Positions 1 through 64,000 of a stretch of 64,000 bases of DNA are shown piece by piece (the first letter of the stretch is position 1; every line of letters starts with the position of its first letter). Under the pieces are notes generated by a model, which saw only the letters and a list, made by a program, of their open reading frames with translations, made no database searches and was not told where the DNA came from. The translations under genes were made by a program, and so were the position numbers. The DNA comes from an uncultured archaeon (GTDB lineage Archaea; Thermoplasmatota; Thermoplasmata; Thermoplasmatales; Thermoplasmataceae): assembly GCA_000965745.1 (NCBI GenBank), contig CP009479.1:1870457-1934456 (forward strand). The letters are read 5' to 3'.

Positions 1-1
1 G

Positions 2-784
2 TTTTTCTCCAGGGTAAAGGGAGGGAGGCTGGCCAATCTTCTAAGGCCTGCGAGAGTGATCGGCCTCGTTATATCCGATGTCTTTGGGGACGACCTTTCT
101 ATGATAGCCTCCGGACCGCTTACATACACCGAATATAAAGAGCAGGATCTTGAGGACATCATTGGAAAATATGGGCAAAGATGTCCCATTCTGAAAGAGA
201 TGGGAAGCAAGTCCGCAATAGCAGGGCCGGATTCTTCTGCTTTCACGAACGTTCAATTGCACGTTGTCTTAAGGAACCGGGATTTTGTGAATGAATTCTA
301 CAATACATTCAATCACTGGGGAGCGGACTGCATAAACCTGGGTTCCGATGTCAATGGAGATGTGCAGAGCGTGGCTGACAGGGTGATATCCATTATCAGG
401 TCTGCGAGGAGCATCAAGAGGAACGGGTTCTGGTTCACATTCGGCGGTGAAACCACTGTTAAGGTCAGGGGGGACGGACAGGGAGGAAGGAACCAGGAAC
501 TTTCGCTGCGAGTCCTTAAACGGATGAAAGACCAGGATTTTCTCTTCATGAGCATAGGAACTGATGGCATTGACGGAAAGAGCCCTGCAATGGGCGCTAT
601 TGTCGACTCGGAACTCAGAAAAAAACTCACAGACGAAGAAATAGACAGATCCATCGCATCGAGTGATTCGTACACGTTGTTGAACAGTTATAACAGTGCA
701 ATCATTACAGGAAGAACTGGAACAAATGTTTCTGATATAGCAGTCGGATACTTTGGTGGCAGTCAGAGAGATGAGGATGATTGA
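2..784 (+). CDS. Glycerate 2-kinase, MOFRL family (5'-truncated by window edge)
   Basis: Phosphorylates D-glycerate to 2-phosphoglycerate in the cytoplasm, the last special step of the non-phosphorylative Entner-Doudoroff route of Thermoplasma-type archaea. The reading frame is open from base 2, so the N-terminal half lies outside the window. What remains starts with a KGGRLANLLRPA stretch, then VISDVFGDD and IASGP, and further on the MOFRL core: FGGETTVKVRG, GRNQELSL, GTDGIDG and NVSDI, all characteristic of the GckA/TtuD family. The stop overlaps the TTG start of the next gene by 4 nt, so the two are probably co-transcribed. The KDG-aldolase-like gene at 58912-59805 would act in the same pathway. 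Family assignment is firm; the substrate is inferred from archaeal relatives. Confidence 0.9.
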   Translation, partial: FFSRVKGGRLANLLRPARVIGLVISDVFGDDLSMIASGPLTYTEYKEQDLEDIIGKYGQRCPILKEMGSKSAIAGPDSSAFTNVQLHVVLRNRDFVNEFYNTFNHWGADCINLGSDVNGDVQSVADRVISIIRSARSIKRNGFWFTFGGETTVKVRGDGQGGRNQELSLRVLKRMKDQDFLFMSIGTDGIDGKSPAMGAIVDSELRKKLTDEEIDRSIASSDSYTLLNSYNSAIITGRTGTNVSDIAVGYFGGSQRDEDD

Positions 785-1533
785 AGGTTGTTAAGGGAAG
801 GGAACAGGTTGGGGTTTACGATGAATCCTGCAGGGAAATCAGAATAAGAAACAGAACCTATGAGGTTCCGCCAAACCTGATCATATCGACCGGAGATACA
901 GTGACTGTCAAGGGTGATCGGTATGATGTGCTGGACTACAACCCGTCCTGGTTTGCCGTTGTTGCCAGGAGAGGAGCGCAGATCATACATTCAAAGGATG
1001 CTGCATACATCATATCCAGGGCAGGAATTTCTCATGGTGATACGGTACTGGAGGCGGGGGTAGGTTCAGGCGCGCTCTCTTCTGCACTTCTTTGGGCTGT
1101 TGGCAAAAATGGGAAACTTTTCAGCGTCGAATCAGACCGTTCCGCTATTGAGCGCGCCAGGGAAAATGTCTCGAATTTTCAAGTGATAGAAGACTGGGAA
1201 ATAATACAGGGAGATGTGAGAACCGATCTTCTTCCCACGGATCTGGATTGCATTATCCTGGACATTCCTGACCCATGGGATGCTGTGGGGAATTCAATCA
1301 GGTCGTTAAAGACGGGTGGCCACCTTGTGACGTACTCGCCGACGTTCAACCAGACAGAAAGAAATGTAGCCGAAATGGAAGCTGCCGGAATGTCTGTTGT
1401 GGAGACTGTTGAGATCACTAAGAGGAACATCCTGGTAAGGCCCGATGCGACAAGGCCGGACCATCAGATGATAGGGCATACCGCTTTTATTACGTTTGGA
1501 GTTAAAAAGTCAGGCCACTCTGTCGAATTATAA
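781..1533 (+). CDS. trmI: tRNA (adenine-N1)-methyltransferase TrmI (m1A57/58)
   Basis: SAM-dependent methylation of adenine in the T-loop of tRNA. The N-terminal 70 residues form the small beta domain of the family (VVARRGAQIIHSKDAAYI, the family's RG-Q-I--KDA pattern). The Rossmann domain follows, with SAM motif VLEAGVGSGALS, acidic loop VESD and the D-P-PW segment (DIPDPWDAV), which is the usual TrmI/Trm61 active-site signature. The length of 250 aa is normal. The start is a TTG that overlaps the glycerate kinase stop; no better in-frame start lies nearby. It converges with the TRASH regulator downstream, leaving only 14 nt between the two stops. Assignment is confident; the exact target position (57 and/or 58) is known from archaeal homologues, not visible here. 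Confidence 0.9.
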   Translation: MKVVKGREQVGVYDESCREIRIRNRTYEVPPNLIISTGDTVTVKGDRYDVLDYNPSWFAVVARRGAQIIHSKDAAYIISRAGISHGDTVLEAGVGSGALSSALLWAVGKNGKLFSVESDRSAIERARENVSNFQVIEDWEIIQGDVRTDLLPTDLDCIILDIPDPWDAVGNSIRSLKTGGHLVTYSPTFNQTERNVAEMEAAGMSVVETVEITKRNILVRPDATRPDHQMIGHTAFITFGVKKSGHSVEL

Positions 1534-1547
1534 CAGGTGCTGTAACC

Positions 1548-2069
1548 TCACCTTGTAGTGTGGAGAATGTTTTCCAGGCTCCTTTTGCAATTTGGGCAGC
1601 AGGCATAGTATGTGTTTCCTTTTGTCTGAAGCTTCAGAGGGGCATCAAGAATCTGTTTTCTGCAATAGTCGCAGTAAAGGTCAAAGTCAACTTCATTCTC
1701 CTCATATCTTGAAAGTTTATGAACAATCTTCATGCTCCTTACCGGGAATTTTTCGTACATTGCTTCCTTTCTCAAAACAACGAGAAATGTTCCATCGGAT
1801 AGTTCGATCGATTCGACCATAAATTCCTCTGGGATGTCAAAGAGATTTTCAACCTCGGCGAGCACCATTATGTCTTCGTCTTCGGAATCCACGTTTATTG
1901 TGAAATTTCTGATTATGCCTCTCTCGACAAGATTGGATATTATTCGCGAGACAGTGTTCCTGTTCAACCCTGTCATTTCAGCAATCTCGCTTGCTGACCT
2001 CCTTGAATCTTCCTTCAATATTCTAAGAATTTTGGATTCATTATAGTTTAAGTTAACAGGCCTCTTCAT
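1548..2069 (-). CDS. Winged-helix (Lrp/AsnC-like) regulator with C-terminal TRASH metal-sensing domain
   Basis: DNA-binding regulator, probably metal-responsive. Near the N-terminus is an Lrp-like wHTH (KILRILKEDSRRSASEIAEMTG, then LNRNTVSRII). A middle domain of about 60 residues follows, and the C-terminus has CDYC, about 20 residues, then CCPNC, matching the TRASH pattern C-X19-22-C-X3-C. CopR/CopT-type archaeal copper regulators have this layout. The frame stays open to a TTG at 2150, but ATG 2069 is preferred: a TATA element on the minus strand at 2091-2100 is centred 26 bp upstream, giving a leaderless transcript and room for the divergent DUF302 promoter. The copper ATPase block lies 9 kb away and could be a target, but nothing in the sequence proves it. 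The ligand could also be another soft metal. Confidence 0.82.
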   Translation of the reverse strand: MKRPVNLNYNESKILRILKEDSRRSASEIAEMTGLNRNTVSRIISNLVERGIIRNFTINVDSEDEDIMVLAEVENLFDIPEEFMVESIELSDGTFLVVLRKEAMYEKFPVRSMKIVHKLSRYEENEVDFDLYCDYCRKQILDAPLKLQTKGNTYYACCPNCKRSLENILHTTR

Positions 2070-2162
2070 CTCTGATGGGATGTCAAGGTCTAATAAAATC
2101 CTCTCCCACGGTTTGTAAAATTTCGTCGGCCGTCCCTGGAATCCAATCAAACATTTTTAAAA

Positions 2163-2558
2163 ATGAAGCAATACCAGTTTATGTTTTCTTACGAGAGACT
2201 TGTTGGCAATGACGTTGAGAACACCTTTGGGAGTCTTTCCGCAAAGCTGAAAAATGCTGGATATATAGTTCTCTCATTCGTTGACGTTAAAGAAATACTG
2301 ACAAAGAACTTCGGCGGGGATCACCCGGGCTACTACATACTCAATGTCTGCAAACCACCAGCAGCAAGGGACCTGATTGGGGAGAATGAGGACATGGGAT
2401 TGCTGCTGCCATGCAAGATAGTTCTGATCGAAAAGGGTGAGAAAACCCGGGTCATGATGCTCCGCGTATCCGAACTTGCACAGAAGTATCTTGGCAGCGA
2501 TGGAAAAAAAGCAATGGTGTATGAAGAAGAACTTATTTCGGTACTCGACAACCTTTAG
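2163..2558 (+). CDS. DUF302 family protein
   Basis: Small cytoplasmic protein of 131 aa in the DUF302 (TT1751-like) family: an N-terminal strand-helix with F-S--L--AG-----F-DVKEIL, then GGDHPGYYILNVCKP and LLLPCKIVLIEKGEKTRV, the conserved order of this fold. The biochemical function is unknown. It is divergent from the TRASH regulator, and the two starts are 93 nt apart, so the regulator may control it. A TATA-like element at 2111-2120 would give a short leader. DUF302 proteins are often found near sulfur or heavy-metal genes, which suits a metal-type regulator, but this is context only. tRNA-Tyr follows about 65 nt downstream. Confidence 0.8.
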   Translation: MKQYQFMFSYERLVGNDVENTFGSLSAKLKNAGYIVLSFVDVKEILTKNFGGDHPGYYILNVCKPPAARDLIGENEDMGLLLPCKIVLIEKGEKTRVMMLRVSELAQKYLGSDGKKAMVYEEELISVLDNL

Positions 2559-2623
2559 TTTTTCAGGCAGATAGAAGTTGCCTGCACAATAAAAATTATT
2601 AGTATCGACCCTATCAACCTTCA

Positions 2624-2726
2624 CCCGGCTTAGCTCAGTTGGTAGAGCGGCGGACTGTAGAGGGAATCCACGGCATGGAATACCGCCGTAATCCGCAGGT
2701 CTCTGGTTCGAATCCGGAAGCCGGGA
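2624..2726 (+). tRNA. tRNA-Tyr (GUA) with a 30-nt intron
   Basis: Acceptor halves cccggct (2624-2630) and agccggg (2719-2725) pair perfectly, with discriminator A at 2726. The D arm and T arm (tctgg-ttcgaat-ccgga) are normal. Anticodon stem gcgga/tccgc encloses loop ctGTAg-a with anticodon at 2657-2659. The extra bases 2661-2690 fall after position 37, the canonical site of archaeal tRNA introns. Intron bases 2683-2688 (ccgccg) can also pair with 2648-2653 (cggcgg), so precursor folding may compete with the mature anticodon stem. The CCA end is not encoded. Confidence 0.93.
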
Positions 2727-3148
2727 TACAAAGATTGGTTAGGTTCCTAAACACATTTCTATGCCTTCAGTTGGTAGTTGTTTATGTACTTCCAGGCCAG
2801 ATTCTGTGATATAATAATGTTTGAATTATAATGCCAGATGTTATGGGCATCATGCGGAGGTTATTTCATTGAGAGCGTGTCTGCCACTTAAGTCATCCTC
2901 TGATTTAGGAGCAAAGATACTTGGCCTGATAATCCTGATTTCCTTCTTCAGTTTCCTTCTTGTTAAGCCCGGAGGAGAAGACCTCCGACTACGATCCCAA
3001 TGGATCAGAGCCATGATAATCTAGCGATTCGGTAAGTGTATAGTTTGCATTATTACGCAATTATCCCCAAGGATGCGTCGAATTAGAATTTTCATCATGG
3101 ACGGGACATTACTATCGCTTCAACCGCAAGACATAATGAGGTTATTTC
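2727..3148. other. Non-coding stretch after tRNA-Tyr
   Basis: About 420 nt without a convincing gene. The only long frame (2821-3024, plus strand, 67 codons) has one hydrophobic run but no recognisable family, promoter or ribosome site. A small perfect hairpin (cggagg...cctccg) lies near 2970-2990. I looked for a copy of the tRNA 3' end that would mark an integration site and saw none. Confidence 0.5.
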
Positions 3149-4081
3149 TCACCTTGAGCGCAACTTATGGCCAGCAAGGCTTGAACCCATGATAAGCAGA
3201 TCCTTGGCATTTTCAGATATCCCAATATGACTGAGGAATCCATGAACCATTCCAGTGGCACGAATACAGGTTACTTTTACAGAATGTTGCTTCAGGGTAG
3301 ATGCATAGGTCTCGCCCTGATCACGCAGCGGATCAAACTCAGCAGTGATGACGAGAGTTTCTGGCATGCCTTCATGATTTTTGAATAACATCGGAGAGAA
3401 ATACGGGCTTGCAATGTCCGCATCATTGTTGATGTAATTCTTGTGGAACCAGCCCATCATTCCCTCTGTGAGTACATATTCCTTTGAAAACTCTCTGAAA
3501 GACTCTGAAGAATAATCGGGCGCGACAACGGGATAATACAGGACACTCAGGGCAGGAACCGGATACCCGTCTTCAACCGACTTGACAGAAAGTGCAGCGC
3601 ACAAGTTTCCACCCGCACTGTCCCCCATTGTGGCAATCTTGTCTTTATTTGCCCCAAACTGTTCAGATTTCTCCCTAATCCATCTGTAGGAATCGTACGC
3701 ATCATTCACAGCCGTTGGAAACTTAAACTCGGGTGCGAGCCTGTAGCCAACTGAAATTACTTTTGAACCGGAATACCTGGCGATGTGCCTGCAAATGCTG
3801 TCATATGCCTCAATGTCACCTATTACAAATCCTCCGCCATGATAAAACACTATGATGGAATCGCTGGCCGAATCGTCAGAATAAAGCCTGGCATCGAGTT
3901 CTGAATCCCTTACCGGTATCTTCATGTCTTCAGATTTCTCAATAGAGATTTCTGCTCCCAGCATCTGATCGTAGGTCTTTGTCAGTTCCCTGAACTCCTT
4001 AGGGTCCACACCTTCCATTGATGTGGGCATTATCTGCATTATCTGGTCTACCATTTTTTTGATGTCCGGATCAACAGGCAT
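3149..4081 (-). CDS. Carboxylesterase, hormone-sensitive-lipase (HSL) family alpha/beta hydrolase
   Basis: Cytoplasmic serine esterase that hydrolyses short-chain esters. Numbering from ATG 4081: oxyanion motif HGGGF at about 81-85, nucleophile elbow GDSAGGN with Ser about 155, acid Asp about 250 in EFDPLRDQG, and catalytic His about 280 in MVHGFLSH. This triad and the N-terminal cap helices are those of archaeal HSL-type esterases, and 310 aa is the typical length. The frame continues three codons further to a TTG, but ATG 4081 is better, with an A/T-rich element (4101-4110) about 26 bp upstream. No signal peptide is present. The gene stands alone, downstream of the GS-like/C39-like pair on the same strand. 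The natural substrate cannot be inferred. Confidence 0.9.
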   Translation of the reverse strand: MPVDPDIKKMVDQIMQIMPTSMEGVDPKEFRELTKTYDQMLGAEISIEKSEDMKIPVRDSELDARLYSDDSASDSIIVFYHGGGFVIGDIEAYDSICRHIARYSGSKVISVGYRLAPEFKFPTAVNDAYDSYRWIREKSEQFGANKDKIATMGDSAGGNLCAALSVKSVEDGYPVPALSVLYYPVVAPDYSSESFREFSKEYVLTEGMMGWFHKNYINNDADIASPYFSPMLFKNHEGMPETLVITAEFDPLRDQGETYASTLKQHSVKVTCIRATGMVHGFLSHIGISENAKDLLIMGSSLAGHKLRSR

Positions 4082-4118
4082 GTTTATCAATATGAATTTG
4101 AAGCTAATTAACTTTGAA

Positions 4119-4970
4119 TCAATCCGCGCGGTACGGGGTTCCGTTATCCCAGATGCCCGGGGTCAGGCAGCTTTCCAGGTCCTTCCCTATATCCTGTCTT
4201 GAGGCATGATAAATCACGATAAAGCCCCCCTCTTTCCCGTCGTTTCGGATAAGGGCATTCCTTAAGGATTCAGCGGGCTGAAAAATGTAACCTGACATTC
4301 CACGGCTTTTGTAGTTATCCTGGAGCACATAATAGAATTCGTGGCCTGATTCCGAATATTTCTTGATCATGCCCGCAAGGACAACAAAGTGGCCAACCGA
4401 CCAGTCATCAAGCTCCATGCATTCCTCCCTGGAAAGAAATTCGAACAGGTCCACGGGGGTCTTGAGGAAGGCATTTGAACATGTGAGGTCCACCTGAAGA
4501 TTCAGAATAATATTCAGATCAGTCTTCTGCAAGTTCTCCCAGATTAATTCTCCCACTTTTCTGAAAGCTTCAGAGGTCAGGTTCACTTCATTGTTTCTTG
4601 CTGCAAAGAATGGTTTTGCGGAGTACTGGTTTCCAAGGACCTTTCTTGCTGCCTCCAGAACACCAACAGCACTGGTGCCAAGTTCCTCTTCCCTATCAGA
4701 AAACTTCATTTCCAGTGGATAAAAGACTTCTCTTGTCCTGTCATCCAGCTCGTCTTCAGATTTCCCTTTTAGTTTCCGGCTGAGTTCATACTCGTCACGG
4801 GATATTGTTGTCCCACTCAGTTTTGCCATGATGTCTTCTGAAAGATCATATTCAGACTTGGTCTCCAGTGACTGGGCAATCTTGAGAAGAGAGTAGGGGC
4901 CGCACGTCTCACTTTTCTGATCCTTAAGGCTACTGAAAGTGCCATTTAGCCTCTGGATAGACTTCAGCAT
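4119..4970 (-). CDS. C39-like (papain-fold) cysteine peptidase or transferase, function unknown
   Basis: Papain-like cysteine enzyme of about 283 aa. From ATG 4970: the nucleophile motif DQKSETCGPYSLL puts Cys at about 23 with a Gln five residues before it as oxyanion helper. About 170 residues later comes WSVGHFVVLAG (His about 194), then YVLQDNY (Asp about 218), the order C, H, D of the C39/phytochelatin-synthase-like clan. The long insert between Cys and His is mostly charged helix and unlike bacteriocin C39 domains. No signal peptide or membrane segment is present, so it is cytoplasmic. The frame is open into the upstream GS-like gene (ATG 5063); ATG 4970 avoids that 59-nt overlap and leaves a 34-nt gap. 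The fold is well supported; peptidase versus gamma-glutamyl hydrolase or transferase activity is open. Confidence 0.65.
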   Translation of the reverse strand: MLKSIQRLNGTFSSLKDQKSETCGPYSLLKIAQSLETKSEYDLSEDIMAKLSGTTISRDEYELSRKLKGKSEDELDDRTREVFYPLEMKFSDREEELGTSAVGVLEAARKVLGNQYSAKPFFAARNNEVNLTSEAFRKVGELIWENLQKTDLNIILNLQVDLTCSNAFLKTPVDLFEFLSREECMELDDWSVGHFVVLAGMIKKYSESGHEFYYVLQDNYKSRGMSGYIFQPAESLRNALIRNDGKEGGFIVIYHASRQDIGKDLESCLTPGIWDNGTPYRAD

Positions 4971-5004
4971 CCTGATTTCCAAACTTACTCCCGGTTTCCC
5001 GGCG

Positions 5005-6393
5005 TCAGATTGGTTCAAGGAATCTGTCAACCTCCCATTTATCGACGTTCTTGTAATAATCATCCCACTCTGATTTCCTTACTTTGAGGTACTCATCATA
5101 CAACAGTTCCCCCATGTACGATCTCAAATCCGAATCTTCCTCAGCAGCGTGGATGGCTTCAATCAAAGTTGTAGGCAGCATTTCCACCCCTTTCTTCTTC
5201 AGTTCACTTTCAGAGAAATCAGCGGGATCATAGTTCAGCGGCTCCCCGGGATCTATACCGCTTTCAATGCCGTCTATTCCAGCCGCAATCAGGGCACCAA
5301 TGGCGATATGTGGGTTAGATGAGCAATCCGGGAGCCTGAACTCAATTCTGGTCGACTCCGTATCGCCAGGAGGATTGGATGGAATACGAACTGCAACACC
5401 CCTGTGGTCGTATCCGTAAGAAACGTGTGCAGGTGCCCAGCTGCCAGGTATCAACCTTTTGTATGAGTTGGAAAGAGGGTTTTCGAATGCACAAAGCGCC
5501 TTCATGTGCTTCATCACACCGCCAATGAAGTTGTAGGCGGTCCTGCTCAAACCGATTCCCCCTGGATCTTTACCGTCAGACATCACATTTCGGGTTGTGC
5601 TCTTGTCGAAGAGAGAAAGGTGAATGTGGAGTCCACTTCCGGGTGAAGAGTTGTCAACCTTTGGCATGAAACTGGCGACCATGGCTCCCTTCGCTGCGGT
5701 TGATTTGATAACGCTCTTCAGAACGATGAACTGGTCTGCTATTTTTAAAGGTTCGCCATACCTGTAGGTTATTTCAAACTGGGAGCTGCCGTATTCTTTT
5801 TTCAGATGCTCGACAACAATCCCCATTTTTTCCAGGTTGCCGGACACTTCGTTTAGGAAGGGGGCGGTCTTGTCGATCCCGAGGCTGTCCATCAGCTTGC
5901 CGGTAACCACAGGCTTATGATCATTTTCATTGAAAATATAGAATTCTGACTCCATTGCGCATTTGGCATACAACCCGAGGCTGTCCAGCCTGCCAATCAT
6001 CCTTCTCAGGAAAAAGCGAGGATCGGAAGGCGTCGGTTCAAGATTTTCAGGTTCCGATAATTCAGTCTGAATCCTCGCAACACCATCGACATGCGGGAGA
6101 ACAGCGTATGTCGAAATATCGGGCATTAATTTGAATTCTGACGATTGTGAGCCATATAGCCCGTCATGGACAAGATGGTCAAGGACGTTGAAAGACTGCT
6201 GGGCCCTTGTAACACCTATACCATACCTGACAGCATCTGAAAGAAAGTCAACAGTTGTTGCCATATTTCTCAGAATCAGGTCAAGGCCCATCCATTCCAG
6301 CTTAACAACCCGAATTCCATCCTTCCTCACCTTTTCAACGAACGCATCAACATTTTTACTGTTCAAATAATCACCATTCTTAAGGAGCGCCAT
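5005..6393 (-). CDS. Glutamine-synthetase-like ligase (probable gamma-glutamyl-amine type)
   Basis: Class I glutamine synthetase fold, 462 aa. The ATP-grasp-like barrel is intact: AMESEFYIF (metal Glu pair), ASFMPKV...GSGLHIHLSL (metal/ATP), KRLIPGSWAPAHVSYG, HRGVAVRIP (glutamate-binding Arg loop) and IEFRLPDCSSNPHIAIGALIAAG. The N-terminal beta-grasp domain differs from true GlnA: where GlnA has the F-DGSS loop carrying the ammonium-binding Asp, this protein has GIGVTRAQQSFN. Loss of that Asp is typical of PuuA/GlnA3-like enzymes that join glutamate to an amine other than ammonia. The adenylylation motif is also absent. It is followed on the same strand by the C39-like cysteine enzyme, suggesting a ligase plus hydrolase or transferase pair. 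GS fold certain, substrate unknown. Confidence 0.82.
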   Translation of the reverse strand: MALLKNGDYLNSKNVDAFVEKVRKDGIRVVKLEWMGLDLILRNMATTVDFLSDAVRYGIGVTRAQQSFNVLDHLVHDGLYGSQSSEFKLMPDISTYAVLPHVDGVARIQTELSEPENLEPTPSDPRFFLRRMIGRLDSLGLYAKCAMESEFYIFNENDHKPVVTGKLMDSLGIDKTAPFLNEVSGNLEKMGIVVEHLKKEYGSSQFEITYRYGEPLKIADQFIVLKSVIKSTAAKGAMVASFMPKVDNSSPGSGLHIHLSLFDKSTTRNVMSDGKDPGGIGLSRTAYNFIGGVMKHMKALCAFENPLSNSYKRLIPGSWAPAHVSYGYDHRGVAVRIPSNPPGDTESTRIEFRLPDCSSNPHIAIGALIAAGIDGIESGIDPGEPLNYDPADFSESELKKKGVEMLPTTLIEAIHAAEEDSDLRSYMGELLYDEYLKVRKSEWDDYYKNVDKWEVDRFLEPI

Positions 6394-6559
6394 TCCAATT
6401 TCCAGAAACGGTTCCCGGACCCTGCAGGCAGCAGTACTGATGATGGGCTGTTTCTGTTGCCTTTAGGTACTGCACACCCAACCAGGTAACACACTATCAT
6501 GCGATATATATTCCTTTCCCCGAAAATTCCGGCAGGAATAGCACAGTTAACTGCCGCCT

Positions 6560-6913
6560 TCAGAATATCTTGTAATACATCAGCACAATTGCAGCTATTA
6601 TGATGGTGGCTCCAACCGCATATAAAATATAATTCTTCAGAGGGTAGGGAGGCTTGTAGTTTTCATCCGACAGCATATTCTCAAAGGAGTAATCCTTATC
6701 GTTTTTTTCTGCGGGTGCACCTGTAGGTGCCGGCGTTGGGCTTGGTCTCGCACCCCTCCTTCTTCGCCTGAAGAAGGGGAAAAAGAAGAAAAATGGAAGG
6801 AAATATCCGTAACCTGAGTAATGAGGGAAGAATCTTGGAACTATAAATATGAGAAGCGCCCAGATCGCAATGTATGCAATCCAGATGAAAGAGCCAATAT
6901 TTCTTCTGTCCAC
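6560..6913 (-). CDS. Small membrane protein with two transmembrane segments and a Pro/Ala linker
   Basis: Unrecognised protein of 117 aa. An N-terminal membrane region (WIAYIAIWALLIFIVP, then the Phe-rich FLPFFFFFPFF, possibly a re-entrant or second helix) is followed by a basic RRRRRG patch, a Pro/Ala/Thr linker (PSPTPAPTGAPAE), a short charged segment, and a C-terminal transmembrane helix (YILYAVGATIIIAAIVLMYY). The basic patch suggests that the loop is cytoplasmic. The start is GTG 6913. It lies between the GS-like gene and the hemerythrin gene, all on the minus strand but with gaps of 166 and 88 nt, so co-transcription is uncertain. No function is assigned. Confidence 0.7.
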   Translation of the reverse strand: MDRRNIGSFIWIAYIAIWALLIFIVPRFFPHYSGYGYFLPFFFFFPFFRRRRRGARPSPTPAPTGAPAEKNDKDYSFENMLSDENYKPPYPLKNYILYAVGATIIIAAIVLMYYKIF

Positions 6914-7001
6914 AACTATCGCTCCAGGATTAAATTCTTGCTAATAACCATATCATATCCTGTTATCCATGGAAGAACGCGCCCACTTCAGTCTTTCACC
7001 T

Positions 7002-7475
7002 TCACCTTCGCCTTCTGAGTATGTTGCACACCCACCCTTCAGGAGCTCTGGCCTGTTCAATCTCAAATAGAATAAGCCTTGCCTGGGTGCTTGCGTCCTG
7101 TTTTTCCAGTTCCTGGTAAACAGTCTGTTCTTCGGCTTCATTATGGGCATCCAGAACTCTTATCAGGCCCTCTACCCTGTCAGTTGCCAGCTCACCCCGC
7201 CCCGCGTTGAGATATTCCTCTATCTTGTCGAGGAGTTTCCATATCCCGCCATGTTCTACCTCCAGGCCATGAATCCTTGCGGCGTTCGCCTGATTTTCAA
7301 CGGTTCTGAAAAGGATGGACTCCTCCCAGAATATGTGGTTTTGGAGGCTGTTCCTGGCTTTTTCGAAACAGGACACCGACGGTTTTCCTTCTCTTAAGGA
7401 GTCCAGAAAACAGGTAAGTGATTCGCCTACGCGCTTGTGATCTTCTTCCAGAATGTCTGAGAGCAATTGCCCCAC
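7002..7475 (-). CDS. Hemerythrin-like (HHE) cation-binding protein
   Basis: Four-helix-bundle protein of 157 aa with a probable di-iron or other metal site. It has the hemerythrin ligand series: EEDH near residue 11, NHIFWEESILF (about 46-56), a VEH near 74 and H-EAEEQTVY (about 111-120). The tail APEGWVCNIL resembles the W-C terminus of some archaeal HHE proteins. Possible roles are oxygen or NO sensing or binding, or iron handling; none is proven here. The GTG start at 7475 is supported by a minus-strand AT-rich box (taaattta, centred near 7504) about 28 bp upstream. That element lies back to back with the promoter of the divergent SDR gene, so the two genes share an intergenic region. Confidence 0.85.
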   Translation of the reverse strand: MGQLLSDILEEDHKRVGESLTCFLDSLREGKPSVSCFEKARNSLQNHIFWEESILFRTVENQANAARIHGLEVEHGGIWKLLDKIEEYLNAGRGELATDRVEGLIRVLDAHNEAEEQTVYQELEKQDASTQARLILFEIEQARAPEGWVCNILRRRR

Positions 7476-7560
7476 CCAATGGCTTATATCGGAACTGTAT
7501 CTAAATTTAGCCCATTGGCAAATTGTAATCCCGGATATTTGCTCAGGATAATTTTGTGAA

Positions 7561-7570
7561 TATATTTATA
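7561..7570 (+). promoter_or_regulatory. TATA box of the SDR gene at 7592
   Basis: The element tatatttata is centred 26 bp before ATG 7592, the spacing expected for an archaeal leaderless transcript. It decides the start codon in favour of 7592 over the in-frame ATG at 7556. Confidence 0.7.
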
Positions 7571-7591
7571 CAGTATTCGGGTTGGTCAACC

Positions 7592-8380
7592 ATGAAAGAA
7601 AGTGACATTCCCGGGAAATCTTCATTGCTTATGGGAAAAGTAGCGCTTGTTACTGGCGCAAGCCAGGGGATAGGAAGGGCTATAGCCATCGCATTCCAGA
7701 GGGAAGGTGCTCAGGTTGTAGTGCATTACAAGGGTTCTGAAAACAGGAAAGATGCAGAGAATCTTAAAGTTGAGCTAGAAAGGTTGGGAGATACATCTCC
7801 GCTTCTGGTACAGGGTGATGTCACAATTGAGGATGACGTAAAAAAGGCAGTAGACTCAGTAATGGACAAGATAGGCCGCATTGACATACTTGTAAATAAT
7901 GCAGGCGTCCTTAGCCAGTATGAGGTGCATAAAATGCCAGTAGATGAGTGGGACCGAATAATAGGGACCAATCTGCGGAGCGTATTCCTCTTCACAAGGC
8001 TGGTTGTGCCCGGTATGATTGAGCGCAAGTGGGGAAGAATCATAAACATCGCATCACAGCTGGGACAGATCGGAGGTGAGGAGATGGCACATTACAGTGC
8101 TTCCAAAGCAGGCATTATAGGTTTTACCAAGTCTATAGCGAGAGAGCTTGGAAAGCACAACATAACAGCCAACTGCATCGCCCCGGGACCTATAGAAACG
8201 GACATGCTCAAAGAAGAGACGGATGAGTGGAGGAACTCAAAGCTTTCGGAGCTTCCACTCAAGAGATTCGGGTATCCAGAAGAGGTGGCGCCCACTGCCG
8301 TGCTGCTTGCATCGGACCCCCGAGGAAACCTTTACACTGGACAGACGCTGGGGCCGAACAGTGGCGACGTTATGCTCTGA
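7592..8380 (+). CDS. Short-chain dehydrogenase/reductase (FabG/glucose-dehydrogenase-like)
   Basis: NAD(P)-dependent oxidoreductase of the classical SDR type, 262 aa. Visible motifs: cofactor loop TGASQGIG, NNAG in ILVNNAGVLSQ, catalytic Ser in IASQLG, Tyr-X3-Lys in HYSASKAG, and ITANCIAPGPIETDM after it. The C-terminus ends in TGQTLGPNSG. The substrate cannot be read; sugar or polyol oxidation and 3-oxoacyl reduction are both possible. The TATA box at 7561-7570 fixes the start. The gene converges with the AmmeMemoRadiSam radical SAM gene, 14 nt between stops, and is divergent from the hemerythrin gene. Confidence 0.88.
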   Translation: MKESDIPGKSSLLMGKVALVTGASQGIGRAIAIAFQREGAQVVVHYKGSENRKDAENLKVELERLGDTSPLLVQGDVTIEDDVKKAVDSVMDKIGRIDILVNNAGVLSQYEVHKMPVDEWDRIIGTNLRSVFLFTRLVVPGMIERKWGRIINIASQLGQIGGEEMAHYSASKAGIIGFTKSIARELGKHNITANCIAPGPIETDMLKEETDEWRNSKLSELPLKRFGYPEEVAPTAVLLASDPRGNLYTGQTLGPNSGDVML

Positions 8381-8394
8381 TATACGGTCGAGTC

Positions 8395-9459
8395 TCATGG
8401 GAACGGCCACCCGGAAATTCTTTGAGGGTTCCGCCTTACTTCCGGCAGAGGTTTGATGTCAATTTTACGGCCGCATTCCCTGCACCTTCCATCTTCCGTC
8501 AGATTGAACGATATAGTGCGCATCATATCCCTCTCAACACATAGGCTGCCGCATTCGGGGCAATAGGTATTCTGGTAGATGCTGCCAGGGACATTGCCGA
8601 TATACACGTATTTCATGCCCTCCTCCCTGGCCACTTCATAATGCCTGATTAGTGTCTCCACTGGAGTGCTCGGGAGATGCATGAGCTTATAATCGGGATG
8701 AAACCTCAGAAAGCTCACTGGGATGCTGTCGCCGAATATCTCCTTCACTCTTTGAACCATAATTCTTGCATCATCGATCGAGTCTCCGATCTGTGGCACG
8801 ACGAGATCAGTGATTTCCACATGAATTCCAGTTTTAGACAGCCCCTTCAGGGCGTCATATATGAATTCCGGAGATGGAACTGACATGTACCTCCTGTAGA
8901 ATGAGAGATTGGCGTTTCCCTTGAAATCCACAGTTATGCAGTCGAGGAAATCGGAGAGTTCATCTATCGCCTCCGGCGTTTCATATCCGTTGGAGACAAA
9001 GACAGTTATCAGGCCTTTCTCTTTGGCTATAAGGCCAATATCCTTTGCATATTCGATGAAGATTGTAGGCTCGTTGTATGTGAATGCTATGCCCTGGCAC
9101 CCTTCCTTCACTGCATTATCTACAACCTGCTCAGGTGTCATATAATAGCTGCCTTCTATTTCCCTTCTCTGGCTGACGTCATAATTCTGGCAGAACTGGC
9201 ACGCAAAGTTGCAGCCAGCAGTCCCTATGGAATATATCCAGGTACCCTGGTACCTGTGCAGGATTGGCTTCTTTTCAATGGGGTCAATCTGAGCAACGAG
9301 CGGCCTCCCATAAGCCAGCAGGTCAAGCTTACCGCCCACGTTTTTCCGGACTCCGCAGAACCCTATCTGCCCATCCTTCAGAATACAATACCTGCTGCAG
9401 GCTGTGCATCTGACCTTGCCTTCGGATATCCTCTCATAAAGTGTTGCCTCGTGAATCAA
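8395..9459 (-). CDS. amrS: AmmeMemoRadiSam system radical SAM enzyme
   Basis: Radical SAM protein of 354 aa, the PflA-like member of the AmmeMemoRadiSam trio. The N-terminus has a small cysteine module (RCTACSRYC...GFCGVR). The cluster motif CNFACQFC at about residues 83-90 gives the CX3CX2C that binds the [4Fe-4S]/SAM centre. The C-terminus carries a zinc-ribbon-like CPECGSLC...CRECG. The length and order of these elements match the family named for co-occurrence with AMMECR1 and Memo proteins. The reaction is unknown. It lies 59 nt downstream of the Memo gene on the same strand, consistent with one operon, and the AMMECR1 gene is divergent just beyond. Family assignment is confident. Confidence 0.93.
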   Translation of the reverse strand: MIHEATLYERISEGKVRCTACSRYCILKDGQIGFCGVRKNVGGKLDLLAYGRPLVAQIDPIEKKPILHRYQGTWIYSIGTAGCNFACQFCQNYDVSQRREIEGSYYMTPEQVVDNAVKEGCQGIAFTYNEPTIFIEYAKDIGLIAKEKGLITVFVSNGYETPEAIDELSDFLDCITVDFKGNANLSFYRRYMSVPSPEFIYDALKGLSKTGIHVEITDLVVPQIGDSIDDARIMVQRVKEIFGDSIPVSFLRFHPDYKLMHLPSTPVETLIRHYEVAREEGMKYVYIGNVPGSIYQNTYCPECGSLCVERDMMRTISFNLTEDGRCRECGRKIDIKPLPEVRRNPQRISGWPFP

Positions 9460-9518
9460 TATCTTATCAGTACCTTAATGAATTAAACTCTTTCCGTGCG
9501 AGAAACGCAACTGCCGGG

Positions 9519-10334
9519 TTAACTCTGCGGGCAGGCAACCAGGGACGCATAACCGACCACAGAAGAGAAATCACCGCTGGTTTCTCCTGATGTTCTATAG
9601 TCGAGCAGCTTCAGGCTGCCGCCCCTTAGCCTGACTATTTCCATCATAATTGCAATAGCACCGTATCCGCAAGAGGAGATTCTCCTGTCTCCAAGTATTC
9701 TGTAAAGTTCCGGTACATCCAAGGACTCTATGACCGCTACGAGATCATGATCCTTTCTTCTTGCGGATTCGTGGCTTTCATAATGGGTCAGGTCAGATGT
9801 GGAAACAAAGGCGACTTCGTCCCCGAGGCCGTTCAGTGCATGGGCGATTTCCAGTGCTGTTTCCTTAGTCTGGTCGCCCAGAATTATCGGGGAGAACTCA
9901 AAATTTTCCCCATAAATATACTGGAGAAAAGGTATCTGCACTTCCACCGAATGCTCGACGGAGTGCGGGGTTGGATCTATGACTATTTTCTCAGATAATT
10001 CCGAGATTCTGTCAGAAAGGGCTGAATCAATCTTCGCGGAACCAAGCGGGGTAAGCCACGAGCCTCCTGAATAAGCTGCGGCAATTCTAGGGTAAGAATT
10101 GTGATTGGGACCTATAATGACGAATTTCCTGGCAGGAGATCTTCTTAGTGCCTTGAAAGAATGCATTGCGGTTATGCCGGAATATATCAGCCCGGCATGC
10201 GGGACAACCACTCCTATGGGATTATCGCATGAGTCTGGCTCACCGACTTCACGATCGATTGTTGAGAGCAACTCCTCAAGCTCTTTCTTACTGGATGGGT
10301 AGAAGAAACCACTGACAGCGGGACGTCTGTCCAT
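9519..10334 (-). CDS. amrB: Memo-family (MEMO1/AmrB) protein
   Basis: Cytoplasmic protein of the MEMO1 family, related in fold to class III extradiol dioxygenases; human MEMO1 binds iron. From ATG 10334: MDRRPAVSGFFYP is the classic N-terminus, with metal-ligand regions VVPHAGLIYSG (His about 46), IGPNH (His about 78), HSVEHSVEVQIPFLQ, TSDLTHY and the SSCGYGAI cysteine loop. At 271 aa it has the usual length. The frame extends 21 codons further upstream to 10397, but the conserved start is at 10334 and the upstream DNA is promoter for this gene and for AMMECR1. It heads the Memo-radical SAM operon. The physiological reaction is not established for this family. Confidence 0.93.
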   Translation of the reverse strand: MDRRPAVSGFFYPSSKKELEELLSTIDREVGEPDSCDNPIGVVVPHAGLIYSGITAMHSFKALRRSPARKFVIIGPNHNSYPRIAAAYSGGSWLTPLGSAKIDSALSDRISELSEKIVIDPTPHSVEHSVEVQIPFLQYIYGENFEFSPIILGDQTKETALEIAHALNGLGDEVAFVSTSDLTHYESHESARRKDHDLVAVIESLDVPELYRILGDRRISSCGYGAIAIMMEIVRLRGGSLKLLDYRTSGETSGDFSSVVGYASLVACPQS

Positions 10335-10399
10335 GTCTTTACATTCGCACAGGGTTATATTAAACTTGACCGACCATATGAGAACAATCCAATACAAAC

Positions 10400-10407
10400 T
10401 TTATATC
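10400..10407 (+). promoter_or_regulatory. TATA box of the AMMECR1 gene
   Basis: tttatatc is centred about 26 bp before ATG 10430. It favours that codon over the ATG at 10418 and implies a leaderless transcript. It lies in the 95-nt divergent region shared with the Memo gene. Confidence 0.6.
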
Positions 10408-10429
10408 ACAACTATTCATGATACCAGTA

Positions 10430-11020
10430 ATGGTACAATCGGCCAACCCAGCCAGTGAATTGCGGGTTTTCGACCTCATTACCGTGAGCCGTCGCGAATA
10501 CATCAGGAAGACAGCAGCTTGTGCACTGAGGAAATATTTCAGGTTGTCTGAATGCCCTGGCACGGACGATGACTTATTGCAGAAACTTAAGGCAGGGGTC
10601 TTTGTAACCATCAAGGAGAATGGTGATCTCCGGGGATGCATCGGGTTCGTGACACCTCCTACCGGCTTCCTGCAGACAGTCAGGGAGGCAGCTGTGATGG
10701 CAGCCACTGAAGACCCCAGGTTTCTTCCCGTAACTGCTGATGATCTTGAAAGGATTGAGTTGGAGATCACAATACTTGGCAGCCCTAAACCATTCGGAAA
10801 CAGGGACGCGACTAGCCTGAAATCTCTGGAGATTGGGAAGCATGGGCTCATTGTGGAGAGCCCGTTCGGGCGAGGCCTGCTGCTTCCTCAGGTAGCACTT
10901 GAATGGGGATTCGGCGTCGAGGAATTCCTGGAAGCAACGTGCATAAAAGCCGGGCTCAAGCGTGACTGTTGGAAAGACCCAGGCAATAAGATTTTTTACT
11001 TTGACGCACTGAGTTTTTGA
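10430..11020 (+). CDS. amrA: AMMECR1 domain protein (AmrA)
   Basis: Third component of the AmmeMemoRadiSam set, 196 aa. The conserved AMMECR1 signature is present: GVFVTIKENGDLRGCIGF with the LRGCIG core (invariant Cys), preceded by the helical LR-YF region and followed by AVMAATEDPRFLPV and LLLPQVALEWG, then a second conserved Cys in EATCIKAGL. The family's function is unknown; a role in substrate recognition or in handling a modified residue has been suggested from co-occurrence only. It is divergent from Memo, so the trio forms a compact bidirectional locus. The start is chosen from the TATA box at 10400-10407. A T-rich run (11034-11040) after the stop could end transcription. Confidence 0.92.
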   Translation: MVQSANPASELRVFDLITVSRREYIRKTAACALRKYFRLSECPGTDDDLLQKLKAGVFVTIKENGDLRGCIGFVTPPTGFLQTVREAAVMAATEDPRFLPVTADDLERIELEITILGSPKPFGNRDATSLKSLEIGKHGLIVESPFGRGLLLPQVALEWGFGVEEFLEATCIKAGLKRDCWKDPGNKIFYFDALSF

Positions 11021-11130
11021 CCGCCTCATGTGGTTTTTTATTGACCGTGTAACACAGTGCTACATCAGATTTGGATTAATCGTGCAATTTGTTTTAGAAA
11101 GAGACATATATTGCCTCGTGATCTTAACTC

Positions 11131-11271
11131 ATGGCACGAGATGTAATATGTGGAATGAGCGTTAAAGAGGATACTGACATAACCAGCACGTTTAGTGGAA
11201 AAACCTACTACTTCTGCAGCGTGGATTGCAAGGAAGAATTTGACAAGAACCCCATAAAGTATACAAGGTGA
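11131..11271 (+). CDS. 46-residue YHS/TRASH-domain protein
   Basis: Complete small gene with ATG 11131 and TGA 11269-11271, encoding 46 aa. The sequence has CGM near the N-terminus (VICGMSV) and then YYFCSVDCKEEF and NPIKY, i.e. the whole YHS metal-binding fold C-M...FCS--C---F---P-KY and nothing else. A TATA element catatatt at 11105-11112 is centred 22-23 bp upstream, so the gene is probably leaderless. It is followed after 9 nt by the copper ATPase, whose own N-terminus carries the same domain. It probably acts as a metallochaperone or donor that takes the place of a CopZ-type HMA protein; that role is inferred from position and ligands, not demonstrated. Confidence 0.82.
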   Translation: MARDVICGMSVKEDTDITSTFSGKTYYFCSVDCKEEFDKNPIKYTR

Positions 11272-11280
11272 AGTGAAGAA

Positions 11281-13317
11281 ATGCCGACCGATCCGGTATG
11301 TGGGATGTATGTCCCGGAAACATCGGATCTTTTTGTAGAAAAAGATGGTGAGAAATACTACTTCTGCTCCAAATCGTGCATGGAGAGGTTTACCTCTCCC
11401 GAGGAGGAGACCAGAAAGTTAAGATCAAGGCTTATTGTAGGATGGAGCCTGTCAATACCAATCATCATACTCACTTTTGTGCTTGACTGGCCATACAAAA
11501 ATTACCTGCTCCTTGCAATGGCAGTGCCCGTCCAGTTTTACTCCGGCCTTGGTTTTTACTCCGGTGCATATCATTCACTCAAAACCAGGACGAGCAATAT
11601 GGATCTCCTGGTTACGCTTGGCACCCTGATTGCATTTATCTTTTCAGTGTCCATAACAGTAAGCCCCGGGATAATACTAAACTCACCCACATTCTTCGAT
11701 GCGTCGGCATTCATCATCACAATGATCCTTACTGGGAACTACATAGAGAACCTTACAAAAGTTCGTGCAGGCGGAGCTGCAAGAAAACTCCTGGAAATGA
11801 TTCCCGCCACTTCGCATTACGTGAAAAGCGATGGGTCGATTGTTGACGGTGATACGGACAGGATGAAGCCGGGCGACAGGATCCTGGTAAAGGCGGGTGA
11901 AGTTGTTGTGGCAGACGGTATAGTATTTGAGGGCAGCAGCGAAGTTGACGAATCCCTTATAACAGGGGAACAAAACCCTGTCCTCAAAGAGAACGGCGAC
12001 AAAGTGATATCAGGGACAAAGAACCTGAACGGATCGCTTACCGTTGAAGTAACAAATGTGGGCAAGAACAGTACAGTCAGCCTGATACATGATCTCCTGG
12101 AGAAGGCAACTTTTGGAAGGTCAAAGGTTCAGAGGATCGCCGACGTCTTCTCCAGCGTGTTTGTCCCGGTAGTTCTCTCAATCGCTGCAGGAACTGCCAT
12201 TTTCTGGTTCCTCCACCTTGGAGGCATCGGCAACAGGCAGGCTGTTGAAGTGGCGATTCTATCATTTGTATCAGTAGTTGTGATCGCATGCCCCTGTGCA
12301 ATAGGCCTGGCCGGTCCAATAACTTTCCTTGTATCTTCCACATCTTCATCCGGAAAAGGCATCATCATCAGGAACCCGGGAGCTTTTGACAGATTTGTTA
12401 AGGTGAACAGGGTTGTTTTTGACAAAACGGGAACGATAACCGAAGCCGACCCTTCAATCCATGAGATCAACGTTACGGGGTCCCACAGCAGAGGGGAAAG
12501 TCTGCTTCTGTCCGCCTCCCTTGAAAAATATTCCAATCATCCGATAGCAAAGGCGATTGTTAAGTTCGCAAGAGATGAGGAGATCGTTCTCTACGAAGCC
12601 AAGAACGTGGTGGAGACCCCAGGCAGGGGAATAAAAGGTGATGTGGCGGGAAAGTCCGTTGAAGTAACCAGAAGTGAGGGTGCAGTCGGTTCCAGGGTCA
12701 TGGTATACGTGGACGGAGAACCATCATGCGAGTTTACAGTTTCTTACAGGATCAGGGAACAGGCCAAATCCGTAGTAGAAGAGCTCAAGAGAAACGGAAT
12801 CAGGACATCGATTGTGACTGGAGATTCCAGAGAGGAAGCTGAAAGGGTAGCAAACGAGGTGGGAATTGAAGAAGTTCATTCACAAGCATCTCCTGAGGAT
12901 AAATCTGAGATTGTAAAAAAATACCAGATGGAGGGTGATTACGTTCTCTTTGTGGGGGATGGAATCAACGACAGCATCGCAATGGAAGTGTCGGATGTGG
13001 GTGTGGCAATGGGATCAGGCACTGATATTGCAAAGGAAAGTGGAGACATAATACTTCTTAACAACGACCTTAGAAATATATTGCGCTCCAAGAGCATTAG
13101 CGAAAAAACACTTGCTAAAGTGAAGCAGAACCTTGGATGGGCTGTGGGGTACAACACTGTCCTGATACCAATCGGAGCAGGCATACTTGTCCCGCTTACC
13201 GGGTCATGGATATTTTCCATAATGCCGATATTTGCATCATTTGCAATGGGTTTCAGTTCCACATCTGTTGTTATAAACTCGCTTTTCCTGAGAAGAAAGC
13301 TTGAATCACTTCAATGA
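11281..13317 (+). CDS. Cu+-transporting P1B-type ATPase with N-terminal YHS domain (CopA-like)
   Basis: Membrane pump, 678 aa, exporting monovalent copper (possibly Ag+) with ATP. Residues 1-38 form a YHS module (DPVCGM...YYFCSKSCMERF) in place of the usual CXXC HMA domain. Next come the transmembrane pairs, actuator SLITGEQNP, the metal-binding CPC in helix 6 (Cys about 337 in VIACPCAIGLAGP), phosphorylation site DKTGT (Asp about 381), hinge GDGIND (about 559-564), then helix 7 with YN (GYNTVLIP) and helix 8 with M--SS (FAMGFSSTSVV). CPC, YN and M-SS together define the P1B-1 Cu+ class. It is co-transcribed with the 46-aa YHS protein upstream; its stop overlaps an ATG of the next frame by 4 nt. 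Confidence 0.93.
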   Translation: MPTDPVCGMYVPETSDLFVEKDGEKYYFCSKSCMERFTSPEEETRKLRSRLIVGWSLSIPIIILTFVLDWPYKNYLLLAMAVPVQFYSGLGFYSGAYHSLKTRTSNMDLLVTLGTLIAFIFSVSITVSPGIILNSPTFFDASAFIITMILTGNYIENLTKVRAGGAARKLLEMIPATSHYVKSDGSIVDGDTDRMKPGDRILVKAGEVVVADGIVFEGSSEVDESLITGEQNPVLKENGDKVISGTKNLNGSLTVEVTNVGKNSTVSLIHDLLEKATFGRSKVQRIADVFSSVFVPVVLSIAAGTAIFWFLHLGGIGNRQAVEVAILSFVSVVVIACPCAIGLAGPITFLVSSTSSSGKGIIIRNPGAFDRFVKVNRVVFDKTGTITEADPSIHEINVTGSHSRGESLLLSASLEKYSNHPIAKAIVKFARDEEIVLYEAKNVVETPGRGIKGDVAGKSVEVTRSEGAVGSRVMVYVDGEPSCEFTVSYRIREQAKSVVEELKRNGIRTSIVTGDSREEAERVANEVGIEEVHSQASPEDKSEIVKKYQMEGDYVLFVGDGINDSIAMEVSDVGVAMGSGTDIAKESGDIILLNNDLRNILRSKSISEKTLAKVKQNLGWAVGYNTVLIPIGAGILVPLTGSWIFSIMPIFASFAMGFSSTSVVINSLFLRRKLESLQ

Positions 13318-13364
13318 GGTTCACTGTACCAATAAATCTTTATTTAGTTTGCAATTTAAAGGGT

Positions 13365-14348
13365 GTGAAGACTTTCCCCGTGATTCTCGCAGTCGCGTTT
13401 ATTATTCTTGCATTTTCTGCCGGGACTGCGGTAGCTGATACTCAAGAGTCTGAAGTTCAGGTTCTGCCCTCACCCAGCATAACCCTGAATGTGACTAACG
13501 GCACCTTCTACAACCTTACCTTCGCCGGGATTGTCCTAGTTACCCATACTGGAATGTACAACACGAACTTTAATGAGAACCACTGGGTTTTTTCCAAGGT
13601 AAACAACACATCATATTTTTACAAGTCCAACGTCAAGCTCAAAAGGGGAATGGGTGAAAGCGGAACTCCCGACACAGCATCCCCGGTACAGGATCAGAAC
13701 AACCAGCAGAACTCAATAAATGCAGAGGTGAAAATTTCCCTCAATGCGCTTGGGTATTCCCTTTCCAATCTGAGAATCAACAATATTTCTTCCGCACAAG
13801 ACAACTACTCTTTTCCCGATTACTCGGTGCTGGAGATAACAATATCAATTGTGCTGCAGAACCCTGTTCAGGGTCCGGGAGCCCTTTACCTTTACCAGTT
13901 GATCAAATCCTCCAATCAGTCAAACAATGCAGTAAAATACTATCTTGGAAATGTCACGCACAACGCCAGAGACCGGATGCATGGCGATCATGAAGGCATG
14001 CAGATCCTGCCATCTGCAAAGAACCGGCTGGGTGCATTCTACTGGTGGAACAATACTTTCCAGCTCAACGGTGTTGGCAAGAACCTGACATCAACTGTTG
14101 CCCTGAAGGACGGCGGAATATACCTGGCCTTCAAGTTTCCATTCAACAATACACTGAAGAGCGTATACCAGGACCCGTATTTTGGAGTTCCCGGCACCCC
14201 GCTGTTCAAGAACCCGATCATCAAGAAGGATTTTGGTCAGCTTGTAAACTATGTGATCATCCATGCAGAGTATCTTGGAACTGGTGTGGTTGCCGGAGTC
14301 GGCCTCCTCGGCATTTCGTACTCAGTGTACCGCAGGCGAAGGTTCTGA
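13365..14348 (+). CDS. Surface protein with signal peptide and C-terminal membrane anchor, unknown function
   Basis: Unrecognised extracytoplasmic protein. From GTG 13365 it has a clean signal peptide (KTFPVILAVAFIILAFSAGTAVA), a beta-rich exterior of about 280 residues with many N-X-S/T sites, and a C-terminal transmembrane helix followed by a basic stop (GVVAGVGLLGISYSVYRRRRF). The exterior contains a His/Met/acidic cluster DRMHGDHEGMQ that could bind metal. The frame also allows ATG 13314, which overlaps the copper ATPase stop as ATGA. However, GTG 13365 gives a normal signal peptide, and a TATA-like ctttattta (13338-13346) sits 23 bp before it. Position suggests a role in the copper block, such as a periplasm-side acceptor; this is inference. 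Confidence 0.72.
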   Translation: MKTFPVILAVAFIILAFSAGTAVADTQESEVQVLPSPSITLNVTNGTFYNLTFAGIVLVTHTGMYNTNFNENHWVFSKVNNTSYFYKSNVKLKRGMGESGTPDTASPVQDQNNQQNSINAEVKISLNALGYSLSNLRINNISSAQDNYSFPDYSVLEITISIVLQNPVQGPGALYLYQLIKSSNQSNNAVKYYLGNVTHNARDRMHGDHEGMQILPSAKNRLGAFYWWNNTFQLNGVGKNLTSTVALKDGGIYLAFKFPFNNTLKSVYQDPYFGVPGTPLFKNPIIKKDFGQLVNYVIIHAEYLGTGVVAGVGLLGISYSVYRRRRF

Positions 14349-14864
14349 CTATTCGTCTTCATCAATAAGGGAAAGGAAGTTTTCTGAAAGTGTCTCTATG
14401 AAGCTTTCGCGGTACTTCCTGGCAGCATCGAGTAGCCTTGTTAATTCTCTGATCTTAACGAAGCTTGTGCCTTCCTCCTCGAAGATCTCAATAATCCTGT
14501 CGCTGGCCAGGTCTTTAAGGACCTGCTTTCTTTTCTCCACCTTGGATTTCCTTACCCTCATAAGGTTCGAAAGGGGTAGTGTATCAGCCCTGGCCAGTTT
14601 CTGAAGAATCTCCCTGCTGTTGTTGCTTCTCAGGTAGAACAGAAGCTGCCTTTCGGAAAAACTGTCGCTTGAGATGCAGAAATATCTCTTTACTTTGCCG
14701 TCCTCACGGGAAACAATCCTCTCATCCTTTTCAAGCTGGTACAGATGGTATTCCACCTGGCCTACTGCAAGCCCTGACCTTCTCTGTATTTCCCGGAAGT
14801 GTATGCCGGGATTTTCCTCTATCAGGCCGAAGATTGAGTCTCTCGTGGTAGGATGCTCGTTCAC
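14349..14864 (-). CDS. Winged-helix transcriptional regulator with two predicted wHTH segments
   Basis: DNA-binding protein, 171 aa. Residues 8-60 form an archaeal wHTH: LIEENPGIHFREIQRRSGLAVGQVEYHLYQLEK followed by a wing (IVSREDGKVKRYF). This is the layout often seen in archaeal regulators next to small membrane proteins. Residues 75-140 look like a second wHTH (NSREILQKLARADTLPLSNLMRV...KQVLKDLASDRIIEIFEEEGTSF). The start is GTG, immediately after the stop of the 91-aa membrane protein (no gap), so the pair is translated together. The stop abuts the stop of the surface protein of the copper block with no base between them. It might regulate its own operon or the copper block; nothing visible decides this. 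Confidence 0.8.
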   Translation of the reverse strand: MNEHPTTRDSIFGLIEENPGIHFREIQRRSGLAVGQVEYHLYQLEKDERIVSREDGKVKRYFCISSDSFSERQLLFYLRSNNSREILQKLARADTLPLSNLMRVRKSKVEKRKQVLKDLASDRIIEIFEEEGTSFVKIRELTRLLDAARKYRESFIETLSENFLSLIDEDE

Positions 14865-15140
14865 TTAACCAATACCCCTTACTATGGCAGCGTAGAACAG
14901 TATCAGAATCAGCAGTTCAACCCCAAGAAGGATGGTGATTTCAAATCCCGTGAAGGGGATAACCGAGAAGACCTGCAATACAAAAACTACGTTGGAGATC
15001 AGGATTATTATGAAAACTGCGCCAATATATGAAAGAATCCTAGCTCTCCTTCTCCTTGTTACTCTCCTGGTAATGCCTAGCAGGAATATGGAAAGCACTA
15101 TTGAGAGACCGGATATCAGGATGGCGAGTTCATACATCAT
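14865..15140 (-). CDS. Small three-helix membrane protein upstream of a wHTH regulator
   Basis: 91 aa with three hydrophobic segments (LAILISGLSIVLSIFLLGI; IGAVFIIILISNVVFVLQVF; ITILLGVELLILILFYAAIV) separated by an Arg-rich loop RRVTRRRRAR that should face the cytoplasm. Its stop is directly followed by the GTG of the wHTH gene. Such small membrane protein/wHTH pairs recur in archaea and may be signal-responsive membrane-anchored regulatory systems, but the function is unknown. First gene of the pair; ATG 15140. Confidence 0.75.
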   Translation of the reverse strand: MMYELAILISGLSIVLSIFLLGITRRVTRRRRARILSYIGAVFIIILISNVVFVLQVFSVIPFTGFEITILLGVELLILILFYAAIVRGIG

Positions 15141-15189
15141 TTAGCTAAACATTATGATATATGTTAAATTTCCCCAGACGAAATGCGGA

Positions 15190-18100
15190 TTATGGGAAAA
15201 TGACAGCGTAGCCGAATTCGTTGAGCTCCTTCTTTGCCTGTTCCCTGTATTTATTGTCACCGAACACTTTCACGACCCTGAGGGTGTACTGGTTCTTTCT
15301 GGTCTGGAGGGCGGTGATTATCTCCCCGTTACGTATGTAGAAATACATGTTCAGTGTCCCGAAACGGCTGCGGATATAGTCCTGGAAGTACAGGGTGATA
15401 AGGTCCTTGGGGGACATGACCCGGTTTCCTGAACCCTTCTTCGCCTGTTTGCTGAACTCTTTTTCCACATACACTGTTTTCCGCTCAAGGCTTATGACAC
15501 TCCTGATCAGCCCCTCCTCAAGCATCCTGTCCCTTGCATCCCTGAAATCTTCATCCGCCTCAACCCCCGTGACCTTATGGTATCTTTCCTCATCGAAAAA
15601 CCCGAACGTTGAGATCATTGCTTTCAGTATTAATGCCACAGCCTCTTCTCTGGAGTATTTCTCCGGAACGAATACGAGCTTCCTGCTGAAATCCTTTGCC
15701 ACGAGGTTGTTAACATACAGTTTCTTTATTACGTCCTTGGTTCCGTAAATGCTTTTCTTAAGCCTTGCCAGGATTTCATTCTCAGTGGCCCCGCCGCTTT
15801 CAATAACTGCCCTCAGGACTCTCTGGTCCTCCTGGCTCAGCTCGAGATTCTTTATTGCCCTGTATACAGAGATGATCTCAAGAGGTGCATAGGCCTGTGA
15901 GCCGTAGGGCCCGCTGAATGTGAATATCAGCCTTGACTGAAAATAATTGCTCAACTGGACGTTCCTTATGCCGAGATAGTTGGCCTCTATATCGGTTCTG
16001 ACGCCAAGGGGCTCATCCTTGAGCATGTTGTATATGGATTCGCCATCCCTTTTCTTCTTTGACATCTTGGAATATGAGTAAGAGAATAGGTCCTCCTCCC
16101 CGATGTCCGTGATTTCTGCATCGCCAACGGTAATGAATCCGGCTTCTTCCCTGAATTTCATGGCGATTGCCTCAGAGGTGAAATCCTCCGACGGTGGCGT
16201 AATCACTACGGAGTTCAGCTTCAATCTCTCCCTGATGCCGCTTACTGCCTCGAGCAGGTCCTTGCCGGATTGATCAGAGTAGAGTACCAGGTTGTCAATC
16301 CATAGAATGGAGTTGTTCTGCTCCATTGTGAATGTTGCATCATCAGTGCCACGTGAAATAAGGCGTGCGTTGAAATCAACCTCTCTTTCATATACGCGGC
16401 CCAGGTATATTGAAATCGGGTCCTGAAGCCTCACTATGATTGAATCTGTCCCTTTCTTCTTCTTTGAGGAACCATAGTACAGGTTGTTTCTGAAGTACAC
16501 AGGTTTCAGGCCTGTTTTTTCAAGCTCTTCTCCCGCATATATCCAGAATGTCCTTGAAAGCTCCTCTGCAGTAACAGGCCCGTATTTATCCACCAGGAAC
16601 ATTATGGCATCAGTTTTCCCATCCGGCTTGTCTAGTCCGAAAAGCGGGTTGAACAGTCCATCATTGTCTCTGGAAATGCTTAGCCTGTATTCTAGGTCCT
16701 TCAGAAGCTGCCTTACAACTTTTTGCGGGTATCCAGACCGCACTACCAGCGATTTTTCATCTCTGAACCCCTCGGATATAAGGTGCATCACCTTCCGGGC
16801 TTCTTCGGATGGCTCATCGTATCGGAGCCTGTGCAATGCATCTGCAAGGTCAAAGGATGCGTATGAAAGCTTATGCTTGATGATCTTTCCATAAACCACT
16901 CTGCGCTCCTCAACCAGATTTCTGAGCGACTCATGGGAGAAGTTCTTGACTCTGACCTTAATGTCCCAGTCGTTTATTGCAAAGCCATACTTATCAAAAT
17001 AAGATTGAACGTCCTTTACCACTGTAGACAGGTTACGGATTCTTTCTTTTGACAAGTCTTCCTGTGGGCCCCCTGTAAGTGCTTCCAGATCAGCCTTCAG
17101 CATGTATTGCTTTACAAAGACCGGGGTGATGTAGTCATAGACCAGCGTCTCTGAGGATGTGAGATCTTCAAGCGCACCTTCAATCAGCTCCTGGGAAACG
17201 GGAAGCTTGATAAGCAATTCGTCAAGAGTCAGGGGCCCGAATGATCCTATGATCTTCGTGAGTATGTTCCTGGCAGCCTCTTTTTCATCTCCGGGAATGT
17301 CCGGCATATCGTTGCTGTGATAGACTGTTGTTTCTCCCCTCATCTTTTTCCTTACAATATATTCTGATTCGAGGTTGACCAGGCAGTCCTTGAGATCATT
17401 CTCGGCCATCCCCAATGCATCCCTGATCTCGCCAAAGCTCTTTCCGGTGCACTGCTCCAGGATTCTGTCATATTTTTCATCGGGGGAAATTTCTCTCTTG
17501 AAGAGGGTCATGAAGTCGCCGTAGAAGTCAATGTGTGTCCACTGTGTTCCTCTCATGTAGATAGACACAAGCCTGTCCTCCCTGATCAGATCATTTGAAA
17601 GGTCAAGTGTCCCGGTGATGGCATAAGGGAAAGGTGAATTTGTCCTGTTCTTGAATGGGTCTATGTATGGAAAATAATGAAGGAAGTCTTCATAAGTATC
17701 CCTGTCCTCAATAGTTGGAGCTTTTCTGAAGTAGTAGTTGTCGATTTCCTTCGGGTCTGAGAATATGAATTTAACCTTTTCAGAGCCGTAGATCTTGTCA
17801 AGGATCTTGCTCTGCAGTTCCTTGAGAATCTTGGATCTATCTTCCATTAACACCAGGTCGGACACGCCGGCGAATACAATCCCGAAAGAGAACGGGCTCG
17901 TTTCCTTGCTGTAATCCCTTATTGTGTAGTTCCCACCCTCTATTGTGTTTTTGACGTAGTTTCTGGCCCTGGGAACATCCATCATGTCCGTGGTTATCTC
18001 ATGGTAAGTTTCCTTTATTACAGGAAAATTCTTCATCTTGTCGAGGGTGCTGAGAACCCTGTCGCTTCTCAGCTGCTGCCTGACAACGGATATATCGTAA

Positions 18101-20337
18101 CCCTTGTATTTTCTCAGTACCATAAGGGACCTGGCCGCACAATGCCTGAACCTCTGCTTGAATACCTCAGTGTTTGACAGCGATCTCCTTACAATGTCCT
18201 CGAATTCGCCTGATTTTAGAAGCTTCACCTGGTCCTTCAGAGGTATCTTGGCGGGGGATGTAAGCATAAACCCGTCGTCTGTGACAGTGACCCGGGTGTT
18301 GACCTCATAGGTGTTCGAAATAAGATGTGCATAAGCCCTTGAAAGAGCGTCATTAACCCTTCTGCCCAGCGGGATGTGATATATTATGTTGTAAAAGCCG
18401 TCCTTGTCAATGAAGCCTTCAATGAGAAGATGCCTGTCCGTGGGTATGTCGAAGTTCTCCTGGGTTCCTATGTAGGAGATCATGCTGTTTGCACCATACT
18501 CGTCAAGCCTGTATTCTTCCATTAGCCATTTCTTCACGTCGTCCCCTTTGTGCATTCGTTCAACGACTTCTTTCCTGAACTCGCCTACGAGAACTCCGAG
18601 ATCGTAACTCCTCGGAAGCATCTCGCCAGTCCATGAAGGCACGGTCGGCCTCATTCCGGTTGCATCCTTGACGCTGACACGGTTTCTGTTTATCTTGAGG
18701 AACATGTATGTCTTTGCACCTAGAACAAAGATATCGCCTGCTTTCAACCTCTCAACGAATTTGTCGCTGAGCTGGCCGAGGTGCCTGCCTTTCTCGTTTA
18801 TTACCTGATAATCGGCTTCTTCAGGTATTGTGCCGATATTCATGAAGTATATCATGCGGGTACTTCTCTTCTTTCCGAATGTGCCCTCATCCTCGTCAAG
18901 CCAGATCTTTGAGTATATTGTGCTGTCCTCGATCTTCCCCCCGAGGTACCTTAGTGTCTCCATGTAGTCTTCCCTGTCAAGGGTGTGAAATGTGTAGGAA
19001 TTTCTCACAACCTGGAATGCTTCTTCGATGTTCCAGACTTTTTCTATGGACATTCCTACTAGGACCTGGGAAAGTACGTCCAGGGAATTGGTTGGGACAA
19101 CCACCTTGTCGATGTTCTGGTCGTATGCCGCCTTGGTCAGTACCGCACATTCCATCAGATCGTCAACGTTGAAGACGAGAAAGCGCCCCTTGGAAAGTTC
19201 GTCAATGCCATGGCCCGATCTCCCTATTCTTTGCAGGCCTTTGGAAACGGACTTCGGGCTGTTGATCTGGACAACAAGGTCAATATATCCTATGTCGATG
19301 CCCAGTTCAAGTGATGTTGACGTTATGACACACTGGAGTTCCCCTGCTTTGAGCTTGTTTTCCACTTCGAATCGTGTATCTCTGCCAAGAGACGAATGGT
19401 GGGCTTCAATGCTTTCGACCCCACGGGCTTTCAGCCGCATTGCCACGTGCTCTGCGCCACTTCTTGTGTTTGTAAAGACAAGAGTGGTTGAATGTTCCTG
19501 GATCATTGAAGCCAGCATGTCATACATCTTGTCATTTGCTACTTCATACTGCGTCTTGGTGAGATCCTGCACAGGGGTGATCGTCTTCAGGTCAAGAAAT
19601 TTCTTCGTGTCAACGCTGATGATCTCACAGCCTCTCGGTTCGTCTCCCTCAAATCCCGTGAGGTATGAGGCTATCAGATCAAGAGGAGCCTGAGTTGCTG
19701 AAAGGCCTATCCTTACAAACGGTGTTGAAATGCCTGTCAGCCTCTCCAGATTAACTGAGAGAAGAGCTCCTCTCTTGGTGGCGGATATCTCGTGAATCTC
19801 ATCCAGGATTACGTATTTCACGTCATAGAATTTTTCCCTGAATTTAGGGGCGGAAAGCGCAAGGGAAAGAGATTCAGGTGTAGTTATCAGTATATGGGGG
19901 GGTTTTCTAAGCATCTTCTGCCTTTCACTCTGAGGAGTATCTCCAGACCTGACTCCCACCCTTATCTTTGGGTATTTATCGCCCATTTCCTCCACGAGGT
20001 TGTAAATCTCCCCCAGTGGCTTTTTCAGATTCTTGTCTATATCGTTTGCGAGCGCTTTTAGCGGGCTTATGTAAACACAATATATCTTGTCTTCAAGCTT
20101 ATCCTTTGCAGACATCTTGAAAAGTTCATTGATGATGGTGAGAAATCCAGTCATGGTCTTGCCTGTACCTGTAGGGCTCGATACAAGCACATTCTTCATT
20201 TTATGTATGAGCGGTATAGCTTTCTTCTGTGGTTCTGTAAGGGATGAATACCTGGAGTTGAACCATTTTGCTATTACCGGATCGAGGAATGGTAGTTCGT
20301 TCTCGACTTTAAAGGATATCTCTTCAGCGTTTTGCAT
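15190..20337 (-). CDS. lhr: Lhr-type superfamily 2 helicase, unusually long (1715 aa)
   Basis: ATP-dependent nucleic-acid helicase. N-terminal RecA domains: Q-like LTEPQKKAIPLI, Walker A SSPTGTGKT (about 53-61), motif II ILDEIHEI, motif III LSATQAPLD. The second lobe carries VFTNTRSGAEHVA, TSTSLELGIDIG and motif VI QRIGRSGHG. Next comes the Lhr winged-helix and beta-barrel region (EYRLDEYGANSMISYIG...; PLGRRVNDALSRAY). Archaeal Lhr proteins are usually around 850-950 residues; this one has about 800 more. That extension contains at least two wHTH-like repeats (IIGSFGPLTLDELLIKLP; LVDKYGPVTAEELSRTFW) and a part resembling the long C-terminal half of bacterial Lhr. It lies 72 nt downstream of the DUF763 gene, same strand. 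Likely DNA repair or RNA:DNA unwinding. The family is sure; the function of the extension is not. Confidence 0.9.
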   Translation of the reverse strand: MQNAEEISFKVENELPFLDPVIAKWFNSRYSSLTEPQKKAIPLIHKMKNVLVSSPTGTGKTMTGFLTIINELFKMSAKDKLEDKIYCVYISPLKALANDIDKNLKKPLGEIYNLVEEMGDKYPKIRVGVRSGDTPQSERQKMLRKPPHILITTPESLSLALSAPKFREKFYDVKYVILDEIHEISATKRGALLSVNLERLTGISTPFVRIGLSATQAPLDLIASYLTGFEGDEPRGCEIISVDTKKFLDLKTITPVQDLTKTQYEVANDKMYDMLASMIQEHSTTLVFTNTRSGAEHVAMRLKARGVESIEAHHSSLGRDTRFEVENKLKAGELQCVITSTSLELGIDIGYIDLVVQINSPKSVSKGLQRIGRSGHGIDELSKGRFLVFNVDDLMECAVLTKAAYDQNIDKVVVPTNSLDVLSQVLVGMSIEKVWNIEEAFQVVRNSYTFHTLDREDYMETLRYLGGKIEDSTIYSKIWLDEDEGTFGKKRSTRMIYFMNIGTIPEEADYQVINEKGRHLGQLSDKFVERLKAGDIFVLGAKTYMFLKINRNRVSVKDATGMRPTVPSWTGEMLPRSYDLGVLVGEFRKEVVERMHKGDDVKKWLMEEYRLDEYGANSMISYIGTQENFDIPTDRHLLIEGFIDKDGFYNIIYHIPLGRRVNDALSRAYAHLISNTYEVNTRVTVTDDGFMLTSPAKIPLKDQVKLLKSGEFEDIVRRSLSNTEVFKQRFRHCAARSLMVLRKYKGYDISVVRQQLRSDRVLSTLDKMKNFPVIKETYHEITTDMMDVPRARNYVKNTIEGGNYTIRDYSKETSPFSFGIVFAGVSDLVLMEDRSKILKELQSKILDKIYGSEKVKFIFSDPKEIDNYYFRKAPTIEDRDTYEDFLHYFPYIDPFKNRTNSPFPYAITGTLDLSNDLIREDRLVSIYMRGTQWTHIDFYGDFMTLFKREISPDEKYDRILEQCTGKSFGEIRDALGMAENDLKDCLVNLESEYIVRKKMRGETTVYHSNDMPDIPGDEKEAARNILTKIIGSFGPLTLDELLIKLPVSQELIEGALEDLTSSETLVYDYITPVFVKQYMLKADLEALTGGPQEDLSKERIRNLSTVVKDVQSYFDKYGFAINDWDIKVRVKNFSHESLRNLVEERRVVYGKIIKHKLSYASFDLADALHRLRYDEPSEEARKVMHLISEGFRDEKSLVVRSGYPQKVVRQLLKDLEYRLSISRDNDGLFNPLFGLDKPDGKTDAIMFLVDKYGPVTAEELSRTFWIYAGEELEKTGLKPVYFRNNLYYGSSKKKKGTDSIIVRLQDPISIYLGRVYEREVDFNARLISRGTDDATFTMEQNNSILWIDNLVLYSDQSGKDLLEAVSGIRERLKLNSVVITPPSEDFTSEAIAMKFREEAGFITVGDAEITDIGEEDLFSYSYSKMSKKKRDGESIYNMLKDEPLGVRTDIEANYLGIRNVQLSNYFQSRLIFTFSGPYGSQAYAPLEIISVYRAIKNLELSQEDQRVLRAVIESGGATENEILARLKKSIYGTKDVIKKLYVNNLVAKDFSRKLVFVPEKYSREEAVALILKAMISTFGFFDEERYHKVTGVEADEDFRDARDRMLEEGLIRSVISLERKTVYVEKEFSKQAKKGSGNRVMSPKDLITLYFQDYIRSRFGTLNMYFYIRNGEIITALQTRKNQYTLRVVKVFGDNKYREQAKKELNEFGYAVIFP

Positions 20338-20409
20338 TTAGATAATCTTGAGCATAGCTCTTGAACATATTTAACTATTTTGAGGAATTGCAGGCGCAAT
20401 ATTTACAGT

Positions 20410-21534
20410 TTAAGGTGAAGGCTGTCTCCATTCCATTGTTCTGCCGTAGCTGTACCTTCCAAGGTTGCGGAGCACCCTGTCATAGCTTCTGTTGCCTGAA
20501 TCTTTCAGTACCTCCCTGTAGAAGGATGTCACTAGGTCATAATCCCCCACGTTGACCGGTTTAGGTATGCCGTCCTTTCCCCCCAATGCAAAGGAATATT
20601 TTATCGGGTCCTCGTAAGACGGCGATTCGCCATAGATAAGCTCTGCCATGTACGAAACAGCTCTCATAGCAGATTTCCCGACGCCGTGGAAGTGCATCAG
20701 ATCCTCGAAGCCGTCGGGTTGATACTCGTATATTGACCTGAGAAGTTTCCAGTTTACCCTTACATTCATGTCGAGGCTTTTTTCGGCGCCTGAGAAATTC
20801 TCCAGAGTCCTTTGTGGCCCTCTAGCTATCCTCCCCCTGTAGCTTCCGGGATTTTCCCTTACAAGTTCTACCATAAGACCCCTGTTGTTAATGCTGTCCT
20901 TCGTTGAAAGGTTCAAGGGCTTTTCAACCCGTTTCTCAGCCGATATCCCATTCCTCCCATCATTGAGCAAGTCCAGGCCAGAACCATTTATCCAGTGGTA
21001 TCTTCTGGCCATGCGTATTTCCTGGTTCATGCCCTGCTGTACTATAACCCAGTTCCCCTTTCTGTCAATTATGATGAAGTGCATGTAGAGATCGAAAGTG
21101 TCCTGCAGGAGATCCTGATCCACTTTCGCTATCCTCCTGCTCGTTTTCTTTATGCGTTCTGCTTCTGAATCCCGAAGAATGCCGTCTCCAACAACCCTGT
21201 TGAGCTCATTGGAAATTTCAGACATGCGTTTTCCCTTTCCGCCGAGTATCATTACGTCCCGGCTGTGGTCGGAATAGTATTCCTTCAGTGCACTGAGAGT
21301 TGCAGTAGTTGTTCCACTGGAATTCCAGTCAAAACCAGTTGCCAGTGAGAGGGAGTGGAACCAGAAAGGGTCCGCCAGATTATCGAGGTATTTTCTCACC
21401 CCGAACTTTTGTATTATCAGGTCACTGATGATTCCCCCCAATTCCACCATTCTCTTGAATAGGTACTCAGGTGGCTTCCCGTAATGAAGTGGCAAATTGG
21501 CGGTTCCTTTTCTGTCCATATCCACCTTGGCCAT
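20410..21534 (-). CDS. DUF763 family protein
   Basis: 374 aa. Recognised from the family's N-terminal pattern (KGTANLPLHYGKPPEYLFKRMVELGGII), the central DPFWFHSLSLATGFDWNSSGTTTATLSALKEY, and IDRKGNWVIVQQGMN followed by ARRYHWI. DUF763 proteins occur in archaea and some bacteria and have no assigned biochemical activity. The C-terminal LMHFHGVGKSAMRAVSYMAELIYG reads like a helix-hairpin-helix element, which would suit DNA contact. It precedes the Lhr helicase on the same strand (72-nt gap) and may be in one operon with it. The first ATG (21534) is used; M6 is an alternative. Confidence 0.85.
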   Translation of the reverse strand: MAKVDMDRKGTANLPLHYGKPPEYLFKRMVELGGIISDLIIQKFGVRKYLDNLADPFWFHSLSLATGFDWNSSGTTTATLSALKEYYSDHSRDVMILGGKGKRMSEISNELNRVVGDGILRDSEAERIKKTSRRIAKVDQDLLQDTFDLYMHFIIIDRKGNWVIVQQGMNQEIRMARRYHWINGSGLDLLNDGRNGISAEKRVEKPLNLSTKDSINNRGLMVELVRENPGSYRGRIARGPQRTLENFSGAEKSLDMNVRVNWKLLRSIYEYQPDGFEDLMHFHGVGKSAMRAVSYMAELIYGESPSYEDPIKYSFALGGKDGIPKPVNVGDYDLVTSFYREVLKDSGNRSYDRVLRNLGRYSYGRTMEWRQPSP

Positions 21535-21702
21535 TCCTGTATCATTATAGTATTTTCTGGAAACAGCTATGCAATGTTCGGACCCGGAGAATAAGCGTCG
21601 GATCGTGGTGCATTTCAGGTGTTACGGAATCAGAATCTTGCACAATACATATATTAGTACCTTTCAATACTTGTCTAGTAGAAATCCGCATAGAAGGTCG
21701 AA

Positions 21703-23001
21703 ATGATGAAAGGATCAGCAAAAGTGGGAACCGCAAACTTTAATGAGAAAGATATCCGATCAGTATTGAAGCGTTATCTGGAGGTAAGAGAATACACTGA
21801 AAGCCTCTGCAAGGGATTGAAGACCGAGGACTACGTGGTCCAGTCCAGCTTCGAGGTAAGCCCCATAAAATGGCATCTTGCCCATACAACCTGGTTCTTT
21901 GAGACTTTTATTCTCAAACCGTATAAAACTAGATTCCATCCTTTTAATGATGCATTTGACTACCTGTTCAATTCCTATTATGAAACAGTCGGTCAATATT
22001 TCCCCAAGGGGATGAGAGGGACCCTCTCAAGACCAACTGTTGATGAAGTCTTCTCCTACAGGAAATTCGTGGACGAAAACGTAATCTCAATTGCTGATCA
22101 GGAAAACCTGCCTGATGAGATCACGCAGCGGTTGATCATTGGAATAAACCATGAGCAGCAGCACGAAGAGCTGATGCTGATGGATCTGAAGTACAACTTT
22201 TACAGAAACCCCCTAAAGCCGGAATATGCCCCGTATAAACCCTACGAAGGGCCAAAGCCACCAGAACTTACATGGCTTGAATTTGAGGGAGGGATAGTTG
22301 AGATCGGCCATGATTCCGATGAATTCGCCTTCGACAACGAATCCCCAAGGCACAAGGCATACCTTGAACCCTACAGAATAGCTTCAAGGCTTGTGACAAA
22401 CGGTGAGTACCTTGAGTTCATGGAGGCCGGCGGATATTCCGACCCCAAGCTGTGGCTTTCTGAGGGGTGGCACAAGATAAACAGCGATAAATGGAGAGCC
22501 CCTTTGTACTGGGATGAAAAGAAGGACGGTTGGTATGTTTTCACGCTTTCTGGTGAGCGGAAGATGGACCCGGAGGAGCCGGTCAGCCATGTCAGCTTCT
22601 ACGAAGCCTTGGCGTATGCTAACTGGAAAGGAAAGCGGCTTCCCACTGAAGAGGAGTGGGAGCATGCCATGCGTGATGTTGATCAATCTCCTGGCGATAA
22701 CTTTGCAGAAACGTGCTATTTAAGGCCAGTTCCACCATCGGTTTCAGGAAAGAAGATCCTCCAGGGTTTCGGAGACCTTTGGGAATGGACTTATAGTTCA
22801 TACATGCCATATCCGGGAACAAGGGCACTGCCTGGTTCGCTTGGGGAGTACAATATTAAATTCATGGCTAACCAGATGGTGCTTAGGGGAGGGGCATGTG
22901 TTACCCCTCAATCCCACATAAGAAGAACATACAGGAATTTCTTCCACCTCGGTGAAAGATGGCCGTTTACTGGTATAAGACTTGCAGAGGATCTTTCATG
23001 A
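21703..23001 (+). CDS. egtB: EgtB-type sulfoxide synthase (ergothioneine biosynthesis)
   Basis: Non-haem iron enzyme that couples a cysteine or gamma-glutamylcysteine thiol to N-alpha-trimethylhistidine with O2, giving a sulfoxide. 432 aa: N-terminal DinB-like bundle with HLAHTTWFFE (His about 61) and HEQQHEEL (His about 150 and 154), the three iron ligands. The C-terminal FGE/sulfatase-modifying domain starts at about 195 (EGGIVEIGHDSDEFAFDNESPRH) and runs through EEPVSHVSFYEALAYANWKGKRLPTEEEWEHA to RGGACVT and RNFFHLGERWPFTGIRLAED. These motifs match EgtB; OvoA would carry an extra methyltransferase domain, absent here. It overlaps egtD by ATGA. A catatatta TATA at 21647-21656 gives a leader of about 26 nt. 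Confidence 0.9.
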   Translation: MMKGSAKVGTANFNEKDIRSVLKRYLEVREYTESLCKGLKTEDYVVQSSFEVSPIKWHLAHTTWFFETFILKPYKTRFHPFNDAFDYLFNSYYETVGQYFPKGMRGTLSRPTVDEVFSYRKFVDENVISIADQENLPDEITQRLIIGINHEQQHEELMLMDLKYNFYRNPLKPEYAPYKPYEGPKPPELTWLEFEGGIVEIGHDSDEFAFDNESPRHKAYLEPYRIASRLVTNGEYLEFMEAGGYSDPKLWLSEGWHKINSDKWRAPLYWDEKKDGWYVFTLSGERKMDPEEPVSHVSFYEALAYANWKGKRLPTEEEWEHAMRDVDQSPGDNFAETCYLRPVPPSVSGKKILQGFGDLWEWTYSSYMPYPGTRALPGSLGEYNIKFMANQMVLRGGACVTPQSHIRRTYRNFFHLGERWPFTGIRLAEDLS

Positions 23002-23957
23002 CTGCCGAAAACGTTGAATTCATTGACATGAAGCCTGAATTGGCCAGTTTCAGGGATGAAGTCCTCCAAGGCCTTTCCAAAAACCCTAAGAGAATTCCTC
23101 CCAAATTTTTTTACGATGACCGCGGGTCAGAGCTTTTTGTGAAGATTACACGTACCCCGGAGTATTATGTTACCAGGACAGAGGAGGAAATTCTTGGAAA
23201 GTTTGGTGAGGAAATATCGGAAACCATTGGCAAGGGCACTTTCGTGATTGAGTATGGCAGCGGGAACAGCGAGAAGACCAGCATGCTGATTTCTTCACTG
23301 GATTCGCCTTTCGCATATGTCCTTATTGATATTTCGTCCGATGCGGTCAGAAATTCAGCAGACTTACTGTCTTCAAGATTCCCGGACCTGAAAATAATCT
23401 CTATCTGTGCTGACTATCTGAGAATGCATGAAATACCAGAGCAGGACCCCAACAGGAAAAAGGTGATAGTTTTTCTAGGCTCCACAATTGGAAACTTCGA
23501 GCCGGACGATGCCAAAGGGTTCCTGGAGCTGGTTCAGAGTGAGCTTAATGACGGAGATGGCATGCTTGTAGGCGTGGACCTTCGGAAGGATGTTAAAACG
23601 CTTAACGCGGCATACAATGATTCTGAAGGATATACCGCCAGGTTCAACCTGAACCTTCTGCGAAGGATTGGTAAAGAGCTGGAAACTGACATCAATCCTG
23701 AGAAATTTGCCCATAAAGCATATTACAACAGGGAACTAGGGCGGATAGAAATGCACCTTGTAAGCCTGGAAAATCAGGAAGTCATGATAGAGGGCATGAA
23801 ATTCCGCTTCGACAGGGGAGAAACAATCCATACAGAAAGTTCCTACAAATATACTGTCGAGGACTTTTCAAGACTTGCCGAAAAGTCCGGGCTGAAAGTG
23901 AAAAAGAACTGGCAGGATTCCAGGGGATACTTCAGCCTTCTCTACCTTACTAAGTGA
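22998..23957 (+). CDS. egtD: L-histidine N-alpha-methyltransferase EgtD
   Basis: SAM-dependent trimethylation of histidine to hercynine, the first step of ergothioneine synthesis. 319 aa, cytoplasmic. EgtD features: PPKFFYDDRGSELFVKITRTPEYYVTRTEEEIL (substrate lid), SAM loop EYGSGNSEKT, acidic YVLIDISSDA, and VFLGSTIGNFEPDDA, then a C-terminal beta insert and HTESSYKYTVEDF. The ATG overlaps the egtB stop (ATGA), so translation is coupled. The frame is open 13 codons further upstream inside egtB, but that start would disrupt the family N-terminus. No egtC or egtE homologue lies next to it. Assignment is confident. Confidence 0.92.
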   Translation: MTAENVEFIDMKPELASFRDEVLQGLSKNPKRIPPKFFYDDRGSELFVKITRTPEYYVTRTEEEILGKFGEEISETIGKGTFVIEYGSGNSEKTSMLISSLDSPFAYVLIDISSDAVRNSADLLSSRFPDLKIISICADYLRMHEIPEQDPNRKKVIVFLGSTIGNFEPDDAKGFLELVQSELNDGDGMLVGVDLRKDVKTLNAAYNDSEGYTARFNLNLLRRIGKELETDINPEKFAHKAYYNRELGRIEMHLVSLENQEVMIEGMKFRFDRGETIHTESSYKYTVEDFSRLAEKSGLKVKKNWQDSRGYFSLLYLTK

Positions 23958-23979
23958 TTTATTATCTAAAAAAGGTAGT

Positions 23980-24180
23980 TCAGGATTTCTCTTCCTTGGG
24001 TTTCTGTTCTTCCTCTTTTTCTACCTTCTTTCCTTTCTTAATCTCTGTGTAGCCACAATTTCCGCATGAGTACCTGTTTTCGTGCTCTGCGAGGAAAACG
24101 CCAGGGCCGCACCTTGGGCAGAATCTCCTCTGCCTCACTATCTTCTCTCCTTCAACCGCGTAAAGTTCCCTCTTCATCAT
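23980..24180 (-). CDS. rps27ae: Small-subunit ribosomal protein S27ae
   Basis: 66-aa zinc-ribbon protein of the 30S subunit. CPRCG near residue 21 and CGNCGY near 39 bind zinc; the tail is Lys/Glu-rich. Its ATG overlaps the stop of rps24e by 4 nt (ATGA), making it last in the rpo7-spt4-DUF359-rps24e-rps27ae operon, a widely conserved archaeal arrangement. Either of the two N-terminal Met codons could be the start. Confidence 0.95.
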
Positions 24181-24485
24181 TCTGCCTCAGCCTCCTCCTT
24201 TATCTTGAGCCCGTTCCTGTAAAGCTCATAGTCTGGTTCGTAGAGCATTGCACTTTCCTTGTCGGAATAAACCTTCGAATATCCATTCATCTCGTGTTTT
24301 CCGGACTGCTGCACGTTGTTATCTACAATTATCAGCTCCTTGTTTACCCCAAGGTTTTTGGCGAGAAGGTCCCTTATCTGTTCCCTCTTTGGTGTCGACT
24401 CATTTCCAAACAGGACTTTATACCTGATTTCCTTTCTCTTCAGCAGTTTGTTGTCCCTGGTTTCCTCAATCTTCAATTCGCTCAT
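24177..24485 (-). CDS. rps24e: Small-subunit ribosomal protein S24e
   Basis: 102-aa 30S protein. The N-terminus [24 protein letters not shown] with [13 protein letters not shown] and the later [26 protein letters not shown] are standard S24e landmarks. It overlaps both neighbours by 4 nt (dephospho-CoA kinase upstream, S27ae downstream), showing tight translational coupling. Confidence 0.95.
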
Positions 24486-24985
24486 TCTTCTTCCATCCTT
24501 TTTACGAGATCCTTAGCGTATTCCTTTGTATTCTCGTCGATCTCAATGCAGGCCATCCCTTTATTGGGAACGCCGTATACTACGACTGTATTTAAATCTG
24601 AATAAAAAATTATTGGTATCACTGCCAGATCTTCCTCACCGTCAACCTCGATCCTGGTCTTACGACCCTTCTTCAGGCTCTCTTCAACGTGCCTGAACAA
24701 CTCTGCTGTCAAGGTAGCTGCAGGATTTCTGACATGAATTGAGCCTTCAACGTGCGGAAAAATGCCATCCTCTTTCCGCTGCGTCTTGAGATCCACTATT
24801 TCAAGCAGGAGAGGTACTCCCGCTTTGTTAAGATTCCCGGCAGTAACATCACCCACTGCCACGATTTTCTTTGTTCGGGCAAGGTGCGACACCTCTTCCA
24901 GCGTGCACATCCTCGCCTTGTATGAAGATATTTCTTCCCTTATCTCTTCACTGACCCTGAGGTCACTGCCTGACTTTGATTGCAT
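24482..24985 (-). CDS. GTP-dependent dephospho-CoA kinase (DUF359)
   Basis: Last step of archaeal coenzyme A synthesis: dephospho-CoA to CoA with GTP. 167 aa. Conserved PF04019 motifs: [30 protein letters not shown] (the NPAGTIT-like loop) and [11 protein letters not shown], then [10 protein letters not shown]. The family was shown to be a GTP-dependent kinase in Thermococcus. It sits in the rpo7-spt4-rps24e operon, as in many archaea. The ATG at 24985 overlaps the end of spt4 by 23 nt; a shorter start at M26 would cut the conserved N-terminal part. Confidence 0.92.
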
Positions 24986-25157
24986 ACATACCAGGCATTT
25001 CAGTTCCTGCGCGCTCAGAAATGGAAGATACCTTTGTTTCCACTATGTAAATGAAACCCATCCACTCCGTTGTGGTCTTTTCATCTCCGTGTATAGGGCA
25101 GATTTTTTCAGTTGTTATCCTCTTGCATTTCTTGCATGCCCTGTAAATTTCCTTCAT
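24963..25157 (-). CDS. spt4: Transcription elongation factor Spt4 (RNA polymerase E'')
   Basis: 64-aa zinc-binding protein that pairs with Spt5 on RNA polymerase. ACKKCKRI and CPIHG provide the zinc ligands (the second ribbon half is C-H type here), followed by EWMGFIYIVETKVSSISERAG, with the S-I---AG element typical of Spt4, and a PGMYAIKV end. It follows rpo7 by 9 nt. Confidence 0.93.
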   Translation of the reverse strand: MKEIYRACKKCKRITTEKICPIHGDEKTTTEWMGFIYIVETKVSSISERAGTEMPGMYAIKVRQ

Positions 25158-25166
25158 TTTTCACAC

Positions 25167-25754
25167 CTAAGTTTCTACCTTCTTTTTTTCCCGGAGCCAT
25201 TCCAGTTTTCCGAGTCCCATCTGCTTCATGGTAAGGCCGATTTTGCTGTCCCTGATGGACGATGATGACAGGTTAAGGGCAACTATTTTCACCCTGACTT
25301 TGTCCCCTACCTTGATGTCTCTTTTAGTATCCTTGCCGATAAACCTCATGTTGGCGAGATCGACATCAATCCTGTCATCCATTATCTGGCTTATGTGGAG
25401 AAGCCCGTCAAATGAGCTGAATCTGACAAAAGCTCCAAAGTTCTGTACTGATACTACCACTCCCTCAATGATCTCATGCATTTCAGGGTAGAAGCCAAGG
25501 GCTTTAAACTTAACAGACTGGTACACTCCACCATCTCCATGAACAATTGCTCCTTCTCCGACAAGATCCACGTCCACGATGGATATAACCAGGCATTTCC
25601 CGATGTTCTTCCCCTCGATCTCCTCGCTCTGGACATCGAGCAGCCTCCCTTCTAATGAGTCTTTCGTTACCTGTGTTACAGATCTTGAATAATCATCACC
25701 CAGTAGTTCCGGTGGAATTCTTGCTATATATTCATCCTCAACCATTACGAACAT
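25167..25754 (-). CDS. rpo7: DNA-directed RNA polymerase subunit Rpo7 (E')
   Basis: 195-aa stalk subunit of archaeal RNA polymerase. The N-terminal RNP-like domain has VEDEYIARIPPELLG and the C-terminal S1 domain has VVSVQNFGAFVRFSSFDGLLHISQI, then KVGDKVRVKIVALNL and IGLTMKQMGLG. First gene of the conserved operon ending in rps27ae. Start ATG 25754 matches the family N-terminus. The 244 nt before it contain A/T-rich elements; a TATA-like atatataa (25757-25764) is too close to the start to be its promoter. Confidence 0.95.
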   Translation of the reverse strand: MFVMVEDEYIARIPPELLGDDYSRSVTQVTKDSLEGRLLDVQSEEIEGKNIGKCLVISIVDVDLVGEGAIVHGDGGVYQSVKFKALGFYPEMHEIIEGVVVSVQNFGAFVRFSSFDGLLHISQIMDDRIDVDLANMRFIGKDTKRDIKVGDKVRVKIVALNLSSSSIRDSKIGLTMKQMGLGKLEWLREKKKVET

Positions 25755-25998
25755 TTTATATATCCCCTGCCTGAAGGAAATACGTCAGATCATCCCAATT
25801 CAACCAGCTCCTGAAAACACACCAGCTTCAGTCCCGCGGGCATCACTATGTGGATTTTTCAGGCGTTTATCAGGGATGACGTATGATCAACAGACAACCT
25901 AGCCAGCAGATATGCTTAGCAGATCGATCGTTGTGCCTTAATTAAAAAAGAATTATTAATATTATGGTAAGAAGTGAGGGAAACTAACATGTTGCGAG

Positions 25999-26550
25999 TT
26001 AATCTTTGACATACTTGTGAATGTAATGGTGGCTGAACTCCATCCTTTCAACAAATCTGAAGCCTCTTGAAGTAAACTTATTCATTAACTCTTCCTCTGA
26101 AATCCTAATGTGTTCAGGTGGACCCAGATCAAGTGTTCCTTTCTTGAATTCTATCAGTATGATCTCCAGATTTTCCTCGTTGACGGCTGCAAATCTTTCT
26201 ACAAGGTCATCTCTGCAAGGGATGTCGTGGAATGTGTTAGAAAAGAATGCCTTGTTGTATCCATCAAAGTGAAATTCATCGCAGGCATCCTGCTGCACAA
26301 CTTCTACATTTGACACACTATGTTCGTTCATTCTTCTCTTAAGCAGGTCAGTACCCCGTTTATCAATTTCAAGGGAGATAACTTTCCCCCCGTTGAGTTT
26401 TTCCGCAAAATTCACGCTGTAGAATCCGTCTCCTGCCCCGATGTCCAATATCACATCAGTCCCATGCGGATTGACAAATTCCTCAACCTTCCTGTATGGG
26501 ATCAGTTTTTCCCTTAGTTCAGCAACATGCTCATAGTCAAACTGGTGCAT
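25999..26550 (-). CDS. Class I SAM-dependent methyltransferase
   Basis: 183 aa. Motif I is VILDIGAGDGFYSVNFAEK, motif II VISLEIDKRG, a D-A-C loop VVQQDACDEF, and a post-motif region FFSNTFHDIP. The N-terminal MHQFDYEHVAELREKLIPYRKVEEFV is typical of small UbiE/MenG-like methyltransferases of unknown substrate (several archaeal homologues act on small molecules or metals such as arsenic, but no cysteine pattern supports that here). Single gene, divergent from the acyl-CoA dehydrogenase. Confidence 0.82.
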   Translation of the reverse strand: MHQFDYEHVAELREKLIPYRKVEEFVNPHGTDVILDIGAGDGFYSVNFAEKLNGGKVISLEIDKRGTDLLKRRMNEHSVSNVEVVQQDACDEFHFDGYNKAFFSNTFHDIPCRDDLVERFAAVNEENLEIILIEFKKGTLDLGPPEHIRISEEELMNKFTSRGFRFVERMEFSHHYIHKYVKD

Positions 26551-26597
26551 CGCGTCCCCATATTCAGAAAGGTATTAGGATTTCCTACTCAGAAAGA

Positions 26598-26607
26598 AGT
26601 ATAATAA
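26598..26607 (+). promoter_or_regulatory. TATA box of the acyl-CoA dehydrogenase gene
   Basis: agtataataa is centred 27 bp before ATG 26630, fitting a leaderless transcript and fixing that start. Confidence 0.6.
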
Positions 26608-26629
26608 GCCCAGTTCAATCTTAGACTCG

Positions 26630-27784
26630 ATGAGCGGGGAGGATTCTGATACTTTTTCATTACTGAGGCAATCAGTAAGGCAGTTTATAGAGAAAGAGGT
26701 AATGCCTGTGTCACAGAAAATAGACAAGGAGGATTACTTTCCGTTGGACCTGTTTAGAAAAATGGGAAAAATGGGATTCCTTGGTGTTACCATCCCTCCG
26801 GAATACGGGGGTTCTGGAATGGATTATACTGCACAGGCGATCATAGAGGAAGAACTTGGGTATGCATCAGCATCCCTTGCACTTTCATATGGTGCTCACA
26901 GCAATCTATGCCTGGATAACCTTTACAGGAACGGAAGCGAGCAGCAGAAGGAGGAGTATGTTCCCAAACTTGCTCGTGGAGACTGGATTGGATCCCTGGC
27001 ACTTACCGAGCCCGGGTCCGGGTCTGACGCCCTTGCCATGAGAACTAGCGCAGAAATACAGAACGGAACCTTTGTGTTGAATGGGAGCAAGACCCTAATC
27101 ACCAACGCACCTTATTCGGATGTTTTCCTTACCTATGCCCGTACCGGTGACAGCTATTCCGCTTTTGTGGTGCTGTCAGAGGATAACGGTTTCTCACGGG
27201 GAAAGAAGTTTGATAAGATGGGGATGCGCGGTTCACCCACCGGTGAAATATTCTTCGACAATGTTAAGGTCCCGGAATCCAGGCTGGTAGGAAATCTGAA
27301 TGGTGGCAAGGATATCATACTGAGCGGCCTCAACGTTGAAAGAGTAATACTTTCATTCATTTTTGTCGGGCTCGCAAGGAGGGCACTGGAACTGTCCGTG
27401 AAATATGCTACCGAAAGAAAGCAATCCGGGAATTACCTGCATGAATTTGAGATGATACAGGACAAGCTGGCAGTCATGTATACAAAATACCAGACAAGCA
27501 GGCTTATGGCGGACAGAGCGCTCAATGGAATCAAGGAGGACAATATGAACGTAATGGATGCTGCAGCGGCCATATACCATGTTGCTGAATCGGCGGAGTA
27601 TATCGCACGCGAGGCCGTACAGATCCATGGCGGAATAGGCTATGTAAGAGAAGGTGAAGTGGAACGGCTGCTCAGGGACGCTATCCTGGGCCAGATTGGT
27701 GCAGGGACAACTGAGATAAGGAAGAAATTGATTGCCCAGGGCCTTGTTAAAAAGTATAAAAAGCAGGGAAGAATATCGGATTAG
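26630..27784 (+). CDS. Acyl-CoA dehydrogenase
   Basis: FAD-dependent oxidation of acyl-CoA to enoyl-CoA, passing electrons to ETF. 384 aa, the normal length. Landmarks: GFLGVTIPPEYGGSGMDY, LALTEPGSGSDALAMRTSA (FAD/substrate loop), FDKMGMRGSPTGEIFFDNVKVP, ERKQSGNYLHEFEMIQDKLA, and the C-terminal AVQIHGGIGYVREGEVERLLRDA. The catalytic base position corresponds to the glutamate in the EGEVERLLRDA region as in short/medium-chain enzymes; the chain length and branched-chain preference cannot be read. It overlaps the nmd3 start by one base, yet the two functions are unrelated. Confidence 0.92.
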   Translation: MSGEDSDTFSLLRQSVRQFIEKEVMPVSQKIDKEDYFPLDLFRKMGKMGFLGVTIPPEYGGSGMDYTAQAIIEEELGYASASLALSYGAHSNLCLDNLYRNGSEQQKEEYVPKLARGDWIGSLALTEPGSGSDALAMRTSAEIQNGTFVLNGSKTLITNAPYSDVFLTYARTGDSYSAFVVLSEDNGFSRGKKFDKMGMRGSPTGEIFFDNVKVPESRLVGNLNGGKDIILSGLNVERVILSFIFVGLARRALELSVKYATERKQSGNYLHEFEMIQDKLAVMYTKYQTSRLMADRALNGIKEDNMNVMDAAAAIYHVAESAEYIAREAVQIHGGIGYVREGEVERLLRDAILGQIGAGTTEIRKKLIAQGLVKKYKKQGRISD

Positions 27785-28803
27785 TGTTATGCATTCTCTG
27801 CGGAAGCAAGGAAGAATACGATAGGGGAATATGCAAGGATTGCATAGCTGATAAGCTTTCCCTGAGTGTAAACGGCACATTGGACCTGACAGAATGCCCT
27901 AAGTGCGGTTCAATGAAGGTCGGGAACAAATGGTATGCCGACAACCAGCAGAAAGTTCTCGCAAAAAAAGTAAACCAGATGATTGGCCTGAACGATCCCT
28001 CCTTCGAGAAATATGTTGATCCTGGCGATGTGATGATTTCCCATGACGGCAAAAACACGTTTGTGAGAATCTCCCTGAAAAAACCCGATTTTTCAGATAT
28101 TGTTCAAGATGTAAATATACCAACCAGGCGTCTGAGGAACAGCTGCCTCACATGCAACAAGGTTACAGGGTCATACTATGAGGCCATACTCCAGATAAGG
28201 ACCCTGAATTCCGAATACAACAGTCTTGTACAATACGTAAAGGACGAAGCCGTGCATATTATGAGGGGACTGAACAGGAAAGACCCTGAATCATTCATTT
28301 CAACCGTGGCAAAAGTACCGGAAGGGCTCGATATATATCTTGGCAAGCGGGCCGACGGAAACAGGCTCGCGAAGCATATTCTCGACAATTACCTTTCAAC
28401 GATGAAGGTCTCGAAAACTCTGGCAGGTGTGAAGGACGGCGCTAAGTTCTACAGATTCACCTACGGTGTAAGGCTAGCTTCTCTCGACAGGGGCTCTGTA
28501 ATCTCGCTGAACGGCAGCGATTACCTTGTCCTTGGAACGGGGGCTGCAGGCCTTGATGTAATCAACACAAGGAATGAGAAGAGGACCAAGATTTCTAAGA
28601 GCGAGTTCTTTTCCTCTGATGTGAGGATACTTGAGAAAAATCCGAGGAAAAGCACCTTCATTGTAGTCTCAAAGGAGGCTGGTGAACTTCAGCTGATGGA
28701 TAAAGAAAATTACAAAATGATCACCATGAAGGGAGATACAAGCCAGGAGGAAGTTGAGCTGTTCAACTTTGACGGAAAATACTACCTTCCTGACCGGGCG
28801 TAG
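27784..28803 (+). CDS. nmd3: Archaeal Nmd3-like ribosome-associated protein
   Basis: 339-aa homologue of the eukaryotic 60S export adaptor; in archaea probably a large-subunit assembly or anti-association factor. The N-terminus has zinc pairs CILCGS and GICKDC, then CPKCGS, and in the middle RRLRNSCLTCNKVTGSYYEAILQIR, a hallmark of Nmd3. A C-terminal SH3/eL-like part follows (RFTYGVRLASLDRGSVISLNGSDYLVLG). The GTG start overlaps the TAG stop of the acyl-CoA dehydrogenase by one base (TAGTG). Assignment is good; the archaeal role is inferred from the eukaryotic protein. Confidence 0.9.
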   Translation: MLCILCGSKEEYDRGICKDCIADKLSLSVNGTLDLTECPKCGSMKVGNKWYADNQQKVLAKKVNQMIGLNDPSFEKYVDPGDVMISHDGKNTFVRISLKKPDFSDIVQDVNIPTRRLRNSCLTCNKVTGSYYEAILQIRTLNSEYNSLVQYVKDEAVHIMRGLNRKDPESFISTVAKVPEGLDIYLGKRADGNRLAKHILDNYLSTMKVSKTLAGVKDGAKFYRFTYGVRLASLDRGSVISLNGSDYLVLGTGAAGLDVINTRNEKRTKISKSEFFSSDVRILEKNPRKSTFIVVSKEAGELQLMDKENYKMITMKGDTSQEEVELFNFDGKYYLPDRA

Positions 28804-28833
28804 GTTAATTTATTTCATAGACATTGTGGGTTT

Positions 28834-30099
28834 ATGAGGATAAAAGCGGAATGGGACAGACTTAGAGATGTTATGATCCACAGGCCAGGCATCGAAATTG
28901 AATATGCCATGCTTGCTCCCAGACCGTTTTTGTTTGAACGGCCTTTCCGGACGGATATAGCCATCAAGGAACATGAGAATCTTGAGCAGACGTTGAAGGA
29001 GAATGGCGTTTCAGTAAAACTCCTGAGAAACGTTGTAGTCGACAAGGCAAGGAGTGACAGCCAGTTCAGAAAGGACCTCGAGGAAAAGGTCTCCACAATA
29101 GTCAAATTTTACGGGAGAGTTGAGTCGTCAAAGAAAGCCATGGGACTGTTTTTGAAGAACCTGGAGATTATAGATCCAGTAACACTTTTCCATATTCTCA
29201 CGCTTGAGCCTTCAATAGACCTCAAGCAAGAGGAAGAGAACAGCGTAGAATACCCTACAGTATATTCCAACCTGCCCCTGGCGAACCTTTATTTCATGAG
29301 GGACCAACAGGCGGTTGGACCGGGCGGGCCGATTTTTGGCAGAATGAAAAAACGCCAGCGAATGAAGGAGCCTGAGATCACACGCTTTGTCGTTGAGAAA
29401 GCTATTGGTGAGAAAAACACATACAGTGTCGGTGAAGGGGGAATATTCGAAGGGGGAGATTTCATCCCGCTGGGAAGCTTTGGCCTAATCGGCATTGGCC
29501 CCAGGAGCAACCGGCAAGGTGCCATGGAAGCCATGTCCTCCGGCCTTCTTGATTTTGATGAGATCGGAGTGGTGACAAATCCGGTTTATGATTTCATGGA
29601 CATTCCTGACAGGGACCCAATGGTGAACATGCACCTTGACACTTACTTCAATATTCCAGGGGACGGCATTGTAATCAGTTCAGTCGAGCTGTCCAAAAAG
29701 GCAAAACTCGAGCTATTCACCAGGGAGTCCAAAGGGAGCTACAAGCATGAGAAAGAAACAACGCTGTATGACTATATGCTCTCTAAGGGCTTCAGGTTCA
29801 TTAATCTCAGAATCAGTGAGCAACTGAGCTATTCCTCAAATTTCCTGACACTAGCTGACAGAAAGATCCTCGCTGTTAACGCGCCTGACGTGCTTGACAA
29901 ACTTCTGTCTGAAAATGTATTTACTGGCCAGCTCAAGGACCTTGTGGTATCGGACATAAACAAAAATGGTAAGGAGAATCTCTTCCCCAACAACCCACAG
30001 ATTGCCCGGGAGGGCATAGACATAATCAGGCTCAATTTAAGCGAACTCACAGGAGGGTATGGTGGTGCCCACTGCATGACTGCTGCCCTAAACAGGTGA
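28834..30099 (+). CDS. arcA: Arginine deiminase
   Basis: Hydrolyses L-arginine to citrulline and ammonia; 421 aa, the usual length. Guanidino-modifying enzyme motifs: LYFMRDQQAV, EGGIFEGGDFIPLG, IGIGPRSNRQG, MHLDTYFNI and the catalytic Cys about 414 in GGYGGAHCMTAALNR. The lack of arcB or arcC beside it means that ATP generation from carbamoyl phosphate is not shown here; acid resistance by ammonia release or agmatine/polyamine supply are alternatives. A TATA-like aatttatttc (28807-28816) lies 23 bp before the ATG, so the gene has its own promoter. Confidence 0.93.
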   Translation: MRIKAEWDRLRDVMIHRPGIEIEYAMLAPRPFLFERPFRTDIAIKEHENLEQTLKENGVSVKLLRNVVVDKARSDSQFRKDLEEKVSTIVKFYGRVESSKKAMGLFLKNLEIIDPVTLFHILTLEPSIDLKQEEENSVEYPTVYSNLPLANLYFMRDQQAVGPGGPIFGRMKKRQRMKEPEITRFVVEKAIGEKNTYSVGEGGIFEGGDFIPLGSFGLIGIGPRSNRQGAMEAMSSGLLDFDEIGVVTNPVYDFMDIPDRDPMVNMHLDTYFNIPGDGIVISSVELSKKAKLELFTRESKGSYKHEKETTLYDYMLSKGFRFINLRISEQLSYSSNFLTLADRKILAVNAPDVLDKLLSENVFTGQLKDLVVSDINKNGKENLFPNNPQIAREGIDIIRLNLSELTGGYGGAHCMTAALNR

Positions 30100-30429
30100 A
30101 TATTAAACCATCTTGTTGAGAAACAGTGATCTACCTAAAACTGGGCACCAGTACTGGATGCAAACTTCAAGGAGAGTTCTTTAAGCGCAGTGCCCCCAGG
30201 CAATATTGCCCTGTCCACTGAAGAGACCGACAATATATTCAATTGCTGGCGACTGCCTTTGCAGAGACTGCCTGCAGAAAGCCTCCATCCTTTTTAGGCA
30301 GTCGGTTGATGCAGGCTCTGCCTTATTCGATGCCCTCATCAGTTACAGAAAAGGCAGATAAGCGGAAACATTTAATTTGAGAAGGCTATTACGCTTACAT
30401 CACATTCACTATGATAATAGAGGGATTTA
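30100..30429. other. Intergenic region with repeated and inverted GACTGCC elements
   Basis: 330 nt without a gene. Between about 30248 and 30305 the element gactgcct occurs twice in direct orientation (each followed by a gcaga stretch) and once inverted (aggcagtcg), so cgactgcct can pair with aggcagtcg across about 38 nt. A poly-T stretch (cctttttagg) lies inside. The A/T-rich stretch just before 30430 probably holds the rps3ae promoter. Confidence 0.4.
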
Positions 30430-31080
30430 ATGGCAAGTGACAGAAGTCAGAGGAAAAGTAAAGATAAGTGGAAGGAGAAGTCCTGGTTCACAATAGTATC
30501 ACCCGGCTATCTTGGTGAAAAGGAGATAGCTGTTAGCCCTTCATATGACGAAAATGGCATGATTGGGAGGAAAATAGAAGTTCCTGTTTCCGATTTCACT
30601 GGAAACTTTAAAAAAGCCAACTCAAAGGTTCTTTTCAAGATTATATCCTGCCAGGGTAAAAAATGCCAGACGATGTTCATCGGCCACTCTGTAAGCGATG
30701 ATTTCATAAAGAGAATGGTCAGAAGAAGAAAGGAAAGAATTGACATAGTGCGAAACGCAACAACAAAAGATGGCTACACCATGAGTGTCAAGACCGTCAT
30801 TGTAACGGACGGAAAGCTCACCAACACCAAGAGAGTTGCCATAAGAAGAACGATTGAACAGTTTCTTGATCAAAAATCAAAAGACATGGGATATGAGGAC
30901 TTCACACGATACCTTATTGGCGACGACGTGTACAATGATATGGTTGGCGCTACAAGGGATGTTTACCCCATAAGGAAACTCGAAGTCAGAAAGTCACGTT
31001 TGCTCGAAGTGAGCTCCGGTGTAGAAACCACGGTTCCCGATTCCTCTACTGAGGAAACACCTCCGGAACAGGTTTCCTGA
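30430..31080 (+). CDS. rps3ae: Small-subunit ribosomal protein S3Ae
   Basis: 216-aa 30S protein (eS1). Landmarks: KDKWKEKSWFTIVSP near the N-terminus, FKIISCQGKKCQTMFIGHSVSDDFIKRMVRRRKERID, TKDGYTMSVKTVIVT, and VYPIRKLEVRKSRLLE near the end. The tail is Thr/Glu/Pro-rich. tRNA-Met follows 14 nt after the stop, so both may be on one transcript. Confidence 0.95.
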   Translation: MASDRSQRKSKDKWKEKSWFTIVSPGYLGEKEIAVSPSYDENGMIGRKIEVPVSDFTGNFKKANSKVLFKIISCQGKKCQTMFIGHSVSDDFIKRMVRRRKERIDIVRNATTKDGYTMSVKTVIVTDGKLTNTKRVAIRRTIEQFLDQKSKDMGYEDFTRYLIGDDVYNDMVGATRDVYPIRKLEVRKSRLLEVSSGVETTVPDSSTEETPPEQVS

Positions 31081-31094
31081 AAACTGAAACAGAT

Positions 31095-31187
31095 GCCGGG
31101 ATGGCTCAGTTGGCAGAGCGCCGGACTCATAAGGCCTTAGTGTTCTGAGAAATCCGGAGGTCTCGGGTTCAATCCCCGATCCCGGCA
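31095..31187 (+). tRNA. tRNA-Met (CAU, elongator type) with a 20-nt intron
   Basis: Acceptor gccggga (31095-31101) pairs with tcccggc (31180-31186), discriminator A 31187. Stem ccgga (31121-31125) pairs with tccgg (31153-31157), and the loop reads ctCATa-a with anticodon at 31128-31130. Bases 31132-31151 interrupt the loop after position 37. The acceptor start G1-C72 and normal T arm fit elongator tRNA-Met; initiator tRNA would begin AGCGGG. A tRNA-Ile2 with a modified C34 cannot be fully excluded from sequence. Confidence 0.9.
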
Positions 31188-31268
31188 TATCCAAATAAAT
31201 CTCTGTTGCTTCTAAATACCTCTTAACGAATGGTAGTTTCAGCATCAATTTCATGGAGAAGTTCTATT

Positions 31269-31454
31269 CTACTGTGGCGGTTTAAGGTTGCGGTGCTGTT
31301 TTCCTGTCGTTTCATTATTTTCCCTGCCAACTTTCCAGAATGTTACTAAGAAGAACAGTATCGCGATCAAAAGATATGCAAGTCCGGTTCTTCCGGCCCT
31401 TTCCGGATCATTTCCCACGGCAGTTGGATTCATGGCGCAATCTATACTTGGCAC
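31269..31454 (-). CDS. Small single-span membrane protein
   Basis: 61 aa from GTG 31454 (or 54 aa from ATG 31433). A polar N-terminus (NPTAVGNDPERAGR) precedes one hydrophobic helix (TGLAYLLIAILFFLVTFW) and a charged, basic tail. A minus-strand element tacatattt near 31478-31486 is centred about 26 bp before the GTG, as expected for a leaderless gene. No family was recognised. It lies alone between tRNA-Met and another small gene. Confidence 0.45.
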   Translation of the reverse strand: MPSIDCAMNPTAVGNDPERAGRTGLAYLLIAILFFLVTFWKVGRENNETTGKQHRNLKPPQ

Positions 31455-31581
31455 CCCCTAATATCCGAAGTTGAAATATGTAACTTCCGATAAGAAAAGC
31501 GGAATATTCATGGTACAATATTTATTGGTAATGCTTTCTTTATTCTGCAGAATCTGCTGGTGTCATAAAGAGGTGGGGTTA

Positions 31582-31821
31582 TCACCCCACAGCAATAGGC
31601 TGAGCCAAACTTTTCGGGAATTTCAATCCAACAAGGTGTCCCTTTCTTGGCAGCACCTTGATTCTAACAGTTCTGGCCGAGATTTTCTTCATGTTTCCAG
31701 AAAGATAGTCGTCACCCACATACCTCAATAACCCACCACCCATGCCTTTCAAGCGAAGGTAATGCATTCTGTCCTTTGCTGAAAGGCCTGATCTTATCTC
31801 ATATTCATACATTTGAGTCAT
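31582..31821 (-). CDS. Small basic protein, unknown function
   Basis: 79 aa from ATG 31821; hydrophilic and basic, with a glycine patch (LKGMGGGLLRYVGDDYLSGN) and a positively charged C-terminal half (KKISARTVRIKVLPRKGHLVG). A minus-strand TATA element (tataaacc, 31853-31860) is centred about 36 bp before the ATG, which would give a 10-nt leader and supports a real gene. The plus-strand frame over the same bases lacks such support. No family was recognised; a nucleic-acid-binding role is possible from charge alone. Confidence 0.5.
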   Translation of the reverse strand: MTQMYEYEIRSGLSAKDRMHYLRLKGMGGGLLRYVGDDYLSGNMKKISARTVRIKVLPRKGHLVGLKFPKSLAQPIAVG

Positions 31822-31891
31822 CCTCAAACTGACATCCCCTCTGAGAAGATCAGGTTTATACCTTCGAAGAGAGCCGTCATATGGTGGGACA

Positions 31892-31901
31892 AAGTATAAT
31901 A
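31892..31901 (+). promoter_or_regulatory. TATA box of the HTH-10 regulator gene
   Basis: aagtataata is centred 26 bp before ATG 31923 and selects this codon over the upstream in-frame start at 31917. It lies about 70 nt from the start of the divergent small basic gene, so the two are expressed from a shared region. Confidence 0.6.
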
Positions 31902-31922
31902 TCCTACCACCACTGATTGTTC

Positions 31923-32654
31923 ATGAGTACTTGGGAAGTCTCATTCAGAGTAAAGCATGATTATCCATTCATCAGGATGTCAGAGAAACATCCGGGCACA
32001 AAGATTTCCATGTGGTGTGTCTGGAACCGGGAAATGATACATGTGCCGGTCAATCATGAAGATGCGATTTCAGAGATTGACGGGTATGTCAGGCAGATTG
32101 GAAGAGCTATTGAAAATTACAAGCCTACAAAGGATGGTTTTGTGGTAACCCTGACCTGTAGCTGTGACCTTAACCCAAACACATGGGACTTTACAGAAAA
32201 AAACAACTGCGTGGATGTTTTCCCATCAGTCTTTCTCGATGGATGGGGGTATTACAGGGTCATCAGCTTCAATGAAGATGATGTTAAGAACTTGTTTAAG
32301 GAACTGAGTTCACTGGGGCAGGTGGAACTAGTGAGCAAGAGGCTGTTGGGCATCGACGCACTTCCTTCAACTGTATGGGCAGACAGTTTTTTTTCCAGGA
32401 TGACAGATCGGCAGATGGAATCACTGGTAAGAGCCTATGACCATGGCTACTACACATCCCCAAGGGGCGTAACGACCGATTCCATTGCAACTAGCATAGG
32501 AATTTCAAGATCCACGTACGAGGAACATCTTCGCAAAGCGGAGAATAGAATTATGGAATCCATAATACCATATCTTAAGCTCTTCAGGGCAGGAGCCCAG
32601 AAGCGTGGGGAAATAGCGTCCTTCCGGCCTCCAGTTCCAGAATCAAGCGAGTAG
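31923..32654 (+). CDS. Bat-type (HTH-10) transcriptional regulator
   Basis: 243-aa regulator of the bacterio-opsin-activator class. The C-terminal HTH-10 domain is clear: MTDRQMESLVRAYDHGYYTSPRGVTTDSIATSIGISRSTYEEHLRKAENRI, with the typical D-Q---L--A---GYY--PR pattern. The N-terminal 150 residues form a mixed alpha/beta sensor-like part with several Trp and a CSCDLN element; no named sensor domain was recognised. The target is unknown; the acetyltransferase genes follow directly, and the gap to the in-frame start of the next frame is only 1-2 nt, although that gene seems to have its own promoter. Confidence 0.85.
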   Translation: MSTWEVSFRVKHDYPFIRMSEKHPGTKISMWCVWNREMIHVPVNHEDAISEIDGYVRQIGRAIENYKPTKDGFVVTLTCSCDLNPNTWDFTEKNNCVDVFPSVFLDGWGYYRVISFNEDDVKNLFKELSSLGQVELVSKRLLGIDALPSTVWADSFFSRMTDRQMESLVRAYDHGYYTSPRGVTTDSIATSIGISRSTYEEHLRKAENRIMESIIPYLKLFRAGAQKRGEIASFRPPVPESSE

Positions 32655-32701
32655 AGTGTCTAACAGGGGCAGGCTCGATGTTGCCCCCATAGACGTGAGT
32701 G

Positions 32702-32709
32702 TTTATATC
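32702..32709 (+). promoter_or_regulatory. TATA box of the first GNAT gene
   Basis: tttatatc is centred 28 bp before ATG 32734. It indicates that translation starts there rather than at the in-frame start 26 codons upstream, where the residues do not resemble a GNAT N-terminus. Confidence 0.6.
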
Positions 32710-32733
32710 TGGCCCTATATTCAGCAACTGTCA

Positions 32734-33198
32734 ATGAGGGAGTTTGAGGTAAGCATTGGGGACATTCGTGATTTAGGGGTTCTGGTTGAACACAGACAGA
32801 AGATGTGGAAAGCAATTTACCCTGACAAGGCGGATGCCATAGACTCTATTGAAGATCTTACGAGAGAGTGGTTGAAGGACGATCTTTCCAGGGGAACGAT
32901 GATACCATTCATAGCAAGGACTGATGAGGGCATTGTGGCGGGAAGCGGTTGCATCATGCTCAAAGAGGACCAGCCCAGGCCATCTAGCCTTAAGATAGAT
33001 AATCCATACCTCCTGTCAGTCTATACAGAAGAGAAATACAGAAATCGGGGGGTTGCTACCAGAATTGTCAGGGAATCGATAGATTGGTCAAAGAAGATGG
33101 GTTATGACAGAATGACCCTTCATGCATCCCCGGATGGACGTTCACTGTATGAGAGCCTTGGTTTTGCGGCTACCAACGAAATGAGGCTATGGTTCTGA
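32734..33198 (+). CDS. GNAT family N-acetyltransferase
   Basis: 154-aa acetyl-CoA-dependent transferase. Start region MREFEVSIGDIRDLGVLVEHRQKMW, central strand FIARTDEGIVAGSGCIML, then LLSVYTEEKYRNRGVATRIVRESIDWSKKMG, the GNAT acetyl-CoA motif A (R-X2-G-X-A), and the final SLYESLGF. The acceptor is unknown. Its TGA (33196-33198) is followed in the same reading frame by a second, different GNAT domain (see next entry). Confidence 0.85.
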   Translation: MREFEVSIGDIRDLGVLVEHRQKMWKAIYPDKADAIDSIEDLTREWLKDDLSRGTMIPFIARTDEGIVAGSGCIMLKEDQPRPSSLKIDNPYLLSVYTEEKYRNRGVATRIVRESIDWSKKMGYDRMTLHASPDGRSLYESLGFAATNEMRLWF

Positions 33199-33720
33199 AA
33201 AATAGGTGATATTCTGGCTATTTCTGGTGTAACAGCAAGGGAGGCAACTATTGACGATTCTGCTGCAATCACGGAAATATACAATACTGGGATTGTAGAG
33301 AGAACTGCAACCTTTGAGACCAGGCAGAGAGATATAGGTGAGGTCAAGCAATGGTTTGACGGCAGGCATCCAGTAGTTGTAGGCGAGCTGAACGGCAGAA
33401 CAGTATCATTTGCTGCAGCCTCAGAGTACAGTAGCAGGGAGTGTTACTCAGGCATTGCAGAATTCTCTGTTTACGTGTGCCAAGAGCATCGTGGGATCGG
33501 TGCAGGAAATATCACTATGAGAAGACTTGTTGAGGAGTCAAGAAAGAAAGGATTCTGGAAACTTCTTTCCAGGGTGTTCACTGACAACATTGCCAGCCGG
33601 AATATGCTGAGAAGTGTGGGTTTCAGGGAAGTTGGTGTGTATGAGAGGCACGGAAAACTGGAGAATTCATGGAAGGATGTTGTGATTGTTGAATTCCTCA
33701 TTATGGAGAACATCAGATAA
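33199..33720 (+). CDS. Phosphinothricin-acetyltransferase-like GNAT lacking a canonical start codon
   Basis: The frame after the TGA at 33196-33198 encodes a complete GNAT of the PAT/ArsN-like group: TAREATIDDSAAITEIYNTGI, ERTATFETRQRDI, GEVKQWFDGRHPVVVGE, AEFSVYVCQEHRGIGAGN (acetyl-CoA loop), and FTDNIASRNMLRSVGFREVGVYERHGK. No ATG, GTG or TTG lies between the stop and the first conserved residues; the first in-frame start is GTG 33475, which would remove half the domain. The family start would fall near the GTA at 33229-33231, so a lost GTG start is the simplest reading; ATT, ATA or CTG initiation or UGA readthrough are alternatives. Domain certain, functionality doubtful. Confidence 0.6.
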   Translation, partial: KIGDILAISGVTAREATIDDSAAITEIYNTGIVERTATFETRQRDIGEVKQWFDGRHPVVVGELNGRTVSFAAASEYSSRECYSGIAEFSVYVCQEHRGIGAGNITMRRLVEESRKKGFWKLLSRVFTDNIASRNMLRSVGFREVGVYERHGKLENSWKDVVIVEFLIMENIR

Positions 33721-33759
33721 TTGATATTGTAACCGCAACCAATTACAGAGGTTTAAAGC

Positions 33760-34333
33760 ATGAGTGCATTTGGGATATCGGTCATAGGAGAAAAACTCTG
33801 GAAAGGTGTAATTTTTGACACTCTGGAGTACAGCAGGATGATCAGTATTCCTGATGGCTCGGAATTTGCGGGGGGAAACTGTGGCAATGCTGAAGAATGC
33901 TCCGTTCAGCGCAAGATATATCATTCTCACGGACTCAAGATTCCATACTGCAAGCGCTGAAATTTACCTCTATTCCAGTGACTTGAGAGGGCATCTTGTA
34001 ATAATGCATTCTGGTGATGCCTGGGTTCTGGATGGCGAAGAGCTGCCGTCACTGGCAGGATGTACCGATATAGACCTTGAGATGAGCCCCGTGACCAACA
34101 CCATTCCCATAAGGAGAGTTGCCTTGAAAGTGGGTGAGAAGGAGGATATATCCGCAGCATGGATAAGATTCCCCTCCTTGGAGATTATGCCACTGAAGCA
34201 AAGTTATGAAAGGGCGTCTGATAACAGTTACATATACAGATCTTCAAACTTCTCATCGGAAATTGAGGTTGATTCTACTGGCATGGTAAAGTGCTATGGT
34301 AACGTCTGGAAAGAGATAACTCCGCAGTCTTGA
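33760..34333 (+). pseudogene. Putative glycolipid-binding domain protein (PF06475-like), frameshifted at a G6 tract
   Basis: The C-terminal 150 residues match the PA1994-like glycolipid-binding family: FHTASAEIYLYSSDLRG, CTDIDLEMSPVTNTIPIRR, WIRFPSLEIMPLKQSYER and YIYRSSNFSSEIEVD. They lie in frame 2 without a proper start. The N-terminal part (EKLWKGVIFDTLEYSRM, then PDGSEFAG) lies in frame 1 from ATG 33760. The two frames cross at a run of six G at 33870-33875. Removing one G joins them as SEFAGETVAMLKNAPFSARYI, giving one protein of about 190 aa of normal family length. Either the gene is broken, the tract is phase-variable, or the assembly has an extra G. Confidence 0.7.
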
Positions 34334-34427
34334 AAGAGGAACAAAAACCAGGATTCAACACAACAGCGGGATCTAGAATATTCATATACTTCAAGTTGCA
34401 TACATACCAACACGTGGAGATGTTCAA

Positions 34428-35165
34428 TTGGCTGAATATGAACAGGCAAGTTCTGGTATGGCGATTGAGGTTAACAGCATAGTGAAAAGGTTTGGAGATA
34501 AAGAGGCAGTAAGGGGCCTCAGTTTTTCCGTATCGAAAGGTGAGCGCGTTGCCCTTCTAGGCCCAAATGGAGCCGGAAAATCAACAACCTTGAAGGTTAT
34601 CGCCGGGCTCCTCAAACCGGAAGAGGGTGAAGCGAGACTGGGAGGGTACCTGCCCAATCAGCTGGAGGCAAAACGCATGCTTGGCTATCTGCCTGAGGAT
34701 GCAACGCCTTATATGAGCCTCTCCGTTCGGGAGAATCTTGAGTATATAGGAGCTATTAGAGGGACAGAAAACCTCAGAGACAGGGTGAATTATCTTTTTG
34801 ACCTCCTGGATCTGGGACAGTATCAGAGGACCAAAACCAACAACCTGTCTAGAGGCAACAGGCAGAAGCTGGCTTTGGCACTCGCTATGGTCCATAACCC
34901 AAGTGTTATAGTGATGGATGAGCCCCTGAACTACCTTGACATTCCAACGCAGGAAAGGGTGATTGATTCTCTTATGGAGATGAAGGCAAGCTTCCTTGTT
35001 TCCACTCACATAATGTCTATTGCGGAGAGGCTCACTGAAAAGGTCATCATAATTTCAAACGGCCAGACTGTATGGACTGGCGATATACAGGACCTCAGGA
35101 AATTTGGCGACCCGAAGGAACCAGTAGAGAAGATAGTGGCGAGGATGATGAGAAGTGTTTCCTAA
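34428..35165 (+). CDS. ABC transporter ATP-binding protein
   Basis: 245 aa. Walker A LLGPNGAGKST, Q-loop region GYLPEDATPYMSLSVRENL, signature LSRGNRQKLALALAMVHNP, Walker B VIVMDEPLNYLD, and H-loop STHIMSI. The signature is degenerate (LSRGN rather than LSGGQ), which occurs in ABC-2 type exporters. The TTG at 34428 is followed by ATG 34458 in frame; either may start the protein. It overlaps the permease gene by 11 nt. With that gene it forms a two-component exporter; the cargo is unknown. Confidence 0.92.
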   Translation: MAEYEQASSGMAIEVNSIVKRFGDKEAVRGLSFSVSKGERVALLGPNGAGKSTTLKVIAGLLKPEEGEARLGGYLPNQLEAKRMLGYLPEDATPYMSLSVRENLEYIGAIRGTENLRDRVNYLFDLLDLGQYQRTKTNNLSRGNRQKLALALAMVHNPSVIVMDEPLNYLDIPTQERVIDSLMEMKASFLVSTHIMSIAERLTEKVIIISNGQTVWTGDIQDLRKFGDPKEPVEKIVARMMRSVS

Positions 35166-36573
35166 ACTCATGAAACTGATAATCAAGAGCCGTTTTTCCT
35201 GGACCTATTTTCTCATTATTTTTGTTTTCTTCGCTTACGCAGGGGTCGCGGTCCTGTCGTCTCAAGCTCCAACAGGAGTTGCTCTTGGAGATTATTACTT
35301 CGCAGGGATGCTTGCCCTTTTCTCGGTGGTTTCAATATTGACCGGTGGCCTCAGCATGACCAAATCAGACAGCGAATTCCTCCTTGTTTCCCCTGTTGAG
35401 AGGCGAACCCTTTCCTCGGCACTCTACATAGGGCAGTACCTCTTCACAGGACCATTGATATTCGTGGCTTTCCTGGTGTACGCCCTTACGGCACCTTACG
35501 GGCCTGATGTTAGAATCATATTGTTTGCATATGCAATATTCTTAAGCACACTGCCTGTTTCTTTGAGCGTAGCAAGTGCAAATCTTCATCTGAAATGGAA
35601 ACTTTCCGCTGCCGCCCTGTTTGTGGTCTGGGTGTTTTCATTCCGCCTCGGTTTTCAATATTCACCCGTTTCAATGTTCCAGGGCCATCTTTATTCAGCA
35701 ATCATTCCCGCGATTTCACTTTCAGTTATTCTGCTCGCGGCCTCGCTTTTCCTGCTGAGCAGTGATAAGCTTGAATATAGATTGCTTGATCGAAGCGTTG
35801 GAAAATCAGAGTACAAACACATCAAGGATTATACAGATATAACACCTGAACGGGCCATTTTCAGGTACGGTTTTTCCCGGTTCGAGATGGCTACAAGAAC
35901 AAACTTTTCCGGTACCCCGACACTCTCCGGGAGGAGAATAAGAGCAAACTTTGTCCTCGCAGTATTTGTTGTAGCAGCTTTACTGTACGGCTACACGGCC
36001 TATCATTTCAACCCTAAGCCGGGCTCATTCATCAACGTGAACATAATTACCCTCACTATCGGCATATACCTTGGAGTTTTTCCACCCTTGATAATTTCCG
36101 GAAGCACTATGCCAATGGAAAGGGCTTGGCTTTCCTTCACTTCTATGAGGCCGAGCAGATACGTTCCACTCCTTACTTTGGCTAAGATGTTTCAGTTGAT
36201 ATATTTTTTTACAGCCTTTGCTGCTGTTGATGTCGCACTGTATTTCCTCGGCGTATATGGAGCAATAAACAACTTGCTTCTGTTCCTTGTGATAGATCCG
36301 CTATTTCTCGTATTTTTCATGGCACTCAACTTCAGGGTTCAGAGCTACCAGATCAAGGATGATAAACTGATCACTTCAAGGTACAGCGCTTCCCAGTTTA
36401 TTCTAATACCCCCAATGCTTGTGTTCTTTGCTGTCGCTGGCATATCCAGCCTGTTTCTCCTGGTTGATTTGTTCATCATCCCGATTGCTGCAGCCATAGT
36501 TGCATTAATCATGCTTTGGAAAGGATTCTGGGACAAGCGCGTTAACAAGCTCGTTGAGAAGGGGTTTATATAG
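35155..36573 (+). CDS. ABC-2-type transporter permease, about 12 transmembrane helices
   Basis: 472-aa integral membrane protein. About six helices (FLIIFVFFAYAGVAVL; MLALFSVVSILTG; FTGPLIFVAFLVYAL and so on) lead into a cytoplasmic stretch of about 60 residues (SSDKLEYRLLDRS to TPTLSGRRIRANF), then about six more. It overlaps the ATP-binding gene by 11 nt; the start may be GTG 35155 or ATG 35170. The large hydrophilic loop before helix 7 is a feature of archaeal homologues of this type. The exported substrate cannot be read. Confidence 0.85.
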   Translation: MFPKLMKLIIKSRFSWTYFLIIFVFFAYAGVAVLSSQAPTGVALGDYYFAGMLALFSVVSILTGGLSMTKSDSEFLLVSPVERRTLSSALYIGQYLFTGPLIFVAFLVYALTAPYGPDVRIILFAYAIFLSTLPVSLSVASANLHLKWKLSAAALFVVWVFSFRLGFQYSPVSMFQGHLYSAIIPAISLSVILLAASLFLLSSDKLEYRLLDRSVGKSEYKHIKDYTDITPERAIFRYGFSRFEMATRTNFSGTPTLSGRRIRANFVLAVFVVAALLYGYTAYHFNPKPGSFINVNIITLTIGIYLGVFPPLIISGSTMPMERAWLSFTSMRPSRYVPLLTLAKMFQLIYFFTAFAAVDVALYFLGVYGAINNLLLFLVIDPLFLVFFMALNFRVQSYQIKDDKLITSRYSASQFILIPPMLVFFAVAGISSLFLLVDLFIIPIAAAIVALIMLWKGFWDKRVNKLVEKGFI

Positions 36574-36656
36574 GGTACAAATGAAGTGGAAGAGGCACAC
36601 AATCATCTGTGGATACCACATAGGGAAAGTTAATTTCGGAGATTACATGATAAAAT

Positions 36657-37130
36657 ATGGAGCTGAAAGAGATAGGCAAGGTGCACCATCATTTTCCGGA
36701 TGATGATGTGAGGGACCGGGCCGGCCAGATAGATGGCGTCATCACCGTGCATCCTGAATTTGCTGAAGGCATATCAAACCTGGAAAACTACCCGTATATA
36801 TTTGTAATAGCAATAATGCACAAGCACCTTGAAGAAGCCTTCCCGCTTAAAATAAAACCAAGGCTTCTTCTCAGGAAAGGGTACAGGATAGAGGATCTTC
36901 CCGAGATCGGTGTATTCTCGTCTGATTCACCTTCCAGGCCTAACCCGATTGGCCTCTCCCTTTTGAGGCTGAACAGGATTGTGGACTGCAACGTGCATGT
37001 TTCAGGGCTGGATCTTTTTGATGGCACACCTATAGTTGATATAAAGCCGTATACGAAGCGATACTGTCCTCCCGACAAGGGGAGTGAGGCTTTTGCCATG
37101 AATGAGTGTGAAGAGATTGGCAGGCATTAG
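36657..37130 (+). CDS. trmO: tRNA (N6-threonylcarbamoyladenosine37-N6)-methyltransferase TrmO
   Basis: SAM-dependent N6-methylation of t6A37 in tRNA-Thr-type substrates. 157 aa, beta-barrel of the YaeB/TsaA family: KEIGKVHHHF at the start, VHPEFAEGISNLENYPYIFVI, GVFSSDSPSRPNPIGLSLLRL, the hallmark PNPIGLS loop, and GTPIVDIKPY. Length matches the archaeal short form without the C-terminal bacterial extension. The next gene follows at 90 nt on the same strand. Confidence 0.9.
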   Translation: MELKEIGKVHHHFPDDDVRDRAGQIDGVITVHPEFAEGISNLENYPYIFVIAIMHKHLEEAFPLKIKPRLLLRKGYRIEDLPEIGVFSSDSPSRPNPIGLSLLRLNRIVDCNVHVSGLDLFDGTPIVDIKPYTKRYCPPDKGSEAFAMNECEEIGRH

Positions 37131-37220
37131 AAAAGGATGTGGAGCTTTGCCTCCTCCTGCATAATCGGAAATGTGCAGGTCTGCAAGATCAGTATTATAA
37201 CTGTTTGGTCGATTAAGCAT

Positions 37221-37673
37221 ATGTTGGAGCCTGTAAGAATAATAATTGCGGTTGCACTGATGGTTGTTACGGTTTTTGCTTATGCCGTGGCGGGCACCCT
37301 GATTGCAGTTCCTTTCGCCGCAGTAACAATAATATATTTCCTCCTCAGCTTCACTAAGATAGGCGCAATGAATGCAAACAGGAAAATCAGCCGTTTCACG
37401 TTCAACGCCATAAAGGAAGAGGGGATTAAAAGGATAAAGATTGGAACGTTCCATGTGAGAGAAGAGGATTTTACCGACTCGGTGGAGAGGATAAAGGATG
37501 TCCTTTCGGATCAGCAATATTTTCCAGAATTCGGGCTGGATGGAATGTTTCTGAGCTATGGTACAGAAGATGAGGCAAACAGGGCTCTTGAAAAGATAAA
37601 GTCCCGTGGAGTCAAGGCTGACACCATACTTGACCGCAGGACATGGCTTGTGAAGATAGAGTTCGAACAGTGA
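37221..37673 (+). CDS. Membrane protein with two N-terminal helices and a soluble C-terminal domain
   Basis: 150 aa, not recognised. Two adjoining transmembrane helices (VRIIIAVALMVVTVFAYAVAG and IAVPFAAVTIIYFLLSF) precede a soluble domain of about 95 residues with alternating charge (RFTFNAIKEEGIKRIKIGTFHVREEDFTDSVERIKDVL...). The C-terminal GTEDEANRALEKIKSRGVKADTILDRRTW resembles a ferredoxin-like (ACT-type) ligand or protein-binding fold. ATG 37221 is preferred to the upstream in-frame 37137 because a TATA-like tattataac (about 37193-37201) lies 24 bp before it. Confidence 0.6.
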   Translation: MLEPVRIIIAVALMVVTVFAYAVAGTLIAVPFAAVTIIYFLLSFTKIGAMNANRKISRFTFNAIKEEGIKRIKIGTFHVREEDFTDSVERIKDVLSDQQYFPEFGLDGMFLSYGTEDEANRALEKIKSRGVKADTILDRRTWLVKIEFEQ

Positions 37674-37730
37674 GATTGTTCAGCACACCCACTATTTCAT
37701 TCAATGTTATGATGCCACGACATATGAACT

Positions 37731-37740
37731 GTTTAAATAT
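37731..37740 (+). promoter_or_regulatory. TATA box with a leader of about 56 nt before the DEAD-box helicase
   Basis: gtttaaatat centred near 37736 would start transcription near 37762, leaving an untranslated leader of about 56 nt. Most genes in this window are leaderless, so this is notable. The leader has a short stem agtag-aaaagaa-ctact just before an A/T run; it may matter for RNA stability or autoregulation. Confidence 0.4.
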
Positions 37741-37817
37741 GTGATCGTGATGACGAATTAGCAAAATAAATACATAGTAGAAAAGAACTACTGAATTTTA
37801 TTTTCCAGAGTGTTAAA

Positions 37818-39089
37818 ATGACAGAATTCAAAGAAATGAACTTGAAGCGAGATTTATTGGCTTCATTGGAGAATATGGGTTTCAGAGAACCAACTGAAGT
37901 TCAAACCAAGACCATCCCCATGATACTTAAGGGAAAAGATGTCATAGTCAGGTCAAAGACTGGCTCAGGCAAAACGGGAGCATTCCTGATACCAATCATA
38001 CAGAATCTTCAGAGAGGAGACCATCAGTCCGCACTGGTTATCGCACCCACCAGAGAGCTTGCAATGCAGGTACATAAGGTCGCAGAGACAATGACTGCCA
38101 AGACTGGCCTGTCAACTACCGTGGTATACGGTGGAGCATCAATAGAGAACCAGATACGCAACCTGAGGAAGGGCACCAACGTAATTGTGGGAACGCCTGG
38201 AAGAATCCTTGACCTCATGGAGAGGAGGGAGATCGACCTGAAATCCCTGAAATTCCTTGTGCTAGATGAAGCAGACATAATGCTTGACATGGGCTTTATT
38301 GAAGACATAGAGCGCATAATTTCCCGCACCCCAAAAGAAAAGCAGATGATGCTCTTCTCGGCAACCATGCCGGACATGGTAGTAAAGTTGTCAAAGAAGT
38401 ATATGAGGACCCCTTCTAGGGTAACAATAGGAAACGAGGAGGAACTGACAGTTGAGACTGTTTTCCATAGCTATGCTGTAGCGGGAAACTATTCAAAGGT
38501 GGCAACGCTCCTTGCATACCTGACAGAGTTCAACCCTACCAAGTCAATCATATTCTCACACACCAAAAGAGGGGCAGACATACTGTATGAAGTACTGCGT
38601 GAGCACGGGTACGATGCTGCGGTGATACATGGAGACTTGAGCCAGGCACAGAGGGAAAAGTCACTGTCGACATTCAGGTCAGATGCCAAATATCTTATCG
38701 CAACCAACGTTGCTGCGAGAGGTCTTGATATCACTGATGTTTCAGACGTGATCAACTTCGATATCCCTGAGGACCCGTATGTGTATGTCCACAGGGTAGG
38801 AAGATCGGCCAGGATGGGTGCAAGCGGAAATGCAATGACTATAATAACCGATAAAGAGGTCTCTTTGATCCATGAGATAGAAGATTCGGCAAACATCAGA
38901 ATGAGCCTTATCGAACTAAACAAGGAGCCCTTTAAGCATGTAGGCTTCAATTACACCCACAGAAAGTACCAGAATCAAAACAGAGACGGAAGAAACGACG
39001 GTTTCAGAAATCAGAGAAGAAGATCAAATAATTCCAGCAGACCCAGAAACCGGAACAGATACCAATTCGAAAGAAGAAACAGGTCCTGA
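37818..39089 (+). CDS. DEAD-box RNA helicase
   Basis: 423 aa. Q motif and entry GFREPTEVQTKTIP, Walker A SKTGSGKTGAF, PTRELA, TPGRILDLM, DEAD box VLDEADIMLDMGF, SAT in LFSATMP, then lobe 2 with IIFSHTKRGAD, TNVAARGLDITDV and HRVGRSARMG. The C-terminal 50 residues are rich in Arg/Asn (RKYQNQNRDGRNDG, RRSNNSSRPRNRNRY), an RNA-binding tail. Role in RNA unwinding or ribosome assembly. Promoter and leader are described separately. Its stop is close to the zinc-ribbon gene on the other strand. Confidence 0.93.
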   Translation: MTEFKEMNLKRDLLASLENMGFREPTEVQTKTIPMILKGKDVIVRSKTGSGKTGAFLIPIIQNLQRGDHQSALVIAPTRELAMQVHKVAETMTAKTGLSTTVVYGGASIENQIRNLRKGTNVIVGTPGRILDLMERREIDLKSLKFLVLDEADIMLDMGFIEDIERIISRTPKEKQMMLFSATMPDMVVKLSKKYMRTPSRVTIGNEEELTVETVFHSYAVAGNYSKVATLLAYLTEFNPTKSIIFSHTKRGADILYEVLREHGYDAAVIHGDLSQAQREKSLSTFRSDAKYLIATNVAARGLDITDVSDVINFDIPEDPYVYVHRVGRSARMGASGNAMTIITDKEVSLIHEIEDSANIRMSLIELNKEPFKHVGFNYTHRKYQNQNRDGRNDGFRNQRRRSNNSSRPRNRNRYQFERRNRS

Positions 39090-39106
39090 AGCTGAAAAAG
39101 CAACAG

Positions 39107-39289
39107 CTATTCTTCTTCCCTGGATTTTCTTATTTCTTCCTGGAATTTCTCCGCGTCGGATGAATCAACTTCCAGTATAAATGGGCCGGTGTATTCACAA
39201 TCCTCGCATTTATAGATGTAACCCATTATACCTCCTATGATCCAGTTGACATGGAGGGAACCACATTTTGGGCACATCTTCACCTGCAT
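39107..39289 (-). CDS. Small zinc-ribbon protein
   Basis: 60 aa from ATG 39289 (65 from 39304). Zinc knuckles CPKCGS and CEDCEY are separated by about 20 residues with an intervening beta-hairpin (VNWIIGGIMGYIYK), then an acidic tail. A minus-strand TATA-like taatatag near 39308-39315 lies about 22 bp before 39289. Similar small archaeal zinc ribbons are common; function is unknown. Converges with the DEAD-box helicase gene. Confidence 0.7.
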   Translation of the reverse strand: MQVKMCPKCGSLHVNWIIGGIMGYIYKCEDCEYTGPFILEVDSSDAEKFQEEIRKSREEE

Positions 39290-39429
39290 AGCATGCAGAT
39301 GCAATCTATATTAATTAATGATTTCAGGGTGGATGCATCAATTTCCTCAGTTGTGAAAGTTTACGCAAAATGATGAGTGCCGGAAATTCTCCAGAACAGT
39401 TATTCAATGTTAAAAAATGGGTAGGGGTA

Positions 39430-41826
39430 TCAGGACTTCGCGGCCCTGACTGCCTTCCATATGTTTTCAGGCTTGAGCGGCATATCAATGTTAGAGATAC
39501 CATATTCACTGAGGGCGTCAATCACTGCATTCACAAGGGCTGGGGCCGCAGCAATTGTCCCCGCTTCTCCAACACCCTTTGCCCCGATAGGGTTATGAGG
39601 CGATGGAGTGAATGTCGACGCTGTCTCAAACCTTGGAACTTCAACGGCTGTTGGGACCGCGTAATCAGCGAGTGATGCAGTTATGAGGTTCCCACTCTCA
39701 TCGTATATGGATTCCTCATACAACGCCTGAGCAAGCCCTTGCACAATTCCTCCATGAATCTGCCCCTCCACAATCATTGGGTTCAGCTGAGGGCCGCAGT
39801 CGTCGACAGCCACGTACCGCTTGATCTTGACCTGGAACGTCTCAGGGTCGATCTCAACGTTGCACACATGGGTTCCAAAGGGGAAAACAAAGTTTTCAGG
39901 GTCATAGAAGGTGGTTTCTTCAAGTCCCGGCTCCATACCCTCAGGCAACTGGTCGAAACCTGCACCGTAAGCCGAGTAGGCAATATCCGACAGCTTCCTT
40001 TTTTCCGTGGGATTGCCTTCAGAATAAAATTCCCCGTTGTCGTAAACGATGTTATCTGGGGTCGTGTTCAGCATGTGTGCTGCTATCACAGTAGCTTTCT
40101 TCAGGACTTTTCTGCATGCAAGGGCAATTGCGCCTCCTGCTATTGGTGTGGTCCTGCTTGCATACGTTCCCATGCCGAACGGTATAATCGCTGTATCGCC
40201 ATGGACAAGTTCTATATCTTCATAAGGAGCCTGAAGCTCATCTGAAACAAGCTGTGCGAACGTGGTATCTTCTCCCTGTCCATGGGGATGCCCTCCTGTG
40301 AGGACTGAAACCTTACCGGTGGGGTGAACCCTGACAGTGGCACTTTCCCAGAGGCCAAGGCCGTATCCCGTTGCCCTGACAATCTTTGAAGGGCCGGCAC
40401 CACTCATTTCCACATAGCTCCCAATACCAGTGCCCACCAGTTTCCCTTCCTTTCTGAGTTTCTTGTTCTCTGCTACCTGTTTCCTGTAATCGATTAGATC
40501 TAGTGCTTTCTCAAGGGCTGTGTGATAATCACCGCTGTCATACAAGGTTCCGGTGACGGTGGCAAAGGGAAATTCCTCTTTCTTGATGTAATTCTTCCTC
40601 CGCAGTTCTGCGGGGTCCATCTCAAGTTTGCGCGCCAGGTTGTCAACCATCCTTTCCACAATAAATGTTGCTTCAGGCCTGCCGGCGCCCCTGTATGCAT
40701 CCACGGCCATCGTGTTGGTAAGAACTCCAATGACTTCACACTGCACAGCTTGCATCTTGTACTGGGCACTGTACATAAGGACGGACAGGACAGTCGCGAC
40801 ACCCGGGGCAACGGTAGAGATCCATCCCCCAAGGTTTGAGTATACCTTGACCCTCACTCCAAGTATGGTGCCGTCCTTCTTGGCAGCCATCTCGACATAA
40901 TGGACGTGGTCCCGGCCATGGGTTGTGGAGAGATAGTTTTCTCTCCTGTCTTCAGTCCACTTCACTGGCGCCTTGAGTTTCCTTGAAAGGTAGATAAGAA
41001 CAACCTCCGGCCCGTAGCATGCTATCTTGCTTCCAAAAGCGCCACCTACATCGGGTGAGATCACGCGCAGCTTGTTCTCTGGAATTCCCAGCACCGAAGA
41101 AAAGAGATATCTGTGCACATGCGGATTTTGTGAGGTCATCCATATAGTGGTCTCGTCCTTTCCCTGCTCATACTTTGCGATTGCACTTCTCGTTTCCATG
41201 GCAGACGGCTGGAGCCTCTGGTTGCGAAGCCTCTCCTTTATTATCACGTCAGCCTGATCGAAAACAGATTCATCTCCGCCCGCGAACTTCCAGTTCAGTG
41301 CAACATTATTCTCTATGCCTTCATACAACCTTGGAGAACCTTCCTTGACTGCGTCCTCCTGGTTGCTTACTGCAGCGAGAATTTCATAATCCACATCAAT
41401 GAGTTCAATGGCATCCCTGGCTATGTATGGGCTTCTGGCAACCACCACGGCCACCGGATCGCCAACATAGCGGGCTTTGTCAAAAGCTATCGAATAATAT
41501 GGGGTGTGCTTCAGGTCTGCGTTGGGGAGATTCCACGCAGTCGGAATAGGACTCATCTTGTCTTTCAGGTCATTTCCTGTAAGAACCTCAACCACCCCGG
41601 GAAGTTCCTTCGCCTTTTCCGTCTTTACACTCCTGATCCTGGCATGTGCATAGGGGCTTCTCAGAAAGGCGGCGTACATCATGTCAGGGAATTTGATGTC
41701 GTCCGTATATGTGCCCATGCCTGTGATCATCCTGGCATCTTCTTTCCTCTTCATGCGCGTTCCGGAAATCCTGTTGACCTTTCTTCCGGACACCTTCTCC
41801 ATGATTACCTGTGCTTCCTGAGGCAT
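39430..41826 (-). CDS. Molybdopterin-binding large subunit of a xanthine-dehydrogenase/CoxL family enzyme (operon 1)
   Basis: 798-aa catalytic subunit of a molybdenum hydroxylase acting on an aldehyde, N-heterocycle or related substrate. Family N-terminus RKEDARMITGMGTYTDDI, MPT-binding regions DVGGAFGSK and AYRGAGRPEATFIVERMVD, then HPHGQGEDT and the catalytic Glu in GAKGVGEAGTIAAAPALVNAV. The loop reads AYRGAGR, not the AYXCSFR of CO dehydrogenase, so it is a form II member and not a true CODH. Gene order is FAD (M), 2Fe-2S (S), Mo (L) on the minus strand with one- to two-base joins. The substrate is unknown; archaeal relatives include glyceraldehyde oxidoreductase. Confidence 0.93.
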   Translation of the reverse strand: MPQEAQVIMEKVSGRKVNRISGTRMKRKEDARMITGMGTYTDDIKFPDMMYAAFLRSPYAHARIRSVKTEKAKELPGVVEVLTGNDLKDKMSPIPTAWNLPNADLKHTPYYSIAFDKARYVGDPVAVVVARSPYIARDAIELIDVDYEILAAVSNQEDAVKEGSPRLYEGIENNVALNWKFAGGDESVFDQADVIIKERLRNQRLQPSAMETRSAIAKYEQGKDETTIWMTSQNPHVHRYLFSSVLGIPENKLRVISPDVGGAFGSKIACYGPEVVLIYLSRKLKAPVKWTEDRRENYLSTTHGRDHVHYVEMAAKKDGTILGVRVKVYSNLGGWISTVAPGVATVLSVLMYSAQYKMQAVQCEVIGVLTNTMAVDAYRGAGRPEATFIVERMVDNLARKLEMDPAELRRKNYIKKEEFPFATVTGTLYDSGDYHTALEKALDLIDYRKQVAENKKLRKEGKLVGTGIGSYVEMSGAGPSKIVRATGYGLGLWESATVRVHPTGKVSVLTGGHPHGQGEDTTFAQLVSDELQAPYEDIELVHGDTAIIPFGMGTYASRTTPIAGGAIALACRKVLKKATVIAAHMLNTTPDNIVYDNGEFYSEGNPTEKRKLSDIAYSAYGAGFDQLPEGMEPGLEETTFYDPENFVFPFGTHVCNVEIDPETFQVKIKRYVAVDDCGPQLNPMIVEGQIHGGIVQGLAQALYEESIYDESGNLITASLADYAVPTAVEVPRFETASTFTPSPHNPIGAKGVGEAGTIAAAPALVNAVIDALSEYGISNIDMPLKPENIWKAVRAAKS

Positions 41827-41827
41827 T

Positions 41828-42352
41828 TCAACTGCCCCCTTTAGTCTTCATCTTGTCAGCAGCAAGCCTTACCGCATCAACAATATTCTGGTATCCGGTG
41901 CATCTGCAGATATTGCCGGATATGCCCCACCTGATCTCGCTTTCGCTAGGGTCCGGGTTCTCTTTGAGGAACCAGTAGGACTGCATTATCATTCCGGCGG
42001 TGCAGAATCCGCACTGAAGCCCGTGCTTTTCCTGGAATGCTTCCTGAATGGGGTGAAGTTCAGTAACGTTTCCAATACCTTCTACGGTAATTATGTCTGA
42101 GCCATCTGCCTGAATGGCGAACACTGTGCATGACTTAACTGATTGACCATCCTGGATCACGGTGCATGATCCGCAGTTTGTAGTATCGCATCCAATGTGG
42201 GTGCCCGTCATGCCAAGCCTGTCCCTCAAGACTGTTGCAAGAAGTTCCCTCGGCTCAACTGAAACTTTCCTCTTCCTGCCGTTGAGAGTGAATTGAACCT
42301 CCACCAGGTCTTCCAGGCCTGCCCCATCTTCAAACGTCTCCTCATAAACCAT
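41828..42352 (-). CDS. 2Fe-2S subunit of the molybdenum hydroxylase (operon 1, CoxS-like)
   Basis: 174 aa. N-terminal plant-type [2Fe-2S] site [18 protein letters not shown], and the C-terminal all-helical site CGFCTAGM...[15 protein letters not shown]. Passes electrons from the Mo centre to FAD. The start overlaps the FAD-subunit stop by one base (TAATG) and its stop sits two bases from the large-subunit ATG, so the three genes are one tight operon. Confidence 0.93.
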
Positions 42353-43233
42353 TATATAGCACCTCCAGCCCTTTCAAATGCAGTTCTAAGTGACCTTCTG
42401 GTGTAGACTTCACACATGGCCTTCTTGAATTCTGCTGAACCCCTGAGGGGATCGTCAGTTGGGTCGGTGCTTTTGACCGCCAGCTTCGCAGCCTCGTTTA
42501 TTCCATCTATGCCCACCTTTTTGCCCAGAAGGAATTCTTCAGCTTCGGATGCCCTCATTGGAGTGCGTCCCACGGCTGTAAGGCCGATCCCTGCACTGCT
42601 GCAATTGCCTTTATCATCTAATTCGAGCTGCGTTGCCACGCCAACAGTCGCAAAATCCCCTGCTTTTCTTTCCATGTTCATATAAGAAAAACCATGGCCC
42701 TTTCCTGATTTGGCGGGAACGGATACTCGTGTCAGTATTTCACCAGCCTTTATGGACGTCTCATACATATCAACGAAAAAGTCGTCCGAATCTATTGCCC
42801 TCTCCTTTTCTCCGTTGCTGACCATGATCTTGCCTTTTAAGGCTATAATACAGGCTCCCCAGTCACCAGAAGGATCGGCGTGGATTAGGGAGCCGCCTAT
42901 TGTCCCCTTGTTCCTGACCTGAGGGTCTCCAATCCAGGATGCCACCTCAGACATCAATGGAACCTCCTTCTGGATTAATGGCGAAGTCTCAATTGCATGA
43001 TGAGTAGTTGCACCCCCAATAACTATATCTGAACCATTTTCAGCCATCCCTTTCATGCTGTCGATTTTACCGATATCGATCAGGTGATTCACTGACACGA
43101 GCCTCATCTTCATCATGGGTATGAGGCTCATGCCACCTGCAAGAATTCTTGCTTCCTCTCCATGCTCCTGAAGCAGTTTTACAGCCTCAGCTACTGTCCG
43201 GGGAGAATAATACTTAAAATTGGCAGAGTACAT
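42352..43233 (-). CDS. FAD-binding subunit of the molybdenum hydroxylase (operon 1, CoxM-like)
   Basis: 293 aa from ATG 43233. FAD-binding PCMH domain: [38 protein letters not shown], then [10 protein letters not shown] and the second FAD loop [16 protein letters not shown], plus the C-terminal CO_deh_flav_C part. The frame runs back eight codons to a TTG at 43257; ATG fits the family start. First gene of operon 1. TATA-like elements at 43286-43294 and 43303-43312 (minus strand) lie upstream in the 180-nt gap to XdhC. Confidence 0.92.
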
Positions 43234-43437
43234 AACAAATCCTTTAACAACATTCAAACGGATGTATAATAGAATTGCGTTCGGAATATATGACGGGGGT
43301 GGTTTAAATATACCGAATAGAAGAACTGAAATCTTTGCGAGAATTAAATATCCCTGGAGTTTTCAAAAAGGGATGGGTGGATAATTGAGCCAGAATTGAT
43401 TGCTTGAGCTAGAAAATGCTCCTGTTGCATCAAGCTC

Positions 43438-44286
43438 TCAATGCGAGATCTTGCTGTGCTTGCCTTTTTGTTCGCCATCGGGCGTTCTGGAAACTTTGAC
43501 AACCTGCCCCATTATGCTCATTGCTATCTCTTCCGGGGTTATGGCCCCAATGTCGATCCCTATGGGTGCGAACATACTTCCCAGGAATTCATCTGAAACC
43601 CCCCTTGAGCCTAGCTGTTCCTTGTCTGCCCTAACCCTGTTCTTGCTTGCCATAAGGCCAACGTATCTGAGATTCCTCCTGGAAAGAGCTTCGAGAATGG
43701 GGATGTCTCTGGCACCCTTAGTTAGAACTACAACCGAGTCAGAATCGTACAGCTCGAAATTTGAAAGGTCGTCCTCAACATCCTTCAGCACTTCATCCGG
43801 CTGGTTGTTCAAAACAGGAGAGTGATCCAGGAGGACCACCTGGTATCCTAGAAGTTTAGCTTGCCTTATGAGTGCATCCTGAACGTCATCCTTTCCTCCC
43901 TGGCCCACAATTACGAGTCTCTGGGCCGGATTGTACGGTTCGAGGAATATATCCATGACACCACCGCAGAAGGTTTCAACGTGGATTTCATTCTCCGGTA
44001 TGGCCCTGTTCATGGACAGGAGGGCGTCCTTTGCTTCCTCAAGGAATACTTTAACCATTTTTGGCTTGCCTGTCCTCATTACTTCCTTGGCATGCGGCAG
44101 GAGGGAAGATTCAGGGCATGCTCCCCCTAAGGTTCCATAGGGCACATCCTCGTCAGCCGTTATTATTATCTTAAACCCGGGCTTGCCCAGAGTTGACCCG
44201 TCCACGTTGATAATGGTTGCTACGACGAATGGCTTTCTCTTCTCGATCAGCTCATTTAACACAATAGGAAATTCCTGAGGTTTCAA
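43438..44286 (-). CDS. XdhC/CoxI-family molybdenum cofactor maturation protein
   Basis: 282 aa. Helps insert or sulfurate the Mo cofactor of xanthine-dehydrogenase-type enzymes. XdhC landmarks: VATIINVDGSTLGKPGFK (the family's S-P-G-like entry), GTLGGACPESSL, ETFCGGVMDIFLEP, a Rossmann-like VIVGQGG with YQVVLLDHSP, and YVGLMASKNRV with APIGIDIGAITPEEIAMSIMG at the end. It lies between the two hydroxylase operons and may serve both. Upstream is the divergent mocA-like gene. Confidence 0.9.
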   Translation of the reverse strand: MKPQEFPIVLNELIEKRKPFVVATIINVDGSTLGKPGFKIIITADEDVPYGTLGGACPESSLLPHAKEVMRTGKPKMVKVFLEEAKDALLSMNRAIPENEIHVETFCGGVMDIFLEPYNPAQRLVIVGQGGKDDVQDALIRQAKLLGYQVVLLDHSPVLNNQPDEVLKDVEDDLSNFELYDSDSVVVLTKGARDIPILEALSRRNLRYVGLMASKNRVRADKEQLGSRGVSDEFLGSMFAPIGIDIGAITPEEIAMSIMGQVVKVSRTPDGEQKGKHSKISH

Positions 44287-44384
44287 GGCAATTTACTATC
44301 AATATGATGTATTTATCGTTTTTGGGCTGCGAAACTGGTTAACTAAATCAATATATCTCCTTACAATCACATGTACAGTGCTGA

Positions 44385-44993
44385 ATGTCTGATAATAAGA
44401 GTGTGTCTGGCGTAATTCTTGCCTCAGGGTTTTCATCACGCTTCCGGGGAGACAAGCTTTCAGCTAAACTGGATGAAAAGCCTATTGTAGCTTATGCGGT
44501 GGAAAATGCCCTCAACTCAGAATTGGCAGAAGTGATAGTGGTAATCGATCCTGATAACAAGGCGGTTCGCAAACTGATGCCTGACAAAGTAAAAATCGCA
44601 GAAAACAGGCACAGGGAAGAGGGTATAAGCAGTGCTGTGAAGGCGGGATTGAAGAGTGTTGATGAAAATTCCACGGCGGCCCTCTTTCTTGTCGGTGATC
44701 AGCCTTTCGTATCACCTGCCCTGATCAACAGGATTGTGAATGCTTATCTTGAAGAAGATTGCCAGATTGTATCATGCTCTCATAAAGGTGTCTGGAAGAA
44801 TCCAATGCTCTTTGACCGGAGCTTTTTCGAGCAGCTTTTGAGCATTGCCGGAGATGTTGGCGCGAAGCAGGTAGCACTCCTGAATCCTGACCGGGTCTGT
44901 ACAGTTGAGGTTAAGGATCCGCTTCCGCTTTTTGACATAGACACATTTGAGGACCTTGAGAAAGCCCGGAGATTGAAGAATATGGTTGATTGA
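44385..44993 (+). CDS. MocA-like molybdenum cofactor cytidylyltransferase
   Basis: 202-aa nucleotidyltransferase. Signature GVILASGFSSRFRGDKLSAKLDEKPIV, then EGISSAVKAGL and FLVGDQPFVSPALI (the GDQP motif of MobA/MocA-like enzymes), and DIDTFEDLEKA at the C-terminus. Expected to attach CMP to Mo-MPT, giving the MCD cofactor used by xanthine-oxidase-family enzymes with bis-nucleotide forms. It is placed between the two hydroxylase operons, divergent from xdhC. A TATA box aatatatc at 44350-44357 lies about 31 bp before the ATG, giving a very short leader. Confidence 0.88.
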   Translation: MSDNKSVSGVILASGFSSRFRGDKLSAKLDEKPIVAYAVENALNSELAEVIVVIDPDNKAVRKLMPDKVKIAENRHREEGISSAVKAGLKSVDENSTAALFLVGDQPFVSPALINRIVNAYLEEDCQIVSCSHKGVWKNPMLFDRSFFEQLLSIAGDVGAKQVALLNPDRVCTVEVKDPLPLFDIDTFEDLEKARRLKNMVD

Positions 44994-45050
44994 GCTTACA
45001 ATCATATAATGCGATAAAAGAGGATGGGAAAAAAATAGTTTTGTGATCTT

Positions 45051-47066
45051 TCAGAAGTCTTCGGCAATATCTTCCGGCCTTACCGGAGTGTCCCTGATCC
45101 TCTTCCCGGTCACTTTCTCGATGGACCTTACAAGCGCGCTTGGTACACCTATTGTCGGGGCTTCCCCCAGTCCCTTGACGCCGTGTGGCAGGTCTGAACG
45201 ATTTTCTGCTACCTTGACCACGAAATTTGGGACCTGATCGGCCGAAAGGACACCGGAATCAGCTATGCTGCCTGTCAGCAGTTCACCTTCATCGGAGTAG
45301 GCGATCTCTTCTGAAACAACCTGGCCGATTCCCTGGACAATTCCCCCCATAATCTGGCCCCATACGCTCTCCTTGCTCAGAACTCTTCCGACATCATAGT
45401 AGGACCAGCAGTCCTTGACCCTGATAGCCCCAAGAGGAGAAACATCAGCAACTGCGATGTTTGCCCCGAATGAGTTAAGAGTTCCCTTCATTTCCTCGAA
45501 GTGGTCTATGTCGTAGCTGCCCGAAAGAGCGTTTTCTGGCGAGTAGTCGCCAAAGTCCTTAATCACCATGTCCTTTATTTTCCCGGATGCTGCAATTACG
45601 GCAGCACCGGCAGTGATCGCAGACCTGCTCCCCCAAGCCCCAACGCCCCTCTTTACGGCGTCTGTGTCACCAAGTTGCAACTCAACAAGATCACTTGCTA
45701 TTCCAAGCTCCTCCCTTATAAGGGTCCTTACGAATTCCTGATGGCCCTGGCCCGCGGTGTCACCACCAAGCCACACCTTCACTCTGCCTTTTTCAATCTT
45801 TATTCTTGCGCCTTCTCCTGGCCCTATTCCCGGTACGAGAACAAAGAAACCCAGGCCTGCCGTGTCGGAAGTAAATCTCTTTCCGTATTCGAATTCCTTG
45901 AGCGCATCCTGGAAGAATGGTTTAGCAGCCCCTATTTCAAGGCCTAGTGGAGATTTGAAGGGTTCTGATGACATGTTCGCGATTCTTACGTCTGCAGGGT
46001 CCATCTTGAGTTCATCTGCAAGAAGATCAACCATCCTTTCAATGAAGTAGGATGCCTCAGGCCTCCCGGCTCCCCTGTAAGGCCCCTGAGGCACCTTGTT
46101 TGTGAGCGTGGCAATAGCGCGGACATAGCCGTTTGGTATTGCATACGGGCCCGTAAGCTGATATGCTATGAATCGTGGAGCGAACTCACCGAATCCTCCA
46201 TAGGCGCCTGCATCTACGTACACTTCGCCTGTAACGCCGTTTATTATTCCGTTCTTGCCGGCAAATATCTTGATGTCTGCCCTGGCACCTCTGCCCGGAT
46301 TGCTTGAGCTGAGGTGCTCGCTCCTGGTTTCTATCCACTTCACCGGCCTCTTGTACTTCATTGCTGCATGAGCGGCAATAACGTACTCTGGATGAAGTCC
46401 ACCCTTAAGGCCGAATCCGCCTCCTGTATCAGCCTGGATTACCCTGACCGAATCAGGGCTCAGATTCATGGCCTCAACCAACCCCTCCTTTATGCTCTGT
46501 GAGGACTGGGAGGATGCCCACATGGTAAGCCTGTTCCCGTCATAGGTAGCCACCACTCCCCTGGGTTCCATTGGGTTTGTAGCGACCCTTCTGTTGTAGA
46601 ACGAGTCTTCCAGAACTATGGGGGATGATGTGTCCTTGAATTCCTTTCCAACCCACTTGTCGATAAGAATGTTGTTTTTTGTTCCCGGATGTATCGGATC
46701 TGCCTTCAGGGCAGCATCAATCTCCATCACAGGCTTCAGCGGCTCATATTCCACATCAACGGAGTTAAGCAGGTCTTCCGCCTTGTATCTGTCTTCACCG
46801 AAAACTGCAGCTACGGGCTGCCCCAGATAGCTGGTATAGCCCTGGGCAAATACCGGTTCACTGTATATGTTGATTTCACCGGACCCGCCTTCCCCGACGG
46901 ATGCCATTCTTCCTTCATAGTCGCTGCTGTTGAGCCCTCCCTTGAGTGAAGCAATCTTTGCACGTGAGTATGGGCTTCGGACTATGGCCATATAAAGCAT
47001 TCCCGGGAGATTTATGTCGTCAACGTATGTTCCTTTTCCTTCCACAAACTTCTGTCCTGTTATCAT
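45051..47066 (-). CDS. Molybdopterin-binding large subunit of a second hydroxylase (operon 2), compact form
   Basis: 671 aa, about 130 residues shorter than its operon 1 counterpart, yet all catalytic landmarks are present: FVEGKGTYVDDINLPG, TGGGFGLKGGLHPE, PYRGAGRPEASYFIERMVDL, AGQGHQEFVRT, GGIVQGIGQVVSEE and the catalytic Glu in GVKGLGEAPTIGVPSALV. The shortening is by reduction of internal loops, mainly around and after SAITAGAAVIAASGKIK, rather than by truncation, so this is a real diverged enzyme. The start is ATG 47066, 25 nt from the stop of the iron-sulfur gene. It likely acts on a different substrate from operon 1. Substrate unknown. Confidence 0.9.
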   Translation of the reverse strand: MITGQKFVEGKGTYVDDINLPGMLYMAIVRSPYSRAKIASLKGGLNSSDYEGRMASVGEGGSGEINIYSEPVFAQGYTSYLGQPVAAVFGEDRYKAEDLLNSVDVEYEPLKPVMEIDAALKADPIHPGTKNNILIDKWVGKEFKDTSSPIVLEDSFYNRRVATNPMEPRGVVATYDGNRLTMWASSQSSQSIKEGLVEAMNLSPDSVRVIQADTGGGFGLKGGLHPEYVIAAHAAMKYKRPVKWIETRSEHLSSSNPGRGARADIKIFAGKNGIINGVTGEVYVDAGAYGGFGEFAPRFIAYQLTGPYAIPNGYVRAIATLTNKVPQGPYRGAGRPEASYFIERMVDLLADELKMDPADVRIANMSSEPFKSPLGLEIGAAKPFFQDALKEFEYGKRFTSDTAGLGFFVLVPGIGPGEGARIKIEKGRVKVWLGGDTAGQGHQEFVRTLIREELGIASDLVELQLGDTDAVKRGVGAWGSRSAITAGAAVIAASGKIKDMVIKDFGDYSPENALSGSYDIDHFEEMKGTLNSFGANIAVADVSPLGAIRVKDCWSYYDVGRVLSKESVWGQIMGGIVQGIGQVVSEEIAYSDEGELLTGSIADSGVLSADQVPNFVVKVAENRSDLPHGVKGLGEAPTIGVPSALVRSIEKVTGKRIRDTPVRPEDIAEDF

Positions 47067-47091
47067 TTCATCACCATTCCAGGGAATCCTC

Positions 47092-47601
47092 TTACTGGGA
47101 CTCCACCACGACTTCTTCCTCTTCTCCTTCTTTCTCGATGAGTTCGGATGCGTATTTTACTGCTTCAACAATATTCTGGTATCCTGTGCACCTGCAGAGG
47201 TTTCCGGAAAGGTTCCTCCTTATTTCCTCCTCAGTGGGTTTCTTGTTTTTCTTCAGAAGCCAGTATGAAGCCATGAGCATTCCGGATGTGCAGTACCCGC
47301 ATTGAAGTCCATGCTTGTCTAGAAACGCCTTCTGAATTTTGCTGAGTTTTCCATTCTGCGAAAGCCCTTCTACTGTTTTTATTTCCCTTCCGTTAGCCTG
47401 TCCCACCAGAACGGTGCATGATTTTACAGCTTTTCCGTCCATGACCACAGTGCATGCCCCACAGTTGGAGGTGTCACATCCAATATGAGTTCCAGTTGCC
47501 CCTACTACATCCCTTAGATAATGAGCAAGAAGCATCCTGGGTTCCACTTCGTCACTTCTCTCTTTGCCGTTTATTTTCACTCTAACCTTTATTTTGCCCA
47601 T
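47092..47601 (-). CDS. 2Fe-2S subunit of the second molybdenum hydroxylase (operon 2)
   Basis: 169 aa. Sites HIGCDTSNCGACTVVMDG and CGYCTSGM...[15 protein letters not shown], equal in layout to the operon 1 subunit but clearly diverged, so the operons are old paralogues and not a recent duplication. It ends in a Glu-rich tail (ELIEKEGEEEE). It follows the FAD gene by 2 nt. Confidence 0.93.
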   Translation of the reverse strand: MGKIKVRVKINGKERSDEVEPRMLLAHYLRDVVGATGTHIGCDTSNCGACTVVMDGKAVKSCTVLVGQANGREIKTVEGLSQNGKLSKIQKAFLDKHGLQCGYCTSGMLMASYWLLKKNKKPTEEEIRRNLSGNLCRCTGYQNIVEAVKYASELIEKEGEEEEVVVESQ

Positions 47602-47603
47602 TT

Positions 47604-48485
47604 TTATTGCGCCTCCTTTGCTCTTTTGTAAGCTGCCACAAGAGATTCTTTGATGATGAACCTCAATACCTTCTTCTTGTAATCAATTGAACCGTAGAAG
47701 TCCGAAACAGGGTCAGATTCCTCGGTTATTGATCTGGCAGCTTCGGCAGCGAGTTCCTCTGTCAGTTTCTTTCCGGCAAGAATTCCCTCTGCCCTGGTGG
47801 ATTTGATTGGGGTTGGGCCAACCGATGTCAGCGCAACGCCAACCTTAATGATCTTCCCATCCCCATCAACAATGATATTGCTCGCAACTGCAGCCACTGA
47901 AAAATCGCCGGCGCTCTTCTTGTGCTTTATGTAGGCTCCACCTTGCCTCTTCACCATTTTTGGCACCCTTATCTCGTAAAGTATTTCGTTTGGCTCAAGT
48001 GCTGTGATGAGGGAGTCGACAAAGAAGTCTTCTGCCTTGATCTCTTTGCCGCCATTCTTTCCCTGTACCATGAAGGTCGCATCCAGGGAAAGCATAACTG
48101 CTGGAAGGTCGTTTGCAGGATCGCCGTGTGATATGTTTCCGCCAACCGTTCCCATGTTCCGGACAAGGGGGTCAGCTATCTGGTCAGCTGCCTCTTTTAT
48201 TATCATGTATCTGTTTTTAATTGTAACGCTGGAGCCAAGTTCATCAACTGTCGTCAAAGCGCCTATGCTTAGCCTGTTGGAATCTTCCTTTATGTAGTCC
48301 ATCTCCTCAATCCTGGATATATCTATCACGTGAGATATTGAGGCAAATCTCATTTTCATCAGCGGGATAAGGCTTTGGCCGCCAGCCAGCAACTTTGCCT
48401 CATCACCATATTTTTCTAGAAGGTTCACAGCTTCGACCATGGTCGAAGGTGTATAATATTCAAAAACACTAGGTGTAATGGTCAT
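47604..48485 (-). CDS. FAD-binding subunit of the second molybdenum hydroxylase (operon 2)
   Basis: 293 aa from ATG 48485. SVFEYYTPSTMVEAVNLLEKYGDEAKLLAGGQSLIPLMKMRF, then the FAD loop GTVGGNISHGDPANDLPAVML and the C-terminal CO_deh_flav_C part (VGVALTSVGPTPIKSTRAE). ATG 48485 is chosen because the minus-strand TATA at 48504-48513 lies 24 bp upstream and because the family N-terminus starts here; the frame extends to 48527 through a hydrophobic stretch that is promoter DNA. First gene of operon 2; the IS3-type element lies about 115 bp upstream of the promoter. Confidence 0.92.
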   Translation of the reverse strand: MTITPSVFEYYTPSTMVEAVNLLEKYGDEAKLLAGGQSLIPLMKMRFASISHVIDISRIEEMDYIKEDSNRLSIGALTTVDELGSSVTIKNRYMIIKEAADQIADPLVRNMGTVGGNISHGDPANDLPAVMLSLDATFMVQGKNGGKEIKAEDFFVDSLITALEPNEILYEIRVPKMVKRQGGAYIKHKKSAGDFSVAAVASNIIVDGDGKIIKVGVALTSVGPTPIKSTRAEGILAGKKLTEELAAEAARSITEESDPVSDFYGSIDYKKKVLRFIIKESLVAAYKRAKEAQ

Positions 48486-48503
48486 GGCGCTAACTATGAA
48501 TAT

Positions 48504-48513
48504 TACATATATA
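48504..48513 (-). promoter_or_regulatory. TATA box of molybdenum hydroxylase operon 2
   Basis: On the minus strand tatatatgta is centred 24 bp before ATG 48485, predicting a leaderless operon transcript. The IS end at 48626 leaves this promoter intact. Confidence 0.55.
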
Positions 48514-48625
48514 ATCCCATTCATCAATTACCCGTGTTAATTAATTTATTATCCATCTATAAAAACCATAACAGGGAAAGTTGAGGGGCATGTATTGTGC
48601 ACCTTTGCCTGAGCCATATGGGAGG

Positions 48626-48654
48626 TGATCTGCCCCACCGGAATTTGGAACACT
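48626..48654. repeat. Left terminal inverted repeat of the IS
   Basis: Begins tgatctgcccc and ends tggaacact; matches the right repeat in the outer TGA and the inner TGGAACACT with scattered agreement between. Confidence 0.8.
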
Positions 48655-48659
48655 TTTTC

Positions 48660-49535
48660 TCATTTTTCATCTAGTGCTACCTCCATTTCTTTCGATTCAA
48701 ATCTTTCCCTGAATGCCTGATCATCCCGGAACTTCCTCCTGAACTCCCTTGGAGGAAGATAATCAATGGATGAATGCGGCCTGCATTCATTGTAGTCGGT
48801 GAACGCCTTTTCTATTGTCCTGGATACTTCACTGAAATCCCTGAACTCGTTTGGCCAGATGTAATCTGTCTTTATGCTGTTGTGGAAGGACTCAATGTTT
48901 CCGTTGTCCTCTGGAGTGTGTTTCTGGATATACTCCAGCCTTATCCCAAGGAGTTTCATGGCGTTCCTGAACTCATGGGATTGATACTGGGGGCCATTGT
49001 CAGTTCTCAGTACCAAGTTCTTTGGTACTGTACCATTGAAAGCAAGAAGAACAGCGTTTTCCACCGATCTTACGGCATCTTTTGCCATGCATGACCTGGA
49101 ATAATGAAAACCCTGCCATTCCTTCGTGAAACAGTCCTTTATACACATCAGATAGGTCATTCCAGAATCAGTGGGAATATACGTGATATCAGTTTCCCAG
49201 AGTTGATCAGGACCATTTGGACGGAAGAGATTCCTGGACTTTGTTCTCCCTCTGTGTTTTGATGCAGGAAGGGAGAGATTGTTATCCTTCAGCACCTTCC
49301 TGACAGTTTTCTGGTTCACCTTCGTACCTTGGTTCCTCAGTATTGCCCATACTCTCCTGTATCCGTATGTTGGCCTTTCGGAAGCGATATCCCTGATCTT
49401 GCTCTGCACAGATAGATCAAGCCTCTGAATATGTCTCTTCCTGGGTGCGTAATAATATCCGGACAGTGAGATTCCGGATATTCTTGATGCGTTTCTCAGA
49501 GACATCATAGGTTTCAGATCTTCAAGAACCATCAT
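48660..49535 (-). CDS. IS3-family transposase OrfB (DDE integrase domain)
   Basis: 291 aa. N-terminal HTH-like RDIASERPTYGYRRVWAILR and the IS3 signature KTVRKVLKDNNLSLP. The catalytic triad is visible: Asp in LWETDITYIPT, Asp in LRTDNGPQYQS and Glu in NIESFHNSIKTD, with the last two 35 residues apart as in the DD(35)E family. It starts with ATGATG overlapping the orfA stop by 4 nt; alternatively it is made as an OrfAB fusion by -1 slippage at A7 (around 49555-49561). Function: cut and join of the element. Confidence 0.93.
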   Translation of the reverse strand: MMVLEDLKPMMSLRNASRISGISLSGYYYAPRKRHIQRLDLSVQSKIRDIASERPTYGYRRVWAILRNQGTKVNQKTVRKVLKDNNLSLPASKHRGRTKSRNLFRPNGPDQLWETDITYIPTDSGMTYLMCIKDCFTKEWQGFHYSRSCMAKDAVRSVENAVLLAFNGTVPKNLVLRTDNGPQYQSHEFRNAMKLLGIRLEYIQKHTPEDNGNIESFHNSIKTDYIWPNEFRDFSEVSRTIEKAFTDYNECRPHSSIDYLPPREFRRKFRDDQAFRERFESKEMEVALDEK

Positions 49536-49810
49536 CTTGACCTCCCTTGTAGCCTTTTTTTAAAAGCATCTATCACCAGGCTCTGGTCTCCTATGATCTT
49601 CTTGAGGTCATCGATCTCCTCGTCCCTGCTGTCAGAATTCCTTCTCTGAGCCAGTGCAGATTTTCCTCCCTGGATGAACTGTTCTCTCCACTTGCTAAGT
49701 TGCACAGGATATATGCCGTGCCTCCGGCATATCTCCGCCTGTGTCACATTGTCTGAGAAGGATTCCATGACGATCTGGAACTTCTCCTCAGCCGAATATT
49801 TGGACTTCAT
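49532..49810 (-). CDS. IS3-family OrfA (HTH, transposase N-terminal part)
   Basis: 92 aa. HTH KFQIVMESFSDNVTQAEICRRHGIYPVQLSKWREQFIQGG, then a leucine-zipper-like coiled segment DEEIDDLKKIIGDQSLVIDAFKKRL. It binds the terminal repeats. Just before its end the codons TTT AAA AAA AGG contain seven A in a row; orfB is in the -1 frame relative to orfA, so the site suits programmed frameshifting. Confidence 0.92.
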   Translation of the reverse strand: MKSKYSAEEKFQIVMESFSDNVTQAEICRRHGIYPVQLSKWREQFIQGGKSALAQRRNSDSRDEEIDDLKKIIGDQSLVIDAFKKRLQGRSR

Positions 49811-49889
49811 GAAGAGACCTCCATGTTCCGGAAAACCACTTTTCGCATGCTCTTTATGTATCTGTTCTTGTCTATAATATTAATCCTAG

Positions 49890-49919
49890 AGTGTTCCAGT
49901 CCTATGATGGTTCGGTTCA
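49890..49919. repeat. Right terminal inverted repeat of the IS
   Basis: Reverse complement begins tgaaccgaacc and ends tggaacact. Directly followed by ggagg, the second copy of the target duplication. Confidence 0.8.
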
Positions 49920-50007
49920 GGAGGCGTTAACGGAATGATGATAAGATGTCTCTCCATTATTATCCACAATCACATTAATTACTTTAATAACCCCATCATG
50001 AGGGACT

Positions 50008-50745
50008 ATGGTAGATCTTATAAGAGAATCCATGGCTGGAAAAGTAGCAGTCATACTGGGAGTTGGACCCGGACAGGGCATCACTGCCACAAAACTGTTC
50101 ATAAACTTCGGTGCAAAAGTGGCTCTCATATCCAGGTCCGGAAACACTTTCGGTCTTGCAGAGTCTTCAACGATCAAGGCGTATAAGGCAGATGCGACGA
50201 ATGAGGATGAACTCGTCGCCGCCAGGGACAAGATACTTTCAGATTATGGCCAGATAGACTTCCTCTATAATAACGTTGGAAAGTGGCTCGACCCGGGTAA
50301 ATCACCGGCATTCCCGGACAAGGGTGAAATGGCTGATATGTTTGAGTCCAATGTGCTGACACTTGAGAGTGCAACAAAGATTTTCTCTGATGCCATGAAG
50401 AAGAGTGGCGGTTCAATTGTCAATGTGGGTGCTGCTGAAAGCCTGTTCAGGGGTAACACAATGTCTTACACGGTTGCAAAATCTGCCGTGACTGAGTTGA
50501 CCAGGAAATCAGCTGAAGCCTTGAGAAAGTACAACATCAGGGTGAATTGCGTCCATCCGGGTTCTGTGCATGCCGAAGGCGATTACAGGCACATATTCCC
50601 GTTTAATTTCCAGAAGCTTGCTGATGGTACCGAACTTCATCCCATAGAGGTCGGGTACGTGGGCGTCTTCCTTGCGAGTGAAATGGCATATGCAATTAAC
50701 GGGCAGTCCATCACGGTTGACAGGGGATCAAAGACTGTTGATTAA
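50008..50745 (+). CDS. Short-chain dehydrogenase/reductase
   Basis: 245 aa. Nucleotide loop GVGPGQGITATKLF (a variant of TGxxxGxG), DFLYNNVGKW, Ser in VNVGAAESL, Tyr-X3-Lys in SYTVAKSAVTEL, and VNCVHPGSV. It differs from the SDR at 7592 in the cofactor loop. The ATG at 50008 follows an actttaataa TATA-like element (49979-49990) by about 23 bp. The P5C-dehydrogenase-like gene follows on the same strand after 145 nt; a shared pathway is possible but unproven. Confidence 0.85.
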   Translation: MVDLIRESMAGKVAVILGVGPGQGITATKLFINFGAKVALISRSGNTFGLAESSTIKAYKADATNEDELVAARDKILSDYGQIDFLYNNVGKWLDPGKSPAFPDKGEMADMFESNVLTLESATKIFSDAMKKSGGSIVNVGAAESLFRGNTMSYTVAKSAVTELTRKSAEALRKYNIRVNCVHPGSVHAEGDYRHIFPFNFQKLADGTELHPIEVGYVGVFLASEMAYAINGQSITVDRGSKTVD

Positions 50746-50889
50746 TCCCACTCCCACTATCTTTCCATGTCAACATGTTGAAATTTATTTATAATTTCCT
50801 GCAGATTTTGCAGTAAATATCTTGACTGCTTACAATTTTATAATCACTATTCCAAACTTTTAATGTAGTCAGAAGCCATATGTTTAACC

Positions 50890-52437
50890 ATGTTTGACAA
50901 CGAACAGACTTTTCTGAAAATGCAGAAAGAAGGGAAGGAAGAGGAGTTCCACAAACTTTATGAACAGGCTGTGGAAGATGTCAAAAAGTATTTTGGAAAG
51001 GAGTATCCGAACATCATTGCGGGTGAAGTTGTAGAATCAAAGAAGATCAAGGACATCAGCCCGACAGATGGCAAGGAGATCGCTACTTTCCAGCTTTCTT
51101 CAGTAGAAACGACCGAAAAGGCAATTGAAGTCCTGCATAACAATTACAAATCATGGTACAGTCTTGGGTATGCCAAAAGAGCACACATTATACTGAATGC
51201 AGCCGATAAACTGTCAGAGGAAAAATTCAAGTTTTCTGCTCTACTCGCTTATGAGAACGGCAAGAACAGATACGAGGCCATGGCTGACGTCGACGAAGGC
51301 ATCGACTTCATGCGATATTATGCCCTGAACATGATAGAGAACGAAGGGTTTGACAGACTATCCGGAAAAGGATACCCTAATGAGGAGAGCAGGAGTGTCA
51401 TGAAGCCCTATGGCGTGTTTGCAGTCATAGCACCTTTCAATTTCTTCGCGATCACAGTGGGAATGACAGTGGGCCCGCTTGTTGTCGGAAACGCTTCTAT
51501 ACTGAAACCCTCCAGCGATATTCCACTTTCATCTCACCTTTTCATCAGGCTTCTCCATGAATCAGGAGTGCCAAAGGAGGTAGTTGCATACCTTTCAGGA
51601 TCAGGTTCAGTAGTGGGCAAGATGCTGGTAGAGCACCCCAAGATAGCTGGAGTTGTTTTCACAGGCTCGAGGGATGTAGGAATGCAGATATTCAGGAAGG
51701 CCACAGAATTCAGGCCAAAGCCAGTTATCACCGAGATGGGCGGAAAGGACGCAATCATAGTTTCAGACAAGGCTGACATAGACAAGGCGGTGGAAGGCGT
51801 TGCCAGGGCCGCATTTGGATTTTCAGGGCAGAAGTGCAGCGCATGCTCCATCCTTTACGTCCACGAAAAGGTATACGACGAGTTCATGCCGAAACTTGTG
51901 GAAAGGACCGGAAAGATAACCCTTGGAGACCCAAGCAAGAGGGAGACCTTCATGGGCCCCGTCGTAAACAAGGATGCCTTCGAGAAATACAAGTCGCTTG
52001 TACCAACATTCGAGAAAGAGGGAAAAGTCATGGCCGGCGGGAAAGCACAGGACAGGGAAGGCTACTATGTGGAGCCTACAATAGTAGCAGATGTGAACAG
52101 AGACGCATACATTGCCAAGAATGAGCTGTTTCTCCCTGTTCTCGCGGTCGTGAAGGCCACTAGTGTTGAAGACGCTGTCAACGACATAAACAGGTCTGAA
52201 TACGGGCTTACTGGAGGAATATTCACAGAAGACAGGGACGAAATAGACTATTATTTCAGCAGTGCGGATGTTGGAGTCATATACGCCAACAGGGAAAGGG
52301 GAGGATCAACAGGAGCAATTGTAGGATCCAACCCATTCGTCGGCTGGAAGATGAGCGGAAGCACTGGAAAGGGTACCGGCTCTTACTATTATCTTCAGCA
52401 GTTCCTGAGAGAGCAGTCGCAGACCATAGCACATTAG
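50890..52437 (+). CDS. Aldehyde dehydrogenase of the 1-pyrroline-5-carboxylate dehydrogenase type
   Basis: 515 aa, NAD(P)-dependent oxidation of an aldehyde to the acid. The catalytic Cys is about 316 in FSGQKCSACS, which is the P5CDH variant of the ALDH loop, with the general base Glu in ITEMGGKDAI. The C-terminal GVIYANRERGGSTGAIVGSNPFVGWKMSGSTGKGTG followed by YYLQQFLREQSQT matches the RocA/PruA group (glutamate semialdehyde to glutamate). It does not resemble the Thermoplasma-type glyceraldehyde dehydrogenase. No proline dehydrogenase is adjacent, so it could alternatively act in arginine/ornithine breakdown. ATG 50890 has tttaatg 26-30 bp upstream. It converges with lipB and overlaps its stop by 4 nt. 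Confidence 0.85.
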   Translation: MFDNEQTFLKMQKEGKEEEFHKLYEQAVEDVKKYFGKEYPNIIAGEVVESKKIKDISPTDGKEIATFQLSSVETTEKAIEVLHNNYKSWYSLGYAKRAHIILNAADKLSEEKFKFSALLAYENGKNRYEAMADVDEGIDFMRYYALNMIENEGFDRLSGKGYPNEESRSVMKPYGVFAVIAPFNFFAITVGMTVGPLVVGNASILKPSSDIPLSSHLFIRLLHESGVPKEVVAYLSGSGSVVGKMLVEHPKIAGVVFTGSRDVGMQIFRKATEFRPKPVITEMGGKDAIIVSDKADIDKAVEGVARAAFGFSGQKCSACSILYVHEKVYDEFMPKLVERTGKITLGDPSKRETFMGPVVNKDAFEKYKSLVPTFEKEGKVMAGGKAQDREGYYVEPTIVADVNRDAYIAKNELFLPVLAVVKATSVEDAVNDINRSEYGLTGGIFTEDRDEIDYYFSSADVGVIYANRERGGSTGAIVGSNPFVGWKMSGSTGKGTGSYYYLQQFLREQSQTIAH

Positions 52438-53096
52438 ACGAGCCTTTTCAGGCTCTCAAAATTTTTTAATTCGGACACTACACGTATGTTGAGCTTCTCA
52501 ACCAGAAGGTCCTTGAATTTCTTTTGAACTTCCTCAAAACTGATTTTCATGCCAGCCTCATCCTCCATGCTGGTCATTACAGATGATGAAAATCCGCAAG
52601 GATGAATGCGGTCAAAAGCTTTTAGATCTGTGGAAACGTTGAGTGCGATCCCATGGAGGGTGGAGGATTCCTTTATGGCAAACCCTATTGAGCAGATTTT
52701 TCTTCCCGAAGTCCAGACACCAGTCTCCTTGCCGAGCCTTCCTTCACCTTTGATGCCGTATTCATCGAGCAGCTCTGAGATTGCTGCCTGGACAGACTGG
52801 ATTACGGCCTTTATGTTTGTTTTTCTCTCCATGAGGTTGAGGATAAAATAAACAACCATCTGCCCTGGGCCGTGATAGGTGATTGAGCCTCCGCGCTCTA
52901 TCTGCACAGGAACGATTGACTGATCAACAATTTCGCCAGGGTTCTTGTGGAGGCCCACAGTATAAACAGGGGGGTGCTCATTGAATATTACCAGATCCGG
53001 GATAACGAGCTTGTTCCGTGCCTGGTTCAGAATGCGCTGTACCTCAAGCATGTCATGATATTGAGTCTGACCTACCACTGCTATTATGCCATCCAA
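52434..53096 (-). CDS. lipB: Lipoyl(octanoyl) transferase LipB
   Basis: 220 aa. Transfers octanoate from ACP to lipoyl domains. Family motifs: FNEHPPVYTVGLHKNP, RGGSITYHGPGQMVVYFIL, TGVWTSGRKICSIGFAIKESSTLHGIALNV (catalytic Lys) and IHPCGF (catalytic Cys). The start is TTG 53096; the ATG at 53092 is out of frame. It implies lipoylated 2-oxoacid dehydrogenases or glycine cleavage in this organism. No lipA or lplA is adjacent. Its stop overlaps the ALDH stop by 4 nt (convergent). Confidence 0.93.
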   Translation of the reverse strand: MDGIIAVVGQTQYHDMLEVQRILNQARNKLVIPDLVIFNEHPPVYTVGLHKNPGEIVDQSIVPVQIERGGSITYHGPGQMVVYFILNLMERKTNIKAVIQSVQAAISELLDEYGIKGEGRLGKETGVWTSGRKICSIGFAIKESSTLHGIALNVSTDLKAFDRIHPCGFSSSVMTSMEDEAGMKISFEEVQKKFKDLLVEKLNIRVVSELKNFESLKRLV

Positions 53097-53221
53097 TTAA
53101 ACCAGCACCACGGGAGATAACATGGAATTCGGAACTTCTGCAAATGTTTTTACATTATGTTATATGTGTGAGATGAGACCATCCTGCAATTGCGGATGAA
53201 GCCAACCCGGAGGAAGATACA

Positions 53222-54265
53222 ATGAATGCGGTTAGAGAGATCAGCGACAAATTTACTGAAGAAAAACTGGACCCAAAGCTTGGGCAGAAAAGGAATGAAA
53301 TCATTGCCAACCCAGGAATGCGATATGATTACAGCCTGATCCAGATTACTGATGAAAAGATCATGGGCATGGCGTCTGACGATGCAATTTACATAAGTAA
53401 GCTTCCACCCGATAAATCCGCGTATCTGACTTTCCACAAATCCGCTGACAAACTTGGTTCATCCGGAGTTATGCCTGAATACCTTGGAGTGAGTGTACAT
53501 ATGCCTTCAGGAATTGAGGAAGATGCACTGTCACATTTTTGGAACAGCCTTAACATGGAATCCAAGAAATTTCAGGTAGCCATCACCGGGAGAAATGTTT
53601 CAGTAAGTGAGGAAACAAAAGAACCATTTGTAGGAGGGACCACAATAATGGGCACTTCCATGAAGGCGTTTCACGTCACTCCCCGGGGAGCGGTTGGTGG
53701 AGACCGGATACTTATGACAAAGACATCAGGCCTTGAAGCTACAACACTGCTATCACACCTTTTCCCCGAATTCATAGAAGAGAAGATAGGGGAGTATAAC
53801 CAGAAGATGGCGCAGAAGCTTTTCTTCAAAACCTCATCGCTGCAGGAGGAGCAGGAAGCCTTGAAATTCGGGCTTGGAAAGAATGGGGTAACTTCCATGA
53901 AAGCCGTAAGGGATAGAGGTGTCCTTGGTGCACTTGAGGAGTACTCAAGGGCAGGGGGATTCGGCGTGGAGGTTGATTTTGACCAGATCCCGGTCTATGA
54001 CGAGGTGAAGGAGATATGCGAACTTTTCGAGCTTGACCCCTATAGGACCAGTTCAATGGGTGCACTACTCCTGACATTGCCAGAGGAGGTAGCCGAAGAC
54101 TTTTCAAAGGCACTCATAGGTAATGGGATAGATGTAGCTGACATCGGGAAGATAGACAGGGAATCAAACCTGGTAAAACTTAACGGGTACAAGGAGCACG
54201 AAGATTCCTCCAACGATGGCAGATCCTTCTATAACCTTTTTTCTGCATTTGAAGGGAAGGCCTGA
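53222..54265 (+). CDS. AIR-synthase-related (PurM/HypE/ThiL fold) protein
   Basis: 347 aa, ATP-binding fold of the PurM superfamily. The N-terminal half has the Mg/ATP-type region (ASDDAIYISKLPP; GRNVSVSEETKEPFVGGTTIMGT) and the C-terminal half the family's GGFGVEVDFDQIPVYDEVKEICELFELDPYRTSSMGALLLTLP. The DDA dipeptide agrees with kinase-like members (ThiL, HypE), but the short Gly loop differs from each. The substrate is unknown. A clean Shine-Dalgarno ggagga at 53210-53215 precedes the ATG. The wHTH gene follows on the same strand. Confidence 0.75.
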   Translation: MNAVREISDKFTEEKLDPKLGQKRNEIIANPGMRYDYSLIQITDEKIMGMASDDAIYISKLPPDKSAYLTFHKSADKLGSSGVMPEYLGVSVHMPSGIEEDALSHFWNSLNMESKKFQVAITGRNVSVSEETKEPFVGGTTIMGTSMKAFHVTPRGAVGGDRILMTKTSGLEATTLLSHLFPEFIEEKIGEYNQKMAQKLFFKTSSLQEEQEALKFGLGKNGVTSMKAVRDRGVLGALEEYSRAGGFGVEVDFDQIPVYDEVKEICELFELDPYRTSSMGALLLTLPEEVAEDFSKALIGNGIDVADIGKIDRESNLVKLNGYKEHEDSSNDGRSFYNLFSAFEGKA

Positions 54266-54302
54266 CTTATTTGCGCCGATTGCCCCTCCCCGGAAGCTTC
54301 CA

Positions 54303-55130
54303 ATGGAATATGATAAATTCTATTACATTATGAACATGAAAGAAGGCAGTGCAATTATGGTTCCGGGTCAGGCTGAAATAACACAGCTCATGATAATGCT
54401 CAATATCTTCGATGGAGTGAGCAGGCCTTCAGACATATCAAGGAATATTGACATCACTCTCCAGGGTGTGCAGTATCACCTTAAGATTCTCAAGAACAGA
54501 GGATTGGTCAATGATGACAACTCTATTTCCCAGAAAGGGTTTGAATACCTGTACTCCGGGCTCAACAACATGAGGAGCTTTGTCTCCGAGAACATTTTCA
54601 AGCTTGACAGGGTAATAACCTGGGAGGCAATCAGCAGGGGCACAATCACAAAGGGGGACACCGTGTATCTCAAAATGGAAGACGGCTACCTCTCTGCCTA
54701 CGGAGAGAAAGTGTCGGAATCAAGAGGAGTAAGCATCTCCGACAGCAAAGAGGGTGGGATTGTGGGTGTTACCAGTGTTGAAGGAATTATCGACCTTGAG
54801 GTGAAAGGTGTCACGATCGTAATCCTGCCTGATGTTGAACAGCTGTACATGGAAGCGGAAAGTGTCCTCCTTAGGGTCAAAGACCAGATCCAGGGGGATA
54901 AGGCTGACCTGTTCGCAGTAATAGGCGAGGAAGCACTATATGTCTCGCGCGAAGTTGGAATAGATAACCCGATCAAATATGCCCCACTTGAGGCAAGCTT
55001 CGAAGCTGCAAGCAGAGGTATGTCTGCAACGGTGATAGTAAGTAACCGGAGATTCAGGCTTATACTCGAGGAGCTCAAAGCCCTAGAGAACAGAAATGAG
55101 GAAGTTTCGGTTAGGATAATAACCATTTGA
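54303..55130 (+). CDS. wHTH regulator with C-terminal effector-type domain
   Basis: 275 aa from ATG 54303, chosen because the upstream frame runs into the AIR-synthase gene. Residues 20-90 form a wHTH (MIMLNIFDGVSRPSDISRNIDITLQGVQYHLKILKNRGLVNDD). The rest, about 180 aa, is a beta-rich part starting with KGDTVYLKMEDGYLSAYGE and ending RRFRLILEELKALENRNEEVSVRIITI, which resembles ligand-sensing domains of archaeal regulators of unknown signal. It follows the AIR-synthase-like gene by 37 nt, so it may be part of the same operon and could report on its product. Confidence 0.72.
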   Translation: MEYDKFYYIMNMKEGSAIMVPGQAEITQLMIMLNIFDGVSRPSDISRNIDITLQGVQYHLKILKNRGLVNDDNSISQKGFEYLYSGLNNMRSFVSENIFKLDRVITWEAISRGTITKGDTVYLKMEDGYLSAYGEKVSESRGVSISDSKEGGIVGVTSVEGIIDLEVKGVTIVILPDVEQLYMEAESVLLRVKDQIQGDKADLFAVIGEEALYVSREVGIDNPIKYAPLEASFEAASRGMSATVIVSNRRFRLILEELKALENRNEEVSVRIITI

Positions 55131-55309
55131 TGATATTGTATAATATAATTTTGAATATATATTTAATCAATATTTAATTTGTACCGTATGTCTTATTGCG
55201 TTATATTTTGTAATAAAAATAAAAATGAAATTTGAGAGATTTTATAAATATTTAAATACAACATATTTATTAAGTGGATTACCAACAGAGGTGAATAAGA
55301 TGGAGGACG
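55131..55309 (+). promoter_or_regulatory. AT-rich promoter and leader region of speD
   Basis: About 180 nt of strongly A/T-rich DNA with several TATA-like runs (tataatataatt near 55140; atatatttaat near 55158; tttataaatatttaaata near 55241), very unlike the rest of the window. It ends with gaggtg (55288-55293), which is well placed for an ATG at 55300 that is not the speD start. See the overlapping small ORF. Confidence 0.6.
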
Positions 55310-55383
55310 ATGAAGGTGGCCGTGGGCGTTCATATCATTGCAGATCTCTATGGTGTAGATTCGGAAGTAATATCCGAGGCTAG
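55300..55383 (+). CDS. Possible 27-codon leader ORF overlapping speD in another frame
   Basis: ATG 55300 sits 6 nt after gaggtg, ideal Shine-Dalgarno spacing, and runs 27 codons (MEDDEGGRGRSYHCRSLWCR...) to TAG 55381. It overlaps the speD start (55310), which is in a +1 frame. The peptide has no known family. If translated it would compete with or couple to speD initiation. Could equally be chance; no other evidence. Confidence 0.25.
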   Translation: MEDDEGGRGRSYHCRSLWCRFGSNIRG

Positions 55384-55708
55384 CAGGCTCTACCCCATCA
55401 TGGAAGGCGCTGTTAAGTTCGGTGGATTGACAAAAATCTCATCGGATTATTACCAGTTTCAGCCCCGTGGTGCGAGTGGCATTGTTCTGCTTGCCGAGTC
55501 CCATCTCTCGTTTCACACATGGCCCGAGCATGGACTGGTGACACTTGACATATACACCTGTGGGGACCCAAAGACTGCTGATTCAGCGCTCGAATACGTT
55601 CTCAATGAGCTTAAACCGACCAGTATCGATTGCAAAAGGATTACCAGAGGAGAAAAGCTCGATGAGAATGTGCCCATAGCAAAAGCAGCCGAAGCAATAA
55701 CACCATAA
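55310..55708 (+). CDS. speD: S-adenosylmethionine decarboxylase proenzyme
   Basis: 132 aa, pyruvoyl enzyme that makes decarboxylated SAM for spermidine/agmatine-derived polyamines. Class 1 SpeD pattern: HIIADLYGV, then the self-cleavage site LLAESHLSFHTWPEHG (Glu63-Ser64) and DIYTCGD. The length is normal for archaeal SpeD. Start ATG 55310 gives the family N-terminus (KVAVGVH); the ggagg directly before is very close (3 nt), so initiation is not ideal. Polyamines are expected in a thermoacidophile. A T-rich terminator follows. Confidence 0.93.
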   Translation: MKVAVGVHIIADLYGVDSEVISEASRLYPIMEGAVKFGGLTKISSDYYQFQPRGASGIVLLAESHLSFHTWPEHGLVTLDIYTCGDPKTADSALEYVLNELKPTSIDCKRITRGEKLDENVPIAKAAEAITP

Positions 55709-55730
55709 AATTTGACAAAACCAACATATT

Positions 55731-55754
55731 ATTTTCTTTTTATTTTGTTTGTTT
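55731..55754 (+). terminator. T-rich transcription terminator after speD
   Basis: attttctttttattttgttt-type run; archaeal RNA polymerase terminates at such poly-T stretches. It separates speD from the convergent infB operon. Confidence 0.6.
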
Positions 55755-55835
55755 GCCCTGCAAATACTTATGAAATTTTAAACAGGTAAGGTCCAGGATG
55801 CCAGTCATTTGAGCGGAATTTCAAAATAGATCTAT

Positions 55836-57590
55836 TCAGACCTTTGTTCCCCAGAATATATTTTCCTTCCTCTTGATTTTAATAATTTCCTCAAGAGTTT
55901 CCATGGTTCCGGAGTCCATTTCATGCTCGCGAAGCTTCTTCACAACATCTTCAGAGATGTCAACATACAACGCTTCGCTGGGAAAAATATGGCGATTAAG
56001 CGTAACCCCCTCGATCGAGATTGCCACTTCTGCTGGTGCTGAGGCGGAACGCTTGTTGACTTCGTTATCCCTTATGCTCTTGATGGTTCCAGCCGACCTT
56101 CCGTCGGCTTTGATAAGCCTGTCCCCTACCTTTATCTCCCCAGTGTGAATCTTGACGCCCACTATGACAGGCTTCGTAGTCCTGAAAATATAGTCCGGAA
56201 TAATCGTGATCTTTGATGGGATCGGCATCTTACTCTTTCTTGCCTCTTCTATCTCCCTCTTCTTGTACTTTAGCCACTTCTCGGTGTCGTCAACGAGAGA
56301 GTAGATTACGTTTCCAACCATCACGCCAACATCGGTTGCCATCGATTCCTCCCTGGCTTCCTGGTGGAATGAAACGTTGAATCCGAGTATAATCCTGTCA
56401 AGCGGCTCGTTAAGTGTTTCTGCATCCACAATGTCTCTTTTGGTGATATCTCCAATCTGGGCCGACCTGATAGGAATACCATGCTGGTTCAGTTCAAATG
56501 AAAGCGCTTCCAGTGAGCCGAGTGCTTCTGCTTTGATCGTCACTCCATTTGGAGACAGCTCAATGTCGGGCTGAGATTCCTTGAGTATTTCTACAAACGC
56601 ATCGCTTGGGTCTTCTCCTACTACTATGATAGGGGAGCCGGGGATGACATCAAAACGGTCGGTGATCAGTATTCTCACACCCGATGCAGCAACGATCAGA
56701 TTTTTCTCCTGCAGTGATGATCCACGCGTTCCGGGATTTACGAGCATGGCTTTGATCCTGGTTACTTTTGGGCCTTCATTGGTGTTTATGGCGATAGAAT
56801 CCCCCTTCTTCAGTTTTCCCTGGTAAAGAACAGTATCCAACGTTGTGCCCAGGGATTCTTCCCTTTTCACTTCTATGACGGTTCCCCTCCCTTCAGATTC
56901 GGAGAAGGTGATGTTTTTCTCCAGAAACCTCTGGGCAAGCCCGGAAAGCGTGACGAGTGTGTCCTGAATGCCAACTCTCATTTTTCCGCTGGCAGGTATT
57001 ATCGCAACTGTTTTTGTGAAATCCCGCACTCTGTCATACCGGTCACTTTGAAGGCCATGGGAGTAAAGATTGTTAACGAGATTGTACAGGCGTTTGTCGA
57101 GTTCTTCAATATATTCTGGCCTCTGCTCCTTTTCAAATTCCTTGAAAGTCACATCGTTTGCCTCTCTTACAAGGGGTACAAGGTCAATTTTATTGGCTAC
57201 AATGATGAATGGAGTCTTGAATTTCTTGAGAATATTTATCGACTCTACAGTCTGGGGCATCAGTCCTTCGTTTATATCCACTACAAGAATTGCTATATCA
57301 GCCAGTGCCCCACCCCTAGCTCTCATATTGGCGAAGGCAACGTGACCCGGAGTATCGATAAACAAGAGGCCTGGAATTCGGAGTGATTTTCCACCCAACA
57401 GCTTCTTGATGTCCTTTTCGATCGACTTCACATCAACATTGGTGGCGCCTATTCTCTGGGTAATGCCGCCAACCTCTTTCTTGGCAACATAGGTTCCCCT
57501 TATTGCATCAAGGATGGTTGTCTTACCATGGTCCACGTGACCAAGGACGCACACAATGGGCTGTCTGAGTGAATTATTATACATACTCAC
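55836..57590 (-). CDS. infB: Translation initiation factor IF-2 (aIF5B)
   Basis: 584-aa GTPase that assists subunit joining. G1 VCVLGHVDHGKTT, switch GGITQRIGAT, G3 DTPGHVAFANM, G4 ANKIDLVP, then beta barrels and the domain IV KITIIPDYIFRTTKPVIVGVKIHTGEIKVGD. The size is that of archaeal aIF5B. Start MSM...; M3 (MYNN) is an alternative. Last gene of the rpl7ae-rps28e-rpl24e-ndk-infB operon, 4 nt after ndk. Confidence 0.95.
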   Translation of the reverse strand: MSMYNNSLRQPIVCVLGHVDHGKTTILDAIRGTYVAKKEVGGITQRIGATNVDVKSIEKDIKKLLGGKSLRIPGLLFIDTPGHVAFANMRARGGALADIAILVVDINEGLMPQTVESINILKKFKTPFIIVANKIDLVPLVREANDVTFKEFEKEQRPEYIEELDKRLYNLVNNLYSHGLQSDRYDRVRDFTKTVAIIPASGKMRVGIQDTLVTLSGLAQRFLEKNITFSESEGRGTVIEVKREESLGTTLDTVLYQGKLKKGDSIAINTNEGPKVTRIKAMLVNPGTRGSSLQEKNLIVAASGVRILITDRFDVIPGSPIIVVGEDPSDAFVEILKESQPDIELSPNGVTIKAEALGSLEALSFELNQHGIPIRSAQIGDITKRDIVDAETLNEPLDRIILGFNVSFHQEAREESMATDVGVMVGNVIYSLVDDTEKWLKYKKREIEEARKSKMPIPSKITIIPDYIFRTTKPVIVGVKIHTGEIKVGDRLIKADGRSAGTIKSIRDNEVNKRSASAPAEVAISIEGVTLNRHIFPSEALYVDISEDVVKKLREHEMDSGTMETLEEIIKIKRKENIFWGTKV

Positions 57591-57594
57591 CTCT

Positions 57595-58047
57595 TCAGAG
57601 GATTAAAGCTTCATCTCCGTAGACGAACTCATGGATTTCATTCTTTTCAAAGAATATCGGGCACTCATGGTCGAAAGATTCCTGAGCATCTGATGCGTGT
57701 ATTATGTTCTTTTCAATACCTGCTGAAAAATCGCCCCTTATAGTGCCTGGTTCAGCTTTGGAGCCATCTGTTGCGCCACATAACTTCCTGGAAACCGATA
57801 TTGCGTCTTTGCCCTCGAAAACAAAGGCAAAAATCGGGCCCGAGCAAATGTATTCCACAAGTCCGGCGAAAAAAGGTTTGCCTTTGTGGACTGAATAGTG
57901 TTTCTCTGCCTGGTCCTTTGATAGTGTCAGCATCTTTGCTGCAACTACCTTCATTCCCTTGTCCTCAAAGCGCTGCAAAATTCTGCCTGTTAACCTTCTT
58001 TTGACTCCGTCTGGTTTTATAAGTATTAATGTTTTCTCCGTAGTCAT
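57595..58047 (-). CDS. ndk: Nucleoside diphosphate kinase
   Basis: 150 aa from ATG 58047. TLILIKPDGVKRRLTGRILQRFE, GKPFFAGLVEYICSGP, GATDGSKAEPGTIRGDF and the catalytic His in NIIHASDAQESFDHE. Exchanges phosphate between NTPs and NDPs. Located between rpl24e and infB as in many archaea. Confidence 0.95.
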   Translation of the reverse strand: MTTEKTLILIKPDGVKRRLTGRILQRFEDKGMKVVAAKMLTLSKDQAEKHYSVHKGKPFFAGLVEYICSGPIFAFVFEGKDAISVSRKLCGATDGSKAEPGTIRGDFSAGIEKNIIHASDAQESFDHECPIFFEKNEIHEFVYGDEALIL

Positions 58048-58066
58048 TGACAACACCCAAAAAAAA

Positions 58067-58285
58067 TTAGGATTTGGAAGACTGTTTCCTAGTCTCCTTT
58101 ATGCTATGGTATTCGTTGGTCCACCTGGTCTTCCTCGAAACTCTCTTAAGTTTGAGCATGTTAACCCTGCATTTTCTGCTGCAGAAATGGAGAGGCATGC
58201 CGTCCTTCCTGACGTGGATCATTCCAGTCCCTGGTTCTATCTGTGTTCCACAGAATGTACAGACTCTTCCCACCACTTTTATCAC
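58067..58285 (-). CDS. rpl24e: Large-subunit ribosomal protein L24e
   Basis: 72-aa zinc-finger protein: [14 protein letters not shown] and FCSRKC, followed by the basic [15 protein letters not shown]. Its start overlaps the rps28e stop by 4 nt. Confidence 0.95.
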
Positions 58286-58491
58286 CTTATAGAGAGTTTC
58301 TTGGCTTCACGCGCTGTTTCTCTGAGCATCAGGATATCTCCGACCTTTACGGGGCCGAGGACATTTCTCGCAATGATCCTACCCTGATCTCTGCCCGAAA
58401 GTACCCTTACCTTTACTGTCGTGGCTTCCCCGGTCATGCCGGTTTTTCCCATAAGCTCAAGTACTTCCGCAGGGGTAGCGTCTTCTGCCAT
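58282..58491 (-). CDS. rps28e: Small-subunit ribosomal protein S28e
   Basis: 69-aa OB-fold protein: [55 protein letters not shown], with the RNV-GPV-GDIL-L-E-EREA family end. It overlaps rpl24e by 4 nt and follows rpl7ae by 10 nt. Confidence 0.95.
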
Positions 58492-58501
58492 TTCAGTTCA
58501 C

Positions 58502-58870
58502 CTACTTCCTTATCTCAGTAAGCTCAGCTACAATTGATTTGTAAGCCTCGTCGCTCTTTCCATAATCAACAACTGATATGGATGCGGCTGAAGCGATTCC
58601 AACCTTTGCGCCAAGATCTGCCTTGTTCTTCACATACCCGTAGGGTATCTTTCTCTCATCACAGAGCATGGGCAGGTAGTAGACAACCTCAGGCGGACTT
58701 ACGTCCTCTGATATTATCACAAATTTACTTTCTCCTCGCTCTACAGATTTTATAACCTCGTTGGTTCCTTTCTTAATCTTTCCACTCCTATATGAGTTCT
58801 CAGCGAGATCAAGTATTTTCTTCTCAAGAGACTCGGGAGTTTCGAATTTAACGAATGATCCTTTTTCCAT
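58502..58870 (-). CDS. rpl7ae: Ribosomal protein L7Ae (also kink-turn binding in snoRNP/RNase P)
   Basis: 122 aa. GTNEVIKSVERGESKFVIISEDVSPPEVVYYLPMLCDERKIPY is the K-turn recognition core, then LGAKVGIASAASISVVD. First gene of the five-gene operon; upstream is the KDG-aldolase-like gene on the same strand. Confidence 0.95.
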   Translation of the reverse strand: MEKGSFVKFETPESLEKKILDLAENSYRSGKIKKGTNEVIKSVERGESKFVIISEDVSPPEVVYYLPMLCDERKIPYGYVKNKADLGAKVGIASAASISVVDYGKSDEAYKSIVAELTEIRK

Positions 58871-58911
58871 TCTATTTCCTCCTTCACTAGGTGAGTGTAA
58901 AGCGCAAAAGC

Positions 58912-59805
58912 CTATTTATACCTTTGGAGCAGGCGCTCTGCCCTTTCCAGTTCACTATCAATCAGCTTCATCTCATGATCCGATGGGGGCACCATAGGCG
59001 ACCGGTACCCCCCATCTATGCCGAATTTTTTGTAGAATGCATAATAGTATCCCGTGGGGAACTGGGGAATGTTTATGGCCTTGATCAGCGGGTTTATAAT
59101 TTTCATCTGTATCTCAAGCGCTGCATTCTTGTCCCCTGAAACATAGTGGGACAGCAAGCCTGTAACCGAAGCCGAGAAGTTGGACAACCCGCATACGCCT
59201 CCACTGGCCCCAAGGCTCATGGAAGCAAGCAGCAGATCGTCCTGACCCTGAAACACGTCAAAATTATTGTCCCTCATGTCCACAAGCCTTGAGAAATAGC
59301 GCATGTCCCCCGAACTTTCCTTAGCTCCAACTATGTTCGAGTACCCATTCTTCAGTTCATTCATGGTCTCGTTTTCTATCCAGGCTCCTGCCAATTGGGG
59401 AATATTGTAAATAAAAAATGGCATATCGTTCGTTCCCAGAACATCCCTGAATTGTTTAAGTATCCATTTCTGGGAAGGCATGATATAATATGTAGGCATC
59501 AGGACTGAAGCGTCCGCTCCTGAATCCTTTGCATGCTGGCTGAGTTCCACTGATTCGTTGACGTTTGAAGAGCCCACACCAGCTATTACCTTCATTTTTC
59601 CAGAGTGTTCAACTATGTGGGATATGAAATCCTTCTTTTCAGCTGTGCTAAGCCATGGGAATAGACCTGTTGACCCCAAAGGAAATGCACCAGATACCCC
59701 GGTAGCCTTCAAAAAGTCGAGCAACTCTGAAGTGGCATCATAATCAATATTGCCATCTTTTTTGAATGGAGTCAAGATCGGTGTTATTATTCCATCGTAG
59801 CCCAT
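58912..59805 (-). CDS. DapA-family aldolase, probable 2-keto-3-deoxygluconate aldolase
   Basis: 297-aa class I aldolase of the dihydrodipicolinate synthase superfamily. GIITPILTPFKKDGNID, GSTGLFPWLST (the PLGSTGE region with a KDG-type change), Tyr about 133 in FFIYNIPQLAG, and Schiff-base Lys about 162 in IVGAKESSGD. The pattern fits KDG/KDPG aldolases of Sulfolobus, Thermoplasma and Picrophilus better than DapA (the DapA N-terminus and Arg gate differ). It would split KDG to pyruvate and glyceraldehyde, feeding glycerate kinase at the left edge of the window. The substrate is inferred. Confidence 0.82.
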   Translation of the reverse strand: MGYDGIITPILTPFKKDGNIDYDATSELLDFLKATGVSGAFPLGSTGLFPWLSTAEKKDFISHIVEHSGKMKVIAGVGSSNVNESVELSQHAKDSGADASVLMPTYYIMPSQKWILKQFRDVLGTNDMPFFIYNIPQLAGAWIENETMNELKNGYSNIVGAKESSGDMRYFSRLVDMRDNNFDVFQGQDDLLLASMSLGASGGVCGLSNFSASVTGLLSHYVSGDKNAALEIQMKIINPLIKAINIPQFPTGYYYAFYKKFGIDGGYRSPMVPPSDHEMKLIDSELERAERLLQRYK

Positions 59806-59859
59806 GGTCTTGATAAGAATTCAACTGTTAATTAAATTAGTGAATGGGTGGGAGATTGA

Positions 59860-60465
59860 TCATCCCATTTTTGAGCCAAGGTTTGTAGCGCGTAACACGT
59901 TTACGAATTCCCTTGGTATCCCCTTTGCTACGAGGTATTCCCAATCCGGTATGATCCCTTTTGAAATAGCTGTGTTTATGAGGTCTGTAAGTGGAACATA
60001 GACAGTTTCTGGTGCATAGACAGTTCCAAGCACCCATGGGGGGACGTCGAAATAATTTCTGTATCTCCCTGGAACAATGTCAATCAGTACCTCATTGAGA
60101 GTAGAAGAAATGTCCTCGTTGTAATACCACCTCTTTACATTGAAGTTCTGGAAGTTTGCCTTTGGAGTGTATACCTTCCATTCCACCCCGTACATTTTTT
60201 CAGTTCCGACAAAATTTGCGTTATTGCCAAAGTTGTCTATTATTGTCTGTGGCGGAGCCTCTTCTTTTCCGGTTGAAGCATTTATCACTTTTATGTTGAA
60301 GCGCTTGTACACGCCCATGTATTTCTGGATCAGTCTCTCCAGTTCCTCTGCCTCCCCTTCTGTAATTGATAAGTCATTCTCTATCTGTTCCGAAACTGCA
60401 GAATATTCCTCCAGAGAGGAATTCAGAATGAGCTTCAGATAATAATTAAACCTGTCACCTGACAT
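59860..60465 (-). CDS. Unrecognised soluble protein, 201 aa
   Basis: No family recognised. The N-terminal 60 residues are acidic and helical (SSLEEYSAVSEQIENDLSITEGEAEELERLIQKY). A middle part is beta-rich (VEWKVYTPKANFQNFNVKRWYYNEDISSTLNEVLIDIVPGRYRNYFDVPPW). The C-terminal helix contains PREFVNVLRATNLG. No signal peptide or membrane helix. Neighbours are the aldolase on the same strand 54 nt downstream and the divergent 60664 gene, so the last two may be a lineage-specific block. Codon use looks like its neighbours. Confidence 0.65.
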   Translation of the reverse strand: MSGDRFNYYLKLILNSSLEEYSAVSEQIENDLSITEGEAEELERLIQKYMGVYKRFNIKVINASTGKEEAPPQTIIDNFGNNANFVGTEKMYGVEWKVYTPKANFQNFNVKRWYYNEDISSTLNEVLIDIVPGRYRNYFDVPPWVLGTVYAPETVYVPLTDLINTAISKGIIPDWEYLVAKGIPREFVNVLRATNLGSKMG

Positions 60466-60632
60466 AAGCAGACTCTCACATGATATACCATCGTGGCTAC
60501 GTATACCAATGAAAATTAATATTTAATGATAACGTAGGTTCGCAAACCAATGATAAATTTCGTTTCACGGGCATTGCTTTGAGAAAACTCTGTATTTTCC
60601 AGTGTTTGTAGTTATGTATGCAGCTACATTAC

Positions 60633-60642
60633 TTTATTTATA
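60633..60642 (+). promoter_or_regulatory. TATA box of the 60664 gene
   Basis: tttatttata is centred 26-27 bp before ATG 60664 and selects it over ATG 60652. Confidence 0.6.
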
Positions 60643-60663
60643 CTTGGACATATGAAGAAAAAT

Positions 60664-61644
60664 ATGGCTATCGCACAACTTGAGGACGATGTTTTGACAT
60701 ACCTCGAAAGAACGGCAGATATCAGGGAGCTTTACTATGAGCAAAAGCTCCTTTCTCACATTGAAGGGTATGATCTGGAAAATGATCTGTTTGCAGTAAC
60801 ACCATGGGATATAGAACAGGTAGCCCTGAACACAGGGGCTGGGGATTCCACCGAAGTAGTAAACGTACTTGAAAAGTATCGAGACTTTTTTAAGGTGGAA
60901 GAAACCGGGGATGGCCTCACTGTAGTGAAACTTATTTCCGACGCATTCCCTGAAAAGCTGAAGAGAGGAGTTCCTGAACGGAGCAAGTCCAAAAGCATCA
61001 CTGTGGAGGATGCGTTCAAATGGTACCTTTACCATAAGATCAGGGAACAATCCGGGAACGGTACCATGCTGGTGAACATCAGGGACGGCATTTTTTCAAT
61101 TAAGAATGAGCTCTTTCTACCCGACGATTTTGTGCCGCGTGTAATGATGGAAATGGTTGAGGGCAGCAAGATGGTAGATGTTGTTCAGACATGGAGAAAC
61201 CTTCAGCCATCAAATCAGGGCAATGCCATTTTCCTTTATGGAAAACATGACAAGGGAAAATTTCTGGAGCCTGACTCCCTATTCTTCAATTCCAGCCCTG
61301 AAGGTGCTGTGCCTGATATGCTACCGGAACTCGGGGAGAAGATAAGTGCATCTTTCCTGAAATTTCAGGGTACCCGGGAATATGAGGATTTCATTTTCAG
61401 CAGGATAATGAGAAATGTGATTTTCAATGTAGAGACTAAGGATAAAAGGGAGCTCAAAAAACCTCTCTTTGACAGCGGAAAACTGAAAATTCTCGAGAAA
61501 AGGGGAATAGCCGTGATAAGGGATGGTTCTGGGATCGTGCCGGATGGAGTCAGCATTGAAGAACTTAAGAGTGCCAGGGCAGAAGCAGAGAAAAGTGCTG
61601 GAAAAGTCTCAGATATCTGGATGGGAAGCCATATCGGCCTCTGA
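60664..61644 (+). CDS. Unrecognised soluble protein, 326 aa, probably DNA/RNA- or protein-binding
   Basis: No family recognised. The N-terminus (IAQLEDDVLTYLERTADIRELYYEQ) is helical and could be a wHTH-like domain. A linker (RGVPERSKSKSITVEDAFKW) joins to a central part VVQTWRNLQPSNQGNAIFLYGKHDKGKFLEPDSLFF with FLYGKHDKGK (not a Walker A). The C-terminus is charged and coiled-coil-like (SIEELKSARAEAEKSAGKVSDI). Soluble, without signal peptide. It has its own TATA box and is transcribed away from the 59860 gene, giving a divergent pair of unknown proteins. Function not assigned. Confidence 0.6.
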   Translation: MAIAQLEDDVLTYLERTADIRELYYEQKLLSHIEGYDLENDLFAVTPWDIEQVALNTGAGDSTEVVNVLEKYRDFFKVEETGDGLTVVKLISDAFPEKLKRGVPERSKSKSITVEDAFKWYLYHKIREQSGNGTMLVNIRDGIFSIKNELFLPDDFVPRVMMEMVEGSKMVDVVQTWRNLQPSNQGNAIFLYGKHDKGKFLEPDSLFFNSSPEGAVPDMLPELGEKISASFLKFQGTREYEDFIFSRIMRNVIFNVETKDKRELKKPLFDSGKLKILEKRGIAVIRDGSGIVPDGVSIEELKSARAEAEKSAGKVSDIWMGSHIGL

Positions 61645-61962
61645 AACTTTCTACCACAGCCTGGGAAAGTTACAGCATTCCCAATGAAGGTCAAAAAGAT
61701 AGCATGCCTTTCTCAACATATTTTCAGGCAGCTCATACGAAGGTATTTCCCTTTGAATTAGAGCCAGCATAAAAACAGATCCTCAATGGAGTTTTCAACT
61801 GTTGTCTTCAGGGAAACAGTGCAAGGTGCCTATAGAATTCGAGTGCAGTCATTGATAGACATGAGGTGCAGGCCCCCTGCATTAGCGTTCAGGCATCCCG
61901 TGGATTATCAGACCTTGGAATCATAAATAGAGCCAAATAGTACAAAAAAATCATGTAGCATA
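61645..61962. other. Intergenic region without a convincing gene
   Basis: 318 nt. Only a perfect small palindrome tgcagg-ccc-cctgca at about 61864-61882 stands out. The TATA-like cataaatag near 61922 may serve the 40-aa ORF at 61963. No RNA gene was recognised. Confidence 0.4.
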
Positions 61963-62085
61963 ATGCCTGCCGGAAAAGAAGTCGACAAAGATGATGAGTT
62001 TCCTGTAAAACATTTCATATATCTGATAATAGGCACAATTGCCATAGCCATAGTGGTAGTGCTTGCAATTCCCCTGCTGAGCTGA
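61963..62085 (+). CDS. 40-residue single-span membrane peptide
   Basis: ATG 61963 to TGA 62083-62085. An acidic N-terminus (PAGKEVDKDDEFPVKH) is followed by one hydrophobic helix (FIYLIIGTIAIAIVVVLAIPLLS) ending at the C-terminus, so it looks like a tail-anchored small protein. Possible TATA (ccaaatagta) about 25 bp upstream. No family recognised; the charge and helix pattern argue against chance, but expression is unproven. Confidence 0.5.
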   Translation: MPAGKEVDKDDEFPVKHFIYLIIGTIAIAIVVVLAIPLLS

Positions 62086-62127
62086 ATATTTTCATGTCTA
62101 TGCATCAAGGCTGCACTACAGGCATTT

Positions 62128-62694
62128 TTACCGCATCGGAGCAGGTATCCTCTCGATTCGTGAAAAAAGAATAAATGAGGTGTATTTGTCATTGCTGAAG
62201 AAGGCGTCCTGCTCTATTCCTTCAACTTCAAACCCATTGTTGATTAGGACCCTCATGGATGCAAGATTTCCTTCAAGAACCTTTGTCTGAAGCCTTCTCA
62301 GTTTGAGCTCCCCGAAGGCATAGTTGCATGCAAGGCCGACAGCCTCCGTAGCTATCCCTTTGCCTCTGAACTGGCGTCCCACCCAGTAGCCGATATGCGC
62401 CTTTCTGTCAAGAAAATTTATGTCACTAAGCCCGACAATACCAGCTGCCCTGTTCTTGTAAAGAATGAGGAAGTCCACGGCAAAGGGAACTGATCCCGTA
62501 TCCCTGTTCCTCTCTATGAATTCCACTGCATTCTCGACACCATAAGGGTGAGGGAAGCTATGGGCACCAATTTTATCCCTTATTTCTATATCGTTTGCCA
62601 GAGATGCTATTTCTTCCGCATACCTGATATCGATAGGCGAATCCAGGGTGATATTCACCCCCGTTAGCTTAGTAAGTCTAGATACACTGGACAC
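62128..62694 (-). CDS. RimJ/RimL-type GNAT acetyltransferase
   Basis: 188 aa. ITLDSPIDIRYAEEIASLANDIEIRDKIGAHSFPHPYGVENAVEFIERN, AAGIVGLSDINFLDRKAHIGYWVGRQFRGKGIATEAVGLACNYAFGELKLRRLQTKVLEGNLASMRVLINNGFEVEG: the RimL-like order with acetyl-CoA loop RGKGIATEA. Could acetylate a ribosomal protein N-terminus or a small amine. Single gene. Confidence 0.85.
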   Translation of the reverse strand: MSSVSRLTKLTGVNITLDSPIDIRYAEEIASLANDIEIRDKIGAHSFPHPYGVENAVEFIERNRDTGSVPFAVDFLILYKNRAAGIVGLSDINFLDRKAHIGYWVGRQFRGKGIATEAVGLACNYAFGELKLRRLQTKVLEGNLASMRVLINNGFEVEGIEQDAFFSNDKYTSFILFSRIERIPAPMR

Positions 62695-62790
62695 AATTAT
62701 TCACCAAACGGCTTTGTAGTACATATTGTAGGTATTGAAAAAATTGTCGCAATGGGTTATAGTATGTGAACCGCAATAGATTTATTCAGG

Positions 62791-63450
62791 TTGAACCGTA
62801 TAGTTTCTGGATCTGTATTGAAATTTAGCAAGGCGTTCTTTGTAGCCGGAATAATTGGCCCATTGGTTACGATTATACTAACTGTGACAGACACATTCAT
62901 TTCCCCATGGTTCAGCTGGACCCAGAATGCTCTGAGTGATCTTGGAGTGAACCGGTACTCCTATCTGTTTAATTACTCGCTCATTTTCGAAGGTGTAATG
63001 AATTTCTTATTCGCACTGGGACTGATGAACTTCTATGGTTTGAAGAAGTTGACTGTTGTTTCCCTCATCATAAGTGGGTTGAGCCTTTCCATGGTTGGAA
63101 TTTTTGTGGAGACCTATCACCCATTCCATCTCGTATTTGCCCTCGTATATTTCATCCTCTTCCCGCTCGCGATAATAATGTTCAGCAGGGAAATCGGGAG
63201 AGAGCATCCTATCCAGTCTAGAACCGGTTATGCATTGTCAGCAGCTTCCCTGGTTACCATAATAATCGGTGTCGCGGTTGCTTTCGGGTTTATCGGCAAT
63301 GCAAGCATAGGACTGGCCATTCCGGAGATGGTTGAAGCCGTTCTTCTTGGAGGCTGGAGCGTGTATATCGGAAGCTGGTCGCTTACCATGGGCAGCCAGT
63401 CGGGAGCCTCAAATCCATTGCAGGAAACGGAGGCCAGGGCTCACCAGTAA
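62791..63450 (+). CDS. DUF998 family membrane protein
   Basis: 219 aa (TTG 62791) or 210 aa (TTG 62818). About six transmembrane helices; the DUF998 signature WTQNALSDLGVN with the preceding FVAGIIGPLVTIILTVTDTFISPWFS is clear. Function is unknown. A TATA-like tttattcagg (62780-62789) would place a leaderless start near 62808-62818, slightly favouring the shorter form. It converges with the membrane protein at the right edge, with 13 nt between stops. Confidence 0.8.
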   Translation: MNRIVSGSVLKFSKAFFVAGIIGPLVTIILTVTDTFISPWFSWTQNALSDLGVNRYSYLFNYSLIFEGVMNFLFALGLMNFYGLKKLTVVSLIISGLSLSMVGIFVETYHPFHLVFALVYFILFPLAIIMFSREIGREHPIQSRTGYALSAASLVTIIIGVAVAFGFIGNASIGLAIPEMVEAVLLGGWSVYIGSWSLTMGSQSGASNPLQETEARAHQ

Positions 63451-63463
63451 CTTTTTCCGGAGA

Positions 63464-64000
63464 TCAGGATCCTGCCTTCAGCAGATTTATCCTTGCTGAA
63501 CCCGGATTAAAGAAGCCCGCCCACAGAAGGAGTATTCCTACAAACTCTGCATAGTAGAGAAATGCAGGAAATTTGGCGATATAGAGCGTCCCTGCTACAC
63601 TAACGATTATGACTCCGGCGATTATGCTCAGCATTTTTCTGTTGTGAGTTCTCCTGTAACTTACGATTGCAACATACAGGATTATCACGGCTGCTGGGAA
63701 GGTGATCAGAGATGATGATAATATCACAAGCAGAGGTAGGGCTCCAAACACTACGTAGTTAGATATGATGTTTCCAACATCTGACACTGCCAGTGTTGCA
63801 AGAAGGAGGATTGTTGCCGCTATAGAATATGCATAATAGGCTTTCAGTGGCTTCTGAGATCCAGATAGCTGAAGTGAGCCAATCGCAAGGAACTGCACAA
63901 GCAGGGCCACAATCGCAAGGTAGGATTTTATGAGTATCTGTGAATAGATGCCTACTGAGAAAATGAACTCTTCAAGGACGCCAAAAGTGAACAGCCAGAG
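63464..64000 (-). CDS. Polytopic membrane protein, 5' end beyond the window
   Basis: The frame is open to the window end at 64000, so the N-terminus is missing; a start at GTG 63910 would give only part. The visible 178 residues have about five to six hydrophobic segments (LWLFTFGVLEEFIFSV at the edge; AIVALLVQFLAIGSL; YSIAATILLLATLAV; VVFGALPLLVILSSSLITF; IIAGVIIVSVAGTLYIA; FVGILLLWAGFF). No family was recognised. Orientation suggests convergence with the DUF998 gene. Confidence 0.7.
   Translation of the reverse strand, partial: LWLFTFGVLEEFIFSVGIYSQILIKSYLAIVALLVQFLAIGSLQLSGSQKPLKAYYAYSIAATILLLATLAVSDVGNIISNYVVFGALPLLVILSSSLITFPAAVIILYVAIVSYRRTHNRKMLSIIAGVIIVSVAGTLYIAKFPAFLYYAEFVGILLLWAGFFNPGSARINLLKAGS

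Follow-up and report, generated by a model that had tools for sequence, protein, structure and literature searches.

The AmmeMemoRadiSam trio, comprising the radical SAM enzyme AmrS, Memo, and AMMECR1, is widespread, and two relatives in eukaryotes, MEMO1 and AMMECR1, are relevant to cancer and to a human developmental syndrome. Eukaryotes retain MEMO1 and AMMECR1 and are not known to have AmrS, and human AMMECR1 presumably keeps the LRGCIG motif. Burroughs et al. reportedly worked on the Memo/LigB superfamily in 2019, and literature searches brought up no function described for the trio in prokaryotes. Human MEMO1 binds Fe and Cu (PMC11081632; PMC9477392). Its metal ligands are H49, H81, and C244; iron binding is abolished in the H49A and C244S variants and is not significantly changed in D189N and H192A, and dioxygenase activity was not found for MEMO1 (PMC11081632). 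The present report is focused on an archaeal trio locus in the window, i.e., the whole 64,000-nucleotide stretch of DNA analyzed here, and on the residues of its proteins in genomes with and without the partner genes.

The trio locus and its gene order

The genome carrying the window (G000) consists of one contig of 2.23 Mb and holds one copy of each trio gene. The amrS gene (8395..9459, minus strand) begins with TTG and encodes a protein of 354 amino acids, memo (9519..10334, minus strand) encodes 271 amino acids, and AMMECR1 (10430..11020, plus strand) encodes 196 amino acids. All three proteins exceed the curated NCBIfam cut-offs: AmrS scores 318.7 bits as AmmeMemoRadiSam radical SAM enzyme (TIGR04337, cut-off 220), Memo 264.9 bits as AmmeMemoRadiSam protein B (TIGR04336, cut-off 26), and AMMECR1 161.1 bits as AmmeMemoRadiSam protein A (TIGR04335, cut-off 99). 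Pfam E-values of 3.5e-21 (Radical_SAM), 3.6e-61 (Memo), and 2.3e-45 (AMMECR1) place these matches far past chance. The first-pass annotation had described a complete set of the three genes at these places, each with its defining residues, and both parts of this description are upheld by the ORFs, the profiles, and the presence of CX3CX2C in AmrS, H46/H78/C222 in Memo, and LRGCIG and DPRF in AMMECR1. The locus is a complete, intact, and ordinary AmmeMemoRadiSam system, and we regard this as practically certain.

The translation starts define the spacer between the divergent genes. ATG 10334 is the likely start of Memo, with the mechanical ORF reaching 10397, and AMMECR1 has two in-frame ATG candidates, 10418 and 10430. 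In leaderless archaeal transcripts, a TATA box is expected approximately 26 nt before the start codon. Because the TATA-like sequence TTTATATC (10400-10407, plus strand) is located ~26 nt 5′ of ATG 10430, this codon is favored as the AMMECR1 start; the spacer 10335-10429 would therefore measure 95 nt, in agreement with the 95-nt promoter region first annotated. A second TATA-like sequence, TTTAATATAA (10364-10355, minus strand), is located ~26 nt 5′ of the Memo ATG, and the spacer is a putative divergent promoter.

Of the 14 genera in the window's family that carry the trio, 12 have AMMECR1 divergent from memo and amrS, which follow each other in that order; the lack of linkage in close relatives that had been named beforehand as counting against the annotation is thus not seen. 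The exceptions are genus g2, in which AMMECR1 lies elsewhere in the genome, and genus g15, in which AMMECR1 and memo are co-directional and amrS is several kb off. Linkage is mostly missing among the trio genes sampled from the order's remaining families. Farther out, a set of 80 AmrS loci of archaeal and bacterial origin was analyzed by six-frame searches of flanks of up to 8 kb, some of which are shortened by contig ends; Memo and AMMECR1 are both absent from the flanks of 71 loci, and Memo or AMMECR1 is present at the other 9. The compact layout is therefore normal for the window's family and less common elsewhere. The annotation had considered archaea with such a minimal system good places to identify the product and had suggested a search for a consistent fourth partner among neighbors. 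The layout is not supported as unusual or as a special handle on the product, since it is the family norm and the genes are usually unlinked outside it; ORF clustering around the trio in 19 genera of the family revealed only the trio as broadly shared, and the same clustering at the 80 diverse AmrS loci revealed no recurrent extra family beyond small lineage-specific groups. A methyltransferase-like gene (MGYVF...DIGCGTG) is located directly upstream of AmrS at six bacterial loci (L206, L214, L219, L222, L233, and L243), five of which are labelled Desulfobacterales-type bacteria or similar, and it is a possible lineage-specific partner of AmrS.

Several other features of the window were observed. 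Beside AMMECR1 lie a short YHS-like ORF (11133-11271, plus strand) and a YHS-containing heavy-metal P-type ATPase (11281-13317, plus strand). The sequence at 31094-31188 (plus strand) is called tRNA-Tyr with anticodon ATA by ARAGORN; a CAU tRNA (Met or Ile2) interrupted after position 37 by an intron of ~19 nt is the better fit. Another tRNA at 2624-2726 (plus strand) is recognized by the Rfam model alone (57.7 bits) and missed by ARAGORN, and at 103 nt it is long enough to suggest an intron. In the region 39430-48527 (minus strand), two three-ORF sets resemble, by eye, molybdenum hydroxylases or aerobic-type CO dehydrogenases in sizes and N-termini, and between them lie ORFs that, again by eye, resemble a nucleotidyltransferase of the MobA kind and an accessory protein.

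Co-occurrence, partner loss, and fusions

The near-complete genomes of the order number 51; all three genes are present in 44 of them, none in 4, Memo only in 2, and Memo with AMMECR1 in 1. Methanosarcina acetivorans and Sulfolobus acidocaldarius, which served as controls in these searches, were positive for the trio. In 50 diverse AmrS-bearing genomes, drafts included, Memo is found in 48 and AMMECR1 in 44. Within Halobacteriota, the phylum of Methanolobus, AMMECR1 is present in 117 of 119 genomes. A subset of 32 Halobacteriota genomes was chosen by weak AMMECR1 scores, with controls added, and its proportions are therefore not population estimates; 14 of them carry Memo together with AmrS and 18 lack the pair, and AMMECR1 is kept alone in 17 of the latter. 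Mirror-tree correlations of 0.76-0.79, from a comparison that holds no control gene, show shared history only.

By profile alignment, the Memo metal triad H46/H78/C222 corresponds to the human MEMO1 ligands H49/H81/C244, and D181 and H184, which form a second sphere together with H128, correspond to human D189 and H192. In complete Memo sequences from the fetched regions of genomes with partners, H128, D181, and H184 are kept without exception (46/46). Solo Memos, i.e., those from genomes with no detected AmrS and AMMECR1, all keep H46/H78/C222 (6/6) and are all altered in the second sphere (6/6). The change is D181N in G060 and G061, which are single-contig genomes, H128Y with D181N and H184Q in G055, G058, and G059, and H128Y only in G093, a draft of 79% completeness. 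The six solo Memos represent three lineages, and the pattern thus rests on few events. The altered Asp and His are dispensable for metal binding, because human D189N and H192A barely alter iron binding. Since solo Memos change these residues and the human variants still bind iron, we infer that H128, D181, and H184 may be catalytic and needed only alongside the partners.

AMMECR1 harbors the motifs LRGCIG, DPRF, and LLLPQV. In a motif survey, LRGC and D.RF are universal among 93 AMMECR1 sequences drawn from the order's other families, AmrS-bearing genomes, and the Methanolobus phylum, the last including 30 top-scoring genomes, only some of which have an established trio status. In the 17 Halobacteriota genomes in which AMMECR1 occurs without Memo and AmrS, DPRF is absent throughout and replaced by DSCG, ASCG, or SSGT, and a WLYPTV-like sequence occupies the place of LLLPQV. 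LRGC is kept in 16 of these 17, and its Cys is therefore not strictly tied to the partners. Among AMMECR1 proteins without Memo/AmrS in the window's order, that of G080 carries TRGNSG and DARF, and those of G102 and G103 retain neither motif; G078, which has the trio, additionally encodes a second AMMECR1 with LRGNAG. AMMECR1 is intact with no detected partners in G071, a draft of 88% completeness; this protein hardly differs from its G084 counterpart and is therefore possibly contamination. Independent losses are few overall, comprising three lineages for Memo and two or three for AMMECR1.

Furthermore, the diverse set includes nine distinct loci at which Memo and AMMECR1 are fused into a single ORF of ~500-570 amino acids, with Memo first. 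These fusions keep the Memo residues, save for one with Asp at the position of C222. Loci L247 and L218 are among the fused loci in bacteria, and L218 and L238 have an N-terminal extension that is signal-sequence-like. The residues that appear to track partner presence are the new addition of this study, with moderate strength.

A proposed composite enzyme and alternative explanations

At a probability of approximately one half, Memo and AMMECR1 would constitute one metal enzyme that works with a radical step by AmrS. Briefly, the two proteins would form one composite enzyme with a composite active site, to which Memo would contribute the His2Cys metal site, probably occupied by iron in vivo, and H128/D181/H184 as catalytic residues, and the LRGC and DPRF/LLPQV segments of AMMECR1 may cover or complete the Memo pocket. 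AmrS would perform its radical step on a substrate of the same pathway, and a single compound or a single modified residue would therefore be the common target of all three proteins. The model is supported by the family matches and motifs, by co-occurrence, by the Memo-AMMECR1 fusions, by the residue changes where partners are missing, and by the absence of a glycyl-radical enzyme from the genome. Against it stand the small number of independent losses, the change of H128 only in G093, the retention of LRGC in 16 of 17 Halobacteriota solos, the intact AMMECR1 of G071, the lack of linkage in most lineages, and the Asp at C222 in one fused Memo. The fuller version, in which H128/D181/H184 of Memo and DPRF of AMMECR1 are maintained only with partners and an orphan Memo decays to a metal-binding protein, is more tentative and is considered somewhat less probable than its negation. 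If this version is true, human MEMO1 and AMMECR1 would be recast as halves of one enzyme. The partner-loss comparison singles out D181, H184, and H128 of Memo and the DPRF motif of AMMECR1 for mutation and leads to the prediction that Memo and AMMECR1 form a complex; the question is thus testable without knowledge of the substrate.

The strongest alternative concerns AmrS. This protein carries the radical-SAM cluster motif C83-x3-C87-x2-C90 and two additional Cys4 sites, N-terminal (C18/C21/C25/C35) and C-terminal (C300/C303/C326/C329), and none of the eleven cysteines of the three sites varies among the 24 aligned sequences from Thermoplasmatales. The AF2 model (pLDDT 90.7) finds its nearest PDB fold in pyruvate formate-lyase activating enzyme (8FO0, 3C8F; TM 0.82 by target length), and the predicted likeness covers nearly the whole of that enzyme. 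AmrS fails the activase family PFLA (TIGR02493), with 45.7 bits at a cut-off of 231.75. A profile search revealed no classic glycyl-radical enzyme (PF01228, PF13597) in the window's genome or in any genome of its family; such an enzyme was discarded as the target of AmrS, which rules out a classic activase role in this family. An activase-like protein in this setting needs a non-classic substrate, and radical modification, proposed in the annotation as the probable product, remains an inference. By analogy with the pyruvate formate-lyase activating enzyme, AmrS could be an activase that places a radical or modification on Memo or AMMECR1, e.g., on G261 of the VVGY motif or on the LRGC Cys. The C-terminal (R)VVGY of Memo resembles what we take to be the RVxGY motif of glycyl-radical enzymes, and G261 is invariant. 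However, solo Memos keep G261 in the absence of AmrS, which ranks VVGY low as a glycyl-radical site; LRGC is likewise kept in 16 of the 17 Halobacteriota solos with no AmrS, and G261 lies in a β strand of the predicted model, whereas the corresponding Gly of glycyl-radical enzymes lies in a loop. We consider this activase role unlikely.

The lack of linkage in most lineages, as at the 71 of 80 loci, leaves room for separate functions, and the trio might be connected by ancestry only, with separate housekeeping roles, as the persistence of AMMECR1 alone in 17 Halobacteriota genomes would allow. Joint presence and absence across genomes, the fusions, and the partner-dependent residues oppose this explanation, and its probability is low.

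An O2-using extradiol-type dioxygenase, acting on an aromatic or isoprenoid substrate with the other two proteins as accessories, was considered an equally improbable identity for Memo. The Memo model resembles aminophenol and DOPA extradiol dioxygenases (fold TM about 0.55-0.62), the His pair of LigB-type enzymes is present, and the human homolog binds iron. However, C222 replaces the Glu of the His2-Glu iron triad, the trio is found in strict anaerobes such as methanogens, and a published table lists PF01871 as a marker of anaerobes (3.38 for aerobes and 50.66 for anaerobes; PMC13386939); that no dioxygenase activity was found for MEMO1 (PMC11081632) points the same way. A role in metal handling, with Memo as a copper/iron binder and the locus as a copper resistance unit including the adjacent YHS copper P-type ATPase, would fit the Fe and Cu binding described for MEMO1 (PMC11081632; PMC9477392) and is no more probable, because the ATPase was rejected as a trio partner after proving not to be a recurrent neighbor in the sampled genera, and the second-sphere residues, dispensable for metal binding, are yet conserved whenever partners are present.

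Comparison with known systems

Archaeal Memo (AF2 model pLDDT 96; TM 0.88-0.89 to MEMO1 by query length) shares with human MEMO1 (PDB 7KQ8, 7L5C, 3BCZ) the fold, the metal triad, and the second-sphere Asp/His, although identity is ~21% and the VGY of archaeal Memo corresponds to VSY in the human protein. AmrS shares the radical SAM core and the overall fold of pyruvate formate-lyase activating enzyme and differs by its N- and C-terminal Cys4 sites and by the absence of a glycyl-radical enzyme from the genome. The closest structures to AMMECR1 are the archaeal proteins 1VAJ (PH0010; E 3.6e-32), 1ZQ7 (MM0484), and 1WSC (ST0229), which belong to the same sequence family with LRGC and LLLPQV and show no remarkable difference. 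As a whole, the trio resembles AmmeMemoRadiSam systems elsewhere in its scores, its residues, and its genome-wide co-occurrence, whereas its genes are adjacent and divergent, an arrangement common to most of its family and not to most other sampled lineages.
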